Assembly: GCF_029917005.1 (NCBI RefSeq)
Contig: NZ_CP123967.1
Span: 2,542,001 to 2,606,000 of the forward strand
Direction: 5' to 3'
Length of the DNA: 64,000 nt
Source: Tessaracoccus lacteus
GTDB lineage: Bacteria; Actinomycetota; Actinomycetes; Propionibacteriales; Propionibacteriaceae
A model generated the notes under the pieces. The model saw only the letters and a list, made by a program, of their open reading frames with translations, had not been told where the DNA came from and made no database searches. How positions within the stretch are numbered: position 1 is the first letter of the stretch; every line of letters begins with the position of its first letter. Below are positions 1 to 64,000 of the stretch, piece by piece. The position numbers and the translations under genes were made by a program.

Positions 1-763
1 CCCCGAACTTGGACCCGGCGTACGCGCCGTTCTTGTTCGATCCGACGAGGCCCGACTTGGAGTTGATCTGGACGATGTCGGTGGTCCAGGCGGGCGCCGT
101 GCGGCGCTGGGCAGCCATCAGGCCGCCCAGGTGCTTGGTGACCAGGAAGAACGCGACGTAGTTGATGTCGGTCGTGAGCCGGAAGGCGTCGGCGTCCTGC
201 TCCAGCACACTGCCCGCGCGGACGATGCCCGCGTTGGACACGACGAGGTCGAGGCCGCCGGTGGTGGCCGCGATCTGCTCGGTCATGGCCGCCACCGATT
301 CCTCGTCTGCGACGTTGACCGTCAGCGCCGCGGTGTGCGGGCCGAGCTCATCGGCGAGCTTCGCAGCCCCGTCGGCGTTCAGGTCGGCGATGTAGACGAA
401 GGCCCCGGAGGCGACGAGCCCACGGACGATCTCCGCACCGAACCCCTGCGCGCCGCCGGTGACGAGCGCCACCTTCCCCGCGACGACCCGGGACCGCGGC
501 TCCGCGGCCGACGCCTGCGCGTCCTTGCCGTGCGGCAGCGGCGACACATCCCCGACGGTGTGGGCGCGGAACCCGTGCCGCTCCCCCGACACCGTCACCG
601 CGACGGTGTCCGGCAGGTCGACGGGGAACGCCTCGGCCAGCTGATCCACCGACTCGACGCTCAGCTCCAGCTCCGTCTCGTCCGACGGCGACAGGATCAC
701 CGGCACGTTGCGGGCGGCCAGGTAGGCGCCGCGGACGAGCGGCGCGATCTCCAGGATGCTCAT
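1..763 (-). CDS. Short-chain dehydrogenase/reductase with N-terminal extension (partial)
   Basis: NAD(P)-dependent oxidoreductase; the C-terminus lies beyond the left edge. ATG at 763 overlaps the stop of the PHP gene (ATGA), so the two are translationally coupled. About 80 residues of non-Rossmann sequence come first, then the cofactor loop VTGGAQGFG, an NADP/NAD-selecting acidic turn (IADLN), SNAG in place of NNAG, and near the cut end the catalytic Ser region (QINSKSG) and YAGSK, giving the S-Y-K triad. The N-terminal extension resembles SDRs annotated as sorbitol-6-phosphate 2-dehydrogenase-like (family memory, not a search). It is the last visible gene of the DeoR/E2/E3/E1/PHP operon, so it probably oxidises a sugar, polyol or hydroxy acid feeding that pathway. 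The substrate cannot be told from sequence. Confidence 0.85.
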   Translation of the reverse strand, partial: MSILEIAPLVRGAYLAARNVPVILSPSDETELELSVESVDQLAEAFPVDLPDTVAVTVSGERHGFRAHTVGDVSPLPHGKDAQASAAEPRSRVVAGKVALVTGGAQGFGAEIVRGLVASGAFVYIADLNADGAAKLADELGPHTAALTVNVADEESVAAMTEQIAATTGGLDLVVSNAGIVRAGSVLEQDADAFRLTTDINYVAFFLVTKHLGGLMAAQRRTAPAWTTDIVQINSKSGLVGSNKNGAYAGSKFG

Positions 764-2106
764 GCTGCTTCCTTCCTCAGGGCGTCGGCGGCCTCGCCGA
801 CGGTGCTGGTGCCGGCCACGAGCGACCGCCCGACGGCGCTGTAGCGACGGACGCGCTCGGAAAGCGGGAGCGAGGCCAGCGGGCCGGCCTCGGCGAACAG
901 ACCGAGGCCGAGGTCGGCCTCGGCGAGCCGCTCGTGGGCGACCATCGCCCAGGTCGCGTCGTTCAGGTGCGCCAGCTCCTGGCGCTGCAGTTCCGGGCAG
1001 TTGAACTGCTGGCGCGGGGTGTTGATGTCGACGCCGGAGACCTCGAGGAGGCCGTTGTCGGCGGCGAGCGACGCGAGGCGCGCCATCTGCTCCGCGGTGT
1101 TGCGCGGCGGCATGTACGTGATGGCGGGCATCCCGAGCCTGCGGAGCTCTGCGACCAACTCGTCGAGGAAGTCGTCCTCGAACTTCTCGGCCTTCTTGTC
1201 GCCCGTCGGCGACGCGGTCACGTCGCCGAGGTAGGCGTAGGCGGGAATGGCGCCGACGGACGTCGCGAAGGCCGCGACCTCCGCCATCGTCGGGCACTCC
1301 TCCCGGTCCGGGACGAGGTAGATCTGGTCGAGGAAGCCGGCCTTCATGACGCCGAGCAGGTCGAACTCCAGGTACGGGTTCGCCTCGTCGCCCAGCTGGG
1401 CCGCGACCTTCTCCGACAGCTCGAGGCCGAGCTCGCCCAGCCCATCGACCAGCGCCCGGCCGCGGCCGTAGCGCTCGATGAGCTTGTCGGCGATGCCCGC
1501 GAGCAGGTGCCGCTCGGTCACCTCTCCGCCGTTTGAGTACTGCGACCGGTCGACGACGTCGCGCTGGAAGTCCAGCACGGGCGCCCCGAGGCCCTCGAGG
1601 ATCGCGTTGGCCCGCTCGACCATCCGTGCGGTCCGCGCGAGGCGGGCGGCACGGATGGGCGCCAGGTATTCGGCGACCCGTTCGCGCTGCGACGCCGGGA
1701 TGCCCTGCACCGTCATGTAGGCGATGCCCGCGGTGTCGGGGTTGTTGAGCTTGCGGTCGTGCAGCGGCGCGCGGCCCTCGGCGACCTCGTCGGCGCTGTA
1801 CAGGTAGACGCGACACTCGAAGCCGGTCACCGACCCGAGGCCGACGGCGGCGGCGGCCGCCGCCATCTCGCCCGCGCCCGCGGCCGAGTCGTGGTCGACG
1901 GAGCCGACGACCATCAGCCCGGCCTCTCGGGCCCGTAGCGCCGCCATCGCGGGCGTGTACGGGCTGAAGCTGTAGATGGTGTGGACGTGGTTGTTCGACT
2001 CGGTCACGAAGCCCGGGAACGCGGGCGAGCCCTGCAGGTACTCCTGCAGGGCCGCCACGCGCTCGGCGGGCGTCAGCGACGGGTCGTTGATGCGCTCGCG
2101 GAGCAT
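760..2106 (-). CDS. PHP-domain metal-dependent phosphoesterase-like protein
   Basis: About 448 residues. The PHP fold (polymerase and histidinol phosphatase) is shown by the metal-binding N-terminal motif NNHVHTIYSFSPYTP (HxH) and by VGSVDHDS about 30 residues later. Further histidines and acidic residues occur as in PHP hydrolases. The start chosen is ATG 2106 (MLRERIND), with AAGGAG four bases upstream; a longer frame to 2226 overlaps the E1 gene and is rejected. The gene begins 11 bases after the E1 stop and ends overlapping the SDR start, so it is inside the operon. PHP proteins hydrolyse phosphate esters or related bonds. An intact enzyme in a 2-oxoacid dehydrogenase operon is unusual, and its substrate is unknown. 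Confidence 0.8.
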   Translation of the reverse strand: MLRERINDPSLTPAERVAALQEYLQGSPAFPGFVTESNNHVHTIYSFSPYTPAMAALRAREAGLMVVGSVDHDSAAGAGEMAAAAAAVGLGSVTGFECRVYLYSADEVAEGRAPLHDRKLNNPDTAGIAYMTVQGIPASQRERVAEYLAPIRAARLARTARMVERANAILEGLGAPVLDFQRDVVDRSQYSNGGEVTERHLLAGIADKLIERYGRGRALVDGLGELGLELSEKVAAQLGDEANPYLEFDLLGVMKAGFLDQIYLVPDREECPTMAEVAAFATSVGAIPAYAYLGDVTASPTGDKKAEKFEDDFLDELVAELRRLGMPAITYMPPRNTAEQMARLASLAADNGLLEVSGVDINTPRQQFNCPELQRQELAHLNDATWAMVAHERLAEADLGLGLFAEAGPLASLPLSERVRRYSAVGRSLVAGTSTVGEAADALRKEAA

Positions 2107-2117
2107 GTCTCTCCTTG

Positions 2118-4577
<2,460 letters not shown>

Positions 4578-4600
4578 GTTTCGTATCTCCTTGTCGGGGC

Positions 4601-5971
4601 TCAGGCCTGGGCGGCCCAGGCGGCCTCACGGATGAGTTCGCTGACGGTGGGGTGGGGGAAGACGACCTGGCGCAGGTCGGTGATGCTGAGTTCGGTCTCG
4701 AGCACGACGGAGGCGCCCCAGATCATCTCGGAGGCGTAGGAGCCGAGCACGTGGATGCCGAGCACCTGGCCGGTGGCGCCGTCCCAGATGAGCTTGGCGG
4801 CGCCGGGAGCCTTGACGCCGGCCTCGGCGACGAAGCGACCGGACAGGTAGCCGGGCACGGTCACGGACTTCGCGTCGATGCCCTTGGCCTTCGCCTGGGC
4901 CTCGGTGAGACCGATGCCCGCGGCCTCCGGGTTGGAGTACACGGCCCACGGGATGGTGTTCCAGCGCATGATCTCGCCGCGCCTGAACGCCTCGGGGTCG
5001 AGGATGTTCGCGACGGCGATCTCGCCCATCCGGTAGGCGGCGTGCGCCAGGAGCGAGCGGCCGGTGACGTCGCCCACGGCCCACACGTTGGGCAGGTTGG
5101 TGCGCATCCGGTCGTCGACGACCACGCCCTTACCGGAGAACTCCAGGCCGGAGTCCTCGGCGCCCCAGCCGGCGACGGCGGGACGGCGGCCCACCGCCAT
5201 CAGCACCACGTCGGCATCGACCGACTCGGCGGTGCCGGACATGGTCTCGTAGTGGACCGTGCCGCCGTCGATGCCGGTGACCCTGCACTCGAGCTTCACG
5301 TCAATATCGGCCAGGCCCTTGCGGAGCTGGGCGGCGAGCTCGTCGTCCATGAAGGGGACGACCTCGGGCAGCATCTCGATGACGGTGACCTCGGAGCCGA
5401 GCATCGCGAACAGGCTGGCGAACTCGAGCCCGATGACGCCGCCGCCGATGACCGCGAGCCGCGCCGGGATCTCGGGAACCGACAGCATGCCGGTGGAGTC
5501 GAGCACGCGGGGGTTGTCCGCGGCGCCCGGGATGGGCGGCATGACCGGGACGGAGCCGGTGGCCAGGATGACGTGCTCGGCGGTGTAGGTGGTGCCGTCG
5601 ACCGTGACGCGTCCGGGGCCCTCAAAGCGGCCGTACCCCTTGACGACGGTGACGCCGGCCTTCTTCTCGGCCGCGCCGACGCCGCCAACCAGGGTGGCGA
5701 CGGTCTTGTTCTTCCACTTCTGCAGCTCGGCCCAGTCGACGCTGGCGCCGTCGACGCGGACGCCCAGCTGGGCGCCGTGCACGGCGTGCTCGTAGGTCTT
5801 CGCCGCGTTCAGCAGCGCCTTGGTGGGGATGCAGCCGACGTTGAGGCAGGTGCCGCCCAGGGCGTCGGCCTCGATGAGGAGGACGTTCTTCTTCGCGTGC
5901 CCGAGGCGCTCGGCGGCGATGTAGCCGCCGGGGCCGCCGCCCAGCACGATGACGTCGAAGGTGGTGCTCAT
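4601..5971 (-). CDS. lpdA: Dihydrolipoamide dehydrogenase (E3)
   Basis: FAD flavoprotein of 456 residues that reoxidises dihydrolipoyl-E2 with NAD+. It shows the FAD-binding GGGPGG (11-16), the redox disulfide [13 protein letters not shown] (C42, C47), a second dinucleotide site GGGVIGLE, the FAD motif VWAVGDVTG, and the C-terminal active-site HPTVSE. The start is ATG 5971 (MSTTFD), preceded by AAGGAG; a longer open frame reaching 6391 overlaps E2 and is not used. It lies between E2 and E1 in the operon, so it probably serves this complex in particular, although E3 subunits are often shared. Confidence 0.96.
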
Positions 5972-5988
5972 GTGGGTTGCTCCTTGTC

Positions 5989-7356
5989 TCAGCCGAGGAC
6001 GGTGATGTCGATGTTCTCGACGTAGGCGACGAGGTCCTGCAGGAAGCGGGCGGCGTCGGCGCCATCGATCACGCGGTGGTCGGCGGTCAGCGAGAAGCCG
6101 ATGCGCTGCTCGACGCCGAAGCTGCCGTCGGCGTTCACGACGGCGCGCGGGAAGATCGCGTCGACGCCGAGGATGGCGACCTGGGGCACGTTCAGCAGCG
6201 GGGTGAAGGACTCGATGCCGAAGCCGCCGAGGTTGCTGACCGTGAAGGTGGCGCCCTGCAGCAGGTCGGGGCTGATGCTGCCGCCGATGGCCTGCTGTGC
6301 GAGGTCCTTGCTGGCGGCGGAGAACTCGCGCAGCCCCATCTCGGAGGCGTTGCGGACGGTCGGGACCAGCAGGCCTCGCGGGGTGTCGCAAGCGAAGCCG
6401 AGGTGGACCTGCTCGAAGACGGTGAGCTTGCCGTCGGCGAGGTGGGCGTTGTGGCCGGTGTTCTTGGCCGCGGCCTTGACGGCGGCGTAGCCGACCAGGT
6501 CGCCGATGGTCACCTTGCTGAGGCCGAGCTCCTCGGGCGAGCCCTTGAGCTTCTTGCGGAGCGCGAGCAGGCCGGCCGCGTTGGCCGTCGAGGTGTAGGT
6601 CAGCTGGGCGGAGCTGGCCAGCGAGTGCATCATGCGATCCGCAATGGTCTTGCGGATGCCCTTGAGCGGCGTCGTCGTCGAGGCTCCGGGGAACTCGCGG
6701 GAGCCGGCCGCCGGCGTCGCCGGTGCGGTCGTCGTGGTCTCCGCGGTCTGCGTGCCTGCGACGAGGTCCGACGTGGTGACGCGGCCGCCGAGGCCGGTGC
6801 CGGTGGCCCCCGAGCCGTGGGCGCCGGCGCGGGCCGATCCCTTGGTTGCGTGGGCGAGGGCAGCGGTGACGTCGCGCTCGATGACGCGTCCGCCGGGGCC
6901 TGAGCCTTCGGCGACGTCGTTGATGTCGAGGTGGCTGGCTGCGGCCAGCGTGCGGGCCCGCGGGCTGGAAGCGCCGGTGGAGGCGACACGCTCGACCTGG
7001 GCCGCGGGGGCCTCAGCGTCGGGAGCGGCCTCGGCTGCGGCGGCTTCGGGAATGGCAGCTTCGTCGCCGTCCCTGCCCTTCCAACCGGCTGCGGCCAGGG
7101 CGTCGGCCGGGTCCTCGCCCGCCACGCCGACCACCAGGAGCGGCTCCTTGACGGGGACGTCGTCGCCCTCGTCCCAGAGGATGGCGAGCACGGTGCCGGC
7201 GGCCGACGTCGGGACCTCCATGGAGGCCTTGTCGGTCTCGACCTCACACACGATGGCGTTCTCGGCGATCTCGTCGCCGAGACCCACCTGCCACGACACG
7301 ATCAGGCAGGACTCGACAGAGTTGCCGAGCTGCGGCATGACTACGACGGTTGCCAT
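5989..7356 (-). CDS. 2-oxoacid dehydrogenase dihydrolipoamide acyltransferase (E2)
   Basis: Core acyltransferase of 455 residues. There is a single N-terminal lipoyl domain with the lipoylation site ETDKASME (K43), an Ala/Glu/Pro-rich linker, and a peripheral-subunit-binding domain near 130-175 (SPRARTLAAASHL, GPGGRVIERDV). A second short stretch, GTGLGGRVTTSDLV, looks like a partial copy of that domain. The C-terminal catalytic domain ends with ADHRVIDG (H427, D431), the HxxxDG acyl-transfer motif. The start is ATG 7356, 15 bases after the DeoR gene. Lipoylation could be supplied by the lipoate ligase encoded at 15633-16682. The acyl group transferred is not predictable. Confidence 0.94.
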   Translation of the reverse strand: MATVVVMPQLGNSVESCLIVSWQVGLGDEIAENAIVCEVETDKASMEVPTSAAGTVLAILWDEGDDVPVKEPLLVVGVAGEDPADALAAAGWKGRDGDEAAIPEAAAAEAAPDAEAPAAQVERVASTGASSPRARTLAAASHLDINDVAEGSGPGGRVIERDVTAALAHATKGSARAGAHGSGATGTGLGGRVTTSDLVAGTQTAETTTTAPATPAAGSREFPGASTTTPLKGIRKTIADRMMHSLASSAQLTYTSTANAAGLLALRKKLKGSPEELGLSKVTIGDLVGYAAVKAAAKNTGHNAHLADGKLTVFEQVHLGFACDTPRGLLVPTVRNASEMGLREFSAASKDLAQQAIGGSISPDLLQGATFTVSNLGGFGIESFTPLLNVPQVAILGVDAIFPRAVVNADGSFGVEQRIGFSLTADHRVIDGADAARFLQDLVAYVENIDITVLG

Positions 7357-7371
7357 AGACGTTGACCTTCC

Positions 7372-8124
7372 CTAGACGATGCACACGCGTGTGTGCTCTT
7401 GCAGTGCTTCAGCGGCCCCGGCGACGAGCCCGGAATCGGTGATGATCCCAGTGACCTTGTCGAGGGGCAGAAAACTGACGAACCCGGCCTGACCGAACTT
7501 GGAGGAGTCGGCGACCAGCCAGGTCTCCTCGGCGCGACGGCTCATGAGCGCGGCAACCTGGGCGCCGTCGACGAAACGGGTGGTGAGTCCCCGCTCGGGG
7601 GAGAACCCGTCGGTGCCGAGAAAGGCGAGACGGGTGTTGAAGTCGGAGACGGTGCGCTCCGCGTCAGGGCCGACGAGCGACTCGGACTCTCGGCGGAACA
7701 CTCCCCCGGCGAGGATGATGTTGAGCGCGGGGTTGGTGCGGGCGACATTGAACACGAGCGTCGAGTTGGTGACGATCTGGACGTCGCGACGCTGCGCGAG
7801 GTGGCCGGTGATCGAGGCGACGGTGGTCCCCGCTTCCATCATAACGGTGTCACCGTCGGTGATCATCGACGCGGCGAAGGCCGCGATGCGCTGCTTGGCC
7901 TCGACGTTGACCTTCTCGCGCTGGAGGATCGTCTTGAAGGAGCTGGGGCGTGCTCCGCCACGCGTCCGCACCAGCATGCCGCGCTGCTCGAGGGCGCGGA
8001 GATCGCCGCGGATGGTGACCTCGGACACGCCGAGCTTCTCGGCCATGGAGGCGACGGTGAGCGTGCCGTCGTCGGTCAGGCGCGTGAGGATCGCCTCTTC
8101 GCGGCTGGCTCTCTCCTGCGTCAC
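7372..8124 (-). CDS. DeoR/GlpR-family transcriptional regulator
   Basis: Repressor of 250 residues: an N-terminal HTH (VASMAEKLGVSEVTIRGDL) and a C-terminal DeoRC sensor domain (VMMEAGTTV, FLGTDGF, VADSSKFG) of the type that binds phosphorylated sugars. The start chosen is GTG 8124 (product begins MTQERASREE), with GAGG seven bases upstream. The open frame extends to 8331, but that extension is basic non-family sequence over the promoter. First gene of the E2-E3-E1-PHP-SDR operon and divergent from the aldolase gene, so it most likely controls both transcripts through the TTTCGAA elements upstream. The family context suggests a sugar or polyol phosphate inducer. Confidence 0.92.
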   Translation of the reverse strand: MTQERASREEAILTRLTDDGTLTVASMAEKLGVSEVTIRGDLRALEQRGMLVRTRGGARPSSFKTILQREKVNVEAKQRIAAFAASMITDGDTVMMEAGTTVASITGHLAQRRDVQIVTNSTLVFNVARTNPALNIILAGGVFRRESESLVGPDAERTVSDFNTRLAFLGTDGFSPERGLTTRFVDGAQVAALMSRRAEETWLVADSSKFGQAGFVSFLPLDKVTGIITDSGLVAGAAEALQEHTRVCIV

Positions 8125-8218
8125 TTCGAAACCTCGTTGTCTTCGATTGCCTTTCGTTTCACGAGCGTAGCAGTTTCGAAGCGGTTTCAAAACAGGGGGC
8201 GGTTCGAAAGTTCGGAAA
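8125..8218. promoter_or_regulatory. Array of TTTCGAA/TTTCAAA elements between divergent DeoR operon and aldolase gene
   Basis: Related heptamers occur at 8125-8131 (TTCGAAA), 8174-8180 (TTTCGAA), 8185-8191 (TTTCAAA) and 8203-8209 (TTCGAAA). Degenerate copies lie at 8141-8148, 8151-8160 and 8211-8218. DeoR-family repressors commonly bind several spaced TTTCG-type repeats, so this is the probable operator region. The first copy directly abuts the chosen GTG start of the regulator, which fits autoregulation. Binding is inferred. Confidence 0.6.
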
Positions 8219-8345
8219 ACCCGGGCATAGGCTGGGACAGTCCCGCGACGAAGCTGGTGTTTGAGCATCCGCCCTGCTCGGGGCTGGCGCTCCGCACCCG
8301 GCTCCGTGGTGGAATGGACCAGCTTCCGCACCTCGAAAGGCGACC

Positions 8346-9023
8346 ATGGACATCCTGTTCGACACGGCCAACCTCGACGACATCGAGCGCCTCACGCCCA
8401 TCTACCCCGTCACGGGCGTGACGACGAACCCGTCGATCCTGAAGAAGGAGGGCCGGGTCGACGTCTACAAGCACCTCCGCCGGATCCGCGAGATCATCGG
8501 CCCCGACCGCACGCTGCACGTGCAGGTGCTGCAGAAGACGGCTCAGGGCATGATCGACGACGCGCACAGGCTGCTCGACAAGATCGACGACAAGGTCTAC
8601 CCCAAGATCCCCACCACCGAAGCCGGCATCCTCGCCATGCGCACCCTCAAGGCGGAGGGCGTCCACGTGACCGCGACCGCGATCTACTCCAAGACGCAGG
8701 GCTTCCTCGCCATCGCGTCCGGCGTCGACTACCTCGCGCCCTACTACAACCGGATGCAGTCGCTTGACATCGACACCAAAGGCACGCTGACCGCGTTGTC
8801 CGGTTTCATCCGTCGTTTCGACGCCCCCTGCAAGATCATGGCCGCCAGCTTCAAGAACATCGTGCAGGTGTCGCACGCTCTGGAGGCTGGGGCCGACGCC
8901 GTCACGCTGTCACCCAAGCTGCTGCGCCAGGCGCTGTCGGTGCCGGACATCACCAACGCCGTCGACACGTTCATCGCCGACTGGGAGTCCGTCTACGGCA
9001 CCCGCTCCCTCCCCGACGACTGA
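8346..9023 (+). CDS. fsa: Fructose-6-phosphate aldolase / small transaldolase (TalC/FSA family)
   Basis: Class I aldolase of 225 residues, the size of the small transaldolase/FSA subfamily, which forms decamers. The fold shows FDTANLDDIE and VTTNPSILKKEG; the Schiff-base lysine is in YPKIPTTEAG (K87), and APYYNR carries the tyrosine typical of FSA (Y133). FSA enzymes cleave fructose-6-phosphate to dihydroxyacetone plus glyceraldehyde-3-phosphate, while near relatives act as transaldolases or on sulfo- or deoxy-sugars. The divergent DeoR operon with a sugar-phosphate-type SDR suggests that this aldolase belongs to the same pathway. ATG 8346 follows GAAAGG. Exact substrate uncertain. Confidence 0.88.
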   Translation: MDILFDTANLDDIERLTPIYPVTGVTTNPSILKKEGRVDVYKHLRRIREIIGPDRTLHVQVLQKTAQGMIDDAHRLLDKIDDKVYPKIPTTEAGILAMRTLKAEGVHVTATAIYSKTQGFLAIASGVDYLAPYYNRMQSLDIDTKGTLTALSGFIRRFDAPCKIMAASFKNIVQVSHALEAGADAVTLSPKLLRQALSVPDITNAVDTFIADWESVYGTRSLPDD

Positions 9024-9055
9024 GCCCGCCTCTCCCCGACTACTGACCCCGCGTC

Positions 9056-9094
9056 TTCCCGGAGAATCGGGCAGTGGTCGATTCTCCCCGGTCC
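9056..9094 (-). repeat. Dispersed hairpin repeat, copy A
   Basis: Read on the minus strand it carries the shared core GGACCGGGGAGAA followed by TCGACCACTG and CGATTCTCC. The plus strand also forms a local 9-bp hairpin, GGAGAATCG (9061-9069) with CGATTCTCC (9079-9087). It lies in the 295-base gap 9024-9318, where I see no gene or clear promoter. Related copies occur at 10116, 10199, 56694, 56803 and 58070. Confidence 0.75.
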
Positions 9095-9318
9095 GGCGCC
9101 GAGAAACGCACACAGCCTTCCCCAGCTGACCCATCGAGAGACCTGTCGGCCGCTCACCCGGGGGCGGCGCGCCATCCCGTGCAGAAAAGTGGGTGGGGCC
9201 GCAGCACTCGGAAAGACGACGCGTGCTCCGGCTCCAGCCACAGTTGTGCTCGACGGGGTACCTGGCCGGCATCGTCGGCGGCGGGCCCGGCGCGCCCCTC
9301 GACGACTAGGCTCCGGGC

Positions 9319-9957
9319 ATGAGCGAGTCGCAGGGCGTGCGCACCACGGGCCGGGTGCTGCTGATCCGGCACGGGCAGACAGAATGGTCGATGACGAACC
9401 GGCACACCGGTCGGACCGACATCGACCTGACCGAGAAGGGCGTCGCTGACGCGCGGGCGCTCGTGGGAATCAGGGAGAGGCTGGGACTCATCGACCCGTA
9501 CGTCTTCGCCTCCCCACGCATCCGGGCACAGCGGACGGCTGCGCTGGCTGGACTCACGGTCGACGAGACCGACGACGTGTTCGCCGAGTGGGACTACGGC
9601 GACTACGAGGGCCTGACCCGCGCGCAGATCCACGAGCAGGGTGCACCCGGGTGGACGATCTGGACCGGCGGAGCCCCCGGCGGAGAGTCCGTCGACGACA
9701 TGACGGTGCGGGTGGACCGCGCAGTCGAGGTCGTCTCCGAGCGTCTCGAGAGTTCCGACGTCGTCGTCGTGTCACATGGGCACTTCTCCAGGTCGTTCGT
9801 CTGCCGATTCCTCGGCTGGCCCGTGTCTCTCGGCATCGCGATCGACCTTCGCCCCGCAGGTGCGGCCCTTCTGATGGAGTTTGGCGGCCCTGCCGACCGG
9901 CGCCTCTGCACGCTGGTCGGCCCCGAAGGCGCGGCCGCCACACGCTCTTCGCTCTGA
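9319..9957 (+). CDS. Histidine phosphatase family protein (phosphoglycerate mutase-like)
   Basis: 212 residues, cofactor-independent-looking histidine phosphatase superfamily member. The phospho-acceptor motif LLIRHGQTEWS is near residue 15, SPRIRAQRTA supplies the second arginine, FAEWDYGDYEGLT the conserved acidic stretch, and VVVSHGHFSR the second catalytic histidine. The family contains acid phosphatases and small-metabolite phosphatases; sequence alone does not separate them, and the short length argues against a glycolytic 2,3-bisphosphoglycerate-dependent mutase. It stands alone between two repeat-bearing gaps. Confidence 0.88.
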   Translation: MSESQGVRTTGRVLLIRHGQTEWSMTNRHTGRTDIDLTEKGVADARALVGIRERLGLIDPYVFASPRIRAQRTAALAGLTVDETDDVFAEWDYGDYEGLTRAQIHEQGAPGWTIWTGGAPGGESVDDMTVRVDRAVEVVSERLESSDVVVVSHGHFSRSFVCRFLGWPVSLGIAIDLRPAGAALLMEFGGPADRRLCTLVGPEGAAATRSSL

Positions 9958-10115
9958 CGCCGTCGTCACAGGGCGTCCCGCCCTGTGGGCATGCCATCGG
10001 CATCCCCACCGACTGCCGGCCAGGCAGCCCCGAGGCCCAACGCACTGACGTCGGCAACCTCCAGACGGCTCACCGCATGCGACCCGACGTGGGGCGGTGG
10101 GCGAAACTCGATGCC

Positions 10116-10149
10116 GGACCGGGGAGAATCGACCACTGAACGCTTTTCG
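10116..10149 (+). repeat. Dispersed hairpin repeat, copy B
   Basis: GGACCGGGGAGAA, then TCGACCACTG and AACGCTTTTCG. It is preceded by GGCGGTGGGCGAAACTCG, which is also found in front of copy C, so the longer repeated unit is about 55-60 bases. Confidence 0.8.
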
Positions 10150-10198
10150 CGCCAAGCGGCACCCACCCGGCCGGGGGCGGTGGGCGAAACTCGGCGCC

Positions 10199-10235
10199 GG
10201 ACCGGGGAGAATCGACCACTGAACGATTTTCGGAA
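10199..10235 (+). repeat. Dispersed hairpin repeat, copy C
   Basis: GGACCGGGGAGAA, then TCGACCACTG and AACGATTTTCGGAA; tandem to copy B about 83 bases apart, with the same upstream GGCGGTGGGCGAAACTCG module. Confidence 0.8.
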
Positions 10236-10583
10236 GTGGACCACCGACACAACCGCCGACAAGGGAGTGACAGGAGGAGTTCGGCGCACGCCCGAGGATG
10301 GACTCAGGCGAGGGACAGCGAACGGCGCACGCCCGAGGACGGGCGAGGGACACGCACACCCGACGGTGCATGTACGGGGGATGGGACCCCGCGGTGGAGA
10401 AAGCTGCTCTGACAAGGCGGAATACAGGTATCCGGCGATCGGGCGGTAAGGTACTACCCAGCGGTCCGCCCAGTCTTACCCCGGGCCGCCGGCGCGCAGG
10501 CCACTCCAAGCCCTGCCTCAGTCGCCTTCCAGCTCTTCGAAGCTCCTCCATCGGTGAGACACTCCCGATAGGTCACAGACACC

Positions 10584-12077
10584 TTGTCAGAATCCTTCGC
10601 GCGCCTCGGCGTGCCCACTTCCCTCGTCGACGCCCTCGCAACCCAGGGCATCGACACCCCGACCCCCATCCAAGCTGCGACGCTGCCTGACTCGCTGGCC
10701 GGGCGCGACGTGCTCGGCCGCGGCCGCACCGGCTCCGGCAAGACCTTCGCGTTCCTGCTCCCGCTCGTCGCGCGACTCGTCGCTGACCCCAAGCGCCCGC
10801 AGCCGAAGCGCCCCCGCTCCCTGATCCTTGCGCCGACCCGCGAGCTCGCCACGCAGATCCACGAGTCGCACGTCATCCTCGAGAAGACCACGCGCCTGAC
10901 CTCGACCGTCGTCTTCGGTGGCGTCGGCCAGAACCCGCAGGCCAAGGCGCTGGCGCGCGGCGTCGACGTGCTCATCGCGTGCCCCGGCCGCCTCCTCGAC
11001 CTGATGGGCCAGGGGCTCGTCGACCTCGGCTCGGTAGAGATCACCGTCATCGACGAGGCCGACCACATGGCCGACATGGGCTTCCTCCCCGGCGTCCGCA
11101 AGATCCTCCAGGCGACGCCCGGCAGCGGACAGCGCATGCTCTTCTCCGCCACGCTCGACTCGGGCGTCAACACGCTGGTAAAGCAGTTCCTCCACAACCC
11201 CGTCACCCACGAGGCCGACTCGGAACTGTCCCCCGTCGCGACGATGGAGCACCACGTGCTGCGCATCGACGGCGACGACCGCACCCGCGTCGTGGCCGAG
11301 CTGGCCGCAGCCCCCGGCAACACCATCGTCTTCACCCGCACGAAGTACGGCGCCAAGAAGCTCGCCAAACAGCTCAACGGCCTCGGCGTTCCCGCGGTCG
11401 ACCTGCACGGCAACCTGAGCCAGAACGCCCGCACGCGCAACATGGAGGCGTTCCACTCCGGCCGCGTCTCGACGCTCGTCGCTACCGACATCGCCGCCCG
11501 CGGCATCCACGTCGACGACGTGTCGCTGGTCATCCACGCCGACCCGCCGGCCGAGCACAAGGCCTACCTGCACCGCTCGGGCCGCACCGCCCGCGCCGGG
11601 CAGTCCGGCAAGGTCGTGACGCTGCAGACCCCGTCGCAGCGCGCCGACGTCGCGACCCTGATGCGCCAGGCCAAGATCAAGCCGCAGGTCGATGACGCCG
11701 CCCCCGGCGCGCAGATCCTGCAGGACATCACCCCTGGTGACCGCGTGTTCCTGTCCGCGACCGAGGCCGCGGAGCTGGCCGGCGTCGCGTCGAAGCAGCC
11801 CCAGCAGCCGCAGCAGCCGCAGGGCAACGGTGGCGGCCGCGGTCGTCGCGGCGGCTCGCATCCCGCGAACGGTTCGGGTCGTGGCAACGGGTCGGGTCGC
11901 CCGAACGGGTCTGGTCGAGGCCGCTCCTCTGATCGACCCTCGTCGCCCTTGCGCGACGACTCGCACCGCGGTCAGAGCAAGCCCGCCCGCGACGGCTCCC
12001 GCCAGTCGCGTCGACCGGCACAGCACTCGTCGCACAGCGCGGCGGACTTCTCCGCCAACCGCCGCCGGGGTCGCTGA
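10584..12077 (+). CDS. DEAD-box ATP-dependent RNA helicase
   Basis: 497 residues. RNA-unwinding ATPase likely acting in ribosome assembly, mRNA turnover or cold adaptation. Motifs in order: Q motif (FARLGV..TPIQ), Walker A GRTGSGKT, PTRELA, GG and CPGRLLD, DEAD (VIDEADHM), SAT (LFSATLD), then helicase C with VFTRTK, ATDIAARGIH and HRSGRTARAG. The C-terminal tail of about 90 residues is low complexity, rich in Gln, Gly, Asn, Arg and Ser, as in RNA-binding tails of RhlE-type helicases. The start is TTG 10584 (product begins MSESFARL); no ATG or GTG fits better in frame. Confidence 0.94.
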   Translation: MSESFARLGVPTSLVDALATQGIDTPTPIQAATLPDSLAGRDVLGRGRTGSGKTFAFLLPLVARLVADPKRPQPKRPRSLILAPTRELATQIHESHVILEKTTRLTSTVVFGGVGQNPQAKALARGVDVLIACPGRLLDLMGQGLVDLGSVEITVIDEADHMADMGFLPGVRKILQATPGSGQRMLFSATLDSGVNTLVKQFLHNPVTHEADSELSPVATMEHHVLRIDGDDRTRVVAELAAAPGNTIVFTRTKYGAKKLAKQLNGLGVPAVDLHGNLSQNARTRNMEAFHSGRVSTLVATDIAARGIHVDDVSLVIHADPPAEHKAYLHRSGRTARAGQSGKVVTLQTPSQRADVATLMRQAKIKPQVDDAAPGAQILQDITPGDRVFLSATEAAELAGVASKQPQQPQQPQGNGGGRGRRGGSHPANGSGRGNGSGRPNGSGRGRSSDRPSSPLRDDSHRGQSKPARDGSRQSRRPAQHSSHSAADFSANRRRGR

Positions 12078-12117
12078 CCCGACGGCGGCCTGCCACGTGC
12101 GGGCCACCACCAGAGAC

Positions 12118-12213
12118 GCCACCCTTATCGACAAACGCCTCCCTTCTTCACACATGCCACCGCCAGGGCGGTGGCATGTGTCGAGAGCGGTAGCGTCGGT
12201 CGATAAGGGTGGC
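12118..12213 (+). terminator. Nested double hairpin downstream of helicase
   Basis: The outer arms GCCACCCTTATCGAC (12118-12132) and GTCGATAAGGGTGGC (12199-12213) are exact 15-bp complements. Inside them CACATGCCACCGCC (12151-12164) pairs exactly with GGCGGTGGCATGTG (12167-12180). The inner hairpin could terminate helicase transcription. The 96-bp nested arrangement is larger than a terminator needs and might be a miniature palindromic element. No T-run follows. Confidence 0.55.
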
Positions 12214-12237
12214 ATCTTTGCCTTCTCGCGGAGCCGG

Positions 12238-12574
12238 GTCTCCGAGCCTGTCGTGGAGCCTTGAGCGAAGCGAAAGGACCCAGCCCGACGTCGGCCCCGG
12301 GCAACCCTTCGACGAGCTCAGGGAACCGAGTGGGGCTCAGGCCCTTCGACAAGCTCAGGGAACCGAGTGGGGCTCAGGCCCTTCGACAGGCTCAGGGAAC
12401 CGAGTGGGGCTCAGGCCCTTCGACGGACTTTGCAACGGATCTCCGAGCCTGTCGAGGAGCCTTGAGCGAAGCGAAAGGACCCAGCCCGACGTCGGCCCCG
12501 GGCAACCCTTCGACAAGCTCAGGGAACCGAGGTAGGTCCCGGGCAACCCTTCGACAAGCTCAGGGCCCTTCGAC
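12238..12574. repeat. REP-like TTCGACAAGCTCAGG repeat cluster, left of IS
   Basis: Several copies of CCCTTCGACAAGCTCAGGG and variants, separated by GAACCGAGTGGGGCTCAGG. They are interspersed with two copies of a longer block (CTCCGAGCCTGTCG, GGAGCCTTGAGCGAAGCG, AAAGGACCCAGCCCGACG). Spacing is irregular. Part of this block, 12391-12523, is repeated almost exactly at 14040-14172. Such TTCGACAAGCTCAGG palindromes are widespread in high-GC genomes (recollection). Confidence 0.85.
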
Positions 12575-12599
12575 GCTGATACTTGTTAGGTCCTCGTCT

Positions 12600-12777
12600 C
12601 GGCGGGGTGTGGCTCTCCCTTCGACTGACTTCGTGTCTTGGGTTTGATCTGTCCACTCCGCCCGGGGCGGGGACACATTCTCGGAGTCCTGCCCGGGGAC
12701 CCGTGGCATGTCTTGATAGGAGCCTGGGGCTTGATTGGCAAGCCGCCGTCAGCGTCCTGACTGCCTGGTCCCCGAGC
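12600..12777 (+). ncRNA. Candidate IS110 bridge RNA in left non-coding end
   Basis: IS110 elements transcribe a bridge RNA from the long non-coding end, with one loop matching the target and one matching the donor junction. Here CCCTTCGAC (12617-12625) equals the nine bases left of the insertion point, fitting a left target guide. ATAGGAGC (12716-12723) equals 14026-14033 near the element's right end, fitting a left donor guide. GTCAGC (12748-12753) can pair, with one G:T, with the left-end start GCTGAT (12575-12580), fitting a right donor guide. GTCTTG (12635-12640) pairs with only the first four bases of CAAGCTC, so the right target guide is weak. GC-rich stems such as CCGCCCGGGGCGGGG lie between. 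RNA ends are guesses. Confidence 0.6.
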
Positions 12778-12810
12778 AGGTGTCACCCCCCTTGAAAGGC
12801 GACACCTCAC

Positions 12811-14019
12811 ATGATGCCAACCCATCCATCCACAGTGGTAGCGGGAGTCGATACCCATCTCGCCACCCACCACGTCGCGGTCCTCGACCACACCACCGGG
12901 GCACTCCTCGGCGACCTGGAGATCGAGACCAGTCTCACCGGGTACCGCCAGCTGCTGGACTTCGTCACTTCGTTCGGGACGGTCGCACTGGTCGGGGTCG
13001 AGGGAACCTCGTCGTATGGGGCGGGCCTGTCCCGGTTCCTGACCCGGGCCGGGATCGCAGTGCGTGAGGTGATCCGCCCGAAACGCGCCGCCCGCAGACT
13101 CCATGGCAAGACCGACCCGTTGGACGCGATCCTGGCCGCCCGCACCCTCCTGACCGGCGAGACCCTCCCCCTGCCGAAACCCGGCACCGGCAATGTTGAA
13201 GCGATCCGGGTCCTCCTGACGGCGCGGGAGTCCGCGGTCAAGGCCCGCACCCAGGCCATCGTCCAACTCAAAAGCCTGCTCGTGACCGCCCCGGACCAGG
13301 TCCGCGACACCTACCGCCGACTCACTGGGAAGGCCCTCCACGCGAAGCTGGCCGCCTGCCGACCCCACGGCCCCGTCGACCAGTCCTCCACCATGACCGC
13401 GCTGCGGTCCCTGGCGCGACGGATCCGTGACCTCGACGACGAGATCAACCTCCTCAACCCCCAGCTGCAGACCCTGGTCGCCCAGACAGCACCCGGCGTC
13501 CTCGATCTCGTCGGGGTCGGGGTGATCTCCGCCGCCCAACTGCTGGTCACCGTCGGCGACGACCCGACCCGGATCCACTCGAAGGCAGCGTTCGCGAAAC
13601 TCTGCGGCGTCGCCCCGATCCCCGCCTCCTCCGGCAAAACCCACCGGATGCGCCTCAACCGCGGCGGAGACCGACGCGCGAACCGGGCCCTACACACCAT
13701 CGCCCTGGCCAGAGCCCGCATCGATCCTGACACGATCGCCTACCTCGCGAAGAAACAAGCAGAAGGCAAAACCCGCCGCGAAGCGACCCGCTGCCTCAAG
13801 CGCTACATCTCCCACCTGATCATCACCGCGATCTGGACCCCACCCGTGGTCCCACCCATCAACGACCTCAGACCCCTCCGCCACGCCAAAGGCCTCACCA
13901 CCACCCAAGCCGGCCACGCACTCGGCGTCTGGCCAGCCCGCATCTCCGGCATCGAACGCGGAACACTGCGCAACGACACCCTCACCACCCGCTACAGAGA
14001 ATGGCTCACAACCGCTTGA
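12811..14019 (+). CDS. IS110-family transposase with C-terminal XRE-like HTH
   Basis: 402 residues. The N-terminal RuvC-like DEDD domain shows GVDTH (D14), VGVEGTSSYG (E64) and KTDPLDA (D102, D105). The Tnp20 domain follows (LVGVGVISAAQL, then KLCGVAPIPASSGK, where the catalytic serine lies). After about residue 345 the sequence becomes LRPLRHAKGLTTTQAGHALG followed by VWPARISGIERGTLRNDTLT, a Cro/C1-type helix-turn-helix not part of the standard IS110 transposase. ATG 12811 is followed directly by a second ATG at 12814. The GAAAGG ribosome site lies inside an inverted repeat, AGGTGTC (12778-12784) / GACACCT (12801-12807), which could limit translation. The frame is intact, so the element may be active. 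Confidence 0.93.
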   Translation: MMPTHPSTVVAGVDTHLATHHVAVLDHTTGALLGDLEIETSLTGYRQLLDFVTSFGTVALVGVEGTSSYGAGLSRFLTRAGIAVREVIRPKRAARRLHGKTDPLDAILAARTLLTGETLPLPKPGTGNVEAIRVLLTARESAVKARTQAIVQLKSLLVTAPDQVRDTYRRLTGKALHAKLAACRPHGPVDQSSTMTALRSLARRIRDLDDEINLLNPQLQTLVAQTAPGVLDLVGVGVISAAQLLVTVGDDPTRIHSKAAFAKLCGVAPIPASSGKTHRMRLNRGGDRRANRALHTIALARARIDPDTIAYLAKKQAEGKTRREATRCLKRYISHLIITAIWTPPVVPPINDLRPLRHAKGLTTTQAGHALGVWPARISGIERGTLRNDTLTTRYREWLTTA

Positions 14020-14036
14020 CACCACATAGGAGCATC

Positions 14037-14300
14037 AAGCTCAGGGCACCGAGTGGGGCTCAGGCCCTTCGACGGACTTTGCAACGGATCTCCGAGCCTG
14101 TCGAGGAGCCTTGAGCGAAGCGAAAGGACCCAGCCCGACGTCGGGCCCGGGCAACCCTTCGACAAGCTCAGGTCAGCCCTGGACACCCTTCGACAAGCTC
14201 AGGGCCCTTCGACAAGCTCAGGGAACCGGGTCAGCCCTGAACACCCTTCGACAAGCTCAGGGCCCTTCGACAAGCTCAGGGAACCGGGTTGGCTCAGGGA
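14037..14300. repeat. REP-like TTCGACAAGCTCAGG repeat cluster, right of IS
   Basis: Continuation of the left cluster, including the right half of the split target repeat at 14037-14046. Bases 14040-14172 repeat 12391-12523 with about two mismatches. More TTCGACAAGCTCAGG and GGTTGGCTCAGGGAACCGG units follow, up to about 50 bases before the serpin stop codon. This fills the 332-base gap 14020-14351; there is no gene in it. Confidence 0.85.
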
Positions 14301-14351
14301 ACCGGGGTTGGCTCAGGGAACCGGAACCGGGGCCGGAGAGGGAGCCGCGGA

Positions 14352-15575
14352 TCACTCCGCGGTCGGGTCGCCGATCCTGGCCAGGAACAGCGGCCAGCCG
14401 GTGCGGGTGTCAAGCACCCGCAGCACATAAGGGCGGTCGAGCGTCAGTGTGTGCTCGGGCATCACTGCGCTGGACTCCGTCGCCGCCTCGGTGACGGCGG
14501 CGCCGACCGTCCCCTTCGCGCTCACCGCCAGCCGTGCCTGCTGGACCCACTGGCCGACGTAGGTGCCGGGCGAGATGCTGCCCACGTCGCCCAGGTCGAC
14601 GGACGGCAGGGCCTTGAGTAGGTCGATCTTCGACGCGAGGTCGAACGTCGGCATCGTGACGGTCACCGCCTCGGGAGTCTCGCCGTCGAGCGCCTCGCGC
14701 ACGTCGGCGAGGTCCTCCGCGGTCAGGTCCGACGGAGCCAGTCCCGTCGCAGGCAGGATCACGTCCGCGGCCAGCGCGTCGTCGTAGGGCAGGCGGGCGG
14801 CGGCCCAGCGGTCCGTCTCCGCGTAGGCGACGTCCAGCGTCTCGACCACCCCGTCGACCGGCGCCGACCCGCCCTCGCGCGCGAAGTCGAGCACGGTGTC
14901 CGAGCCGAACGGCGTGCGCCAGGCAGCCGCGAACAGGACCGCGTCCTGCACGACGGCGCGGGTGTCGCCGCCCACCTCGATCCCCGACTTCTCGATCAGC
15001 CCGGCCGTGTTCTTCTTCACCCACGCGTCGAGCACCGCCTGAGCGTCGCCCGGCTCGGCCTGGGTCGCGCCGGCGTCGTAGTAGGTCTTGATCCGCTCGA
15101 GGAACTCGCGTCCGACGGGCGCGGAGATCGCGACGACCTGGCTGGCCTGATGCACGAGCGGGGTCTTCGGTGGCGAGTCCGCCGACACCGACTTCGGGAG
15201 GTCCTCGTAGTCGGTCAGCGCCTGGCGGAGCGCGCCGAAGGCCGCCGACCGCTCGTGGCCGGCGAGTCCCGTCGCCTGTTCGATGCTCGTCTGCGACGCG
15301 CCCTCCGCGCCCTCGCCGAGGAGCGCGATGGACATCGACAGCGAACTCGGCGAGACGATTGCGTTGGCGCCGTCGACGGCACGCGCCACGTCCCAGCCGA
15401 GGCGTTCGCTCGCGGCGGCCGCGTCGGAAACGCGGGGCGTCGTGTCGAAGGGCAGGTCCAGCACCGCGCCGGAGCCCTCGACCTCCTCGCCTCCGCCGCT
15501 CCCGCAGGCGGCGAGCATCGCCGCGACGGCCACCGCGGCCGCCACCTTGGCGCTCCATCGAATCAGTCGCATCAT
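14352..15575 (-). CDS. Secreted serpin-family lipoprotein
   Basis: 407 residues. A signal peptide with lipobox MLAACGSGG puts the protein on the outer face of the membrane. The body is a serpin (serine or cysteine protease inhibitor): VSPSSLSMSIALLGEGAEG matches the helix B signature NPxSI/LSxALxxxxxGA. The hinge and reactive loop region is KGTVGAAVTEAATESSAVM, followed by LDRPYVLRVLD and WPLFLARIGDP, the family's end motif. The loop is Ala/Glu/Ser-rich, as in inhibitory serpins; the P1 residue cannot be fixed by eye. Tandem ATGs at 15575 and 15572 follow GGGAGG. It may protect the cell against host or competitor proteases. It stands alone, next to the repeat cluster. Confidence 0.9.
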   Translation of the reverse strand: MMRLIRWSAKVAAAVAVAAMLAACGSGGGEEVEGSGAVLDLPFDTTPRVSDAAAASERLGWDVARAVDGANAIVSPSSLSMSIALLGEGAEGASQTSIEQATGLAGHERSAAFGALRQALTDYEDLPKSVSADSPPKTPLVHQASQVVAISAPVGREFLERIKTYYDAGATQAEPGDAQAVLDAWVKKNTAGLIEKSGIEVGGDTRAVVQDAVLFAAAWRTPFGSDTVLDFAREGGSAPVDGVVETLDVAYAETDRWAAARLPYDDALAADVILPATGLAPSDLTAEDLADVREALDGETPEAVTVTMPTFDLASKIDLLKALPSVDLGDVGSISPGTYVGQWVQQARLAVSAKGTVGAAVTEAATESSAVMPEHTLTLDRPYVLRVLDTRTGWPLFLARIGDPTAE

Positions 15576-15632
15576 CGCGTCCTCCCACCTTCAGCGTAAT
15601 CGCACCTGCGCGGACTCGGTAGGCTCGGGCCC

Positions 15633-16682
15633 ATGCGTGGTGAATACAAGGTCCCTGGCGGCAAGCTGGTCGCCGTCGACGTCGAGACGGCCGAGGGCGT
15701 GATCTCTTCGGCCTTCGTGTCGGGCGACTTCTTCCTCGAGCCCGCCGAGGCGCTCGACGACATCAACTCCGCCCTCGTCGGCCTCGCCGACTCCTCCTCC
15801 GTCGCCGACATCGCCGCGGCCATCACGGGGCGGCTCGACCCGGCGACCCGGATGATCGGCTTCACCCCCGAGGCCATCGGCATCGCGGTGCGCCGCGCCC
15901 TCGGCCACGCGATCGACTGGTCCGATCTCACGTTCGACGTCATCGGCCCCGTCACGATGGACCCGCGGATGCACGTCGCGCTCGACGAGGTCATCGCCGC
16001 GGAGCTCGCGCAAGGCGAGGTCCGCCCAAGCCTGCGCATCTGGGACTGGGACCAGCCGCTCGTCGTGATCGGCTCGTTCCAGTCGTACCGGAACGAGATC
16101 GACGACGAGGGCCGCGAGCGGCACGGCATCAACGTCGTGCGCCGCATCACCGGCGGCGGCTCGATGTTCATGGAGCCCGGCAACTGCGTCACCTACTCCC
16201 TGGTTGTCCCGACTTCGCTAGTGGAGGGCCTGAGGTTCGAGCGCAGCTACGAGTTCCTCGACCAATGGGTCATGGGAGCCCTGAAGACCCTCGGCGTCAA
16301 CGCGCGCTACATCCCCCTGAACGACATCGCCTCCGACAAGGGCAAGATCGCCGGCGCGGCCCAGCGCCGCGTGACGGGTGGCGTCGTGGTGCACCACGTG
16401 ACCATGGCCTACGACATCGACGCGGACAAGATGCTCGAGGTGCTGCGGATCGGGCGCGAGAAGCTCTCCGACAAGGGCACGAAGTCGGCCAACAAGCGCG
16501 TGGACCCGCTGCGCTCGCAGACCCAGCTCCCCCGCGACGAGATCATCGCGGCGTTCCTGGCGCACTTCGAGTCGCTGTACACGACCACCCGACGCGACTA
16601 CTCGGAGTCCGAGCTGGCCAGGGCGAAGGAGCTCGTGGAGACGAAGTTCTCCTCCGACGAGTGGACGAAGCGGATCCCCTGA
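15633..16682 (+). CDS. lplA: Lipoate-protein ligase A with N-terminal accessory domain
   Basis: 349 residues. It activates free lipoate to lipoyl-AMP and transfers it to lipoyl-domain lysines. Residues 1-90 (YKVPGGKLVAVDVETAEG, SGDFFLEP) resemble the accessory domain found at the C-terminus of E. coli LplA or as separate LplB in archaea. Residues about 110-349 form the catalytic BPL/LplA domain with RRITGGGSMFMEPGN (lipoate-adenylate loop) and the lysine in SDKGKIAGAAQRR. The domain order is therefore the reverse of E. coli LplA. The E2 subunit encoded at 5989-7356 is a plausible acceptor. ATG 15633 begins 57 bases from the divergent serpin start. Confidence 0.9.
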   Translation: MRGEYKVPGGKLVAVDVETAEGVISSAFVSGDFFLEPAEALDDINSALVGLADSSSVADIAAAITGRLDPATRMIGFTPEAIGIAVRRALGHAIDWSDLTFDVIGPVTMDPRMHVALDEVIAAELAQGEVRPSLRIWDWDQPLVVIGSFQSYRNEIDDEGRERHGINVVRRITGGGSMFMEPGNCVTYSLVVPTSLVEGLRFERSYEFLDQWVMGALKTLGVNARYIPLNDIASDKGKIAGAAQRRVTGGVVVHHVTMAYDIDADKMLEVLRIGREKLSDKGTKSANKRVDPLRSQTQLPRDEIIAAFLAHFESLYTTTRRDYSESELARAKELVETKFSSDEWTKRIP

Positions 16683-16733
16683 GGTAGCTGCGGCATCCGT
16701 CACGACATCACGGTGGACGCTCACGGCGTGGGA

Positions 16734-17738
16734 TCAGGGCAACGGCAGGGCCGCGGCCTCCTCGAGTTCTGCACGCAGCTCGGCACCCGGGGTCCAGACG
16801 CGGGCCGCGTCGCCGGCATAGAACAGGAATGAGCCGTCGTCGAGCGCGTCGAGGCTGAGCAGTGAGCCCTCGTCGTCGAAGAGTTGCAGCGTGGTGACCC
16901 GGTCCGGGTAGGTGATGGCGTCTGGTGCCGTCGTGGCCGTCTCCGAGACGGACAGGCCGACGGCGGACGCCTGCTCGGCCGTCAGCCGCGACGCGACCCG
17001 GTTGCCGTCGGCGTCGGCCTGGCACAGCGCAGCCGACGTCGCGTCGGCCGGATCCGCGACCTCGCCCATGGTGGCCGTCATGGTGCAGGGCTCCACCTCG
17101 GCCACGAAGTCCTCCCCGCGGTTCTCGGCCCACAGTTTCTGCAGCAGCGCGTAGAACTCGTCGCCGCCCGACCGGATGGTTGCGCCGTCGGTCACGGTGC
17201 GGCAGCCGTGCAACTGACCCTGGACCGGGGCGATCGAACCGTCCTCATACTCGAAGGCGACGGTGTAGGCGAGGATGTACTCCATCGTGCAGGCGGCCAT
17301 GGGGTCAGCCTCGGGAGCGTCGAGATACCAGGCGATGGCCTCGTCGACCCCCTGGGTGATCGGGTAGGTGGGGCCGGCCGTCCCGAACGCGCTTCCCTCC
17401 TCGGTCTGCTCGTCGCCGCAGAGCCACGCGCGCACCGCGCCCTCCCGCACCGCCTCCCCGCCCTCGACGGCGAAGGCCTCGGCCTGGGTCCGCGCCTCGG
17501 CGCACGCCTCGGCCGCGGTCAGCGTCGAGGCCTCGGCCGGCGAAGCGATCTGGGCGGGACGGTTCAGCAGCGTCGCGCCCAGCGGCACCGCCAGCGCGAG
17601 CGCGAGAACGCCGGCCGCGACCCCGGTCAGGACCCGACGGCGGCGCCGACGACCACGGACCGCATCGGCCCAGCCGTGCGTCGAGGGCACCTCCGGCGCG
17701 TTCGCGGCGAACAGGTCACGGATGTCGTTGGAGCTCAT
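16734..17738 (-). CDS. Membrane-anchored extracytoplasmic protein paired with SigE-family sigma factor
   Basis: 334 residues, function not recognised. The cytoplasmic N-terminus of about 36 residues ends in a poly-Arg run (GRRRRRRVL), then one membrane segment near 37-57 (GVAAGVLALALAVPLGATLL). The rest is an acidic extracytoplasmic domain of about 275 residues with several cysteines (for example TAAEACAEA, AWLCGDEQ, AACTMEY, LHGCRT, EPCTMT, ALCQAD). ATG 17738 overlaps the sigma factor stop (ATGA). The position suggests a regulator or sensor for the sigma factor, but I see no zinc anti-sigma HxxxCxxC motif. A longer open frame running to 18350 only reads through the sigma gene out of frame. 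Confidence 0.8.
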   Translation of the reverse strand: MSSNDIRDLFAANAPEVPSTHGWADAVRGRRRRRRVLTGVAAGVLALALAVPLGATLLNRPAQIASPAEASTLTAAEACAEARTQAEAFAVEGGEAVREGAVRAWLCGDEQTEEGSAFGTAGPTYPITQGVDEAIAWYLDAPEADPMAACTMEYILAYTVAFEYEDGSIAPVQGQLHGCRTVTDGATIRSGGDEFYALLQKLWAENRGEDFVAEVEPCTMTATMGEVADPADATSAALCQADADGNRVASRLTAEQASAVGLSVSETATTAPDAITYPDRVTTLQLFDDEGSLLSLDALDDGSFLFYAGDAARVWTPGAELRAELEEAAALPLP

Positions 17739-18262
17739 CGGTTCTCCTGGCTCAGGTGATGGGAGCCGCGCAGGGCCGCGCAGCCGCGTGAGGCGTGGGT
17801 CTTGACCGTCGACTCGGAGACCCCGAGCAGGTCGGCGGTCTCGGTGACGGAGCGGTCCTCGAAGTAGCGCAGGACGAGCACGGCCCGCTGCATCTTCGGG
17901 AGTGTGTCGAGGGCCCGCGTCAGGTCGAGCCTGGTACTCGTGTCCGTCCCCGCGGACGGACCTTCGGGCAGCTCTGCCGTGGGCACCTCGGCGTTCCAGC
18001 GGCGTCGCCACCAGCTGACGTAGGTGCGGTAGAGCGTCGTGCGGACGTAGGCCTCGAAGGCCTCGTCGTCCGGCAGCGTCGGGTAGCGGCCGAACGCCTT
18101 CGTCAGCGCCGTCTGGACCAGGTCCTCCGCCTTGTGCGGGTCGCCGGTCAGGAACCAGGCGGCCCGGTACAGGCGGCCTCCGCGGACCTCTACGAAGCGG
18201 TCGAAGCTGCGGCTGCCGTCCAGGACCAGCGCCCGGTCGGCCGGGGGGATGGTGTGGGTCAT
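17735..18262 (-). CDS. ECF RNA polymerase sigma factor, SigE family
   Basis: 175 residues. Region 2 is LYRAAWFLTGDPHKAEDLVQ followed by TALTKAF; region 4 is LPKMQRAVLVLRYFEDRSVT followed by the HTH ADLLGVSESTVKTHASRG. This short actinobacterial group normally has a membrane-protein partner in the next cistron, as here (4-bp overlap). It would direct transcription of a small stress or envelope regulon and probably itself. Bases 18263-18536 hold the divergent promoters for this gene and the efflux operon; no -35/-10 pair is clear enough to mark. Confidence 0.9.
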   Translation of the reverse strand: MTHTIPPADRALVLDGSRSFDRFVEVRGGRLYRAAWFLTGDPHKAEDLVQTALTKAFGRYPTLPDDEAFEAYVRTTLYRTYVSWWRRRWNAEVPTAELPEGPSAGTDTSTRLDLTRALDTLPKMQRAVLVLRYFEDRSVTETADLLGVSESTVKTHASRGCAALRGSHHLSQENR

Positions 18263-18536
18263 GGTCCCTCCTCATACGAGTCAACGCTTCGGACCCCTCA
18301 GCCGGTTGACACGAGTTCCACACGGACTCCCGGTCGGCGCGGTAAGCCATCGAGCCTAGTCGATACCGTCTGCGCCCACCCGCCGGCGCATGTGACGGAT
18401 CTGCACTGTCCGACGGGGTCGGGAGCCCTCAAACCACAGGTCGACCACAGGTTCGGCCCATCGTCGACACAGACGACGGGCAGAGGATGACATCGGCCCG
18501 GGAACTGCCAGGCCGAACCACGCCCAGGAAGAACAG

Positions 18537-19835
18537 ATGAGCGAGACTGTCGAAACTGACGAGACACCCAAGCCCAAGCGACGCCGACTGCGGCTGTGGC
18601 CCAGATCGCGCAAGGGCAAGGTGATCGCCACGCTGGCCACCGTGGTGGTCCTCGCGGGTGCCGCGACCGGTACCTGGTACCTGGTCAGCAGGCCCGACAC
18701 GACGGCCGCCGCCTCCACGACCCAGACACTGACCGTGTCCACGACGACGCTGAAGACCACGGTCGAGGCGACGGGCACGCTCTCCCCCGAGCGCGAGGCC
18801 GACCTCAGCTTCGACTCCTCCAGCACCGTCGAGAAGGTCAAGGTCGAGGTCGGCGACACCGTCGAGGAGGGCGAAACGCTCGCCACGATCGACGACTCGT
18901 CGCTGCAGATCGCCTACAACTCCGCGAAGGCGGACCTGACCGCGGCCAAGGAGACCCTCGCCGACCTCGAGGACGACGACGACTCGAGCGACGCGGCGAT
19001 CAAAGCGGCCGAGGCCTCCGTGCAGGTCAAGAAGAACGCGGTCACCACCGCGAAGGCCAACCTCGCCAACGCCACCATGACCGCCCCCTTCGACGGGCTG
19101 GTCGCCGAGGTCAACATCGAGGAGGGCGACTCGACCGGCTCCTCCTCCGGCGGCAGCTCCAGCTCCGGCGGCTCGACCTCCGCCATGGGCGGCTCTACCA
19201 CGACGAGCACCACCTCGTCGGCGGCCATCGTCCTGATCTCCAAGGACGCCTACACCGTCTCCACCACCGTCTCCAGCTCGGACATCGCGTCGGTGAAGAC
19301 CGGCCTCCAGGCCGAGCTCACGGTCGACGGCGCCTCCGACACCCTCTACGGCACCGTGACCTCCGTCGCGGTCACCGCGTCGTCGACGAGCTCCGGCACG
19401 GCATCGTTCCCGGTGACCATCTCCCTGACCGGCAAGCAGGAGGGTCTCTACTCCGGGTCCAGCGTCACCGCCGAGATCATCGTCTCTCAGCTCTCGGACG
19501 TCATCGCGATCCCGGCCTCGGCCATCACCACCACCGACGGTGCCACCACGGTGCAGAAGCTCGTCGACGGCGTCGCCACCACCACGGAGGTCACCACGGG
19601 CGACACTGTCGACTCGACGGTCGTCATCACCGACGGCCTCGCCGAGGGCGACCAGATCGAGGTCACCATGGCCACCCGCGGTGCGGGCAACAGCTCCGAG
19701 TCCGGCCAGACCGACGGCCAGTTCCCGACCGACGGCCAGATGCCGGACTTCAGCCAGATGTCCGGCGGGCAGATGCCCGGCGGTGGCTCAGGCGGGCTCC
19801 CCGGCGGTGGCCAGGGCGGGGGCCCGAACCAGTGA
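18537..19835 (+). CDS. MacA/HlyD-type efflux adaptor protein
   Basis: 432 residues, membrane-fusion-type adaptor of an ABC exporter. Cytoplasmic basic N-terminus, one membrane anchor (about 36-58), then the first half of the lipoyl-like domain (VKVEVGDTVEEGETLATIDD), a coiled-coil hairpin (about 125-175), the second lipoyl half (MTAPFDGLVAEVNIEEGD), a Gly/Ser-rich insertion (about 198-225), a beta-barrel, and a Gly/Gln/Met-rich tail rich in GGG. Starts at ATG 18537 behind AGGA. First gene of a five-gene operon; its stop overlaps the ABC ATPase start. In a monoderm it probably links the MacB-like permease to the wall side. Confidence 0.88.
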   Translation: MSETVETDETPKPKRRRLRLWPRSRKGKVIATLATVVVLAGAATGTWYLVSRPDTTAAASTTQTLTVSTTTLKTTVEATGTLSPEREADLSFDSSSTVEKVKVEVGDTVEEGETLATIDDSSLQIAYNSAKADLTAAKETLADLEDDDDSSDAAIKAAEASVQVKKNAVTTAKANLANATMTAPFDGLVAEVNIEEGDSTGSSSGGSSSSGGSTSAMGGSTTTSTTSSAAIVLISKDAYTVSTTVSSSDIASVKTGLQAELTVDGASDTLYGTVTSVAVTASSTSSGTASFPVTISLTGKQEGLYSGSSVTAEIIVSQLSDVIAIPASAITTTDGATTVQKLVDGVATTTEVTTGDTVDSTVVITDGLAEGDQIEVTMATRGAGNSSESGQTDGQFPTDGQMPDFSQMSGGQMPGGGSGGLPGGGQGGGPNQ

Positions 19836-20521
19836 ACGTCCTCGAACTGAACGACGTCACCAAGACGTACTCGAACGGCTCGCTCGAGGTACAGGCGCTC
19901 CGTGGCATCACGATGAGCGTCGCCGAGGGCGACTACGTCGCGATCATGGGCCCCTCCGGGTCCGGCAAGTCCACGCTGATGAACATCCTGGGCTGCCTCG
20001 ACATCCTGACCACCGGCACCTACCAGCTCGGCGGGCAGAACGTGGCAGACCTCGACGAGGACGAGCTGGCGGAGATCCGCAACCGCTACATCGGCTTCGT
20101 GTTCCAACAGTTCAACCTGCTGCCGGCCCTGTCGGCGTGGCGCAACGTCGAGCTTCCGCTCGTCTACGCGGGGATGCCGGCCGCCGAGCGCAAGGAGCGA
20201 GCGATCGAGGCGCTGGGCCGTGTCGGGCTGGAAGGCCGCATGGGGCACCGCCCCGGTGAGCTGTCCGGCGGCCAGCAGCAGCGGGTGGCCGTCGCCCGCG
20301 CCCTGGCGTCCGACCCGGCGATGATCCTCGCCGACGAGCCCACCGGCAACCTCGACTCCAAGTCCACCGACGATGTCCTCGGCCTGTTCGACGAGCTCCA
20401 CGCTTCCGGCCGGACCATCGTGCTGATCACGCACGAGGCCGAGGTCGCCGAGCGGTCGAGCCGCATCCTCCACGTCCGCGACGGGCTGATCACGGACCAC
20501 CTGATGGCGGTGACGCAGTGA
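19832..20521 (+). CDS. MacB/LolD-type ABC transporter ATP-binding protein
   Basis: 229 residues, with all ATPase motifs: Walker A GPSGSGKST, Q loop VFQQFNLLP, signature LSGGQQQRVAVARAL, Walker B MILADEPTGNLD, and H loop ITHE. This is the MacB/LolD/FtsE subtype that works with FtsX-like permeases. Start GTG 19832 overlaps the adaptor stop (GTGA); its own stop overlaps the next GTG at 20518, so the three genes are tightly coupled. Confidence 0.95.
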   Translation: MNVLELNDVTKTYSNGSLEVQALRGITMSVAEGDYVAIMGPSGSGKSTLMNILGCLDILTTGTYQLGGQNVADLDEDELAEIRNRYIGFVFQQFNLLPALSAWRNVELPLVYAGMPAAERKERAIEALGRVGLEGRMGHRPGELSGGQQQRVAVARALASDPAMILADEPTGNLDSKSTDDVLGLFDELHASGRTIVLITHEAEVAERSSRILHVRDGLITDHLMAVTQ

Positions 20522-21747
20522 ACTTCGGCCAGACCTTCAAGGTCGCGCTCGAGGCCGTCCGCCTCAACCGCACCCGCTCCATCCTGACGATCCTCGGCAT
20601 CATGATCGGCATCGCATCGGTCACCCTGTCCGTCGGCCTCGGGCTCGGCGCGCAGCAGTCCGTCAAGGACCAGATCAGCGCGCTGGGATCCAACCTGCTG
20701 ATCATCTCCCCCGGCAGCTCCACCAGCGACGGTGTCCGCGGCGGCTTCGGCTCCGCCACCACCCTGACCAGGGCCGATGCCGAGGCGCTGGCGTCCTCCG
20801 ACGTCGCGCCGAGCATCTCGGGCGTGGCCCCCGTCGCCTCGACCAGCCAGACGCTGAGCGCCAATGACACTACCTGGACCTCCACCGTCGTGGCGGCAAC
20901 CCCGTCGTGGCTGGATGTGCGTTCCCGCGCCGTGTCCGTCGGCCGGTTCCTGACAGACGAGGACGTGAGCGAGAACGCTCGCAAGATCGTGCTCGGCCCC
21001 GACACGGCGGAGGAGCTGTTCGGCAGCGCCGCGATCGCGGTCGGCCAGACCGTGAGCATCAACGGGGCGGACTTCCAGGTCGTCGGAGTCCTCGAGTCCA
21101 CCGGCAGCACCTCGGACACCAGCAGCGAGGACGACACCGTCCTGATGCCGTGGTCCACCGCCGCGCTGACCGTCGGCACGTCGGCATCGACCGTCTCGAC
21201 GATCTACATCACCGCCGAGGACGAGGCGCACCTGTCGGCCGCCTACCAGGAGGCCACCGCGGCGCTCACCACCCGACACGATCTGACGGCGGACGACGAC
21301 GCGGACTTCAGCATCACCACCCAGGAGTCGCTGGTGTCGGCGGCAACGTCGACCGAGCAGACCATGACGATCCTGCTGGGCGGCATCGCGGCGATCTCGC
21401 TGCTCGTGGGCGGCATCGGCGTCATGAACATCATGCTCGTCAGCGTCACTGAGCGCATCCGGGAGATCGGACTGCGCAAGGCGCTGGGCGCCCGCCAGCA
21501 CACCATCCGCAACCAGTTCCTCACCGAGGCCGCCGTGCTCGGCTTCACCGGGGGCGTCCTCGGGCTCGGCATCGCGTTCCTCGGCGCCTGGCTGCTGCCC
21601 GCGTTGCTGGACCAGCCCGTGACGCTGGCCGGCTGGGCCATCGTCGGGTCGCTGGTCGTCGCCGTGGGCGTCGGCCTGGTCGCCGGCGTCTACCCCGCGA
21701 GCCGAGCGGCCAAGCTCGCCCCCATCGACGCCCTGAGGCGCGACTGA
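20518..21747 (+). CDS. MacB-like ABC transporter permease
   Basis: 409 residues. N-terminal membrane segment (ILTILGIMIGIASVTLSVGL), a large extracytoplasmic MacB periplasmic-core domain (about 45-275), then three C-terminal membrane segments of the FtsX fold (LLGGIAAISLLVGGIGVMNI; AVLGFTGGVLGLGIAFLGAW; AIVGSLVVAVGVGLVAGVYP). VSVTERIREIGLRKALGA between segments is the conserved cytoplasmic loop of this family. It uses force from the ATPase to expel a substrate (peptide, antibiotic or lipid) outside the membrane; the substrate is unknown. GTG start overlapping the preceding stop. Confidence 0.93.
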   Translation: MNFGQTFKVALEAVRLNRTRSILTILGIMIGIASVTLSVGLGLGAQQSVKDQISALGSNLLIISPGSSTSDGVRGGFGSATTLTRADAEALASSDVAPSISGVAPVASTSQTLSANDTTWTSTVVAATPSWLDVRSRAVSVGRFLTDEDVSENARKIVLGPDTAEELFGSAAIAVGQTVSINGADFQVVGVLESTGSTSDTSSEDDTVLMPWSTAALTVGTSASTVSTIYITAEDEAHLSAAYQEATAALTTRHDLTADDDADFSITTQESLVSAATSTEQTMTILLGGIAAISLLVGGIGVMNIMLVSVTERIREIGLRKALGARQHTIRNQFLTEAAVLGFTGGVLGLGIAFLGAWLLPALLDQPVTLAGWAIVGSLVVAVGVGLVAGVYPASRAAKLAPIDALRRD

Positions 21748-22652
21748 TGACCATCACTTCGAACAGGACACCACACATGACCACGCGCACCTTCCGCATC
21801 GCCACCTCGATCGCCGCGGTCGCGGCACTGGCGCTGGCCGGCTGCTCAGGCACCACCACCGCCGAGACCAGCACTGCCCCGTCGGCGCAGTCGACCGGGC
21901 AGCCCGACGCGGCCGCCTCCGGCGCACCGGGCAGCGGAGGCCAGGGCGGCGGCATGCAGATCAACGGCACGTTCGGGATCATCGCCGCCGTGCAGGACTC
22001 GACGCTGCAGGTGCAGGGCGACGACGGCCAGACGGCCGTCACCTACACCGACGACACGACGTTCACGACGCAGGTCACCGGCTCCATTGACGACCTCGCC
22101 ACCGGGCTGTGCGTCAGCGGAATGGGCACCGGCGACGACTCGTCGGTGACCGCGTCGTCGCTCACCGTGACCGAGGCGACCGACGACGGGTGCACGGGCG
22201 GCTTCAGCGGCGGGTTCGGCGGAGGCGGCGAGCGCCCGTCCGGTGATGCGAGCGGCGCCCCCAGCGGGATGCCGAGCATGGACCCGAGCTCGATGCCCAC
22301 CGACATGCCGAGCGACATGGCCAGCATGGATCCCGGGTCGATGCCGTCGGGCGCCCCCGAGGGCGGCGGCATGGGCGGCGGGTCGTTCATCTCGGGCGAG
22401 ATCACGGCCGTCGACGGAGACACGGTCACCGTGAACGGCCCGGACGACACCGAGAGCACCTTCACCGTGAGCGACGACACGACGATCACGACCACCACGG
22501 ACGCGTCCTTGGACGACGCCGTCGAGGGCGTGTGCGCACTGGCCCAGGGCGACACGGATGACACCGGGGCCGTCACGGCCACCTCGATCGCGCTGAGCGA
22601 GGCCACCGACGGCGAGTGCTCCATGGGCAGTCGCGCCATGGGGGGGTGGTAA
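21747..22652 (+). CDS. DUF5666-like secreted lipoprotein
   Basis: 301 residues. Signal peptide with lipobox LALAGCSG. Two beta-rich repeats of similar pattern, INGTFGIIAAVQDSTLQVQG and ISGEITAVDGDTVTVNG, each followed by DDTTFT or DDTTIT, resemble DUF5666 (family memory). The middle (about 150-210) is low complexity, Met/Pro/Ser/Gly-rich (SMDPSSMPTDMPSDMASMDP), reminiscent of metal-binding or flexible linkers. The chosen ATG 21747 overlaps the permease stop (TGATG) with GAGG upstream; ATG 21777, giving a shorter signal peptide and having AGGA upstream, is equally possible. Likely an extracytoplasmic accessory of the exporter. Confidence 0.78.
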   Translation: MTITSNRTPHMTTRTFRIATSIAAVAALALAGCSGTTTAETSTAPSAQSTGQPDAAASGAPGSGGQGGGMQINGTFGIIAAVQDSTLQVQGDDGQTAVTYTDDTTFTTQVTGSIDDLATGLCVSGMGTGDDSSVTASSLTVTEATDDGCTGGFSGGFGGGGERPSGDASGAPSGMPSMDPSSMPTDMPSDMASMDPGSMPSGAPEGGGMGGGSFISGEITAVDGDTVTVNGPDDTESTFTVSDDTTITTTTDASLDDAVEGVCALAQGDTDDTGAVTATSIALSEATDGECSMGSRAMGGW

Positions 22653-22655
22653 CCG

Positions 22656-24914
22656 ATGACCAGGGCTGAGGCGAAGCGGCGGGCACGGACCCGCCGGATC
22701 GTGCTGACCGGCGCGACCGTCGTCGCGCTGGGCCTCGCCGGCACCGGCGCCTGGGCGCTCAGCCGACCCTCCCAAGCCAGCACGCTGGTCACCGGCACCG
22801 TCACGACCGGAGAGGTGACCCAGACGCTCAGCAGCACAGGGACGGTCGCGGCCGTCGGAGACGTGAGCGCCTCCTTCCCGGCCAGCGCCGAGGTCACCTC
22901 CGTGTCGAGGCAGGTCGGGGACACCGTCGAGGCGGGCGACGAGATCGCCACCATCGACACCACCGACCTCTCCGATGCCCTCGACGACGCGGCCCTCACG
23001 CTCGCGGAGGCCGAGGAGGCCCTGGAGACGGCGCAGGAGGCGGCCGACTCCGACGACTCCAGCTCCTCGAGCACGTTGGACGAGTCCAGCTCGAGCACCG
23101 GTTCCTCCAGCGGAAGTACCGGCAGCACGTCGGGCGCGACGGGTTCGGCCTCGGGCTCGACCGGCTCGACCTCCGGCTCCACCGGGTCGAGCACGGACTC
23201 CGCCGGGTCGAGCACGGACTCCGCGGGCAGCGGCTCCTCGACCACCCCCAGCGCATCGGCCACGGAGACGCCCTCGGGGGACACGACCACGTCCCCGTCA
23301 GACGAGACTCCGCAGGCGGAGGACACGTCGGCGGCGGACCTCAAGGCGGCCAAGAAGCGGCTGAAGGCGGCCCGCGCCGCCTACGCGAAAGCGTGGCAGA
23401 ACCTGACCTCCGCGGTCGGCTCGGCCACGTCGACCTGCACCGCGACCGCCGAGGAGACCACAGCGACCAACTCCTCCAGCACCACGGACCTGGTCATCAC
23501 GAACGCGGACTACTCCACCGAGGATCCGTCGGCCACGCCGTCGGCCACGACGACCGCCAGCCCCACGCCGGAACCGACGGAGACCGCCACCGCGAGCGCC
23601 TCGCCGTCCGCCACAGCGACGGAGTCGACGTCGGAGCCCACCTCCGAGCCGACGACGTCGGCCAGCGAGTCCGCCAGCGCGGTGCCCAGCGCCACGGCCG
23701 GCACCGACACAGATGACAACACCGCCTCGACGGTCGACCTGACCGCCTGCATCACGGCGCTCGAGGGGCTGAGCACCAACGAGCAGTCGGTCAACGACGC
23801 GACCACCGAGTTGAACGACGCGATCGATGTCCTGGTCGCCTGGGCCGATGCCGCCGTCGCCGACACCACGACAGGGGGCTCGGACTCGGGCAGCACGCAG
23901 GGCGGTTCGGGCACGCAGGACGGTTCATCGACCGGCTCGCAGACCGGTTCCACCGACTCGCAGAGCGGCTCGGCCGGGCAGTCCGGCTCCGCCGACTCAC
24001 AGACCGGCTCCACGGGTTCGCAGACGGGTTCCACCGACACCCAGAGCGGGTCCGCGGCCTCCGGCTCGTCTGCGGCGTCTGGTTCCTCCGCCTCAGGCTC
24101 GTCCGCGTCGGGCTCCTCGGCCTCCGGTTCCGCCGCGTCGGGTTCGGGCTCCGTCTCCGGCGGCGGTTCCACCGGCGGCACGTCGCAGACCGTGGCCCAG
24201 GCCGAGGTCGCGCTGCAGCAGGCCGAGCTGGATTACGCGTCCGCTGAGCTGGCGCTCGAGGGCGCGACGCTCGTCGCGCCGGCCGACGGCGTGCTCACGG
24301 CGATGCCGTTCGTCGTGGGCGGGACGGCCGCCACGTCCGACGTGGCCACGGTGAGCACCGAAGACAGCGTCTCGATCCCCGTCGAGGTGGCCGTCACCGA
24401 CATCGGCAAGGTCGCGGTCGGCCAGGAGGTCTCCGTGTCCGATGCCACGGGCGGCACCTCCGAGGGCACCGTCGGCACCATCGCGCTGATGCCCACCTCG
24501 GGCGCGACCACCTACACCGTGAGCGTCGTCGTCGCCGAGCCAGCGGCCGGACTCGTGGCGGGGACCTCGGCGAACCTGACAATCACCGTCGCCTCCAGCG
24601 CCGACGCGCTGCTCGCACCGATTTCGGCGATCACCCTTACAGGGTCCGACTCCGGCACCGTCAGGGTCGTGTCGGACGGCCAGGTCTCCACCCAGGACGT
24701 GACGCTCGGCATCCGCGGCACCACGCATGTCGAGGTCACCGACGGCCTGGCCGACGGCGACACGCTTGTCCTCTCCGATACCTCCGAGGCGATCCCGACG
24801 TCCGACTCGTCCAAATCCTCCATGGGAGGCGGCATGAGCGGCGGATCCAGCTTCGGTGGCGGCTCGTCGTCGTTCGGCGGCGGGTCCTCGTTCAGTGGCG
24901 GCCCCCAGCGCTGA
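22656..24914 (+). CDS. Second HlyD-like adaptor with long Ser/Thr/Gly-rich insertions
   Basis: 752 residues. A membrane anchor (about 16-36) is followed by a lipoyl half-motif (VTSVSRQVGDTVEAGDEIAT). The coiled-coil is broken by two very long low-complexity blocks: one rich in SSST, GSTGSTSG and TPSAS, and one of GSTDSQSG and GSSASGSS repeats. Short helical pieces between them remain (DLKAAKKRLKAARAAYAKAW; AQAEVALQQAELDYASAELA). The second lipoyl half (ATLVAPADGVLTAMPF), a beta-barrel and a GGSSFGGGSS tail complete the protein. It is about 300 residues longer than typical adaptors; the insertions may span the cell wall. It starts four bases after the lipoprotein stop and ends the operon. Confidence 0.82.
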   Translation: MTRAEAKRRARTRRIVLTGATVVALGLAGTGAWALSRPSQASTLVTGTVTTGEVTQTLSSTGTVAAVGDVSASFPASAEVTSVSRQVGDTVEAGDEIATIDTTDLSDALDDAALTLAEAEEALETAQEAADSDDSSSSSTLDESSSSTGSSSGSTGSTSGATGSASGSTGSTSGSTGSSTDSAGSSTDSAGSGSSTTPSASATETPSGDTTTSPSDETPQAEDTSAADLKAAKKRLKAARAAYAKAWQNLTSAVGSATSTCTATAEETTATNSSSTTDLVITNADYSTEDPSATPSATTTASPTPEPTETATASASPSATATESTSEPTSEPTTSASESASAVPSATAGTDTDDNTASTVDLTACITALEGLSTNEQSVNDATTELNDAIDVLVAWADAAVADTTTGGSDSGSTQGGSGTQDGSSTGSQTGSTDSQSGSAGQSGSADSQTGSTGSQTGSTDTQSGSAASGSSAASGSSASGSSASGSSASGSAASGSGSVSGGGSTGGTSQTVAQAEVALQQAELDYASAELALEGATLVAPADGVLTAMPFVVGGTAATSDVATVSTEDSVSIPVEVAVTDIGKVAVGQEVSVSDATGGTSEGTVGTIALMPTSGATTYTVSVVVAEPAAGLVAGTSANLTITVASSADALLAPISAITLTGSDSGTVRVVSDGQVSTQDVTLGIRGTTHVEVTDGLADGDTLVLSDTSEAIPTSDSSKSSMGGGMSGGSSFGGGSSSFGGGSSFSGGPQR

Positions 24915-24928
24915 TCCGCCGACGCCCG

Positions 24929-24963
24929 CCGGCCCGGTCTCCTCGCGGCAGGGACCGGGCCGG
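24929..24963 (+). terminator. Terminator of the efflux operon
   Basis: CCGGCCCGGTC (24929-24939) pairs exactly with GACCGGGCCGG (24953-24963) around a 13-base loop, 15 bases after the last stop of the operon. A weak T-containing tail (TTGTCGTC) follows. It lies between convergent genes and may serve both. Confidence 0.75.
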
Positions 24964-24996
24964 TTGTCGTCCCGCTGCCCAGACGCAGCGCTCAGA

Positions 24997-25764
24997 TCAC
25001 GGCGCAGACGGGTGCGCCGACCGGGCGCGGGTGGCGCCCGTGATGGCCGCGATGATCTCCTCATAGCTGGCTGCGCCGGACTGGAAGGAGCCGTTGTTGC
25101 GGCCGTGTCGGAGCACCTCGATCCGGTCGGCCACCGCACGCACGTCGCTGAGGTTGTGGCTGATCAGGATCACGCCGAGGCCCATGTCGCGGAGGTCCTC
25201 GATGTAGCTCAGTACCTCGGCGGTCTGGCTGACCGAAAGCGACGCGGTGGGCTCGTCCAGCACGACGAGGCAGGGGTCGCTCACCAGCGTCCTGGCGATG
25301 GCGACGCACTGGCGCTGGCCGGCCGAGAGCCCGCGCAGAGGCTGGTCGAGGTCCGCGATGCGCGTCCGCAGGCGCCCGAGGTAGCTGCGGGCGAGCTCAT
25401 CCATCCTCGTGCGGTCGAGGAGCCCGCCCGAGACGATCTCGCGGCCCAGGAAGATGTTGCTCGTCACGTCCAGCTGCTCGACGAGCGCGAACTCCTGGAA
25501 CACCGTTGCGATGCCCATCGCGATCGCGGCCTTGGCACTCGGGATGCTGACGATCTCGCCCTTGAGTTCGATGGTGCCGTGATCGGGCTGGTAGACGCCG
25601 GCGATCAGCCGCGCGACGGTCGACTTGCCCGCGGCGTTGTCGCCGACGAGTGCAACGACCTCGCCGCTGCGCACCTCAAGGTTCACTCCCGTCAGGGCGT
25701 GCACACCCCCGAAGACCTTGTCGACGTCGGTGAGCCTCAACAACGCCGTGGAGTCTCTCATCAT
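24997..25764 (-). CDS. Sugar ABC transporter ATP-binding protein (single domain, FrcA-like)
   Basis: 255 residues. Walker A is GDNAAGKST, Q loop VFQEFALVEQ, signature LSAGQRQCVAIAR, Walker B LVVLDEPTASL, H loop ISHNL. The single ATPase domain and the GDN Walker form are like FrcA-type carbohydrate ABC ATPases rather than the duplicated RbsA/GguA type. No permease or binding protein adjoins it in the same direction, so it is an orphan or a partner of the divergent transporter at 27227-31248. ATG 25764 (or 25761) overlaps the ROK stop, so the two genes are coupled. Confidence 0.88.
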   Translation of the reverse strand: MMRDSTALLRLTDVDKVFGGVHALTGVNLEVRSGEVVALVGDNAAGKSTVARLIAGVYQPDHGTIELKGEIVSIPSAKAAIAMGIATVFQEFALVEQLDVTSNIFLGREIVSGGLLDRTRMDELARSYLGRLRTRIADLDQPLRGLSAGQRQCVAIARTLVSDPCLVVLDEPTASLSVSQTAEVLSYIEDLRDMGLGVILISHNLSDVRAVADRIEVLRHGRNNGSFQSGAASYEEIIAAITGATRARSAHPSAP

Positions 25765-26915
25765 CTCTCCCTGTTCCTCAGAGGGTCCATGCCGTCACTG
25801 GCCACGGCCAACGCGCCGCGCGCCTCCGCGTCCTCACACTCCCCGACCACGACGAAGCCTTCGCCCGACGGCAGCAGCGGTCGCGTCCTGAGGACCGCGC
25901 GGACAGCGTCGGTGAACAGATCCCCGGTGGCCGTCAGCGCCCCGGTGAGGCAGATGCGCTCCGGAGCAAGCAGAGTGGCCGCGTCCGCGATGGCCGTACC
26001 TATGGCCGTCGCCGCGTGCGAGACCACCTGACGGCACCCCGGGTCACCGTCGTTCGCCCGCTGCACAATCGCGCGGAGGCTGAGTGGGCCGTGCGTCACG
26101 CGCAGCAGGTCCGCGAGCGCGAGGTGCGAGGCCACGGTGTTGAGACAGCCGCGCGCACCGCACCGGCAGATCCGGCCTGCGGGGTCCGCGGAAACATGAC
26201 CGAGAGCCCCTGCCGCGACACCGAGCCCCTGCAGCGGCTGCCCTCCGACGAGCAGCGACGACGTGGTGGTCGAGGAGGCACGCACGACGAGCGCCGACCC
26301 CACTCCGCGCAGCGCCCCGTACCGCGCCTCCGCCACCGCGGCCGCCGCTACCTCCGGCACCGCGAGGACGCGACGCCCGAGGATGCGGGTCAGCTGGTCC
26401 GCGACGTCGAGCTGCTCCCACCCGGTGAGCGTCTCGTATGCGGCCCCGCCCACGCCCGGCATGGTGAGCCCGACGGCGGCGACGTCGTCGAGCGACGCTC
26501 CGACCTGCTCCGTGAGTTCCCCGACCAGCAGCGCAATCCGGTCCAGCGTCGTGTCGTCGCGGTGGTCCAGCGGTAGCGGAAGATGCTGATTCGCGTTGAC
26601 GGTCCATGAGGCGTCCGCGACGATCACCTCGACGCGCCGGCGCCCGATGTGCACGCCGACGGAGAGGTCCGAGGATCGCACGAGGGAGACGGCCTGTGCC
26701 CGTCGCCCAGAGCGGACGGTTGCGGTGGTCTGGACGACCCCGGCGGACTGCAACGTCTTGACGAGGTTGGAGACGGTGGCGGGCGACAGTCCCGTGACCG
26801 CCGCGAGTTCCACCTGGGTGATCTGCCCGTACTGCCTGACCGCCTCGACGACGGCCGCGCTGTTGGCTTCGCGCAGCGAAGACTGCGAACCCCTGGCGCC
26901 GATACCGTCGATCAC
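25761..26915 (-). CDS. ROK-family transcriptional regulator
   Basis: About 384 residues. The N-terminal winged HTH (TQVELAAVTGLSPATVSNLV) is followed by an actin-like ROK domain with AALGHVSADPAG and the zinc-binding CRCGARGCLNT. The usual glucokinase-type nucleotide-binding residues look degenerate, fitting a sugar-responsive regulator rather than a kinase. The start is uncertain: GTG 26915 matches the usual length, while an in-frame TTG at 26948 would add 11 residues. It is divergent from the ChvE/Ggu-type transporter and coupled to a sugar ATPase gene, so it likely controls both directions. Confidence 0.87.
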   Translation of the reverse strand: MIDGIGARGSQSSLREANSAAVVEAVRQYGQITQVELAAVTGLSPATVSNLVKTLQSAGVVQTTATVRSGRRAQAVSLVRSSDLSVGVHIGRRRVEVIVADASWTVNANQHLPLPLDHRDDTTLDRIALLVGELTEQVGASLDDVAAVGLTMPGVGGAAYETLTGWEQLDVADQLTRILGRRVLAVPEVAAAAVAEARYGALRGVGSALVVRASSTTTSSLLVGGQPLQGLGVAAGALGHVSADPAGRICRCGARGCLNTVASHLALADLLRVTHGPLSLRAIVQRANDGDPGCRQVVSHAATAIGTAIADAATLLAPERICLTGALTATGDLFTDAVRAVLRTRPLLPSGEGFVVVGECEDAEARGALAVASDGMDPLRNRER

Positions 26916-26949
26916 GCGTCGAAGCCTATCATCACGCTCCGAATCCAAC

Positions 26950-27159
26950 TGGAAACGTTAACAAGCGCCTCGGCGGGCTTGGCTTCAAGCTACGAATCCC
27001 GGCCTGACACCGCGCCCGATACGCGTCGAACATTGATCAACTAGGTGTGCGACCGCTCATGACGGCCCACCGGCACAGCTCCTCGTGAGGAACTTGGTCA
27101 CATTCTGATAACAGGCTGTGTTTAGTTGTTGACGCCATGAATCCATGCCGCTTAACGTT
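26950..27159. promoter_or_regulatory. Paired AACGTTAA motifs in ROK/transporter divergent region
   Basis: AACGTTAA at 26954-26961 lies within TGGAAACGTTAACA, which is semi-palindromic like LacI operators. Its reverse complement TTAACGTT is at 27152-27159. Each copy is near the start of one divergent transcription unit. CAACTA (27038-27043) and TAGTTG (27123-27128) form another inverted pair. These are candidate operators for the ROK or a LacI-type regulator. Confidence 0.4.
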
Positions 27160-27226
27160 GGCTTCAGTAGTCAAACCCAGCCGATTCGGAGTCGAACGGC
27201 TTGAGTCATCGAAGACGGGAGGCAAC

Positions 27227-28786
27227 GTGACGGACAACCCAGTGCTGCTGGAGATGGTGGGGATCACCAAGGAGTTCCCCGGCGTCAGGGCGCTCGACAA
27301 CGTGACGATGCAGGTGCGCCGTGGCGACATCCACGCGATCTGCGGTGAGAACGGAGCCGGCAAGTCCACCCTCATGAAGGTGCTCTCGGGCGTGTACGCC
27401 CACGGCACGTACGACGGCCGGATCCTGTTCGACGGCGAGGAGATGCGGTTCGCATCGATCCGCGAGTCGGAGGAGCGGGGAATCGTCATCATCCACCAGG
27501 AGCTGGCACTCATCCCCGAGCTGTCAGTGACAGAGAACATCTTCCTCGGATCCGAGGTCGTCCGCGGGATGCTGATCGACTGGGACGCCGCCCGCACTCA
27601 GGCGGCCGAACTCCTCGCGCGGGTCGGCCTGGACGTCGATCCCGACACCCCCGTCAAGACCCTCGGCGTCGGCCAGCAGCAGCTCATCGAGATCGCCAAG
27701 GCGCTGTCGAAGAACGTGCGCCTGCTGATCCTCGACGAGCCGACATCAGCCCTCAACGAGGACGACTCGGAGAACCTGCTCGACCTGATGCGGGGGCTGA
27801 AGGGCCGCGGCATCACGTGCATCATGATCTCGCACAAGCTCAACGAGATCGCCGAGGTCTCCGACGCAGTCACGGTGATCCGCGACGGCAAGACGGTGGA
27901 CACGTACGACGTCGTGGCCGGGCAGGTTGACGAGGACCGGATCATCAAGGCGATGGTCGGCCGCTCGATCGAGAACCGCTACCCCACCCGTGAGCCGCAC
28001 ATCGGAGAGACCCTCTTCGAGGTGCAGGGCTGGACTGTGGAGCATCCGTCGCTGCCGGGGCGGCTCGTGGCGAAGAACGAGTCGTTCACCGTGCGCCGCG
28101 GGGAGGTCGTCGGCTTCGCCGGCCTGATGGGGGCCGGCCGGACCGAGCTGATGCGCTCGCTGTTCGGGCGCTCGTACGGCACCTACCTGGAGGGTCGGAT
28201 GTGGCTCGACGGTAAGGAGATCGCGCCCACCAGCGTTCAGCAGGCCATCACCTGCGGGCTCGCATATGTGACGGAGGACCGCAAGAGTCTCGGCCTCAAC
28301 CTCATCGACTCCATCAAGTCGACCATCGTGCTTGCCAATCTGAAGGGCATCGTCTCGCGAGGTCTCCTCCAGCTCGACAAGGAGGCGGACGTCGCCGAGA
28401 CATACCGACGCGATCTGCGCATCAAGACCGCCTCCGTCGACTCCGGGGTCGCCACGCTGTCGGGCGGAAACCAGCAGAAGGTCGTCCTGGCCAAGTGGAT
28501 GTACACCTCGCCGCAGGTGCTCATCCTCGACGAGCCGACCCGTGGCATCGACGTCGGCGCCAAGTACGAGATCTACAAGCTGATCCACGCCCTCGCCGAC
28601 GAAGGCAAAGCCGTGATCGTCGTCTCGTCGGAGCTGCCGGAGCTGCTCGGCATCACTGACCGCATCTACACCATCCGGGAGGGCGAGATCACGGGTGAGC
28701 TCGCCTCGGCCGAGGCCGACCAGGAGACCCTCATGCGCCGCATGACCACCACTTCCACCGCGCCGGCGGACCCGGCACAGATCTGA
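27227..28786 (+). CDS. Monosaccharide ABC transporter ATP-binding protein (GguA/MmsA/XylG type)
   Basis: 519 residues with two ATPase domains, as in RbsA-like carbohydrate ATPases. First domain: Walker A GENGAGKST, signature-like LGVGQQQLIEIAKAL, Walker B LLILDEPTSAL. Second domain: LMGAGRTELM in place of a good Walker A, signature LSGGNQQKVVLAKWM, Walker B LILDEPTRGID. GTG 27227 is chosen because GGGAGG lies four bases upstream; the open frame extends to 27137 without a matching start. It heads the operon ATPase-permease-binding protein. Confidence 0.93.
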   Translation: MTDNPVLLEMVGITKEFPGVRALDNVTMQVRRGDIHAICGENGAGKSTLMKVLSGVYAHGTYDGRILFDGEEMRFASIRESEERGIVIIHQELALIPELSVTENIFLGSEVVRGMLIDWDAARTQAAELLARVGLDVDPDTPVKTLGVGQQQLIEIAKALSKNVRLLILDEPTSALNEDDSENLLDLMRGLKGRGITCIMISHKLNEIAEVSDAVTVIRDGKTVDTYDVVAGQVDEDRIIKAMVGRSIENRYPTREPHIGETLFEVQGWTVEHPSLPGRLVAKNESFTVRRGEVVGFAGLMGAGRTELMRSLFGRSYGTYLEGRMWLDGKEIAPTSVQQAITCGLAYVTEDRKSLGLNLIDSIKSTIVLANLKGIVSRGLLQLDKEADVAETYRRDLRIKTASVDSGVATLSGGNQQKVVLAKWMYTSPQVLILDEPTRGIDVGAKYEIYKLIHALADEGKAVIVVSSELPELLGITDRIYTIREGEITGELASAEADQETLMRRMTTTSTAPADPAQI

Positions 28787-28809
28787 GAGCCAAGGACCGG
28801 TACACAACC

Positions 28810-30048
28810 ATGAAGCATCTCAAGCAGGTGTTCGGAGGAAGCCTCCAGCAGTACACCATGGCGCTTGCGCTGGTCGCGCTCGTCGTCATCTTCGACGTCA
28901 TCTCCGGCGGCCGCATGCTGACCGCCTCGAACTTCCAGAACCTCATCTCAGGAAACGCCTACGTGCTGGTGCTCGCCATCGGCATGGTGATGGTCATCGT
29001 GGTGGGGCACATCGACCTCTCCGTCGGCTCGGTCGCGGCCTTCGTCGGCATGAGCGTGGCCATCAGCATCCGGGACTGGGGACTCCCCTGGTGGGCTGGA
29101 CTCCTGCTCGGCATCGTCGTCGGCATCCTCGTCGGCGCGTGGCACGGCTTCTGGCTGGCGAAGATGGGCATCCCGGGCTTCATCACGACGCTCGCGGGCA
29201 TGATGATCTTCCGTGGCCTCGTGATCTGGATGTCGCACTCGATCTCCGTGCCCGTTCCGCGCGAGTTCCAGGTCCTCGGCGCCGGCTACCTGCCCGAGTG
29301 GGGCCCCGCCTTCACGGGGATGAACAACTCAACACTCGTGCTCGGCATAATCGCCGCCGCCTGGTTCATCTACCACGAGCTGCGTCGCCGGGCGAGCCTG
29401 CTGGCCCGCAACCACGAGGCCCCGCTCTGGGCGACGGTCGTCAGGCTCACGCTCATCGTCGTGGTCATCGGATACCTCACGTACCTCTTCGGCTCCGGGC
29501 GACCCGGCACGTCGTTCCCGATTCCCGGCCTGATCCTCGTCGCCCTGGTGATCATCTACCACGTCATCACGCAGCGCACCCGGCTCGGCCGCCACATCTA
29601 CGCCGTCGGCGGCAACAAGGCCGCCGCCGCTCTCTCCGGGGTCAGCGTCCCGAAGGTCTACTTCGTCGTGATGATGAACATGTCCTTCCTCGCGGCCATC
29701 GCCGGCATCCTGTTCGTCGGACGCGCCACCTCCGCCGGTCCCTCCGACGGCACCATGTGGGAGCTCGACGCCATCGCCGCGGTCTTCATCGGCGGCGCCG
29801 CCGTCTCGGGCGGCATCGGCACGGTCGTCGGATCCATGATCGGCGGCCTCGTCATGGCCGTCCTGAACAGCGGCCTGATGCTGATGGGCGTCGGGGCCGA
29901 CCAGACGCAGGTCATCAAGGGCCTCGTTCTACTCGCCGCCGTCGCCTTCGACGTCCGCAACAAGGTCCAGGGCAAGCCTTCGGTGATCGGCGCCATGACA
30001 CGCCGCTTCGCCAAGGACAAGCCGAACCCCGTGTCGACCACCGACTGA
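28810..30048 (+). CDS. Monosaccharide ABC transporter permease (GguB/XylH type)
   Basis: 412 residues, BPD_transp_2 fold with about ten membrane segments (for example YTMALALVALVVIFDVISGG; VLVLAIGMVMVIVVGHIDLS; WWAGLLLGIVVGILVGAWHG). HIDLSVGS and GGNKAAAALSGV are typical of the XylH/GguB group, which is longer than RbsC. It starts 24 bases after the ATPase stop and is followed 87 bases later by the binding protein. Confidence 0.93.
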   Translation: MKHLKQVFGGSLQQYTMALALVALVVIFDVISGGRMLTASNFQNLISGNAYVLVLAIGMVMVIVVGHIDLSVGSVAAFVGMSVAISIRDWGLPWWAGLLLGIVVGILVGAWHGFWLAKMGIPGFITTLAGMMIFRGLVIWMSHSISVPVPREFQVLGAGYLPEWGPAFTGMNNSTLVLGIIAAAWFIYHELRRRASLLARNHEAPLWATVVRLTLIVVVIGYLTYLFGSGRPGTSFPIPGLILVALVIIYHVITQRTRLGRHIYAVGGNKAAAALSGVSVPKVYFVVMMNMSFLAAIAGILFVGRATSAGPSDGTMWELDAIAAVFIGGAAVSGGIGTVVGSMIGGLVMAVLNSGLMLMGVGADQTQVIKGLVLLAAVAFDVRNKVQGKPSVIGAMTRRFAKDKPNPVSTTD

Positions 30049-30135
30049 CCGAAGCCCCAACCACCAATCCTCAGTGGGCCGACCGGCCCACTGGCAACCA
30101 ACCCCTCATTTACCCATCCGGGAAAGGAAACCACG

Positions 30136-31248
30136 ATGAAGTTCAGAGCAGCACCCCTCATCGCGTCGCTGATCGTCGCCGGCATGAGCCTCACGGCCTG
30201 CGGTGGCGGCCGCGAGGGAACGACCGCGGAGGCGACCGGAAGCGGCTCCGCCGCAGCCGGCTTCGCGGCCGACGCCACCGTCGGCGTCGCGCTCCCCTGG
30301 CTCGGCACCCAGAACTGGAAGGAGGCGGAGACCATGTTCGAGGACCAGCTCACCGAGGCCGGTTTCAAGCCACTCATCCAGGCCGCAGACAACAAGGTCC
30401 CGCAGCAGCAGCAGCAGATCGAGGCCATGATCGAGCAGGGCGCCAAGGCGATCGTCGTCGGCCCCATCGACGGCACCCAGCTCGGCTCCGTCCTCGAGAC
30501 GGCCCACGATGCCGGCGTCAAGGTCTTCGGCTATGACCGCCTGATCGAGAACACCACCGCGGTCGACGGAGTGATCCAGTTCGGCTCGGTGCGCACCGGT
30601 GAGCTGCAGGGCCAGGCCCTGCTCGACGGCCTGGCCGCCGAGAAGGGCGACGGCCCGTACAACATCGAGCTGTTCGGCGGCGGCCCCGCCGACCCGAACG
30701 CGCCGAAGTTCTTCGAGGGCGCGATGAGCGTCCTGCAGCCGAAGATCGACGACGGCACGCTCGTCGTGGTGTCCGGCCAGAAGGACTTCACGCAGGTCGC
30801 CACGCAGGACTGGGACAACTCGAAGGCCCAGGCCCGCATGGACTCGCTGCTGTCGGGCTTCTACTCCGACAAGAAGATCGACGGTGTGCTGTCGCCCAAT
30901 GACGGCATCGCCCGCGCGATCATCACGTCCGCGGAGCAGGCCGGTCAGGACATCCCCGTCGTCTCCGGCCTCGATGCCGAGAACGAGTCGATCAGCTGGA
31001 TCGCCCAGGGCAAGCAGTACTCGACCGTCGCCAAGCCCACCGAGGACCTGGTCAGCAAGACCGTTGAGCTGATCGTCGCCGCTCAGAAGGGCGAGGAGCT
31101 CCCGGCCCCCGACGCCACCGAGGACAACGGAGCCACCGACGTCGCGATCTACCAGCTCGACCCGATCGTCGTGACGAAGGACAACCTCAAGGATGTCTTC
31201 GCCAATGACGCGGAGCGCATGAAGCTGATCGAGGCCGCCGAGGGCTGA
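30136..31248 (+). CDS. ChvE-like sugar-binding lipoprotein
   Basis: 370 residues. Signal peptide with lipobox MSLTACGGG, then a periplasmic-binding-protein type I fold (VGVALPWLGTQNW, KVFGYDRLI, GGGPADPNAP, GVLSPNDGIARAII, PVVSGLDAEN). This is closest to the ChvE/XylF group that binds xylose, arabinose, galactose or glucose for GguAB-type transporters; the ligand is unknown. AAAGGA lies before ATG 30136. A strong terminator follows the stop. Confidence 0.93.
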   Translation: MKFRAAPLIASLIVAGMSLTACGGGREGTTAEATGSGSAAAGFAADATVGVALPWLGTQNWKEAETMFEDQLTEAGFKPLIQAADNKVPQQQQQIEAMIEQGAKAIVVGPIDGTQLGSVLETAHDAGVKVFGYDRLIENTTAVDGVIQFGSVRTGELQGQALLDGLAAEKGDGPYNIELFGGGPADPNAPKFFEGAMSVLQPKIDDGTLVVVSGQKDFTQVATQDWDNSKAQARMDSLLSGFYSDKKIDGVLSPNDGIARAIITSAEQAGQDIPVVSGLDAENESISWIAQGKQYSTVAKPTEDLVSKTVELIVAAQKGEELPAPDATEDNGATDVAIYQLDPIVVTKDNLKDVFANDAERMKLIEAAEG

Positions 31249-31273
31249 TCCCGAGGCTGACTCCGGTCAAGAG

Positions 31274-31304
31274 CAGGCCCGGCCCCCAAGGGGGGTCGGG
31301 CCTG
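31274..31304 (+). terminator. Terminator of the ChvE-type operon
   Basis: CAGGCCCGGCCCCC (31274-31287) pairs with GGGGGTCGGGCCTG (31291-31304) with one G:T pair and a three-base loop, followed by TTGG. It lies 26 bases after the binding-protein stop. The rest of the 490-base gap (31305-31620) shows no gene. Confidence 0.8.
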
Positions 31305-31620
31305 TTGGCGTCACGCACTCGAGTCGTCGCCACCGCCCCGTACACAACTGTGGCCAGAGCAGCAGCACGCGGACGTACGCGACGACCCGTCCGCGAGGGC
31401 TCCTCACCCTGTCGCGGCTGCGAAGGGACTGACTGGTGGATGACTGAGTTTAGGCGCAGCACGGCATTGACTATGATCGGCAGGGCCGTCGCGCCTCCAG
31501 GTGTGTCCTTCAACCGCGTCTTCCGCGTCCGGGAACCCGTGCATAAGAATGCCTATGTCGGATCCGCTGCGATATAGGTACAGCCGCCCTGAAATGGGCA
31601 TTGTTGTGCACGACAGGGGC

Positions 31621-31735
31621 CCTCTCGACAAGCTCGAGGCCCTCGACAAGCCTGTGCTGAGCCTGTCGAAGTGCCTGTGCTGAGCCCGTCGAAGTGCCTG
31701 TGCTGAGCCCGTCGAAGTACTCAGGGAACCGGGCT
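31621..31735. repeat. REP-like cluster with three 23-bp tandem units
   Basis: CTCGACAAGCTCGAGGCC and CTCGACAAG come first. Three consecutive 23-bp copies follow at 31651-31673, 31674-31696 and 31697-31719 (CCTGTGCTGAGCC, YGTCGAAGTR). These are reverse-oriented relatives of the TTCGACAAGCTCAGG repeats at 12.2-14.3 kb. The cluster fills the space between two convergent operons. Confidence 0.8.
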
Positions 31736-31738
31736 CCG

Positions 31739-32182
31739 TCACTCGCCCGGGGCGCGGACCCCGACGGTGAGCAGCACGTTGGCGTAGAGGCGCTGGTCGG
31801 CGGTCACGACGACGACGGAGACGTCGCTCGTCTTGGCCGCGTCGTAGAAGTCCCAGCGCGGGATCATGGCCACCTCGACGCCGGGCAGGGCCGCGCGGTA
31901 CTCGTCGTGGGCCGGGATCGACTCCGGCAGCTCGATGCCCTTCGCGTCGGCCGCGGGGACCATGAGTCCCAGCTGTTCGATCGGGATCGTCTGCTTGACG
32001 ACGTCGAGGACCTGCGAGACGGTCAGGAGGCCGGGCGCGAGGTTCAGCCAGATCCGCTCCGCAGCCGGGTTCGCGCCGCTGACGCCCGGGTAGTTTCCGT
32101 CGGTGATGAGGATCCTGCCGCCGTGGCCGGCGCGGGCGAGCGCCCCGATCAGCTGGGGATGAAGCATGGGTCCGTACAGCAT
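31739..32182 (-). CDS. fucU: L-fucose mutarotase FucU / RbsD family
   Basis: 147 residues, decameric sugar mutarotase family that interconverts anomers of free sugars. MLHPQLIGALARAGHGGRIL contains the conserved catalytic histidine (GHGG), ITDGNYPG the aspartate and asparagine region, and QRLYANVLLTVGV the C-terminal tyrosine/asparagine site. The fucose context and length favour FucU over RbsD. ATG 32182 follows AAAGGA. Last gene of the fucose operon. Confidence 0.9.
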   Translation of the reverse strand: MLYGPMLHPQLIGALARAGHGGRILITDGNYPGVSGANPAAERIWLNLAPGLLTVSQVLDVVKQTIPIEQLGLMVPAADAKGIELPESIPAHDEYRAALPGVEVAMIPRWDFYDAAKTSDVSVVVVTADQRLYANVLLTVGVRAPGE

Positions 32183-32227
32183 GGTGTTCCTTTCAGGTGG
32201 ATCTCTGCCGATGCGATGGGCGTCGGC

Positions 32228-33220
32228 TCACGTGGACTCCCGGACGATCAGGTCGGCGTCGACGCGGATCGCCCCGACCTCGACCTCGTCGGCGGTGAGC
32301 AGCCGGTGCAGAGACTGGACGGCGAGCTGGCCGATGGCACGGAAGTCCTGCCGGACCGTGGTGAGGCCCGGATTCAGGAACCCGACGCCCGCCATGTCGT
32401 CGAAGCCGACGACGCGGACGTCTCCGGGCACGCACAGCCCGCGCTTCTGCAGCGCCGTCATGGCGCCGAGTGCGAGCTGGTCGTTGGCCGCGAACACCGC
32501 GTCGGTGCCCTCGGGCAGCCGCCCCATCAGCGGACCGGCGTCCGCGGCGTCCCAGGTTCCGGCGTGGAGCACGACCGGCTCGAGGCCGGCCTCGGCGATG
32601 GCCTCGTGGTAGCCGGCCAGCCGCTCGTAGGCGTCGATCCAGTCCTGCGGCCCGGCCACGTGGACGATCCGGCGGGCGCCGCGGTCGATCAGGTGCCTGA
32701 CTGCGGAGATGGCGCCGGCCCTGTGATCGAGCGAGACCCCGGCGGAGTGCGGCGGCAGCGAATGCACGCGTCCGATGAGGACCGTGGGCATCCGCGCGGC
32801 GACATCCACCACCCAGGGCGACGGGTCCGTCCTACCGCCCAGGATGATGACCCCGTCGGCCGTGACGGGGATGAGGTCCTGCAGGTCCGGCACGACGCCC
32901 TCGAGAGGCGGCGCGATGCTGGCGACCGCATGCAGCTGCAGCTCGGCCAGCTCCTGGCAGACCTCGACGAACGTCGTCGCGTGGCCGTAGAGCAGAGGAA
33001 CGGCCACCAGCACGATGACCTGGCCTGTGCGGTGCGCCGACAGCGAGCGGGCCGCCAGGTTCGGGCGGTACCCCAGCCGCTCGACGCTGGCCATAACCCG
33101 GGCTCGGGTCTCTTCGGCGACGACGTTGATCCCGCGCACGACGCGGGACACGGTCTGGATGGACACGCCTGAGTCCTCCGCGATGTCGCGCAGGTTCACG
33201 CGCCTGGATTCGGGGGTCAT
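32228..33220 (-). CDS. LacI-family transcriptional regulator of the fucose operon
   Basis: 330 residues. The N-terminal LacI HTH (VNLRDIAEDSGVSIQTVSRV) is followed by hinge helix LGYRPNLAARSL and a type I periplasmic-binding-like effector domain (GVIILGG, GVSLDHRAG, VFAANDQLALGAM, VVGFDDM). It lies inside the fucose operon between the kinase and FucU genes and probably binds TGTTAACGCTAGCA at 40362-40375. The effector may be L-fucose or L-fuculose phosphate. Confidence 0.92.
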   Translation of the reverse strand: MTPESRRVNLRDIAEDSGVSIQTVSRVVRGINVVAEETRARVMASVERLGYRPNLAARSLSAHRTGQVIVLVAVPLLYGHATTFVEVCQELAELQLHAVASIAPPLEGVVPDLQDLIPVTADGVIILGGRTDPSPWVVDVAARMPTVLIGRVHSLPPHSAGVSLDHRAGAISAVRHLIDRGARRIVHVAGPQDWIDAYERLAGYHEAIAEAGLEPVVLHAGTWDAADAGPLMGRLPEGTDAVFAANDQLALGAMTALQKRGLCVPGDVRVVGFDDMAGVGFLNPGLTTVRQDFRAIGQLAVQSLHRLLTADEVEVGAIRVDADLIVREST

Positions 33221-33281
33221 GCCTGCACCCTATGGGCCGCGACCGGGCTGACGGAGGCGACCCCGCCGAGGATCTCCGCGC

Positions 33282-34694
33282 TCATGCCCGTGGCCGGTAC
33301 TCGACGGTGCGGGCGGTGGCCGCGATGACGGCGTTGCGGTCGGCCGGGTCGAGATGGCCGAGCACCTCGAGCTGCGCGATGAGCGAGCCCAGCGCGGACG
33401 CCTCGACGGGCCCCGCGATGACCGGCACGCCCGTCCGGTCGGCGGTCAGCTGGCACAGCAGGGCGTTGCGGGACCCGCCGCCCATGAGGTTCAGCTGACG
33501 GGCGGGAGCGCCTGTGAGCTCCGCCAGCTCGGCGAGCCCGCGGGCGTAGCGCTCGGCGAGCGACTCCAGCACCAGGCGGACGACAGCCCCCTGCGTCAGC
33601 GTCGCGGCGTCGATGCCCTGCCCGTCCAGCGCCGCACCGATCCGGGCGAGCATCCCGCCCGCCTGCGCGAAACAGGGCTCGTCCGGGTCGATCAGCGCGC
33701 CCAGCGTCGGGGCCTCGGCGGCCAGCTCGACGAGCCGGGCGATGTCCGCCTCCCGACCCTCGGCGGCCCACTCGCGCTGCAACTCCTGCAGGATCCACAA
33801 CCCGGTGATGTTGAACAGCGGCCGCAGCCCGCCGTCGGCGGTGGCTTCGTTCGTCAGGCCGATCTCACGGGCGCGTGCGCTGAGCAACGGCTCGTCGCGC
33901 AGCACTCCCAGCACCGACCACGACCCGCAGCTGAGGAAGTACGACTCCTGTGTCACGTCGCGCAGCAGCGCATGCGTGGCGCATGCCGTGTCGTGAGCGC
34001 CGGCGCGCACGACGGTCAGAGCAGCCAACCCGTCGACGGAGCACGGACCGACGGCATCCAGCTCGGCGGTCACATCGCCGAACCAACCTCGCGGGATGCC
34101 CAGTGCGCCGAGCACGTCGTCGGAGAAGTCACGGACTCCGGGCGTGCACAGGCCGGAACTCGAGGCGTGCGAGCGGGACCAGCCCTTCACCCCGGACAAC
34201 TTCCACGTGAAATAGTCGGGCAGCAGGAGGACGCTGGCCGTGCGGGCGGCGGCGTCGGGCTCCTCCGTGAGGAAGGCGAACAGCTGGTTGGCCGTGTTGA
34301 TGGTGGCCGGCGCGATGCCGGTCGCGGCCCAGGCGGCCCCGTCATCCAACCTGGAGCGGAAGGCCTCGTGCGTGCGGACGGTGCGCTCGTCGCGGTAGCA
34401 CCGGCCGGGAGCGATGGGGAGGTCCGCGGCGTCGAGCGGCACGTAGTCGACTCCCCAGGTGTCGACGGAGACGCTGACCGCGCCCGGGAACTGCTGGACG
34501 GCCTCGCGCAACCCTGCGACGATCTCGGTCCAGATCGCGTCAAGGTCCCAGCAGAGGTACCCGTCGACGAGGGTGGCCCGGTGAGGGAAGCGGTGGACCT
34601 CGGTCTCGGTGATGGTGGCGCCGTCGAACGTTCCTGCGACGATGCGCCCGGACGACGAGCCGAGGTCGACGGCGAGGGCAGTGACGGGGGGCAC
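33282..34694 (-). CDS. FGGY-family carbohydrate kinase (rhamnulokinase/L-fuculokinase type)
   Basis: 470 residues. The N-terminal AVDLGSSSGRIVAGTFDG and VSVDTWGVDYVPLD are the RhaB-like phosphate and sugar sites. GAHDTACAT and SCGSWSVLG, and C-terminal NLMGGGSRNALLCQLTADRT (ATP site), complete the FGGY fold. The family phosphorylates L-rhamnulose or L-fuculose at C1. Position directly after L-fucose isomerase makes L-fuculose the likely substrate, although the sequence resembles RhaB. Start GTG 34694 behind AGGAG. Confidence 0.9.
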   Translation of the reverse strand: MPPVTALAVDLGSSSGRIVAGTFDGATITETEVHRFPHRATLVDGYLCWDLDAIWTEIVAGLREAVQQFPGAVSVSVDTWGVDYVPLDAADLPIAPGRCYRDERTVRTHEAFRSRLDDGAAWAATGIAPATINTANQLFAFLTEEPDAAARTASVLLLPDYFTWKLSGVKGWSRSHASSSGLCTPGVRDFSDDVLGALGIPRGWFGDVTAELDAVGPCSVDGLAALTVVRAGAHDTACATHALLRDVTQESYFLSCGSWSVLGVLRDEPLLSARAREIGLTNEATADGGLRPLFNITGLWILQELQREWAAEGREADIARLVELAAEAPTLGALIDPDEPCFAQAGGMLARIGAALDGQGIDAATLTQGAVVRLVLESLAERYARGLAELAELTGAPARQLNLMGGGSRNALLCQLTADRTGVPVIAGPVEASALGSLIAQLEVLGHLDPADRNAVIAATARTVEYRPRA

Positions 34695-34771
34695 GCGATC
34701 TCCTGGTTGGTAGGGGTGGGAAGGGGCGGACGCGCGGACGCCCGCCCCTCCCTGTCGGTGGCGCCTCAGAC

Positions 34772-36535
34772 TCAGCCGTAGAGCGGGCCGTAGGCGTCGC
34801 AGGCGCGGAAGTCGGCGCCCTCGAGATCGCGCGTGCCGAACGCGGACCAGGCCTTCGGGCGGAACACCTGCTCGTCAGGCACGTTGTGCATGTTCACCGG
34901 GATGCGGAGCATCGAGGCGAGCGTGATCAGCTTGGCGCCGATGTGGCCGTACGCGATGGCGCCGTGGTTGGCGCCCCACTGGTTCATCACCTCATAGACG
35001 CTGGTGAACGCGCCCTCGCCCGTCAGGTTCGGCACGAACCAGGTGGTCGGCCAGGCGCGGTCGGTGCGGACCTCGATGGTCGTGGCGACCTCGTCGGGCA
35101 ACTCGACGGTCCAGCCCTCCGCGATCTGGAGGACCGGGCCGAGCCCGTCGACCAGGTTGATGCGGCACATCGTCACGGGCACCTCGCCGGCCGAGCGGAA
35201 GTGCGTGGAGAAGCCGCCCCCACGGAAGTACTCGACGTTGGCCGGGTGGAAGGTGGTGGAGTCCAGCATGGCCTGCGTGTCCGCCTCGGTGAGGTCCCAC
35301 CAGTTCTTGATGACGTGCTCGCCGTCCTGCGTGGCCGCGAAGGTGCCATCGAGGGTCGTCGAGCCGGAGTTGCGCAGGTCGATGATGCCGCCGGACGCGC
35401 GGCCCTCAAGCTTGTACCCGGTGACGCGTTCGACGGCCTCGGGGCTCCAGAACGTGCGGACGTCGCTGAACAGCTGAGCCTGGTTGGTCAGGAGGTGGTT
35501 GAACAGCATGGAGGCGCCGTTCAGGGCGTCGTTCTCGGTGGCCATGACGTAGGCCGGGCGGGGGCCGTTCCAGTCGAACTGCGTGTTCAGGATGGTCTCC
35601 ATCACATCGCCGTTCGGCATACCGTCGGTCCACTGGCGCTGGCCCTGGAAGCCCGCGGCGATCGCGCCGTGGCCCCCGGCCTCCTCGCCGAAGCCCAGCT
35701 CCGCGAGACGCGGGTTGCCGACCATCAGGTCACGGGCGATGAGCGTCATCTTGGTGCAGTAGATCCACCAGTCCTCGTGCTTGTCGCTCATCTTCAGCGC
35801 GTCGGGGTTGAAGTCCTCGCCCTGCGTGAAGTTCTCGCGGATCCAGGCGTATGCCTTGTCGAACTCCTCGGGATCGAAGATGTTCTCGCGGACGCGGCGG
35901 TCGAACTCGCTCATGTCGATGTACTCGTTGCGCATGCCGAGGTACTTGCTCCAGAAGTCGTCCTTGACGACCGAGCCGGCGATGCCCATGGAGACCCCGC
36001 CCATGGCGAGGTAGGAACGGCCGCGCATCTGGGCGACGGCCAGGCCTGCGGTGGCGTAGTCGAGGAGCCGGGAACGGACCTCGTCGGGGATGGTCTCGTC
36101 GTCGGCGTCCTGGACGTGCTCGCCGTAGATGCCGAAGGCGGGGATGCCGAGCTGCGCGTGGCCGGCCAGGGCGGCGGCCAGGTACACGGCGCCGGGCCGC
36201 TCGGAGCCGTTGAAGCCCCAGATCGCGTGCGGCATGGTGCGGTCCATGTCGATGGTCTCGGTGCCGTAGCACCAGCAGGGGGTGACGCTCAGGGTCAGTC
36301 CGACGCCCTCGAGGCGGAACTTGGTCGCGGTGGCCTGGGCCTCCGCGACACCGCCGATGGTCGAGTCGGCGATCACGACCTGGACGGGGGTGCCGTCCGG
36401 GTACCGCAGTTCGGCCTCGTACAGCGCGGCGACGCGCCTGGCCATGTTCATCGTCTGGTCCTCGAGGCTCTCACGGACGCCTCGACGACGCCCATCGATG
36501 ATGGGGCGGATGCCGATCTTCGGGTAGTTGGTCAC
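34772..36535 (-). CDS. fucI: L-fucose isomerase
   Basis: 587 residues, matching the usual 590. It converts L-fucose to L-fuculose (also D-arabinose to D-ribulose) with a divalent metal. Characteristic stretches are [58 protein letters not shown] (metal-binding Glu/Asp region) and [16 protein letters not shown] with a conserved histidine. GTG 36535 is chosen (MTNYPKIG) with GAAGG upstream; the longer frame to 36631 adds non-homologous sequence. It lies between the ABC binding protein and the kinase gene. Confidence 0.95.
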
Positions 36536-36664
36536 GGATGACACCTTCTCTGGTCGTGCTGGGTTCCGGCCCTTGGCAGGCGGGCCGGGGAATGTCGATG
36601 GGTGCCGGGTGGCCGCCGCTGGGACGGCCACCCGGATTCCCGCTGGGCAGGACCCAGCAGGAGG

Positions 36665-37720
36665 TCACTCGTAGAGGTTGGCGGCGATGTCGGGATCGTC
36701 GATGTTGGACTTGTCGTACCAGGCGAAGCCGGAGTCGATCGTCGCGGGCACCTCGAGGCCGTCGATGGCGCGGATGGCGGCAACCACGGTGAGGTAGCCC
36801 ATCTTGACCGGGGACTGCGTGATGGCGCCGGCCTGCTCGCCGTTGCGGATAGCGTCGAGTTGGGCCTTGCCGGAGTCGAAGCCGACGACGGTGAGGTCCT
36901 TACCGGACTCCGTGGTGCCCTGCAGGGCACCGATGGCAGCGGCCTCGTTGGTGCCGTAGATCCCGACCATGTCCGGGTTGGCGGTGATCATGGCCTTGGC
37001 AGTGTTGGCGGCCAGGCCGACCTCACCGGCGTACTGCGGCTCCAGCAGCGTGATGTCGGGCGCGTTGGCCTTCATCCAGTCCTGGAAGCCCTGGCAGCGC
37101 TCCTGGCCGGTGCGCGACGTCTGGTCGTGGCAGACCAGACCGACGGTGCCCTTGCCACCGATGAGCTCGCTCATGTGCTCGGCGGCGGCCGCAGCGGCGG
37201 CGGTGTTATCGGTCGACACGGTGGTCAGCGGGATGTCGGAGTCGACGCCGGAGTCGAAGGCGATGACGGGGATGTCGGCGGCCTTGATCTGGTCGAGGAC
37301 CGAGCTGGCGGCACCGGAGTCCAGCGCGGCGAAGCCGATCGCGGCCGGCTTCTGCTGGAGGGCGGTGGTCAGCTGATCGAGCTGCTGGGTGACGGCCTGC
37401 TCGTTCTCGGGACCGACGAACTCGACCTTGTAGCCGAACTCCTCACCTGCCTGCTCTGCGCCCTCCTTGACGGCCTGCCAGAAGCGGTGCTGGAAGCCCT
37501 TGGAGACCAGGTAGATGGTCTTGGTGCCATCGCCCTTGGTGATGTCGGCGGTCAGGTCATCGGTGTTGACCGGCGCGGAGGAGGCGGACTCCGTCGCGGC
37601 GGCGGAGGTCTCGGTGCCGGTGGCCGGCGACGACGACGTCGTCGTACTCGAGGTGGAGCAGGCCGTCAGGCCCAGGGCGAGCACTGACGACAGTGCCAGT
37701 GCGGTACGCAGCATGCGCAT
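36665..37720 (-). CDS. RbsB-like sugar-binding lipoprotein of the fucose operon
   Basis: 351 residues. Signal peptide with lipobox GLTACSTS, a Ser/Thr-rich linker (about 22-50), then a type I sugar-binding fold (YLVSKGFQHRFWQAVKEGAE, PVIAFDSGVDSD, VSTDNTAAA, GIYGTNEAAAIGA, VVGFDSG). By operon context it probably binds L-fucose. Start ATG 37720 with AAAGGA upstream (a second ATG lies two codons later). Confidence 0.92.
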   Translation of the reverse strand: MRMLRTALALSSVLALGLTACSTSSTTTSSSPATGTETSAAATESASSAPVNTDDLTADITKGDGTKTIYLVSKGFQHRFWQAVKEGAEQAGEEFGYKVEFVGPENEQAVTQQLDQLTTALQQKPAAIGFAALDSGAASSVLDQIKAADIPVIAFDSGVDSDIPLTTVSTDNTAAAAAAAEHMSELIGGKGTVGLVCHDQTSRTGQERCQGFQDWMKANAPDITLLEPQYAGEVGLAANTAKAMITANPDMVGIYGTNEAAAIGALQGTTESGKDLTVVGFDSGKAQLDAIRNGEQAGAITQSPVKMGYLTVVAAIRAIDGLEVPATIDSGFAWYDKSNIDDPDIAANLYE

Positions 37721-37792
37721 GGCGGGTTTCCTTTCTGTTCCGGGAGGTGGATCCTCCCGGCGGGTATGGGTGTTGAGAATCTGACTCGGGGC

Positions 37793-38791
37793 CTAGACGG
37801 CCGTGGAGCGCTTGCGGCGCAGGATGTCGGCGTAGACGGCCAGCAGGACGATGACGCCGGTGACGACGAGCTGCCACTGGTTGGGGATGCCCATCATCTG
37901 GAGGCCGACGGTGAGGGTCATCATGAGCAGTGCGCCCATCATGGTGCCGATGATGTTCGCCCGGCCACCCGACAGGGACGTGCCGCCGATGACGACGGCC
38001 GCGATGACCTGCAGCTCCATGCCGAGGCCTTCCGCGGGCTGGACGAAGCCGAACCGCCCAGAGTAGAGGATTGCGCCGAGCGCGGTGAAGATGCCGGCCG
38101 TGACGTAGACGAGCATCTTCCACAGGCGCACGTTGATGCCGGACAGGCGGGTCGCCTCCTCGTTGGAGCCGATCGCCAGGGCGTAGCGACCGAGCAGCGT
38201 CTTGCCGAGCAGGAAGGCCGCCACGATGCCGAGCACAACGAAGATCAGCGCCGCGTTCGACAGGAACGGCAGGATGCGGCCGTTCGAGATCGCGGAGTAG
38301 TCGGGGTTCTCGATCTTGATCGACGAGGACTTGGAGATGATGAGCGACAGGCCGCGGGTGACCATCATCATGGCCAGCGTCGCGATGAACGGCGGGATGT
38401 CGAGGTAGGCGATCAGGAAGCCGTTGACCAGGCCGATGGCGATGCCGACCAGGATGGTCAGCAGCAGGCCGATGCCGAGCGGCAGGTTCATGAAGGCGCT
38501 GGACATGAACACGCCCGCCATCACGGCACAGAAGGTCATGCCCGTGCCGACCGACAGGTCGATGCCGCCGGTGGCGATGATGAACGTCGCGCCCAGTGCC
38601 ATGGTGCCGATGGCGGCGGCCTGGAGCAGGATGTCAGGGATGATGCCCGGGCCGAAGTTGTTCGCGAAGATCATGAAGAACACGAACACCACGATCAGCG
38701 CTGCGAAGACGAACAGCTGCTGGAGCGAGGATTTCAGGATCTGACCGGCCTTGGACGGGGCTGCGGTCGGGGCGGCGGCTGCGGTGCTCAC
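37793..38791 (-). CDS. RbsC-like sugar ABC transporter permease
   Basis: 332 residues. Ala/Pro-rich cytoplasmic N-terminus, then about nine membrane segments (QLFVFAALIVVFVFFMIF; ALGATFIIATGGIDLSVGTG). GGTSLSGGRANIIGT and GSNEEATRLSGI are standard motifs of the RbsC group. GTG 38791 overlaps the ATPase stop (GTGA); the longer open frame upstream is the ATPase gene in another frame. Confidence 0.93.
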   Translation of the reverse strand: MSTAAAAPTAAPSKAGQILKSSLQQLFVFAALIVVFVFFMIFANNFGPGIIPDILLQAAAIGTMALGATFIIATGGIDLSVGTGMTFCAVMAGVFMSSAFMNLPLGIGLLLTILVGIAIGLVNGFLIAYLDIPPFIATLAMMMVTRGLSLIISKSSSIKIENPDYSAISNGRILPFLSNAALIFVVLGIVAAFLLGKTLLGRYALAIGSNEEATRLSGINVRLWKMLVYVTAGIFTALGAILYSGRFGFVQPAEGLGMELQVIAAVVIGGTSLSGGRANIIGTMMGALLMMTLTVGLQMMGIPNQWQLVVTGVIVLLAVYADILRRKRSTAV

Positions 38792-40305
38792 GCTGCGGTT
38801 CCTTTCGACTGGGACTTGCCGACGGTGGCGAGCTCCATGATGTTTTCCTGGGTGGCGTCCTCGTTGTCGAGGAAGCCGGTGATGCGGCCCTGGGCCATGA
38901 CGGCGATGCGGTGGGACAGGCGCAACACCTCGGGCAGCTCGGAGCTGATGACGATGATCGCCTTGCCCTGCGCGGACAGCGACTCGATCAGGTCGTAGAT
39001 CTCCTCCTTTGCGCCGACGTCGATGCCTCGGGTGGGCTCGTCGAAGATCAGCACGTCGCAGTCGCGGACCAGCCACTTGGCGATGACGACCTTCTGCTGG
39101 TTGCCGCCGGAAAGCTTGCCGATGATCTGGTTGACGCTCGGCGTCTTCACGCGCAGGCGCTTGCTGTAATCCTCGCCGACCTCGCGGATTTTGGCGTCGA
39201 GGATGTAGCCGGCCCTGCTGAAGGTGCTCATGGCGGCCATCGCGGTGTTGGCCTTGATGTCCTGGTCGAGCAGGAGGCCGAACTGCTTGCGGTCCTCGGA
39301 GAGGTACCCGATGCCGGCGCGGACGGCGTCAGCCGCCCCGTGGATGGCGACCTTCCTGCCGTGCATGTGGACCTCGCCTGAGGTGCGGGGGTCGGCGCCG
39401 AAGACGCAGCGGGCGACCTCGGTGCGGCCGGCGCCCATCAGGCCGGCGAAGCCGAGGACCTCGCCCTTGCGGACCTCGAAGCTGACGTCCTCGAGCAGGT
39501 TGCGGGTGCTGACCCCCTCGACCTTGAGGACGACCTCGTCGGAGGTGACGTGCGTACGCGGGCGGGCGTCGCCGGAGACCTCGCGGCCCACCATCATCGA
39601 GATGATCTCGCGCATCTCGACCTCCTTGGTGGTCACGGTGCCGACGTACTGGCCGTCGCGCAGGACGGAGACGCGGTCGGTGATCTCCTCGATCTCGGGC
39701 ATGCGGTGCGAGATGTAGATCAGGCCAGTCTCAGGCGTGACGAAGTCGCGGATCATGCCGAACAGAGCATCGGTCTCGGCGAGGGTGAGCGCCGCGGTCG
39801 GCTCGTCCATGACGAGGATGCGGGAGTTGTAGGACAGGGCGCGCGCGATCTCGACCATCTGCTGACGCGCGACGGACAGGTCGCGGATGCGCGCCTTGGG
39901 ATCGAGCGTCATGCCGAGCCGGTCGAACAGCTCGCCCGCGCGGGTGTTCAGCTTGTCGTCACTGATGAAGCCGCCCTTGTGACTGCCGGAGCGGCCGAGG
40001 AACAGGTTCTGAGCGACCGTCAGGTCGGGGACCATGTTCAGTTCCTGATGGATGATCGACAGGCCGAGTTCGCGGGCGTGGTTGACGCCCTGCACCTGGA
40101 CCTGCTGGCCCTGCAGCCAGATCTCGGCACCCGGGTCGGGTGTGTAGATGCCGGTCAGGATCTTCATCAGGGTCGACTTGCCCGCGCCGTTCTCGCCGCA
40201 CAGGCCGAGCACCTCGCCCGCATTGAGGTCGAGATGCACCCCCTGCAGCGCCTTGACGCCTGGGAACGTCTTGGAGACGTTCTTCAGCTCTAGAAGTGTG
40301 GTCAC
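38788..40305 (-). CDS. RbsA-like sugar ABC transporter ATP-binding protein
   Basis: 505 residues with duplicated ATPase domains. First: GENGAGKST, LSVARQQMVEIARAL (atypical signature), ILVMDEPTAAL, ISHRM. Second: LMGAGRTEVA, LSGGNQQKVVIAKWL, LIFDEPTRGID. First gene of the fucose operon: GTG 40305 is preceded by GAAGGAG and, 57 bases upstream, by a LacI-type operator. It supplies energy for the adjacent RbsC-like permease. Confidence 0.93.
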   Translation of the reverse strand: MTTLLELKNVSKTFPGVKALQGVHLDLNAGEVLGLCGENGAGKSTLMKILTGIYTPDPGAEIWLQGQQVQVQGVNHARELGLSIIHQELNMVPDLTVAQNLFLGRSGSHKGGFISDDKLNTRAGELFDRLGMTLDPKARIRDLSVARQQMVEIARALSYNSRILVMDEPTAALTLAETDALFGMIRDFVTPETGLIYISHRMPEIEEITDRVSVLRDGQYVGTVTTKEVEMREIISMMVGREVSGDARPRTHVTSDEVVLKVEGVSTRNLLEDVSFEVRKGEVLGFAGLMGAGRTEVARCVFGADPRTSGEVHMHGRKVAIHGAADAVRAGIGYLSEDRKQFGLLLDQDIKANTAMAAMSTFSRAGYILDAKIREVGEDYSKRLRVKTPSVNQIIGKLSGGNQQKVVIAKWLVRDCDVLIFDEPTRGIDVGAKEEIYDLIESLSAQGKAIIVISSELPEVLRLSHRIAVMAQGRITGFLDNEDATQENIMELATVGKSQSKGTAA

Positions 40306-40361
40306 CTGTACTCCTTCGTACCCGGATCACGGCCGCGGCAACGGTGCCTCGACTTGAACGA

Positions 40362-40375
40362 TGTTAACGCTAGCA
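40362..40375 (-). promoter_or_regulatory. LacI-type operator upstream of the fucose operon
   Basis: TGTTAACGCTAGCA fits the symmetric pattern TGYTARCG-YTARCA around a central CG, the classic LacI/GalR operator form. It lies 57 bases upstream of the first gene. The operon's own LacI-family regulator is the likely ligand. Confidence 0.65.
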
Positions 40376-40511
40376 GTCGTTCTCAGGGAACACCACCGGT
40401 CGTTACTGAATCGTGATGATCAGTCCTGCAGGAAGGCGTTTGACAAGGAGTTTCATCTGCACGATGAGCAGATGCCCAGGACGACGGGGGCATCAGTGGC
40501 GACCAGGGACG

Positions 40512-40640
40512 TCACCGCCCCCTGCCGCCCCTGCCGGGGATCAGCCGCGCCGAGTTGAGAATGAACGCCGTCTCGCTGCCGACGTGCACCAGCGCAGCCG
40601 CCACCGGGCCGAGGATGCCGAAGGCGGCGAGCAGCCGACG
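40512..40640 (-). other. Frame-shifted C-terminal tail of the P-type ATPase
   Basis: Reading one frame over from about 40636 gives LLAAFGILGPVAAALVHVGS followed by ETAFILNSARLIPGR, the normal end of metal P-type ATPases, with a stop at 40512-40514. Restoring one C (GTCGG-C-CTG) would join the frames into a 622-residue protein. It is either a real single-base deletion or an assembly error. Confidence 0.8.
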
Positions 40641-42379
40641 AGGTCGACGGCGATCGTGCCGGCGAAGTTCGCGAGCACGATCCGCCGCGCCCGGCGTGCC
40701 ACGTGCACCGTGTGAACTAGGTCCGCCAGGTCGGAGCTGATGAGCACGACGTCGGCGCTCTCCCGGGCGATGTCGGTGCCGCTGCCCATGGCGATGCCGA
40801 CGTCGGCACGGGCGAGTGCGGGTGCGTCGTTGACGCCGTCGCCGACCATGGCCAGCCGGTGCCCGGCGGCGCGCTCCGCGTCGACGGCTGCGAGCTTGTC
40901 CTCCGGCAGCAGCCCTGCGCGCACCTCCCGGATGCCCAGCTGGACGGCGACGGCACGCGCCGGCCCCTCCTGGTCGCCGGTGATCATCACGGTGCGGAGT
41001 CCCCGCCGGTGCAGCTCTGCCACGGCCGCCCTGGCGGACGGCCGGACGGGATCGGCCAGCAGGATCGTCCCCGCGTGGCGGCCGTCGACGCCGATGTGCA
41101 CCGCGGTGGCCACGCCGTCGAACAGCCCCGTCGGGGCGTCGGGGACCAACCCGGTGGCCCCCGCTACGACCGCGACCCCCTCGACAACGGCGGCGACCCC
41201 GAGGCCGGGCCGGTAGATGAAGTCAGCGGCCGCGGGAGGCGTGAGTCCCCGGGCGCGCGCGTCCGCGACGATCGCGCGGCCCAGTGGGTGCTCCGAGTAC
41301 TGCTCGACCGCCGCGGCGAGGCGGAGGAGTTCGGCCTCCGACAGGCCGTCAGCCGACCGGACGCCAACGACTGCTGGGTCCCCCATCGTCAACGTGCCCG
41401 TCTTGTCGAAGACGACGGTGTCGACCGCCGAAAGGGCCTCGAGGTGGGCTCCGTCCTTCACGAAGGCGCCCGAGCGGGCTACGCGCGCGATGGAGGCGAG
41501 CACCGCAAGGGGCGTGCCGGCCGCGACGCCGCAGGCACCGGCGACGACGACCACCGAGATCGTGGCGGTGAGGTCGCGCGTGACGAGGAATGTGAGGGCG
41601 GCGCCGCCCAGCGCGAGGTAGACGAGCCAGGCCGCCAGCCGGTCGGCGAGCCGCTGGACGGGCGGCTCCGAGGCCTGCGCATGGCGCACGGCCTCGACGA
41701 TGCGGCCGTAGGAGGAGTCCTCCCCCACCCGGACTGCGGAGACCTCGACGGCCCCGACCTGGTTGATGGACCCGGCGTAGACGTCCGCCCCGGGACCGAC
41801 GTCCACCGGCAGGGACTCCCCCGTGATGCGCGACTGGTCGAGCGTCGAGGACCCCGCGACGACCACGCCGTCGACGGGCACCCGGCCGCCCGGCGCGACG
41901 AGGACGACCTGCCCCACCCGGACATCGACCAAAGGGATCTCCGCCGCGCCGTCGCCGGTCCGGATCTGCACCGTCTCCGGCAGGAAGGTCATCAGGTCGG
42001 TGAGGGCGTCGCGGCCGCGGTCCATCGAGAGGTCCTCGAGGATCTCCGCCGCGAGGACGAAGGTGGCGATGAGCAGCGCGGTCGTCCACTCGCCGATGAG
42101 CGCGGCCGCGACGATCGCGATGAGCATGGACAGCTCCATGCTCATCCGCCGGTGACGCACGTCCTCGACCGCCTCCGTCAGGATGGGCCAGCAGCCGATG
42201 ACGAGGCCGAGCACCGCCACCGCGGGAGCTGCGGGCCAGGTGAGGCCGAGCGCCGTGATCAGCGTGCACACCGCGACGAACGCGGTGCGCAGCGCGTCGC
42301 CCCTGTCGACCCGACGCCAGAGGCTCGCGGCGCCGGTGGCCTCGACGGCCTCGTCGGCCGCCTCCCTGGTCGCGGTCAC
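40541..42379 (-). CDS. Heavy-metal-type P-type ATPase, atypical TM6 motif and frameshifted end
   Basis: 612 residues as read. No N-terminal metal-binding domain. It has TGES (RITGESLPVD), phosphorylation site DKTGTLT, SEHPLGRAI (HP motif of P1B pumps) and GDGVNDAPALA. The membrane metal site that is CPC/CPx in most P1B pumps reads VVVAGACGVAAGTPLAV here, so CPC is replaced by GAC and the proline is absent. The last 30-odd residues are out of frame (see the separate tail entry). GTG 42379 overlaps the ArsR stop (GTGA). Operon with an ArsR-type repressor implies metal efflux; the metal is unknown. Confidence 0.87.
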   Translation of the reverse strand: MTATREAADEAVEATGAASLWRRVDRGDALRTAFVAVCTLITALGLTWPAAPAVAVLGLVIGCWPILTEAVEDVRHRRMSMELSMLIAIVAAALIGEWTTALLIATFVLAAEILEDLSMDRGRDALTDLMTFLPETVQIRTGDGAAEIPLVDVRVGQVVLVAPGGRVPVDGVVVAGSSTLDQSRITGESLPVDVGPGADVYAGSINQVGAVEVSAVRVGEDSSYGRIVEAVRHAQASEPPVQRLADRLAAWLVYLALGGAALTFLVTRDLTATISVVVVAGACGVAAGTPLAVLASIARVARSGAFVKDGAHLEALSAVDTVVFDKTGTLTMGDPAVVGVRSADGLSEAELLRLAAAVEQYSEHPLGRAIVADARARGLTPPAAADFIYRPGLGVAAVVEGVAVVAGATGLVPDAPTGLFDGVATAVHIGVDGRHAGTILLADPVRPSARAAVAELHRRGLRTVMITGDQEGPARAVAVQLGIREVRAGLLPEDKLAAVDAERAAGHRLAMVGDGVNDAPALARADVGIAMGSGTDIARESADVVLISSDLADLVHTVHVARRARRIVLANFAGTIAVDLVGCSPPSASSARWRLRWCTSAARRRSFSTRRG

Positions 42380-42759
42380 TGGGCCGCGGCCTCGACGGAG
42401 ACCGCGCCGTCGGCCGCGACGTGGTGCTTCGGCACCCCGCCGACGACGTGCTCGGCCTGGAACACGGCGTGGGTGACGAGCTCGCGGGCGTGCTCATCGA
42501 TGAGGCTGTAGAAGACGCGGTTGCCGTCCTGCCGCGCCTGGACGATCTTGCCCCAGCGCAGCTTGGCGAGGTGCTGCGACACGGCGGTCGGCGCCTTGCC
42601 GACGCGTTGCGCCAGCTCACCCACGGGCAGCTCCCCCTCCCGCAGCGCCAGAATGATCCGGATCCGGGTGGCGTCCGACAGCAGGGAGAACACCTCGGCG
42701 GCGAGGTCGACGTACTGGCTCTCCACCCCGAAGCTGCATGTCTTCGTATCTGCGCTCAT
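42376..42759 (-). CDS. ArsR/SmtB-family metal-responsive repressor
   Basis: 127 residues. Winged HTH typical of ArsR: FSLLSDATRIRIILALREGE, GELAQRVGKAPTAVSQHLAK and the wing RQDGNRVFYSL. The C-terminal helix DEHARELVTHAVFQAEH has the Asp/His/His/Glu spacing of the alpha-5 zinc or cobalt/nickel site, and there are extra histidines (PKHHVAA). It has a single Cys near the N-terminus (TKTCSFG) but no CVC site on the recognition helix. It is upstream of and coupled to the P-type ATPase, and probably represses the operon through the palindrome over its own start. Confidence 0.92.
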   Translation of the reverse strand: MSADTKTCSFGVESQYVDLAAEVFSLLSDATRIRIILALREGELPVGELAQRVGKAPTAVSQHLAKLRWGKIVQARQDGNRVFYSLIDEHARELVTHAVFQAEHVVGGVPKHHVAADGAVSVEAAAQ

Positions 42760-42769
42760 ACGCAGATAC
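42746..42769. promoter_or_regulatory. 9-bp inverted repeat over the arsR start codon
   Basis: GTATCTGCG (42746-42754) and CGCAGATAC (42761-42769) are perfect complements with a six-base spacer that contains the ATG (42757-42759). This is the expected kind of site for an ArsR-family dimer. Its position suggests that the promoter lies just upstream and that the mRNA may have little or no leader. Confidence 0.65.
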
Positions 42770-42804
42770 TAGCGCCGCCGGCACCATCGGTCACCCCTCG
42801 ACCA

Positions 42805-43770
42805 TCACCCCAGCGAGTCCAGAATGTCGACCTCCTCCGCGGCAGTCAGGCCGGACCGGCGGCCCCGGTCGACGCCGCGGGCCACCTCGTCGGCCAGGGT
42901 CCGGCGCAGGGTCTCGGTCAGCGGTCGCACCACGCCGCCCGCCGACCGGAAGGCGGCGCCCCTGCGCCGGGCGAAGCCGGTGTCCTCAACCGGGATCCAC
43001 AGCGGCAGCGACCTGGGACCCGCCCAGTACCGGACGTTCCGCGCGAGCAGGTCCTCGTCCGCCACGTGCACGAGGTCCTGCGGGTCGAACCCGGCGGTGT
43101 CGCACGCGGCGCGGAAGAACTCCTCCATCGGCATCGACTCGCCGACGACGTCGAACACGCCCGCCAGCCTACGGCCCCCCGCCTCGACGACCCAGGACGC
43201 CAGGTCGCCGACGTCGATCACCTGCACGTACCGCCCGACCGCGATCGGGGCGAGCGCCTTCCCGCCACGCGCCAGGCGCGCCATCCAGTAGCCGAACCGG
43301 TCGGACGGGTCGCCGGGGCCGACGATGAGGCCGGGGCGAGCGATCAGCAGGCGTTCCCCGACCCACGAGGCAGTGGCCCGCTCCGCCGCGGCCTTGGCGT
43401 CGGGGTACTGCGCGAGATCGGCCGGCTCGACGAGCTCGGCCGACTCATCCGCGTCGGGCTCGTCGTTGCGGGCGTAGACCGAGACGGTGGACACGAGCGT
43501 CCAGTGACGGGCCTGGTCGGCGAGCGCGCGGAGCGCCGGCTCGACCAGCTTCGGTTCGTAGGACAGCTCGACCACCTCGTCCCACCCGCCGTCGAGCGCG
43601 TCATAGGCGCCCGGCTCCCGCCGATCCGCGCGCACGAGTCGGGCGCCGGCGGGGGCGTCGGCCGAGGTGCCGCGCGCGAGGCAGGTGACGTCGGCTCCGG
43701 CCGAGACCCAGCCGCGCGCGATCTCGGCCCCGAGCCAGCCGGTGCCGCCGAGGATCAGGACTCTGGTCAT
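42805..43770 (-). CDS. NAD-dependent epimerase/dehydratase family protein (extended SDR)
   Basis: 321 residues. The NAD-binding motif LILGGTGWLGAEIARGW at the N-terminus, VSTVSVYAR and QYPDAKAAAE (the usual YxxxK is changed to YPDAK) and RPGLIVGPGDPSDR mark an extended or atypical SDR of the kind annotated as reductase/epimerase. ATG 43770 is the clear start; the open frame beyond it overlaps the next gene. It could act on nucleotide sugars or be a regulatory NmrA-like protein; the substrate is unknown. Confidence 0.82.
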   Translation of the reverse strand: MTRVLILGGTGWLGAEIARGWVSAGADVTCLARGTSADAPAGARLVRADRREPGAYDALDGGWDEVVELSYEPKLVEPALRALADQARHWTLVSTVSVYARNDEPDADESAELVEPADLAQYPDAKAAAERATASWVGERLLIARPGLIVGPGDPSDRFGYWMARLARGGKALAPIAVGRYVQVIDVGDLASWVVEAGGRRLAGVFDVVGESMPMEEFFRAACDTAGFDPQDLVHVADEDLLARNVRYWAGPRSLPLWIPVEDTGFARRRGAAFRSAGGVVRPLTETLRRTLADEVARGVDRGRRSGLTAAEEVDILDSLG

Positions 43771-43817
43771 GCGCCCACCATCCCACGCGGCACCAAGCAC
43801 GCTCGGATGACCTCGGC

Positions 43818-44855
43818 TCAGCCCTCGACGGGGCCCTCCCAGTTGGGCTTCCAGCCCAGCTCGGGCGCGACGTACTTCGCGAAGGACTCGAGCACGTGGA
43901 GGTTGTAGTCGACGCCGATCTGGTTCGGGATGGTGAGCATCACGGTGTCGGCATTCATCACGGCCGAGTCCTGCCTCAGCTGCTCGATGAGCTTGTCCGG
44001 CTCGTCGGCGTAGGTGCGGCCGAAGGTCGACTGGAGGTTGTCGATCACGCCGATCTGGTCGCGGCCCCCTCCAGAGACGCCGAAGTACTGGCGGTCGCGG
44101 TCGTCGACGATCGGGAAGATGCTGCGCGAGACGGACACGCGGGGCGCGCGCGCGTGGCCGGCCTCGCGCCAGGCGTCGCGGAAGATCTGGATCTGCTCGG
44201 ACTGCAACTCGTGCAGCGGCTGCCCGGTGGCCTCGGTCAGCAGGGTCGAGCTCATGAGGTTGAGCCCTATCTTCCCCGCCCACTCGGCCGACGAGCGTGA
44301 CCCACTCCCCCACCAGACGTGCTCGGGCAGCGTCTCGGAACGCGGCTCGATCGCCAGCCGACCTGCGGGACCGGTCTGCGGGTCCGCGTCGGCGACCGTC
44401 TGCCCGTTGATGGCGCGCCAGAACGTCTCGAAGTGGTCGCGGGCGATGTCGGCACCGCGCGGATCGGCCGACCCGGTGTATCCGAAGGCCTCGTAGCCGC
44501 GCAGCGCCGTCTCCGGGCTCCCCCGGCTGACGCCGAGCGCGAGTCTGCCGTCGGACAGCAGGTCCAGGGCGGCGGCCTCTTCGGCGAGGTAGAGGGGGTT
44601 CTCGTAGCGCAGGTCGATCACTCCGGTGCCGACCTCGATGCGCCGAGTGCGGGCCGCCATGGCGGTCAGGACCGGGATCGGCGACGCGGCCTGCCGCGCG
44701 AAGTGGTGCACGCGGACGAAGGCGCCGTTGACCCCCAGCTCGTCGGCGCCTTCGGCGATCTCGACCGTCTGCCTCAGCATGTCTCCGGCGGAGCGGGTCT
44801 GCGACCCGCGCACCGGCGAGTAGTGCCCGAAGGACAGGAATCCGAATGCTCTCAT
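43818..44855 (-). CDS. LLM-class flavin-dependent oxidoreductase
   Basis: 345 residues, bacterial luciferase-like TIM barrel that uses FMN or F420. RIEVGTGVIDLRYENPLYLA followed by EEAAALDLLSDGRLALGVSRG is the diagnostic flavin-binding segment. Other family traits are WWGSGSRSSAEWAG and the C-terminal VMLTIPNQIG. The substrate cannot be assigned. It starts 18 bases before a strong terminator on the FBA side. Confidence 0.87.
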   Translation of the reverse strand: MRAFGFLSFGHYSPVRGSQTRSAGDMLRQTVEIAEGADELGVNGAFVRVHHFARQAASPIPVLTAMAARTRRIEVGTGVIDLRYENPLYLAEEAAALDLLSDGRLALGVSRGSPETALRGYEAFGYTGSADPRGADIARDHFETFWRAINGQTVADADPQTGPAGRLAIEPRSETLPEHVWWGSGSRSSAEWAGKIGLNLMSSTLLTEATGQPLHELQSEQIQIFRDAWREAGHARAPRVSVSRSIFPIVDDRDRQYFGVSGGGRDQIGVIDNLQSTFGRTYADEPDKLIEQLRQDSAVMNADTVMLTIPNQIGVDYNLHVLESFAKYVAPELGWKPNWEGPVEG

Positions 44856-44916
44856 GACCCCACCCTACCCGAGATCGTCAAACATTCAACAACCTGCCCG
44901 GCGGGGCAGGAACGGA

Positions 44917-44952
44917 AACGGCGGCCGGACCCCGAGGGGACCGGCCGCCGTT
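44917..44952 (-). terminator. Terminator downstream of fba
   Basis: AACGGCGGCCGG (44917-44928) and CCGGCCGCCGTT (44941-44952) are exact 12-bp complements around a 12-base loop. It lies 16 bases downstream of the aldolase stop in the direction of transcription and upstream of the next gene on the same strand. Confidence 0.85.
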
Positions 44953-44967
44953 GTCAGGTCAGACGGA

Positions 44968-45990
44968 TCAGGCCATCTTCGTGCCGGCGGAGCGGAGCTG
45001 CTCGCAGGCCTCGACGATGCGCTTGGCCATGCCGGACTCGGCAGCCTTGCCCCAGGCGCGGGGGTCGTACTGCTTCTTGTTGCCGACCTCGCCGTCGATC
45101 TTCAGGACGCCGTCGTAGTTGCGGAACATGTGCTCCACGACCGGACGGGTGAAGGCGTACTGCGTGTCGGTGTCGATGTTCATCTTGATGACGCCGAAGT
45201 CGACCGCGTCGGAGATCTCCTGCGGGGTCGAGCCCGAGCCGCCGTGGAAGACCAGATCGAACGGGGACGCCTTGCCGTACTTGTCGCCGACGGCCTGCTG
45301 GATCTCCTGGAGAACAGCGGGGCGCAGCTTGACGTGGCCCGGCTTGTAGACGCCGTGCACGTTGCCGAACGTCAGGGCCGTCATGTAGCGGCCCTTCTCG
45401 CCCAGGCCGAGGACCTCGGCGGTGCGCATGCCGTCCTCGACGGTGGTGTACAGCTTGTCGTTGATCTCGCCGACGACGCCGTCCTCTTCGCCGCCGACGA
45501 CGCCGACCTCGATCTCGAGGATGATGTTCGCCTTCGCGCAACGGGCGAGGAGCTCGTCAGCGATCTGGAGGTTCTCCTCCATGGGAACGGCCGAGCCGTC
45601 CCACATGTGCGACTGGAACAGGGGCAGCTCGCCGCGGGCGACGCGCTCCTCGGAGATGGCCAGCAGCGGACGCACGAAGGAGTCCAGCTTGTCCTTGGGG
45701 CAGTGGTCGGTGTGCAGGGCGACCGTGACGGGGTAGTTCTTGGCAACTTCCTGCGCGTAGGCCGCGAACGCGGCAGCGCCGGTGACCTTGTCCTTGATGG
45801 TGGGGCCGGACATGTACTCCGCGCCACCGGTCGAGATCTGCAGGATGCCGTCCGAGCCGGCCTCGGTGAAGCCCTGGAGAGCGGCGTTCAGGGTCTGGGA
45901 GGAGGAGACATTGATGGCCGGGTAGGCGAACTTGCCTGCCTTGGCCCGATCGATCATCTCCGCGTAGACCTCGGGAGTTGCAACTGGCAT
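44968..45990 (-). CDS. fba: Class II fructose-bisphosphate aldolase
   Basis: 340 residues, zinc-dependent glycolytic enzyme cleaving fructose-1,6-bisphosphate. [15 protein letters not shown] carries the zinc histidine and catalytic aspartate; [27 protein letters not shown] and [13 protein letters not shown] carry other zinc and phosphate-binding residues. The length and GGSGS loop match the FbaA type. Monocistronic between a terminator and its own promoter; probably the main cellular aldolase. Confidence 0.95.
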
Positions 45991-46094
45991 GGAAGCCTCA
46001 TTTCTTGATGTGAACTCGAAGAATCCTTCAGCGCGCCCAGCCTATCGCGTGCCCCTTGGCAGCCAAAGGGTGACCCTCGCGGGACGGGCGGCGC

Positions 46095-46631
46095 TCAGAC
46101 CACGCGGTCCAGCGCGCTGGTGTCGAGGTGGACGCGTCCGAGCGAATAGGCACGTGCCGCGGAGTCGATGATCTCCGGTGCGGCGTCGATGAACGACACC
46201 GGGACCTTGGCGATGTGGGCTCCGTCGGCCTCGAGCGAGACCGACGGGCCGGCCCCGGACTGGCGACCGACCAGCCTCAGCGCGGACACGTTCTCCCAGG
46301 GGACGCGCGCGGCGACGGGAGTGACGAACTCCACGCCGCGGCCGTCGAGGTAGAACGCCACTCCCTCCTGGATGGCGGCAAGGTCGCGCTTGGCGTTGGC
46401 CAGCCCGACCGCGGACACGACGAGCCAGAAGACCGACGAGGCGGTCCACAGGGCGACGACCACGATGGTCCAGGTGCGCGGCCAGTCGCGGCCGAGGAAG
46501 TAGATGACGAGGCCGAGCACGACGGCGGAGATGACGGTCGAGATGATGCGCCAGCGCAGCGCCGAACGCTGCTGGGTGACGCGGGCGGCGGTGGGCAGCG
46601 GGGTAAGCCCTGCGGCGAATCGCTCTGGCAT
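46095..46631 (-). CDS. Two-TM membrane protein with PH-like domain
   Basis: 178 residues, unknown function. Two membrane segments (about 29-48, IISTVISAVVLGLVIYFLG; and 52-75, TWTIVVVALWTASSVFWLVV) are followed by a soluble beta-rich domain (GVAFYLDGRGVEFVTPVAAR, VPWENVSALRLVG) that resembles bacterial PH-like domains. ATG 46631 is used; a GTG at 46640 is possible. It starts five bases from the methyltransferase stop on the same strand. An imperfect hairpin at 46051-46070 may end its transcript. Confidence 0.7.
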   Translation of the reverse strand: MPERFAAGLTPLPTAARVTQQRSALRWRIISTVISAVVLGLVIYFLGRDWPRTWTIVVVALWTASSVFWLVVSAVGLANAKRDLAAIQEGVAFYLDGRGVEFVTPVAARVPWENVSALRLVGRQSGAGPSVSLEADGAHIAKVPVSFIDAAPEIIDSAARAYSLGRVHLDTSALDRVV

Positions 46632-46636
46632 GCTGC

Positions 46637-47299
46637 TCACTCTACGTCCGCGACGCCGGGTGCCCCGACTTCGACAGGGGGATGCTGCAGGCGCCAGTGG
46701 TACATGGCGATGGCCGCGGCGGCCCCGGCGTTCATCGACCTGGTCGACCCGGTCTGCGTGATGGCGACGAGCGCGTCGCACCCGGCGACCATCACCTCGG
46801 TCAGGCCCGGCCCCTCGGACCCGAAGACCAGGCAGCAGTCGGCGGGGAGTTGTGCCGTCTCCAGCGGCACGGAGCCCGGCAGGTTGTCGACCCCGACGGG
46901 GGTGACGCCGCGCTCGCGGAGCCAGTCGAGCAGCTCGGCCTCGTCGGCGTGGTGGTGGACGTGGAGATAGCGGTCGGTGACCATGGCGCCGCGGCGGTTC
47001 CAGCGCCGCCGGCCGACGATGTGCACCCCGGCGACGTTGAAGGCGTTCGCCGTTCGCACGATGGACCCGATGTTGAAGTCGTGCTCCCAGTTCTGGATGG
47101 CGACGTGCAGCCCACTTCGGCTGTGGTCGAGGTCCGCGACGATCGCCTCGAGGCGCCAGTACCGGTACCGGTCGACGACGTTGCGCCGGTCGCCCCCGGC
47201 GAGCAACTCGGGGTCGAGGCGGTCGTCGTCCGGCCAGGGCTCCGGGTGCGGGCCGACGCCGACCGTCGGTGCGGTGGGGTCGATCAGTGCGTCGCTCAC
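46637..47299 (-). CDS. TrmH/SpoU-family RNA 2'-O-methyltransferase
   Basis: 220 residues. SPOUT knot motifs: motif 1 HDFNIGSIVRTANAFNV, motif 2 LVFGSEGPGL, motif 3 STRSMNAGAAAAIAMYHW, for SAM binding and dimerisation. It methylates a ribose in rRNA or tRNA; the target is unclear. No L30e-like substrate-binding N-terminal domain is evident, only about 50 disordered residues. Upstream of the membrane-protein gene, with which it is probably cotranscribed. Confidence 0.9.
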   Translation of the reverse strand: MSDALIDPTAPTVGVGPHPEPWPDDDRLDPELLAGGDRRNVVDRYRYWRLEAIVADLDHSRSGLHVAIQNWEHDFNIGSIVRTANAFNVAGVHIVGRRRWNRRGAMVTDRYLHVHHHADEAELLDWLRERGVTPVGVDNLPGSVPLETAQLPADCCLVFGSEGPGLTEVMVAGCDALVAITQTGSTRSMNAGAAAAIAMYHWRLQHPPVEVGAPGVADVE

Positions 47300-47315
47300 G
47301 GGTCGAGAGTAACGA

Positions 47316-47347
47316 CGGATCCCCCGCCCTGACGGGCGGGGGATCCG
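47316..47347 (-). terminator. Terminator of the YceI gene
   Basis: CGGATCCCCCGCCC (47316-47329) pairs exactly with GGGCGGGGGATCCG (47334-47347), a 14-bp stem with a TGAC loop. It lies 21 bases downstream of the yceI stop and just upstream of the methyltransferase start. Confidence 0.88.
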
Positions 47348-47368
47348 AAGGTGGCAGTCAGATCAGGC

Positions 47369-47911
47369 TCAGGCCTGGGCGATCGCGGAGATCTCCAGCT
47401 CGAGGGTGACCTTGTCGGAGACGAGGAAGCCGCCGGTCTCCAGGGCAGCGTTCCAGGTCAGGCCGAAGTCGGAGCGGAGCACCTGCACGGAGCCCTCGAA
47501 GCCGACGCGGGTGTTGCCGAAGGGGTCCTTGGCCTCGCCCTGGTATTCCAGCGGGAAGGTGACGGAGCGGGTGACGTCCTTGATGGTCATGTCGCCGGTG
47601 ACCTCGACGACGTCGCCCTTGACGGCGAAGTCGGTGCCCTTGAACGTGATGTAGGGGAACTGCTCGGCGTCGAAGAAGTCGCCGGAGCGAAGGTGCGCGT
47701 CACGGTCGGCGTTGCGGGTGTCGACCGAGGCGGTCTCGATCTTGACGTCGAGAGAGGAGGCGGCCGGGTTGGCGGCGTCGACGACGGCGGAGCCTTCGAA
47801 CTTCTCGAAGGAGCCGCGGACCTTGGTCACCATCGCGTGGCGGGTCACGAACGACAGGGTCGTGTGGGTGGGATCGAGAACGAGGGTGCCCTTGAGATCG
47901 GCGAGGCTCAT
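47369..47911 (-). CDS. YceI-family protein
   Basis: 180 residues, lipocalin-like barrel that binds isoprenoids or similar hydrophobic ligands. LVLDPTHTTLSFVTRHAMVT followed by KVRGSFEKFEG, then HLRSGDFFDAEQFPYITFKG and DMTIKDVTRSVTFPLEY, are the standard motifs. No signal peptide with the chosen ATG 47911 (AAAGGA upstream), so cytoplasmic. Typically annotated as a stress or polyisoprenoid-binding protein. Confidence 0.92.
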   Translation of the reverse strand: MSLADLKGTLVLDPTHTTLSFVTRHAMVTKVRGSFEKFEGSAVVDAANPAASSLDVKIETASVDTRNADRDAHLRSGDFFDAEQFPYITFKGTDFAVKGDVVEVTGDMTIKDVTRSVTFPLEYQGEAKDPFGNTRVGFEGSVQVLRSDFGLTWNAALETGGFLVSDKVTLELEISAIAQA

Positions 47912-48067
47912 GTTGGTGTCCTTTCGGGGTTGTTGACACAACCGTAGCTCAGTTTGATTGATGTTTCAACCACCTGGAGGGATTTCACCCAAGGCGAACA
48001 GTTCTGGGGTGTGGGATACCTCCCGGCGGTTTCGGGTCCAGAGTGAAGCCAGGCGTACCGTAGGCAC

Positions 48068-48751
48068 GTGACGACATTGGTCCCCCTGCTCCTGCCCGCC
48101 TGGATGGACCCCGAGTTCCTCATCAACGCGATGGGCAACTGGGCGCTCTGGGGCTGCGCGCTGGTCATCTTCGCCGAGTGCGGCCTCTTCTCGATCCTGC
48201 CCGGCGACTCGCTGCTGTTCACCGTCGGGATGTTCGCCGCGCTCGGCAGCATCAGCTTCGGCGGCCCGATGCCGACGCTGATCGTCTCGGCACTGGTGCT
48301 GACCTGTGCCGCGATCGCGGGCAACGTCGCGGGCTACTGGCTGGGCACCGTCGTCGGGCCGCCGATCTTCAAACCGCGCGACGGGCTGATGGGCAAGGTC
48401 CTCGACCCCAGGCACGTCGCCCGGACGCACGCGTTCTTCGACCGCCACGGGCCCAAGGCCCTGATCCTGGCGCGCTTCGTGCCCATCGTGCGGACGATCG
48501 TGACGCTGGTGGCGGGCGTCGCGGGTATGCCCTTCCGGCGGTTCATCTCCTACACCGCGATCGGCGGGGCCCTGTGGGGCGTCGGCGTCACGACGCTGGG
48601 GTACTTCCTCGGTCGCGTCGAGCTGATCCGCGACCACATCGACGCCGTGCTGGTCCTCATCGTGCTCGTCTCGCTGGTCCCGATGGGAATCGAGTTCGCC
48701 CTCCAGCGCCTCAAGGCGCGGAAGGGCGAATCGGAGGGTGTGGCTGCCTGA
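48068..48751 (+). CDS. DedA-family membrane protein
   Basis: 227 residues. The SNARE-associated/DedA fold: FAECGLFSILPGDSLLFTVG (charged re-entrant region), NVAGYWLGTVVGPPIF, FFDRHGPKALILARFVPIVR followed by TIVTLVAGVAGM, the family hallmark, and two final membrane segments. These proteins act as lipid flippases or scramblases, including undecaprenyl phosphate recycling. Start GTG 48068. Convergent with LemA, with only six bases between stops. Confidence 0.93.
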   Translation: MTTLVPLLLPAWMDPEFLINAMGNWALWGCALVIFAECGLFSILPGDSLLFTVGMFAALGSISFGGPMPTLIVSALVLTCAAIAGNVAGYWLGTVVGPPIFKPRDGLMGKVLDPRHVARTHAFFDRHGPKALILARFVPIVRTIVTLVAGVAGMPFRRFISYTAIGGALWGVGVTTLGYFLGRVELIRDHIDAVLVLIVLVSLVPMGIEFALQRLKARKGESEGVAA

Positions 48752-48757
48752 GCGGGC

Positions 48758-49483
48758 TCAGCCCTGGAACGGACCCTTGTTCTGGTTCTCCCGGGCGAAC
48801 GGGTCCGTGGAGATCTGCGGGGGCGCCGACGGCGGCTGCACGGGGGGCTGCTGGGTGTTGGTCGGCAGCTGCTGCGGCTCGGTCGAACCTGCGGGCCGCT
48901 GCGAGATCTCGCCGAAGTTCACGCCGGGCGCCTGTCGCACCGCCGGGTCGTTGACCTCGAAGTACGTGGCCTTCTCGAACTTGGCGAAGCCCGCGATGAC
49001 GTTGGTGGGCACAGAGTCGATCTTGGTGTTGTACTCGCGCACGTTGGCGTTGTAGAAGCGACGCGCGGCGGCGATGCGGTCCTCGGTGTCGGTCAGCTCG
49101 CGCTGCAGCTCGAGGAAATTGGTGTTGGACTTCAGATCGGGGTACGCCTCGACCGACACCATGAGGCCGTGCACGGCCTGCGTCAGCTCCTGCTCGACCG
49201 CGGCGCGCTCCTGCGTCGGAGCACCCTGCGCGGACGCGGCCAGCTGGCGGGCCTGGTTGCGCAGCGCGGTGATCTGCTCGAGAGTGTTGCGCTCGTGGGC
49301 CGCGTAGCCGCGCACGGTCTCGACCAGGTTCGGGATCAGGTCGTAGCGGCGGTTGAGTTCGACGTCGATCTGACGCCACGACTCCTGGATCACGTTGCGG
49401 CTGCGTACGAACGAGTTGTACGAGCCGACGCCCCAGGCGATGATGCCGACGATGACGACGAGAACGATGATGAGGGCGATCAC
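48758..49483 (-). CDS. LemA-family protein
   Basis: 241 residues. N-terminal membrane segment (VIALIIVLVVIVGIIAWGVG) followed by the helical LemA domain (SYNSFVRSRNVIQESWRQID, RYDLIPNLVETVRGYAAHE, YPDLKSNTNFLELQRELTDT, YNANVREYNTKIDSVPTNVI) and a Pro/Gln-rich tail of about 40 residues. The start is GTG 49483, because AGGAGG sits six bases before it; the frame extends to 49537 without a ribosome site. Function in the family is unclear. Confidence 0.92.
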   Translation of the reverse strand: MIALIIVLVVIVGIIAWGVGSYNSFVRSRNVIQESWRQIDVELNRRYDLIPNLVETVRGYAAHERNTLEQITALRNQARQLAASAQGAPTQERAAVEQELTQAVHGLMVSVEAYPDLKSNTNFLELQRELTDTEDRIAAARRFYNANVREYNTKIDSVPTNVIAGFAKFEKATYFEVNDPAVRQAPGVNFGEISQRPAGSTEPQQLPTNTQQPPVQPPSAPPQISTDPFARENQNKGPFQG

Positions 49484-49560
49484 GGTTGGCCTCCTAGTAG
49501 GTCGCCCTTCACGGTAGCCGACCTGACCGTCCGTCAAAAGGGGAACCGCCCTTGACGGGG

Positions 49561-50100
49561 CTAGAGCCCCAGGTCCTCCAGACCGACGGCGAAGCGGTAC
49601 TCCAGCCCTGCCTCGGCCACGCGCTCCGCGGCCCCCGTGGCGCGGTCGACGACCACGGCGACGGCGACGACGGTGCCCCCGGCCTCGCGGACCGCCTCGA
49701 CCGCGGTCAACGCCGAGCCGCCCGTGGTGGAGGTGTCTTCGACGACCAGCACGCGGCGGCCGGCGACGTCGGTGCCCTCGATGCGGCGCTGGAGCCCGTG
49801 CGCCTTCGCCTCCTTGCGCACGACGAAGGCGTCGAGTCGCCCGCCCGCGGCCGCCCTTGCGTGGAGCATCGCGGTGGCGACGGGGTCGGCGCCGAGCGTC
49901 AGCCCGCCGACGGCGTCGAAGTCGAGGTCGGCGACGAGCTCGTTCATGACGCGCCCGACGATGGGCGACGCGACGCCGTCGAGCGTGACGCGACGCATGT
50001 CGACGTAGTAGTCGGCCTCCTTGCCGGAGGCGAGGGTGACCTTGCCGCGGACCACGGCGAGGTTCCCGATGTGCGAGATGAGTTCGGTGCGGTCGGTCAT
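49561..50100 (-). CDS. pyrE: Orotate phosphoribosyltransferase
   Basis: 179 residues. Joins orotate and PRPP to make OMP in pyrimidine synthesis. The substrate loop YYVDMRRVTLDG, the catalytic loop with Lys (FVVRKEAKAHG) and the PRPP motif VLVVEDTSTTGGSALTAV are all present. ATG 50100 overlaps the stop of the sortase-like gene (ATGA); the extended frame upstream is not used. pyrE coupled to a sortase-like gene and a methyltransferase-fold gene is an unusual setting for a pyrimidine gene. Confidence 0.94.
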   Translation of the reverse strand: MTDRTELISHIGNLAVVRGKVTLASGKEADYYVDMRRVTLDGVASPIVGRVMNELVADLDFDAVGGLTLGADPVATAMLHARAAAGGRLDAFVVRKEAKAHGLQRRIEGTDVAGRRVLVVEDTSTTGGSALTAVEAVREAGGTVVAVAVVVDRATGAAERVAEAGLEYRFAVGLEDLGL

Positions 50101-50780
50101 GGCGTCTCCGTCTTCGTCAGGGTGCCGAAGCCCACGGAGCGGTCGCCCGTGGGCACGAGGTCTTCGGCGGTGGTCAGGGTCAGGAAGGCCTGCGTCGGCA
50201 CGATGTCGACGTGGCCGGGCACGGGGTCGAGGACCCACGAGTCGTCGGAGGCGACCGTCAGGTCGGCGGGGGCGACGGTGAGCGTGTACGTGAACGTCGC
50301 CTCGGGCGTCTCGATGATCACCTGGTCGCCGGCGGCCAGGCTCATGACGTCGCGCAGGAAGGCTCCGCCGGTGACACGGTTTCCGGCCAGCGCGAAGTTG
50401 CCCGCCTGGCCGGGGAGCGACGTGCCGGGATACCAGCCGAGCCCGCGGTCCAGGTCGGAGGGCTCGACGCCCGCGATGACGGGCGCCTCCAGGCCGATGG
50501 CGGGGATGCGCAAGATCCAGGCGGCGGTCCCGGTGGCGGGCCGGGCGACCTGCGGCGCCTCGTCCGTCTCGATGGCGGTCGGGGTCGCCTCGGCGATGGC
50601 GTTCCGCAGGCCAACCAGCTCGTCGGCCGCGGCCCGCTGGGCGAGCACGTTGCTGCCCCAGTAGCTCCAGGCGATCCAGCCGCCGAGAGAGAGGGCTGCG
50701 ATCGCCAGGGCGATGAGGAACACCGCAAGCGGGGAGGTGCCTCGCTTCCCGGTCTTCTTCTTCGCCTGCACGGGCCCCAT
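50097..50780 (-). CDS. Class E-like sortase homologue lacking catalytic His and Cys
   Basis: 227 residues from ATG 50780. Basic N-terminus, one membrane segment (about 17-40), then a sortase beta-barrel: AAWILRIPAIGLEAPVIAGV, GWYPGTSLPGQAGNFALAGN, GDQVIIETPEATFTYTLTV, FLTLTTAEDL. In active sortases the histidine is in a GHR-type motif and the cysteine in a TLTTC-type motif. Here these read AGNR (N134) and TLTTAED (A205); only the arginine (GDRSVGFG, R214) seems kept. The protein should not transpeptidate. It may bind a sorting signal or be a structural wall protein. Alternative start ATG 50855 overlaps the next gene. Confidence 0.82.
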   Translation of the reverse strand: MGPVQAKKKTGKRGTSPLAVFLIALAIAALSLGGWIAWSYWGSNVLAQRAAADELVGLRNAIAEATPTAIETDEAPQVARPATGTAAWILRIPAIGLEAPVIAGVEPSDLDRGLGWYPGTSLPGQAGNFALAGNRVTGGAFLRDVMSLAAGDQVIIETPEATFTYTLTVAPADLTVASDDSWVLDPVPGHVDIVPTQAFLTLTTAEDLVPTGDRSVGFGTLTKTETP

Positions 50781-50814
50781 TCTTGCAGGTCCGTCGTTGG
50801 GCACGGCGCGCCGC

Positions 50815-51621
50815 CTACCAGCCTCGGCCGCGCGGGCCCGGCGAGGTGGTCGCATCGTCGTCGGTCATGGGTTCGGCGCCGCCCGGCCAGTCGCGGGCCC
50901 GTGCGCCGACGATCCAGCGGTAGCCGATGGTCAGCCCGGCTGAGGCCCGTTCGATCGCCGCGGTGTCGGCCCGCTTGTCGCTGGCCGCGAGGACGACGTT
51001 GCCGAACCGTTTTCCCTTCATGACGACGGGTTCCATGCCGACGATCAGGTTGCGCCAGCGGGCCGACAGCCCTGCCGCCAGGCCCTTCGCCCATTCGAAC
51101 GGCGCTCGGTCGGTGACGTTGTAGATGACGACGGCGTCGCCGCGGCTCACCCTGCGCAGCTGGTCGAGGCACTCGACGGTGGCGAGTTCGCCCGGCACGC
51201 TCGGCCCGTCGAACGCGTCGACGATGATGACGTCCGCCCACGCCTCCGGCATCGCGGCCAGCCCCGCGCGGCCGTCGACGTCGCGGACCTTGATGCCCGA
51301 GCGGGGAGGCAGCGGGATCTTGCGCCGGACCTCGGCGGTCAGCTCGACGTCCGGCTCGCACACGACCTGCGCCGTGCCGGGGCGGCGCCAGGCCACCCAG
51401 CGGGGTAGCGACATGCCCGCGCCGCCGATGTGCACGATGCGCAGCCGATGGTCGGCTGGCGTGTCGAGCACGGTGTGGTCGAGGACCATCGCGATGTGCT
51501 GGACGTACTCGAAGGCGAGGAAGTCCGGGCGCGACGGGTCGACCCAGGACTGCTGGGTGGGGCCGAACCGGACCCAGAACGCGCCGGGGACGTCGCGGTC
51601 GGGGGCAAGGCGCTCGCTCAT
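50815..51621 (-). CDS. Spermidine synthase-like methyltransferase-fold protein
   Basis: 268 residues. Rossmann-type core resembling polyamine aminopropyltransferases: VHIGGAGMSLPRWVAWRRPG, VVCEPDVELTAEVR, GRAGLAAMPEAWADVIIVDA. The second Gly-rich and Asp positions fit SAM or decarboxylated SAM binding, but the proton-acceptor and polyamine sites are not evident, so the activity is unknown. ATG 51621 is used. Upstream of the sortase homologue with a 34-base gap, likely the same transcript. Confidence 0.78.
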   Translation of the reverse strand: MSERLAPDRDVPGAFWVRFGPTQQSWVDPSRPDFLAFEYVQHIAMVLDHTVLDTPADHRLRIVHIGGAGMSLPRWVAWRRPGTAQVVCEPDVELTAEVRRKIPLPPRSGIKVRDVDGRAGLAAMPEAWADVIIVDAFDGPSVPGELATVECLDQLRRVSRGDAVVIYNVTDRAPFEWAKGLAAGLSARWRNLIVGMEPVVMKGKRFGNVVLAASDKRADTAAIERASAGLTIGYRWIVGARARDWPGGAEPMTDDDATTSPGPRGRGW

Positions 51622-51652
51622 GGGCGAGACCCTACCGGCCGCCCGCGAGCGG

Positions 51653-51949
51653 TCAGAGGTCGACGACCTCGAACTCCAGGAGCTGCGCGCCGCTGGCCAC
51701 GGGCCGCCGCTCGGCGCCGCCCGCGTGGGCCGCGCGCGCACCGTTGTCGCGCCACGCGACGAAGTCCTCCTCGGTGGCCCACTGCGTCAGGACGAAGTAG
51801 CGCGACTCCCCCGCGACGGGACGCAGCAGTTGGAACCCGAGGAACCCCGGGGACCCGTCGACGGCGTGCCGACGCGCCGCGAAGCGCTTCTCCAGCTCCG
51901 GTCCGGCACCCTCGGGCACCTCGATGGCGTTGATCTTGACGACGGCCAC
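51653..51949 (-). CDS. MhuD/IsdG-like heme-degrading monooxygenase
   Basis: 98 residues, dimeric alpha-beta barrel (ABM domain). Asn7 (VKIN), Trp66 (EDFVAWRD) and His75 (ARAAHAG) occupy the same numbered positions as the catalytic Asn, Trp and heme-ligating His of mycobacterial MhuD (numbers recalled). This argues for heme oxygenation and iron release rather than quinone monooxygenase activity. GTG 51949 has GGAGGAG five bases upstream. It precedes the spermidine-synthase-like gene with a 31-base gap. Confidence 0.87.
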   Translation of the reverse strand: MAVVKINAIEVPEGAGPELEKRFAARRHAVDGSPGFLGFQLLRPVAGESRYFVLTQWATEEDFVAWRDNGARAAHAGGAERRPVASGAQLLEFEVVDL

Positions 51950-52040
51950 GTCTACTCCTCCCGCGGGGCCGCATCGGCCCCGGTTCGCCCCGAGGCTACC
52001 GGCAGGGGCCCGCCCGCGGCGGCGATACTCTGACTGCGCC

Positions 52041-53348
52041 ATGAATCTCACGCGCCGCATCCTGTCCCTCGCCGTCCCCGCCTTCGCCGCGTTGCTGGCG
52101 CAGCCGCTGATGGTGCTGGCCGACACCTGGATCGTCGGCCGGCTCGGCACCCTGCAGCTGGCCGGCCTCGGCGTCGGCAGCGGCCTGCTACTGACCGCCG
52201 TCGGGCTGTGCATCTTCCTGGCCTACGGGTCGACGTCGGTCGTCGGCCGGTACGTCGGCGCGGGCGAGCGCCGCCGCGGGCTCGAGCTGGGGATCCAGGC
52301 GATGTGGCTCGCGTTCGCCATCGGGGCCGTCGTCGCGGTGGTCATGTGGCCGTTGGTGCCGTGGCTGTGCGCGGCGCTGGGCGCTTCCGGTGACGTCCTC
52401 CCCTACGCCGTGACCTACCTGAGATGGTCGCTCCCCGGCCTGCCGCTCATGCTCGTCACGCTCGCGGCGACGGGCACCTTCCGCGGGTTCTCCGACGCCC
52501 GGACCCCACTGGCGCTGTCGGTGTCCGCCGCCGCTGCCAACTTCGTGCTCAACCTCGGCTTCGTGTTCGGCCTCCAGCTCGGCATCGCCGGAGCGGCGCT
52601 CGGTACGGCCGTCGCCGAGAGCGGCATGGGGCTGACGGCCGCCTGGCTGGTGTGGCGACGCGCCAGGCCGACGGGCGCCCGGCTCGCGCCGCACTGGGGA
52701 GACATGGCGATGAGCCTCGGGATCGGGTTCCCGCTCTGGCTGCGGACCGTGACGCTGCGGGCCGCGTTGCTCATCACGACCTACGTCGCAGCCCGGCAGG
52801 GCGCCGAGGCGCTCGCGGCCCACGTGATCGCGATGAACGTGTGGAATCTGCTGGCCTATGCCCTGGATGCCCTCGCCATCGCGGGCCAGACGATCATCGC
52901 CACCGCGCTCGGGGCGGGCGACCGGTCCGGGGCGCGGCACTTCACCCGCGTGATGACCCGATGGTCGGTGGGCGCCGGGGCCGTGCTGGGACTCGCCGCC
53001 ATCGTGTTGCGGGGCCCGATCGCCTGGCTGTTCTCCACCGACGACGCGGTGCGCGGGATCGTCGCGTCGCTGCTGCTCGTCGTCGGCGCCACGCTGGCGC
53101 TCGCGGGCTACGTCTATCTCCTCGACGGTGTGCTGATCGGGGCCGGCGACGGCGCCTACCTGGCGAAGGCGGGCCTGATCACGCTCGTGGTCTACGCACC
53201 GCTGGCGCTCATCGCCCTGCTGCTGCCCACCGGCCTGCCGGCGCTGCTGTGGCTCTGGGGGTCGTTCACGCTCGGCTTCATGGGCGCCCGGGCCGTGACG
53301 CTGGGGCTGCGGGCCCGCGGGGACGGGTGGATGAAGAGCGGGCTGTGA
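52041..53348 (+). CDS. MATE-family multidrug/cation efflux protein
   Basis: 435 residues with about twelve membrane segments in two six-helix halves. The N-terminal LAVPAFAALLAQPLMVLADT followed by WIVGRLGTLQLAGL is the usual MATE beginning; SLPGLPLMLVTLAATGTFRG followed by FSDARTPL and ALDALAIAGQTIIATALGAG are conserved loops. This DinF-like branch exports drugs, dyes or oxidised metabolites by Na+ or H+ antiport. ATG 52041; the frame upstream is antisense to the heme oxygenase gene and is not used. Confidence 0.92.
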   Translation: MNLTRRILSLAVPAFAALLAQPLMVLADTWIVGRLGTLQLAGLGVGSGLLLTAVGLCIFLAYGSTSVVGRYVGAGERRRGLELGIQAMWLAFAIGAVVAVVMWPLVPWLCAALGASGDVLPYAVTYLRWSLPGLPLMLVTLAATGTFRGFSDARTPLALSVSAAAANFVLNLGFVFGLQLGIAGAALGTAVAESGMGLTAAWLVWRRARPTGARLAPHWGDMAMSLGIGFPLWLRTVTLRAALLITTYVAARQGAEALAAHVIAMNVWNLLAYALDALAIAGQTIIATALGAGDRSGARHFTRVMTRWSVGAGAVLGLAAIVLRGPIAWLFSTDDAVRGIVASLLLVVGATLALAGYVYLLDGVLIGAGDGAYLAKAGLITLVVYAPLALIALLLPTGLPALLWLWGSFTLGFMGARAVTLGLRARGDGWMKSGL

Positions 53349-53440
53349 CCGCTCCCGACGCGCCCCTCCGGCCGGACCACCACACGCGCCCGGGCCGCGG
53401 GGCCGGGGAGACCTGACCCCGCCACGGCTAGCGTCGAGGC

Positions 53441-54673
53441 ATGAGCAGCCGACTCCGTCTCCCGGCCGCCGCGGCTCTGCTCCTGGCGGCCTGCTCCACC
53501 ATCGACGACTCCCCCGCCGACTCCCCGTCGGCCGGGGCACCCAGCGTCTCCGCGCCGTCCTCCCCCTCCCCGTCGGCGTCGGCGAGCGGTTCCGCGGTCG
53601 CGTCGCCGGAACCGGCCAGCGCGTCTGTCAGCCCCGTGCCGGAGACCCACGAGTTCGAGGTGACCGAGCACGAGACGTTCGACGAGCCCTGGGCGATGAC
53701 GTTCCTGCCCGGCACGGACGCGATGGTCATCACGGAGCGCCGCGGCGTGCTCCTGATCCGCGACGACCGGGGCATCGAACCGGTGACGGGCACGCCGGAG
53801 AGCATCACGGTCGCCGGGCAGGGAGGGCTCGGCGACATCATCGCGGGCCCGACCTTCGCCGCCGACGGCACCGTCTACCTCAGCTGGGTGAACTCGGACT
53901 CGTCAGGACGCAGCGGGGCAGTCGTCGGGCGGGGTCTTCTCGACGTCGAGCAGCGCACCCTCACAGGGCTGGAGGTCATCTGGCGGCAGGTCCCGAAGAC
54001 CACCGGCGACGGTCACTTCGGGCACCGGCTGGCCGTGCACGACGGCCACCTGTACGTCACCTCGGGCGAGCGTCGGCAGATGACCCCCGCGCAGGACCTC
54101 GACACCAACCTGGGCGCGATCTTGCGGCTCACGCTCGACGGGGACCCGGCACCCGGCAACCCCTGGGCGGGTGAGGGCGACGACGTGACCGACGAGCTGT
54201 GGTCGAAGGGCCACCGCAACCCCCTGGGCATCTCGTTCGACGCCGACGGCAGGCTGTGGGAGACCGAGATGGGCCCGATGGGCGGCGACGAGCTGAACCT
54301 GATCGAGGCGGGCAGCAACTACGGCTGGTCGGAGGTCAGCAACGGCACGCACTACGACGGCACCGACATCCCCGACCACGCGAAGGGCGACGGCTTCGTC
54401 GCGCCGAAGGTCTGGTGGAACCCGTCGATCTCCCCCGGATCGCTGCTGATCTACCAGGGCGACCTGTTCCCGGCCTGGACCGGCGACGCGTTCATCGGCG
54501 CGCTGTCGGGCGAGGCGCTGATCCGCGTCGACCTCGACGGCGTGAAGGCGACCGAGAAGGAGACCTGGAGCATGGATGCCCGGATCCGGGCCGTAGCGGA
54601 GGCGCCGGACGGGTCGATCTGGCTGCTGCAGGACGGAGAGGACGCGAAGCTGCTCGAGTTGCGGCCCGCGTGA
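53441..54673 (+). CDS. PQQ-dependent sugar dehydrogenase-like lipoprotein
   Basis: 410 residues. Signal peptide with lipobox LLLAACSTI, a Ser/Pro/Ala linker (about 22-68), then a six-bladed propeller of the soluble glucose/sorbosone dehydrogenase family: EPWAMTFLPG, ITERRGVLLI, DGHFGHRLAVHDGHLYVTSG (catalytic His region), KGHRNPLGISFDADGRLWET, EMGPMGGDELNLIEAGSNYG. It may oxidise aldose sugars outside the cell if PQQ is available; no PQQ synthesis genes are in the window, and some homologues act without PQQ. Confidence 0.9.
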   Translation: MSSRLRLPAAAALLLAACSTIDDSPADSPSAGAPSVSAPSSPSPSASASGSAVASPEPASASVSPVPETHEFEVTEHETFDEPWAMTFLPGTDAMVITERRGVLLIRDDRGIEPVTGTPESITVAGQGGLGDIIAGPTFAADGTVYLSWVNSDSSGRSGAVVGRGLLDVEQRTLTGLEVIWRQVPKTTGDGHFGHRLAVHDGHLYVTSGERRQMTPAQDLDTNLGAILRLTLDGDPAPGNPWAGEGDDVTDELWSKGHRNPLGISFDADGRLWETEMGPMGGDELNLIEAGSNYGWSEVSNGTHYDGTDIPDHAKGDGFVAPKVWWNPSISPGSLLIYQGDLFPAWTGDAFIGALSGEALIRVDLDGVKATEKETWSMDARIRAVAEAPDGSIWLLQDGEDAKLLELRPA

Positions 54674-54677
54674 GGCG

Positions 54678-55319
54678 TCAGGGCTGCAGCCGCGTCGCGG
54701 ACCAGGCGCCCGCGCCGTCGCGTTCGAAGCGGACTCGGTCGTGGAGCCGGCTCGGCAGCCCCTGCCAGAACTCGAAGGTGTCGACGTCGACGAGGTAGCC
54801 GCCCCACTCGGGAGGGCACTCGACGTCGCGACCCGCGAACCGTGCCTCGGCCTCGGCGAAGGCCGCGGCCAGCTCGTCGCGCGATGGGAGGGGCGCCGAC
54901 TGGTGTGATGCCCAGGCCTCCAGCTGGCTGGCGCGCGGGCGGGTGGCGAAGTAGGCCTCGGACTCTTCGCGGGGCAGGCGGCTCACGGGGCCGGTGGCCC
55001 GGACCTGCCGCGTCTGGGGGGCCCACCAGAACGACGCGCTGGCGACGGGATTCTCGTCGAGGTCGCGCCCCTTGTCGGAGCCGTAGTCCGTGAAGAAGAC
55101 CAGCCCACGGGGCGAGTACTCCTTGAGCAGCACGATCCGGGCCGACGGCCTCCCGTGCGCGTCGGCGGTGGCCAGCGTCACGGCCGTCGCGTCGGAGATC
55201 CCGGCCTCCAGCGCCTCCCGGACCCAGCTGGCGAAGAACCGCCACGGGTCGAGGCCGGAGAGGTCCTGCGGGAGGGGCTCGCCGGTGTAGTCGCGTCGGA
55301 TGTCATGCAGGGAGGCCAT
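54678..55319 (-). CDS. pdxH: Pyridoxamine 5'-phosphate oxidase
   Basis: 213 residues, FMN enzyme that makes pyridoxal phosphate from PNP or PMP. The N-terminal LHDIRRDYTGEPL is the PdxH start signature; ARIVLLKEYSPRGLVFFTDY binds FMN and substrate, and WGGYLVDVDTFEFWQGLPSR followed by LHDRVRFERDG is the C-terminal dimerisation and active-site motif. ATG 55319. Convergent with the sugar dehydrogenase gene (four bases apart). Confidence 0.95.
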   Translation of the reverse strand: MASLHDIRRDYTGEPLPQDLSGLDPWRFFASWVREALEAGISDATAVTLATADAHGRPSARIVLLKEYSPRGLVFFTDYGSDKGRDLDENPVASASFWWAPQTRQVRATGPVSRLPREESEAYFATRPRASQLEAWASHQSAPLPSRDELAAAFAEAEARFAGRDVECPPEWGGYLVDVDTFEFWQGLPSRLHDRVRFERDGAGAWSATRLQP

Positions 55320-55339
55320 GGGGCCATCCTGCCACCGGG

Positions 55340-55945
55340 TCAGCGGCCGAGTTCCCGCGCCATCGCCGCGACGGTCATCTTCGCCGTGAACTGATCGGCG
55401 CCCGTCAGGTCGCGGTAGCGGGCCTCGGCCTGCGCCGGGCTGCCGGTGCGGATGTAGTACATGATCTGCTCGCGCTCCTCGTATGTGAGCGGGCGGCGGG
55501 GCGCGGGCGGTTCGACGGGGGTCCGGCGCTTGACCATCTGGGGGTAGATCACCCAGACCCAGAGCGCCGTGAGGAGGACGAGACCGCCGAGCCGGCCGTC
55601 GGACATCCCGGTGAGTACCATGGCCACGATGACCATCCACCACTGCGCGTACCAGGGTTTGCCCAGCTTCGCGACCGGCTCCGGCAGCGCGGAGGGGACT
55701 CCGTACTGCACGGGCAGGCCCAGCGGCTGCGGGGCGGGGCCGGCCGATGCCGCGGCCTGTCCCGGCTTGCGCCCAGGGAGGTCGTTGAAGAGCACGGCCA
55801 GGTCGGGGGCGACCTTGGCCTCGAGCGCCCGGCCCATCCGGTCGTCGAACTCCTCGTTCGAGAGTCGGCCCGCTGCATGATGCTCCTGCAGGATCGCGAT
55901 GGCCTCGTCGCGTTCTGCGTCACCGATGCGGATGTAGTCGGGCAT
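55340..55945 (-). CDS. DUF1707 domain membrane protein, paralogue 1
   Basis: 201 residues. N-terminal DUF1707 (IRIGDAERDEAIAILQEHHA followed by AGRLSNEEFDDR), common at the N-terminus of small actinobacterial membrane proteins, then a Pro/Ala linker and two hydrophobic segments (about 105-145), and a C-terminal helical part with YEEREQIMYYIRTGSPAQAE. Function unknown; perhaps a regulatory or protein-interaction module. About 40 per cent like its upstream neighbour by eye; the two arose by tandem duplication. Confidence 0.85.
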   Translation of the reverse strand: MPDYIRIGDAERDEAIAILQEHHAAGRLSNEEFDDRMGRALEAKVAPDLAVLFNDLPGRKPGQAAASAGPAPQPLGLPVQYGVPSALPEPVAKLGKPWYAQWWMVIVAMVLTGMSDGRLGGLVLLTALWVWVIYPQMVKRRTPVEPPAPRRPLTYEEREQIMYYIRTGSPAQAEARYRDLTGADQFTAKMTVAAMARELGR

Positions 55946-55992
55946 GGCTCCAGACTACGGCGCCCCTGGGAATCCGGCGCGTCGGGGACCGG

Positions 55993-56589
55993 TCAGCGGC
56001 CGAGTTCGCGGCCGAGGGCCCACACGGCGCGTCGGGCGGACTCGGGGTCGGCTCCGGTCACCTCCATGAAGGCCGCGACGGCACCGTCGGGGTTGCCGAG
56101 GCTCAGCTGCTGCATGACGGCCTGCTTCCCGGCCACCGTCAGGGGTCGAGGGAAGCGGCCACGCGGCCTTCCGGACAGCATCCGACGGGTCCGCGCCTTG
56201 TGGCCGGCCAGCACCGCGACGATGACCACGAGCGGGAACCCGATGAAGTGACCGGTACCGACGCCCATCACGAAGAGGAGCACCAGGACTGCGCCGAGCG
56301 CCCACCACAGTGCCCTGGACCGGTCGGAGGCCTGTTCGACGGGCGGGGCCCACTGCTGCGGGACGGGCATCCCGTAGCTGACCGGCGCGGGTGCGGACTG
56401 CTGCCCGGGGCGCTGGCCGGGCAGGTCGACGAAGAGCGCCGTCAGGTCGTCGGCGACCTTGGCCTCGAGGGCCTTCCCCATCCTGTCGTCGAATTCCTCG
56501 GTGGAGAGCCGGCCGGCCGCGTGGTGGTCCTGCAGCAACGAGACGGCCTCGTCGCGCTCTGCGTCACCGATGCGGATGAAGTCGGGCAT
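55993..56589 (-). CDS. DUF1707 domain membrane protein, paralogue 2
   Basis: 198 residues. DUF1707 (IRIGDAERDEAVSLLQDHHA, AGRLSTEEFDDRMGKALEAK) at the N-terminus, Pro/Gln linker, two hydrophobic segments (about 92-130: ALWWALGAVLVLLFVMGVG; FPLVVIVAVLAG), then a basic stretch and a helical tail ending ARRAVWALGRELGR. The tail of paralogue 1 ends similarly (MARELGR). ATG 56589; 47 bases separate it from the next gene on the same strand. Confidence 0.85.
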   Translation of the reverse strand: MPDFIRIGDAERDEAVSLLQDHHAAGRLSTEEFDDRMGKALEAKVADDLTALFVDLPGQRPGQQSAPAPVSYGMPVPQQWAPPVEQASDRSRALWWALGAVLVLLFVMGVGTGHFIGFPLVVIVAVLAGHKARTRRMLSGRPRGRFPRPLTVAGKQAVMQQLSLGNPDGAVAAFMEVTGADPESARRAVWALGRELGR

Positions 56590-56693
56590 GCGTTCCAGGG
56601 TACGCGGCCTGGCGGAGGGGCGCCTCCGGGCTCCCCCGGGTTCACTTCCCGGAACCGCCCTGAGAGCCCCGGCCCCTGACACGACTCGACCCA

Positions 56694-56840
56694 CCCCGAA
56701 AAACGACCAGTGCCCGGTTCTCCCCGGTCCGCCGAGGAGAACGGGGCACTGGTCGATTCTCGCGAGTCGGCCGCGCATGGGCAGTCAACGGTTCTCTGCC
56801 CCGGACCGGGGAGAAGCGACCACTGCCCGATTCTCGTCGG
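56694..56840. repeat. Dispersed hairpin repeats, copies D1 and D2
   Basis: D1 (core 56694-56730, minus strand) lies in a near-perfect hairpin whose arms are 56704-56723 (CGACCAGTGCCCGGTTCTCC) and 56736-56755 (GGAGAACGGGGCACTGGTCG), one mismatch, 12-base loop. D2 (56803-56840, plus) reads GGACCGGGGAGAA, then GCGACCACTG and CCCGATTCTCG. The gap 56590-57013 holds only these and the tandem repeat that follows; no gene is seen. Confidence 0.8.
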
Positions 56841-56853
56841 TCGGCCGACGGGA

Positions 56854-56905
56854 TCCGCCGACGTCGCCCGCCGACGTGGTCCGCCGACGTGGTCCGCCGA
56901 CGTGG
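56854..56905 (+). repeat. Four tandem 13-bp units
   Basis: TCCGCCGACGTSG-type units at 56854, 56867, 56880 and 56893, the last two identical, followed by a partial unit. It lies about 110-160 bases upstream of the SDR start. No function is suggested. Confidence 0.8.
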
Positions 56906-57013
56906 TCCGCCCGTTGTCGTGCGGTACCCCGTGAAGTCATCGTCGCCGCACATACCGGGCTCTCGCATGTGACGCACTCCGGCGGTCGCGTGACTGGTCG
57001 CTACTCTGGGCCG

Positions 57014-57769
57014 ATGTCACTGCAGCAGCTCTTCGGACTCGACGGCCGCTCCGCGCTCGTGACGGGCGGCAGCTCCGGGATCGGGCGGGCCATCGCACTC
57101 GCCCTGGCGGAGGCCGGGGCCCACGTGGTCGTCGCCGCACGGACCCGCTCGGCGATCGACGAGACGTTCGAGACGATCCGCGTCGGTGGCTGCTCCGCCG
57201 CCGGCGTCGTCGCAGATCTGTCGTCCCGGGTCGGCGCGCACGGGCTCGCCGACGAGGTCGGGGCCGTCGACATCGTCGTCAATTCTGCGGGGATCAACCT
57301 CCGGCCGTCGATGCCAGAGCTCGACGAGGACACCTGGGACGCGACGATGAGGGTCAATCTCGACGCGCCGTTCGTGCTCGGGCAGCGCCTCGCCCCCGGC
57401 ATGGCACATCGCGGCTATGGACGCATCATCAGCATCAGCTCGCAGCAGGCCCATCGCCCCTTCGCAGCCAGCGGCGCCTACGGGGTCTCCAAGGCCGCGC
57501 TCGAGGGCCTCGCCCGGTCCCAGGCCGAGGCCTGGTCCTCGCAGGGCGTCACGTCGAACGTCCTGATCCCCGGCTTCGTGCAGACACCGTTGAACAGACG
57601 CCTGAGTTCTGACCCTGAGACCGTCGCTCGACTAGCCGCGCGGACCCTCGTTGGCCGAAACGGCAGCCCGTCGGACTTCGCCGCCGCGGCCGTGTTCCTC
57701 GCGGGACCCGGCTCGGCGTACGTCACGGGACAGTCCATCGCAGTCGACGGCGGCTTCTCGGTGCACTGA
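57014..57769 (+). CDS. Classical short-chain dehydrogenase/reductase
   Basis: 251 residues, NAD(P)-dependent. Cofactor loop VTGGSSGIGRA, NSAG (variant NNAG), catalytic Ser in SISSQQAHRP, YGVSK with Tyr and Lys, and the C-terminal GSAYVTGQSIAVDGGFSVH typical of this family. AARTRS after the second strand suggests NADP preference. Start ATG 57014; an open frame reaching back to 56459 overlaps the DUF1707 gene and is rejected. The substrate is unknown. Confidence 0.9.
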   Translation: MSLQQLFGLDGRSALVTGGSSGIGRAIALALAEAGAHVVVAARTRSAIDETFETIRVGGCSAAGVVADLSSRVGAHGLADEVGAVDIVVNSAGINLRPSMPELDEDTWDATMRVNLDAPFVLGQRLAPGMAHRGYGRIISISSQQAHRPFAASGAYGVSKAALEGLARSQAEAWSSQGVTSNVLIPGFVQTPLNRRLSSDPETVARLAARTLVGRNGSPSDFAAAAVFLAGPGSAYVTGQSIAVDGGFSVH

Positions 57770-57885
57770 CGAAGCGTCCAAAGTCAACGGCGCAGCCGCA
57801 GCACCAGGGCCTCTCGGGTGCAGCTGACTAGGCCTGACGGCGCGCCCAACTCGAAGGCGCAACCGCTGCTGAGTCGGTCGTGCAC

Positions 57886-57961
57886 CCACAGACCGAGTCC
57901 GTCACGCAGCCGCAGGCGGGTGGGCAACCACAGACCGAGTCGGTCACGCAGCCGCAGGCGG
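57886..57961 (+). repeat. Two copies of a 34-bp unit, 42-bp period
   Basis: The units at 57886-57919 and 57928-57961 (CCACAGACCGAGTC, then GTCACGCAGCCGCAGGCGG) differ at one base. A further partial copy follows and the complement of GACCGAGTCGG appears nearby. Period 42 is a multiple of three, so an ancient coding repeat (QPQTESVT-like) is possible, but no start or codon bias supports a gene. Confidence 0.7.
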
Positions 57962-58041
57962 AGTCGGTTGCGCCGCGCAACCAGCGTCGGGGGACGCTTC
58001 AGCCCCATCAGACGGGATCCCCACCCGGGTCCCACCGCGAG

Positions 58042-58107
58042 AATCGACCAGTGACCGCTTCTCCTTGGTGGACCGGGGAGAAGCGGTCACTGGTCGATTT
58101 TCGGGAA
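58042..58107 (+). repeat. Dispersed hairpin repeat, copy E
   Basis: A perfect 23-bp inverted repeat: 58042-58064 (AATCGACCAGTG, ACCGCTTCTCC) and 58077-58099, with a 12-base loop. The core GGACCGGGGAGAA begins at 58070. It is the best-formed hairpin of the family. Confidence 0.85.
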
Positions 58108-58130
58108 CGCGCAACCGTCGCTCCAAGCAG

Positions 58131-58203
58131 GACGCCAACGATGTCACCGACGCCAACGGTATTCGCGTGAATATCGTTGGCGTCGGTGCAAATCGTTGGC
58201 GTC
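58131..58203. repeat. Very long nested hairpin between SDR and clpB
   Basis: The inner arms CACCGACGCCAACG (58145-58158) plus G plus TATTC (58160-58164) pair with GAATA (58169-58173) plus T plus CGTTGGCGTCGGTG (58175-58188), around GCGT. Outer arms GACGCCAACGAT (58131-58142) and ATCGTTGGCGTC (58192-58203) are also exact complements. In RNA this gives about 32 pairs. It may be a bidirectional terminator for the convergent genes. Confidence 0.75.
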
Positions 58204-58292
58204 TGCGAACAGAGGGACCACCGGCGGTGGCGGCTGCGATCAGAGGGGCCCCTGCGCTGGCGTAGGCGCTCGGAGGGGCCCCAGCGCTGGCG

Positions 58293-60860
<2,568 letters not shown>

Positions 60861-60891
60861 GAGTATGGGTCTCTCCTCCTCGAAATGCTAA

Positions 60892-60912
60892 GTTGAGTCT
60901 ACTTCACTCAAC
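60892..60912 (-). promoter_or_regulatory. HAIR-type HspR operator upstream of clpB
   Basis: GTTGAGT (60892-60898), seven bases, ACTCAAC (60906-60912): a perfect inverted repeat matching the actinobacterial HAIR consensus CTTGAGT-N7-ACTCAAG except for its outer bases. HspR represses dnaK and clpB operons through this element. TTGAGT may double as the -35 region. Confidence 0.85.
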
Positions 60913-60954
60913 CCTTTCGGCAAGGAGGATATTCCCTGATCCGACCCTGATTGA

Positions 60955-62445
60955 TCAGGGGTTGAACAGCTTGACCTTGTAGCTGTAGCTCGACGACGAC
61001 GTCCCCTTGATCCCCGTCACGGACACCGTGTAGGTGGCGACGGCCGACCCCTTCGGCATGCTGAGCCCGGACACCTTGAAGCTGATCGTCTCGGGCCCCA
61101 TGTAGGACACGACGCCGTACTTCTTCACGGAGAGCTTCCTGCCGCTGGACGTCTTGACCGTGACCTTGGCCTTCGAGAAGTCGGCCCCCGCCGCGGAAGC
61201 AGACAGCGACCAGCGGCCGTCGGGCTCGATGCTCGCCGGGAAGTACCCCGCCGACGGCCACTCGAGCCAGGTGGGCTTCGCGTTGTACTTCGACGTGGCG
61301 AGCCCGCTCTTGCCGATGACGGTCAGCGTGCTGGCCCGGTTCGTCGAGCCCGTGCCCATGACGGCGATCGACGGCTCGAGGATCCAGCGACGGTGGCCGA
61401 CGACCGTGTTGTTGCTCCCGGCGTCGACCATGTAGCCGACGATGCCGCGGGCCCCGGTCGTCACGGCGGGCAGCGACCCGCCCCACTGCAGCGCGATGTT
61501 GGACCGGCCTGCCGCGTCGGCGCCGACGGTGCTCCAGCAGGAGCCCGACTTCGTCGGGTAGTGCGTGATCTCGCCGCGCGCCTCCATCATCAGCGAGTTC
61601 CGCAGCGCCTCCTTGTTCCAGGTGCTGTTGAAGCGGACTCCGTCGAGCTGCACCATGGCGCGCATGAAGTTGACCGCGTCCAGCGTGGCCTTCTTCGACG
61701 AGGAGGACTCCGTGCCGACCTTGCAGCTGGACGTCCTCCCCGTCCAGCCGGTGCTCTTCTTGAGCGCCGGCAGCAGGATCTTCGTGTAGGCGGCGTCCAC
61801 CGACGCCTTGCTTGAGGTGTCGACGAGCTTGACCTGCTTCGTCACGGCCGAGTCCCGCTTCACCGTCGGGTAGCCGGACCTGGAGCCCGTGACGCGCGCG
61901 AAGATCTTCTTGCCCTGCTGGCTGGTCGTGACGGTGAACGTGGTCGACGTGGCGCCCGGGATCGCGACGTTGTCGGCGTACCACTGCACCTTCAGCTTGG
62001 CACCCGACGTCCAGGTGCCTCGCTTGACGGTCAGCTTCGAGCCCAGCTTCGCCGAGCCGGTCACCTTGGGGGTCGGCGCGAGGATGACCTTCTTCGTGGC
62101 CGCCGACGTCTTCGACACGGATGTGTACCCCGACTTCGAGCCCGTGACCGTGACGGTGATCCGCCTGCCCTTCTGCGTCGTGGTGGGCTTGAAGGTCTTC
62201 GACGTGGCCTTCGAGATCGCCTTGCCGTCGGCGCGCCACTGGTACTTCAGCGTCGCCCCCGAGGTCCACGAGCCGGCCTTCGCGGTCAGCGTGGAGCCGA
62301 CCCGCGGCGTGCCCGAGATGGACGGCGTGGCCGACGAGACGTCCGGGCCCTCCGCAACCGCGGGCACGACGCCCGCCGCCAGCACCACGGCCAGGGCGGC
62401 GACGAGCGACAGGACGCGTCTCTTGACGACGGCGGTGGCGTGCAT
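60955..62445 (-). CDS. Secreted CAP-domain protein with two Ig-like repeats
   Basis: 496 residues. A signal peptide (about 1-31, cleaved near VAEG) is followed by two Ig-like repeats with the same pattern (ISGTPRVGSTLTAKAGSWTS then KYQW; VTGSAKLGSKLTVKRGTWTS then VQWY). After a cysteine-containing stretch comes a CAP/SCP domain (LDAVNFMRAMVQLDGVRFN, MMEARGEITHYP, GHRRWILEPS). A C-terminal beta-rich part has VSGLSMPKGSAVATYTVSVT. CAP proteins of bacteria may bind lipids or act on the wall. ATG 62445. The 3' end overlaps a short palindrome, CCCTGAT-TG-ATCAGGG (60945-60960), possibly its terminator. Confidence 0.88.
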   Translation of the reverse strand: MHATAVVKRRVLSLVAALAVVLAAGVVPAVAEGPDVSSATPSISGTPRVGSTLTAKAGSWTSGATLKYQWRADGKAISKATSKTFKPTTTQKGRRITVTVTGSKSGYTSVSKTSAATKKVILAPTPKVTGSAKLGSKLTVKRGTWTSGAKLKVQWYADNVAIPGATSTTFTVTTSQQGKKIFARVTGSRSGYPTVKRDSAVTKQVKLVDTSSKASVDAAYTKILLPALKKSTGWTGRTSSCKVGTESSSSKKATLDAVNFMRAMVQLDGVRFNSTWNKEALRNSLMMEARGEITHYPTKSGSCWSTVGADAAGRSNIALQWGGSLPAVTTGARGIVGYMVDAGSNNTVVGHRRWILEPSIAVMGTGSTNRASTLTVIGKSGLATSKYNAKPTWLEWPSAGYFPASIEPDGRWSLSASAAGADFSKAKVTVKTSSGRKLSVKKYGVVSYMGPETISFKVSGLSMPKGSAVATYTVSVTGIKGTSSSSYSYKVKLFNP

Positions 62446-62529
62446 GGCTGGTCCTCATCTCCGGGACCGGGCGGCCCGTGCCAGCATTCTGCACGACGCG
62501 GGCTCAATACTCCCGACCGCGTCCGGGTT

Positions 62530-63228
62530 CTAGAGCTCGTCGTCGCGGGTCGCCAGCTCGACGCTCAGCACGCCTCGCACCTCGCTCAGCTGCGTCATCA
62601 CGTCGCGCAGCGGCGGACCCTTGCGGAACCGCATCTCGGCGCGGACCGCGACCGTGTCGTCGACGTGCGTCTGCCGCGTGTTCACCAGCGTCGTCTCACA
62701 CCCGAGATCGGTCGCCACGGCAAGCACGTCGCGCAGCACGCCACGGCCGTCGGCATAGGTCAGCAGCACCGTCGACCGCTCCCCCGCCGTCGGCATCAGG
62801 CGGGCCAGCGGCGCCACGACAAGCACGGCGACGAAGTGCAGGATCGTCGCGAAGACGGCCAGCGGCAGCAGCCCCGCCCCGCACGCCATGCCGATCGCGG
62901 CGGCCAGCCAGATCGACGCGGCCGTGGTCAGACCCCGGACGACATCGCGGTTGACGAAGATCACGCCGGCTCCGAGGAAGCCGATGCCCGAGACGATCTG
63001 CGCGGCGATGCGAGAGGGGTCGCGCGTGACCTGGTACTCGGCCAGGTAGATGAACCCCTCGACCGAGATCAGCGTGAACACGCAACTACCCAGACCGACG
63101 AGAGCATGCGTGCGGACGCCGGCAGACTTGTGCTGGAACTGCCTCTCAATGCCGATGCAGGCGCAGAGCAGGAACGCTGCGGTCACCAGACCCACCTGCA
63201 GCGGAACGGCCGACCAGTCGAACAGCAT
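62530..63228 (-). CDS. MgtC/SapB-family membrane protein
   Basis: 232 residues. Four to five membrane segments in the MgtC arrangement (VGLVTAAFLLCACIGIERQF; GVRTHALVGLGSCVFTLIS; VSGIGFLGAGVIFVNRDVVR followed by GLTTAASIWLAAAIGMACGA), then an ACT-like cytoplasmic domain (STVLLTYADGRGVLRDVLAV). GIGFLGAG and VRGLTTAASIW are signatures of the family. MgtC modulates ATP synthase or phosphate and Mg2+ balance in pathogens; role here unknown. ATG 63228 is fixed by AGGAGG six bases upstream. Confidence 0.93.
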   Translation of the reverse strand: MLFDWSAVPLQVGLVTAAFLLCACIGIERQFQHKSAGVRTHALVGLGSCVFTLISVEGFIYLAEYQVTRDPSRIAAQIVSGIGFLGAGVIFVNRDVVRGLTTAASIWLAAAIGMACGAGLLPLAVFATILHFVAVLVVAPLARLMPTAGERSTVLLTYADGRGVLRDVLAVATDLGCETTLVNTRQTHVDDTVAVRAEMRFRKGPPLRDVMTQLSEVRGVLSVELATRDDEL

Positions 63229-63351
63229 GGGGCACCTCCTCGCCCATCTTGGCACGGCTGATACTCACGCGGATCGCGGATCCGTACTCAGCCGGATGCC
63301 GCCCCTGCGACCGGACGCGCCGCTAGGGTCGAGACAACTGAAGGAGGGCCG

Positions 63352-63879
63352 ATGGGCGCTGAGGTGGACGTCGAGATCGAGGCTGGCCGACTGGTCAGGG
63401 TAGGAATCCGCAACGGCTGGCGGGACCGCACCGATACCAGGGGTCTCTCCGAGGAACTCACGGCGGCCATCCGAGCCGCCCTCCCCGAAGACGAGACGGC
63501 GCCGCCCCCCGCCGAGGGCGACGACGCCACCCGACGGCAGGTCTCACCGCAGCGGCTGCGCGAGTACATGGCGATGCACCGCGAATGGATGCAGCGGTCC
63601 CGCGACTACCTGCGCCGATCGAGGGCGGGCGAGTTCGCGGCCGCCGGGGCCGACGAGGTCGTCGACGACCAGCGCCACGTCGCCATCTTCCTCGACGGGG
63701 GTCGCTTCGACTCCGTAGCCCTCGACCCCGAGTGGGCCGGGCGCGCCACGCTCCAGTCTCTCGCCGACACGCTGCTCAGCGCCTTCGCCGGCGTCGACCT
63801 CCTCGGGCGCGACCCCGGCCGCGAGGAGCGGGAGGCGCTGCGGCGCCTCGACCGCCAGATCCGCGAGCTCGTGAGCTGA
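63352..63879 (+). CDS. Uncharacterised protein, coiled-coil-like
   Basis: 175 residues, not recognised. Short beta-rich N-terminus (VDVEIEAGRLVRVGIRNGWR), an acidic Pro/Ala linker (about 46-60), a helical segment (SPQRLREYMAMHREWMQRSR followed by DYLRRSR), then DDQRHVAIFLDGGRFDSVAL and a long amphipathic C-terminal helix (EEREALRRLDRQIRELV). AAGGAGG is before ATG 63352. The YbaB/EbfC-like feel and a small gene seven bases downstream suggest a type VII secretion or gene-regulation pair, but this is a guess. Confidence 0.75.
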   Translation: MGAEVDVEIEAGRLVRVGIRNGWRDRTDTRGLSEELTAAIRAALPEDETAPPPAEGDDATRRQVSPQRLREYMAMHREWMQRSRDYLRRSRAGEFAAAGADEVVDDQRHVAIFLDGGRFDSVALDPEWAGRATLQSLADTLLSAFAGVDLLGRDPGREEREALRRLDRQIRELVS

Positions 63880-63886
63880 GGCGGGC

Positions 63887-64000
63887 ATGCCGGACAACGA
63901 GTCGTACGACGCCGCACTGGTCATCAAGCAGTCCTGCGACGACATGGTCGACAGCTACGAGGATCTCGTGGAGGCCGGGGCGGCCGTCATGGGCGACATC
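63887..64000 (+). CDS. Uncharacterised small protein, partial at right edge
   Basis: First 38 codons only: MPDNESYDAALVIKQSCDDM followed by VDSYEDLVEAGAAVMGDI. Acidic and probably helical. It starts seven bases after the upstream stop, so the two are likely cotranscribed. No family can be assigned from the fragment. Confidence 0.6.
   Translation, partial: MPDNESYDAALVIKQSCDDMVDSYEDLVEAGAAVMGDI

What the first reader, a model, noticed from the sequence alone, without database searches (positions are those of the whole stretch)
12575..12810. Bridge RNA with target and donor guides visible in the sequence
Within the 236-base left end, nine bases at 12617-12625 match the target's left half, eight bases at 12716-12723 match the right end of the element, and six bases at 12748-12753 can pair with the element's first six bases. 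Their order (target loop, then donor loop) agrees with described IS110 bridge RNAs. The right target guide is weak, which leaves room for an unusual guide geometry.
Basis: partly seen in the sequence, partly recalled or inferred. Interest (0 to 1): 0.8.

Follow-up and report, generated by a model that had tools for sequence, protein, structure and literature searches.

The report
IS110 bridge RNA aimed at REP repeats
A small jumping gene carries a guide RNA whose two loops spell out both its own ends and the bacterium's most common intergenic repeat, so that all six copies in this genome landed in that repeat; this is a clear new example of the recently described bridge-RNA mechanism, not a new mechanism.

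Summary
Window 12575-14036 is a 1,462-bp IS110-group insertion sequence, and its left end encodes a two-loop bridge RNA (about 12590-12780). LTG, LDG and RDG are at the stated coordinates. The "weak" right target guide is not weak. Homologues fix its position at 12640-12646 (GGGUUUG), where it pairs 7/7 with target CAAGCTC through five Watson-Crick and two G-U/T wobble pairs. The pairing can run to 11/11 (12636-12646), but homologues do not support the extension. So the guide geometry is ordinary.

Six identical copies in the genome all sit in CCCTTCGAC|A(A/G)GCTCAGGG, a REP-like repeat with 279 exact copies. Across 30 related bridge RNAs the guides change with the flanks (LTG, RTG and donor-loop handshake base: 0 of 20,000 shuffles), and both loop stems covary. 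A relative in another genus (52-53% aa) keeps the same 7-nt RTG, has a different LTG (GGUCUCGAC), and sits in that genome's own repeat (178 copies, absent here).

One detail differs from IS621. Target and donor share only one core base: target AC, donor TC, with position 8 read by handshake pairs.

Verdict: new member of a known kind, with a possible variant core. Nothing was tested experimentally.

The parts
12575..14036 (+). IS110-group insertion sequence, 1,462 bp; the boundary is ambiguous by one shared C (12574/14036)
   Evidence: six identical copies with different outer flanks define the ends
12566..12574 (+). left target half CCCTTCGAC (positions 1-9, target core A8 C9)
   Evidence: identical in all six copies; half of the 19-nt repeat
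14037..14046 (+). right target half AAGCTCAGGG (positions 10-19)
   Evidence: AAGCTCAGGG in five copies, AGGCTCAGGG in one
12575..12580 (+). right donor (left end of the element), GCTGAT, read by the RDG
   Evidence: RDG and left end covary at positions 10-14 in 21 elements, 4.71 vs 2.93, 0 of 20,000 shuffles
12578..12583 (+). candidate -10 box GATACT, paired with the right-end TTGACA only in the circular form (18-nt spacer)
   Evidence: sequence; right-end TTGAC lies at a fixed distance from the end in 26 of 34 homologues, and the others lacked a readable right end or -35
12590..12780 (+). predicted bridge RNA (about 190 nt), extent inferred from promoter and fold
   Evidence: folds; homologues
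12590..12674 (+). target-binding loop stem and internal loop
   Evidence: 13-pair inner helix 95.5% paired, 11 pairs with double-sided changes; cognate arms -33.8 vs -19.0 kcal/mol
12617..12625 (+). left target guide CCCUUCGAC (9 nt)
12640..12646 (+). right target guide GGGUUUG, pairs with CAAGCTC (5 Watson-Crick, 2 wobble); may extend to 12636
   Evidence: position fixed by alignment to 33 homologues; RTG-RT covariation at positions 10-14
12647..12648 (+). target-loop handshake guide AU, complementary to donor T8 and A7
   Evidence: A in 26 of 34 and U in 22 of 34 homologues; donor ATC in 25 of 26
12688..12780 (+). donor-binding loop stem and internal loop
   Evidence: folds; cognate arms -34.3 vs -24.0 kcal/mol, 0 of 20,000 shuffles
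12716..12723 (+). left donor guide AUAGGAGC, same letters as the right end 14026-14033
   Evidence: the right end is nearly invariant, so covariation cannot test it
12748..12754 (+). right donor guide GUCAGCG, pairs with C9 and GCTGAT
12755..12756 (+). donor-loop handshake guide UC, complementary to target A8 and G7
   Evidence: base opposite target position 7 is complementary in 27 of 30 (G-C 19, C-G 5, A-T 3), 0 of 20,000 shuffles
12811..14019 (+). IS110 RNA-guided recombinase, 402 aa, DEDD and Transposase_20 domains plus a C-terminal HTH-like segment
14016..14036 (+). right end: TTGACA (candidate -35) then CCAC ATAGGAGC ATC; left donor with core T8 C9

Best explanation
The left end of this IS110-group element encodes a bridge RNA. 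In the excised circle, the right-end TTGACA and the left-end GATACT come together as a promoter and the RNA is made (inferred). The recombinase binds it. [quoted passage not shown] The donor loop reads the circle junction ATAGGAGCATC^GCTGAT through the LDG and RDG. Top strands are cut after the shared C and exchanged. Handshake bases then pair the target loop with donor A7 T8 and the donor loop with target G7 A8, and the element is inserted without target duplication. Complementarity, conservation, covariation and insertion sites are shown here. Transcription, binding, cleavage and exchange are inferred from IS621.
For: The recombinase matches NCBIfam 'IS110 family RNA-guided transposase' at 186.7 bits (cut-off 140). 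Six of six identical copies sit at the same point of the repeat. All four guides are present and ordered as in IS621 (PMC11208160). Guides covary with the flanks: LTG, RTG, RDG and donor-loop handshake, each 0 of 20,000 shuffles. The two-loop fold covaries. A relative with the same RTG and a different LTG sits in the different repeat of its own host. A candidate split promoter is present.
Against: No transcript, binding or transposition data. All six copies carry the same RNA, so the genome itself tests only one guide. LDG-RE pairing cannot be tested by covariation because the right end is nearly invariant, and LDG position 2 is mismatched in several relatives. Some relatives match poorly (L012, L045, L053, L111, L112), and L027/L032/L034 copies match their guide at only 5-7 of 9 LTG positions. 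Another 11-mer in the left end (12723) pairs 10/11 with the right target by chance.
Confidence: 0.94

Rival explanations
1. The recombinase protein itself recognises the repeat, and CCCTTCGAC in the left end is a captured piece of the flanking repeat without function.
For: The genome holds 395 copies of CCCTTCGAC, so captured flank is conceivable; the recombinase clade carries an HTH-like C-terminus.
Against: In 30 related elements the letters at this aligned place change with the target actually occupied, and the separate RTG does so too. Captured repeats would not sit at a fixed place inside a covarying stem-loop in elements that target other sequences.
Confidence: 0.03
2. The left end is only a regulatory leader or antisense-controlled 5' UTR of the transposase (as described for ISPpu9), and the complementarity is incidental.
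For: A hairpin GGTGTC/GACACC encloses an AAAGG ribosome-binding-like site just before the ATG (sequence); ISPpu9 has a regulated 5' UTR and small RNAs (abstract of PMC8450116).
Against: Four guides in register and their covariation with DNA outside the element are not expected from a leader. The two roles are not exclusive.
Confidence: 0.02
3. It is a bridge RNA with an unusual geometry that lacks a proper right target guide, as the reader left open.
For: Strict Watson-Crick matching of the right half is poor.
Against: The alignment to homologues puts the RTG at 12640-12646, and with wobbles it pairs 7/7, the longest RTG run of the set when extended.
Confidence: 0.03

Closest known systems
IS621 (IS110 group, Escherichia coli)
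   Same: DEDD/Transposase_20 recombinase; bridge RNA in the left end; order LTG, RTG, LDG, RDG; 9-nt LTG; insertion into REP elements; candidate -35 in RE and -10 in LE; handshake bases AU after the RTG and a donor-loop handshake base complementary to target position 7 (PMC11208160, PMC11208158)
   Different: shared core is the single base C9 (target AC, donor TC) rather than an identical CT dinucleotide; RTG pairs from position 9 rather than 8 and uses wobbles; recombinase has a C-terminal HTH-like segment
ISPpu9, ISPpu10 and ISPa11 (IS110 family, Pseudomonas)
   Same: all copies in REP sequences (7/7, 7/7 and 6/6 in PMC1525189), like 6/6 here
   Different: other hosts and REP families; sequences not compared here
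ISEc21/ISMch6 and ISEc11/ISXne4 (natural redirection of guide RNA, PMC11187229)
   Same: related elements whose guide RNA changed together with the target, as for this element and the G109 element
   Different: in ISEc11/ISXne4 the target-matching bases as a whole differ (only 3 of 13 target positions alike); here the RTG is kept and only the LTG differs, and both targets are abundant host repeats
IS110 elements of Paenarthrobacter aurescens TC1 plasmids (L106, L107, 50% aa identity)
   Same: same RNA anatomy, LTG AAAAAC matching the left flank, handshake base changed to U opposite target A7
   Different: different target; whether these are the catalogued ISAar29 was not established

Membership tests
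[quoted passage not shown]
   both above cut-off; NCBIfam transpos_IS110 186.7 bits vs cut-off 140
IS110 family, IS110 group (bridge RNA elements) | long non-coding end upstream of the recombinase gene (left end), unlike IS1111 with a long right end | tested here: met
   236 nt on the left, 17 nt on the right of the coding region
IS110 family, IS110 group (bridge RNA elements) | conserved two-loop RNA in the left end | tested here: met
IS110 family, IS110 group (bridge RNA elements) | LTG and RTG complementary to bottom and top strands of the target, covarying with it | tested here: met
IS110 family, IS110 group (bridge RNA elements) | LDG and RDG complementary to the RE-LE junction | tested here: met
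   RDG covaries with the left end; LDG matches but covariation is not testable
IS110 family, IS110 group (bridge RNA elements) | insertion without target duplication, around a short core | tested here: met
   flanks rejoin to the 19-nt repeat CCCTTCGACAAGCTCAGGG, a family present 279 times; a neighbouring unit of the array in L002 is an empty copy
IS110 family, IS110 group (bridge RNA elements) | RNA expressed and required for recombination | not testable with these tools
   no transcript or assay data
IS621 subtype | identical CT core dinucleotide in target and donor | tested here: not met
   target AC in 27 of 30, donor TC in 26 of 26 readable right ends
IS1111 group | long right end and subterminal inverted repeats | tested here: not met
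   right end is 17 nt after the stop codon; subterminal repeats were not searched separately
REP (repetitive extragenic palindrome) target | short palindrome-like repeat in high copy, mostly extragenic | tested here: inconclusive
   279 exact copies, 145 and 134 per strand, in arrays; the ends CCC..GGG are complementary but the palindrome is imperfect, and genic versus intergenic position was not counted genome-wide

The most novel reading that the evidence does not exclude
This actinobacterial-centred clade uses bridge RNAs with a one-base shared core: target AC and donor TC share only C9, and the base before it has been turned from a core base into a handshake base that pairs only after strand exchange. 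Such elements would show that bridge recombination does not need identical core dinucleotides, because the RNA holds the exchanged strands.
Probability: 0.4. Interest if true: 0.55.

Novelty: new member of a known kind. Interest (0 to 1): 0.4.

Why it matters
It gives a fully readable natural bridge RNA from an actinobacterium, outside the Escherichia coli model. It shows how such a guide tolerates the natural variety of a host repeat: U-U in the RTG faces the two purines that vary, and 276 of 279 repeats have purines there. A second element in another genus keeps the same RTG and a different LTG and sits in that host's own repeat, which makes natural retargeting between repeat families directly testable. 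The one-base shared core, if real, widens the sequences that bridge recombinases could join.

Tried and rejected
Rfam gathering search of the window: nothing, as no matching family reached threshold. The donor-loop covariance model R1 captured only 8 pairs because MAFFT misaligned the outer stem, so it was not used; a partner-swap test of stem arms was used instead. phmmer found no solved IS110 structure at E 0.01, so catalytic residues were not mapped on a structure. A text search for the repeat sequence in papers found nothing. I considered the RTG to be 11 nt long, but positions 15-18 show no covariation signal in homologues, so only 7 nt are claimed, and position 15 rests on this element alone. 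I considered the RTG to be needed for site choice within this genome; 292 of 395 LTG sites are RTG-compatible, so 6 of 6 is not significant.

Full report
What is there. Window 12575-14036 is an insertion sequence of 1,462 bp. Its gene (12811-14019, 402 aa) matches PF01548 and PF02371 and NCBIfam 'IS110 family RNA-guided transposase'. The genome, a single 3.05-Mb contig, holds six copies of it, identical over the 1,457 bases compared. All six have CCCTTCGAC on the left and AAGCTCAGGG (five) or AGGCTCAGGG (one) on the right. Joining the flanks gives CCCTTCGAC(A/G)(A/G)GCTCAGGG. The family CCCTTCGACNNGCTCAGGG occurs 145 and 134 times on the two strands, with zero matches to the reversed control, and 276 of 279 copies have purines at the two variable places. 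In the window it lies in tandem arrays on both sides of the element.

The observation. The nine-base left target guide and the eight-base left donor guide are each unlikely by chance (7 and 1 of 2000 shuffles). The six-base right donor guide alone is not (720 of 2000); together with the next three bases it pairs 9/9 with the left junction GACGCTGAT (61 of 2000).

The right target guide. Aligning 34 left ends fixes its place: it ends at the G of UUUG|AUCUGUC. Here that reads GGGUUUG (12640-12646). Antiparallel to target C9-A-A-G-C-T-C15 it forms five Watson-Crick pairs and two wobbles (G12-U, T14-G). Extended to 12636 it forms 11 of 11, but positions 15-18 show no covariation in homologues, so the extension is not claimed. 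The two U's opposite A10 and A11 can also pair with G, which fits the 276 purine-purine repeats and the one copy in AGGCTCAGGG. Wobble-type guide pairing has precedent in IS621 (rG:dT, PMC11208160).

Covariation with the target. For 30 bridge RNAs, guides were read from fixed alignment columns. The element edge was placed from left-end motifs, with one-base corrections from right-donor-guide pairing for L036, L047 and L054. Cognate LTG-LT identity is 6.70 of 9 versus 3.82 for swapped partners; over positions 1-6 it is 4.10 versus 1.75. RTG-RT pairing over positions 10-14 is 3.75 versus 2.17 (24 elements). Dereplicated sets give the same result. No shuffle (20,000 for LTG, handshake, RTG run length and Watson-Crick RTG; 5,000 for the RTG length series) reached the observed values. 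Per position the signal covers LTG 1-8 and RTG 10-14, and the RDG covaries with the left end at 10-13. The donor-loop base after GU is complementary to target position 7 in 27 of 30 (G-C 19, C-G 5, A-T 3). The IS621 structural study calls this handshake pairing and found it by covariation (PMC11208158).

Fold. Single-sequence folding gives two hairpins with the guides in or beside internal loops (z -3.0 and -2.5). On the alignment, 91.9% of cells pair, 20 of 25 pairs have changes on both sides, and sliding the partners by 1-3 columns drops pairing to 33-44%. Swapping stem arms between elements weakens both stems (target loop -33.8 to -19.0 kcal/mol, donor loop -34.3 to -24.0), with no shuffle as good.

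Retargeting. In genome G109 (same family, other genus) three copies of an element 52-53% identical in protein have the same seven-base RTG but LTG GGUCUCGAC, and sit in GGTCTCGAC|AAGCTCGACC. G109 has 178 exact copies of GGTCTCGACNNGCTCGACC; the window's genome has none. Conversely, the purine-purine form of the CCCTTCGAC repeat is absent from G109. Each element is thus fitted to an abundant repeat of its own host. Natural redirection of guides is already known (PMC11187229, read), and so is REP targeting by IS110 elements (PMC1525189).

Core. In IS621 target and donor share CT, cut after T9 (PMC11208158). Here the target has A8 C9 (AC in 27 of 30 related elements) and the donor T8 C9 (26 of 26 readable right ends). 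Only C is shared. The RNA base facing position 8 in the target loop is A in 26 of 34, which pairs with the donor's T, not with the target's A. The base facing position 8 in the donor loop is U, which pairs with the target's A. So position 8 behaves as a handshake position. This is inference from sequence, and the published record may contain such cores that I could not see (figures are not held).

Expression. The right end has TTGACA (14016-14021) and the left end GATACT (12578-12583). In the circle they would be 18 bases apart. TTGAC at a fixed distance from the right end is found in 26 of 34 homologues; the rest lacked a readable right end or -35. This parallels IS621, whose promoter forms at the RE-LE junction. 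It is not tested.

Verdict. The one correction is that the right target guide is a normal one, hidden by wobble pairs. It is a new member of a known kind, with a possible variant core.

Noticed in passing
window 12811-14019, residues 353-386 of the protein; also L064, L043, L100: The recombinase clade carries a C-terminal helix-turn-helix-like segment (HTH_31) beyond the Transposase_20 domain; above the Pfam cut-off in L064 (30.6 vs 27), below it here (25.0). Possible extra DNA or promoter binding.
   Followed up: partly
window 12779-12806: Hairpin GGTGTC...GACACC directly before the recombinase ATG encloses an AAAGG ribosome-binding-like site; may limit translation.
   Followed up: no
window 12235-12565 and 14037-14320: Tandem arrays of CCCTTCGACRRGCTCAGGG units (37-bp spacing and 96-bp units) between a DEAD-box helicase-like gene and a serpin-like gene (gene names from the translations, not searched).
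   Followed up: partly
genus of the window: The CCCTTCGACNNGCTCAGGG repeat is very unevenly spread in the genus: 279, 149 and 165 copies in three genomes, 47 and 14 in two more, and none to two in the other 34.
   Followed up: no
window 12111-12220: 54-nt inverted repeat (81% complementary, 2-nt gap) after the helicase-like gene, carrying GCCACCCTTATCGAC; perhaps a terminator or another repeat element.
   Followed up: no
L007-L010 (own genome): Four more distant IS110 elements (33-37% aa identity) in the same genome; L007 lies inside what may be a transporter gene. Their guides were not analysed.
   Followed up: no
L027, L030, L032, L034 (genome G008): Four nearly identical relatives occupy four rather different sites sharing mainly (T/C)GAC before the element, so specificity in this branch seems looser.
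   Followed up: partly
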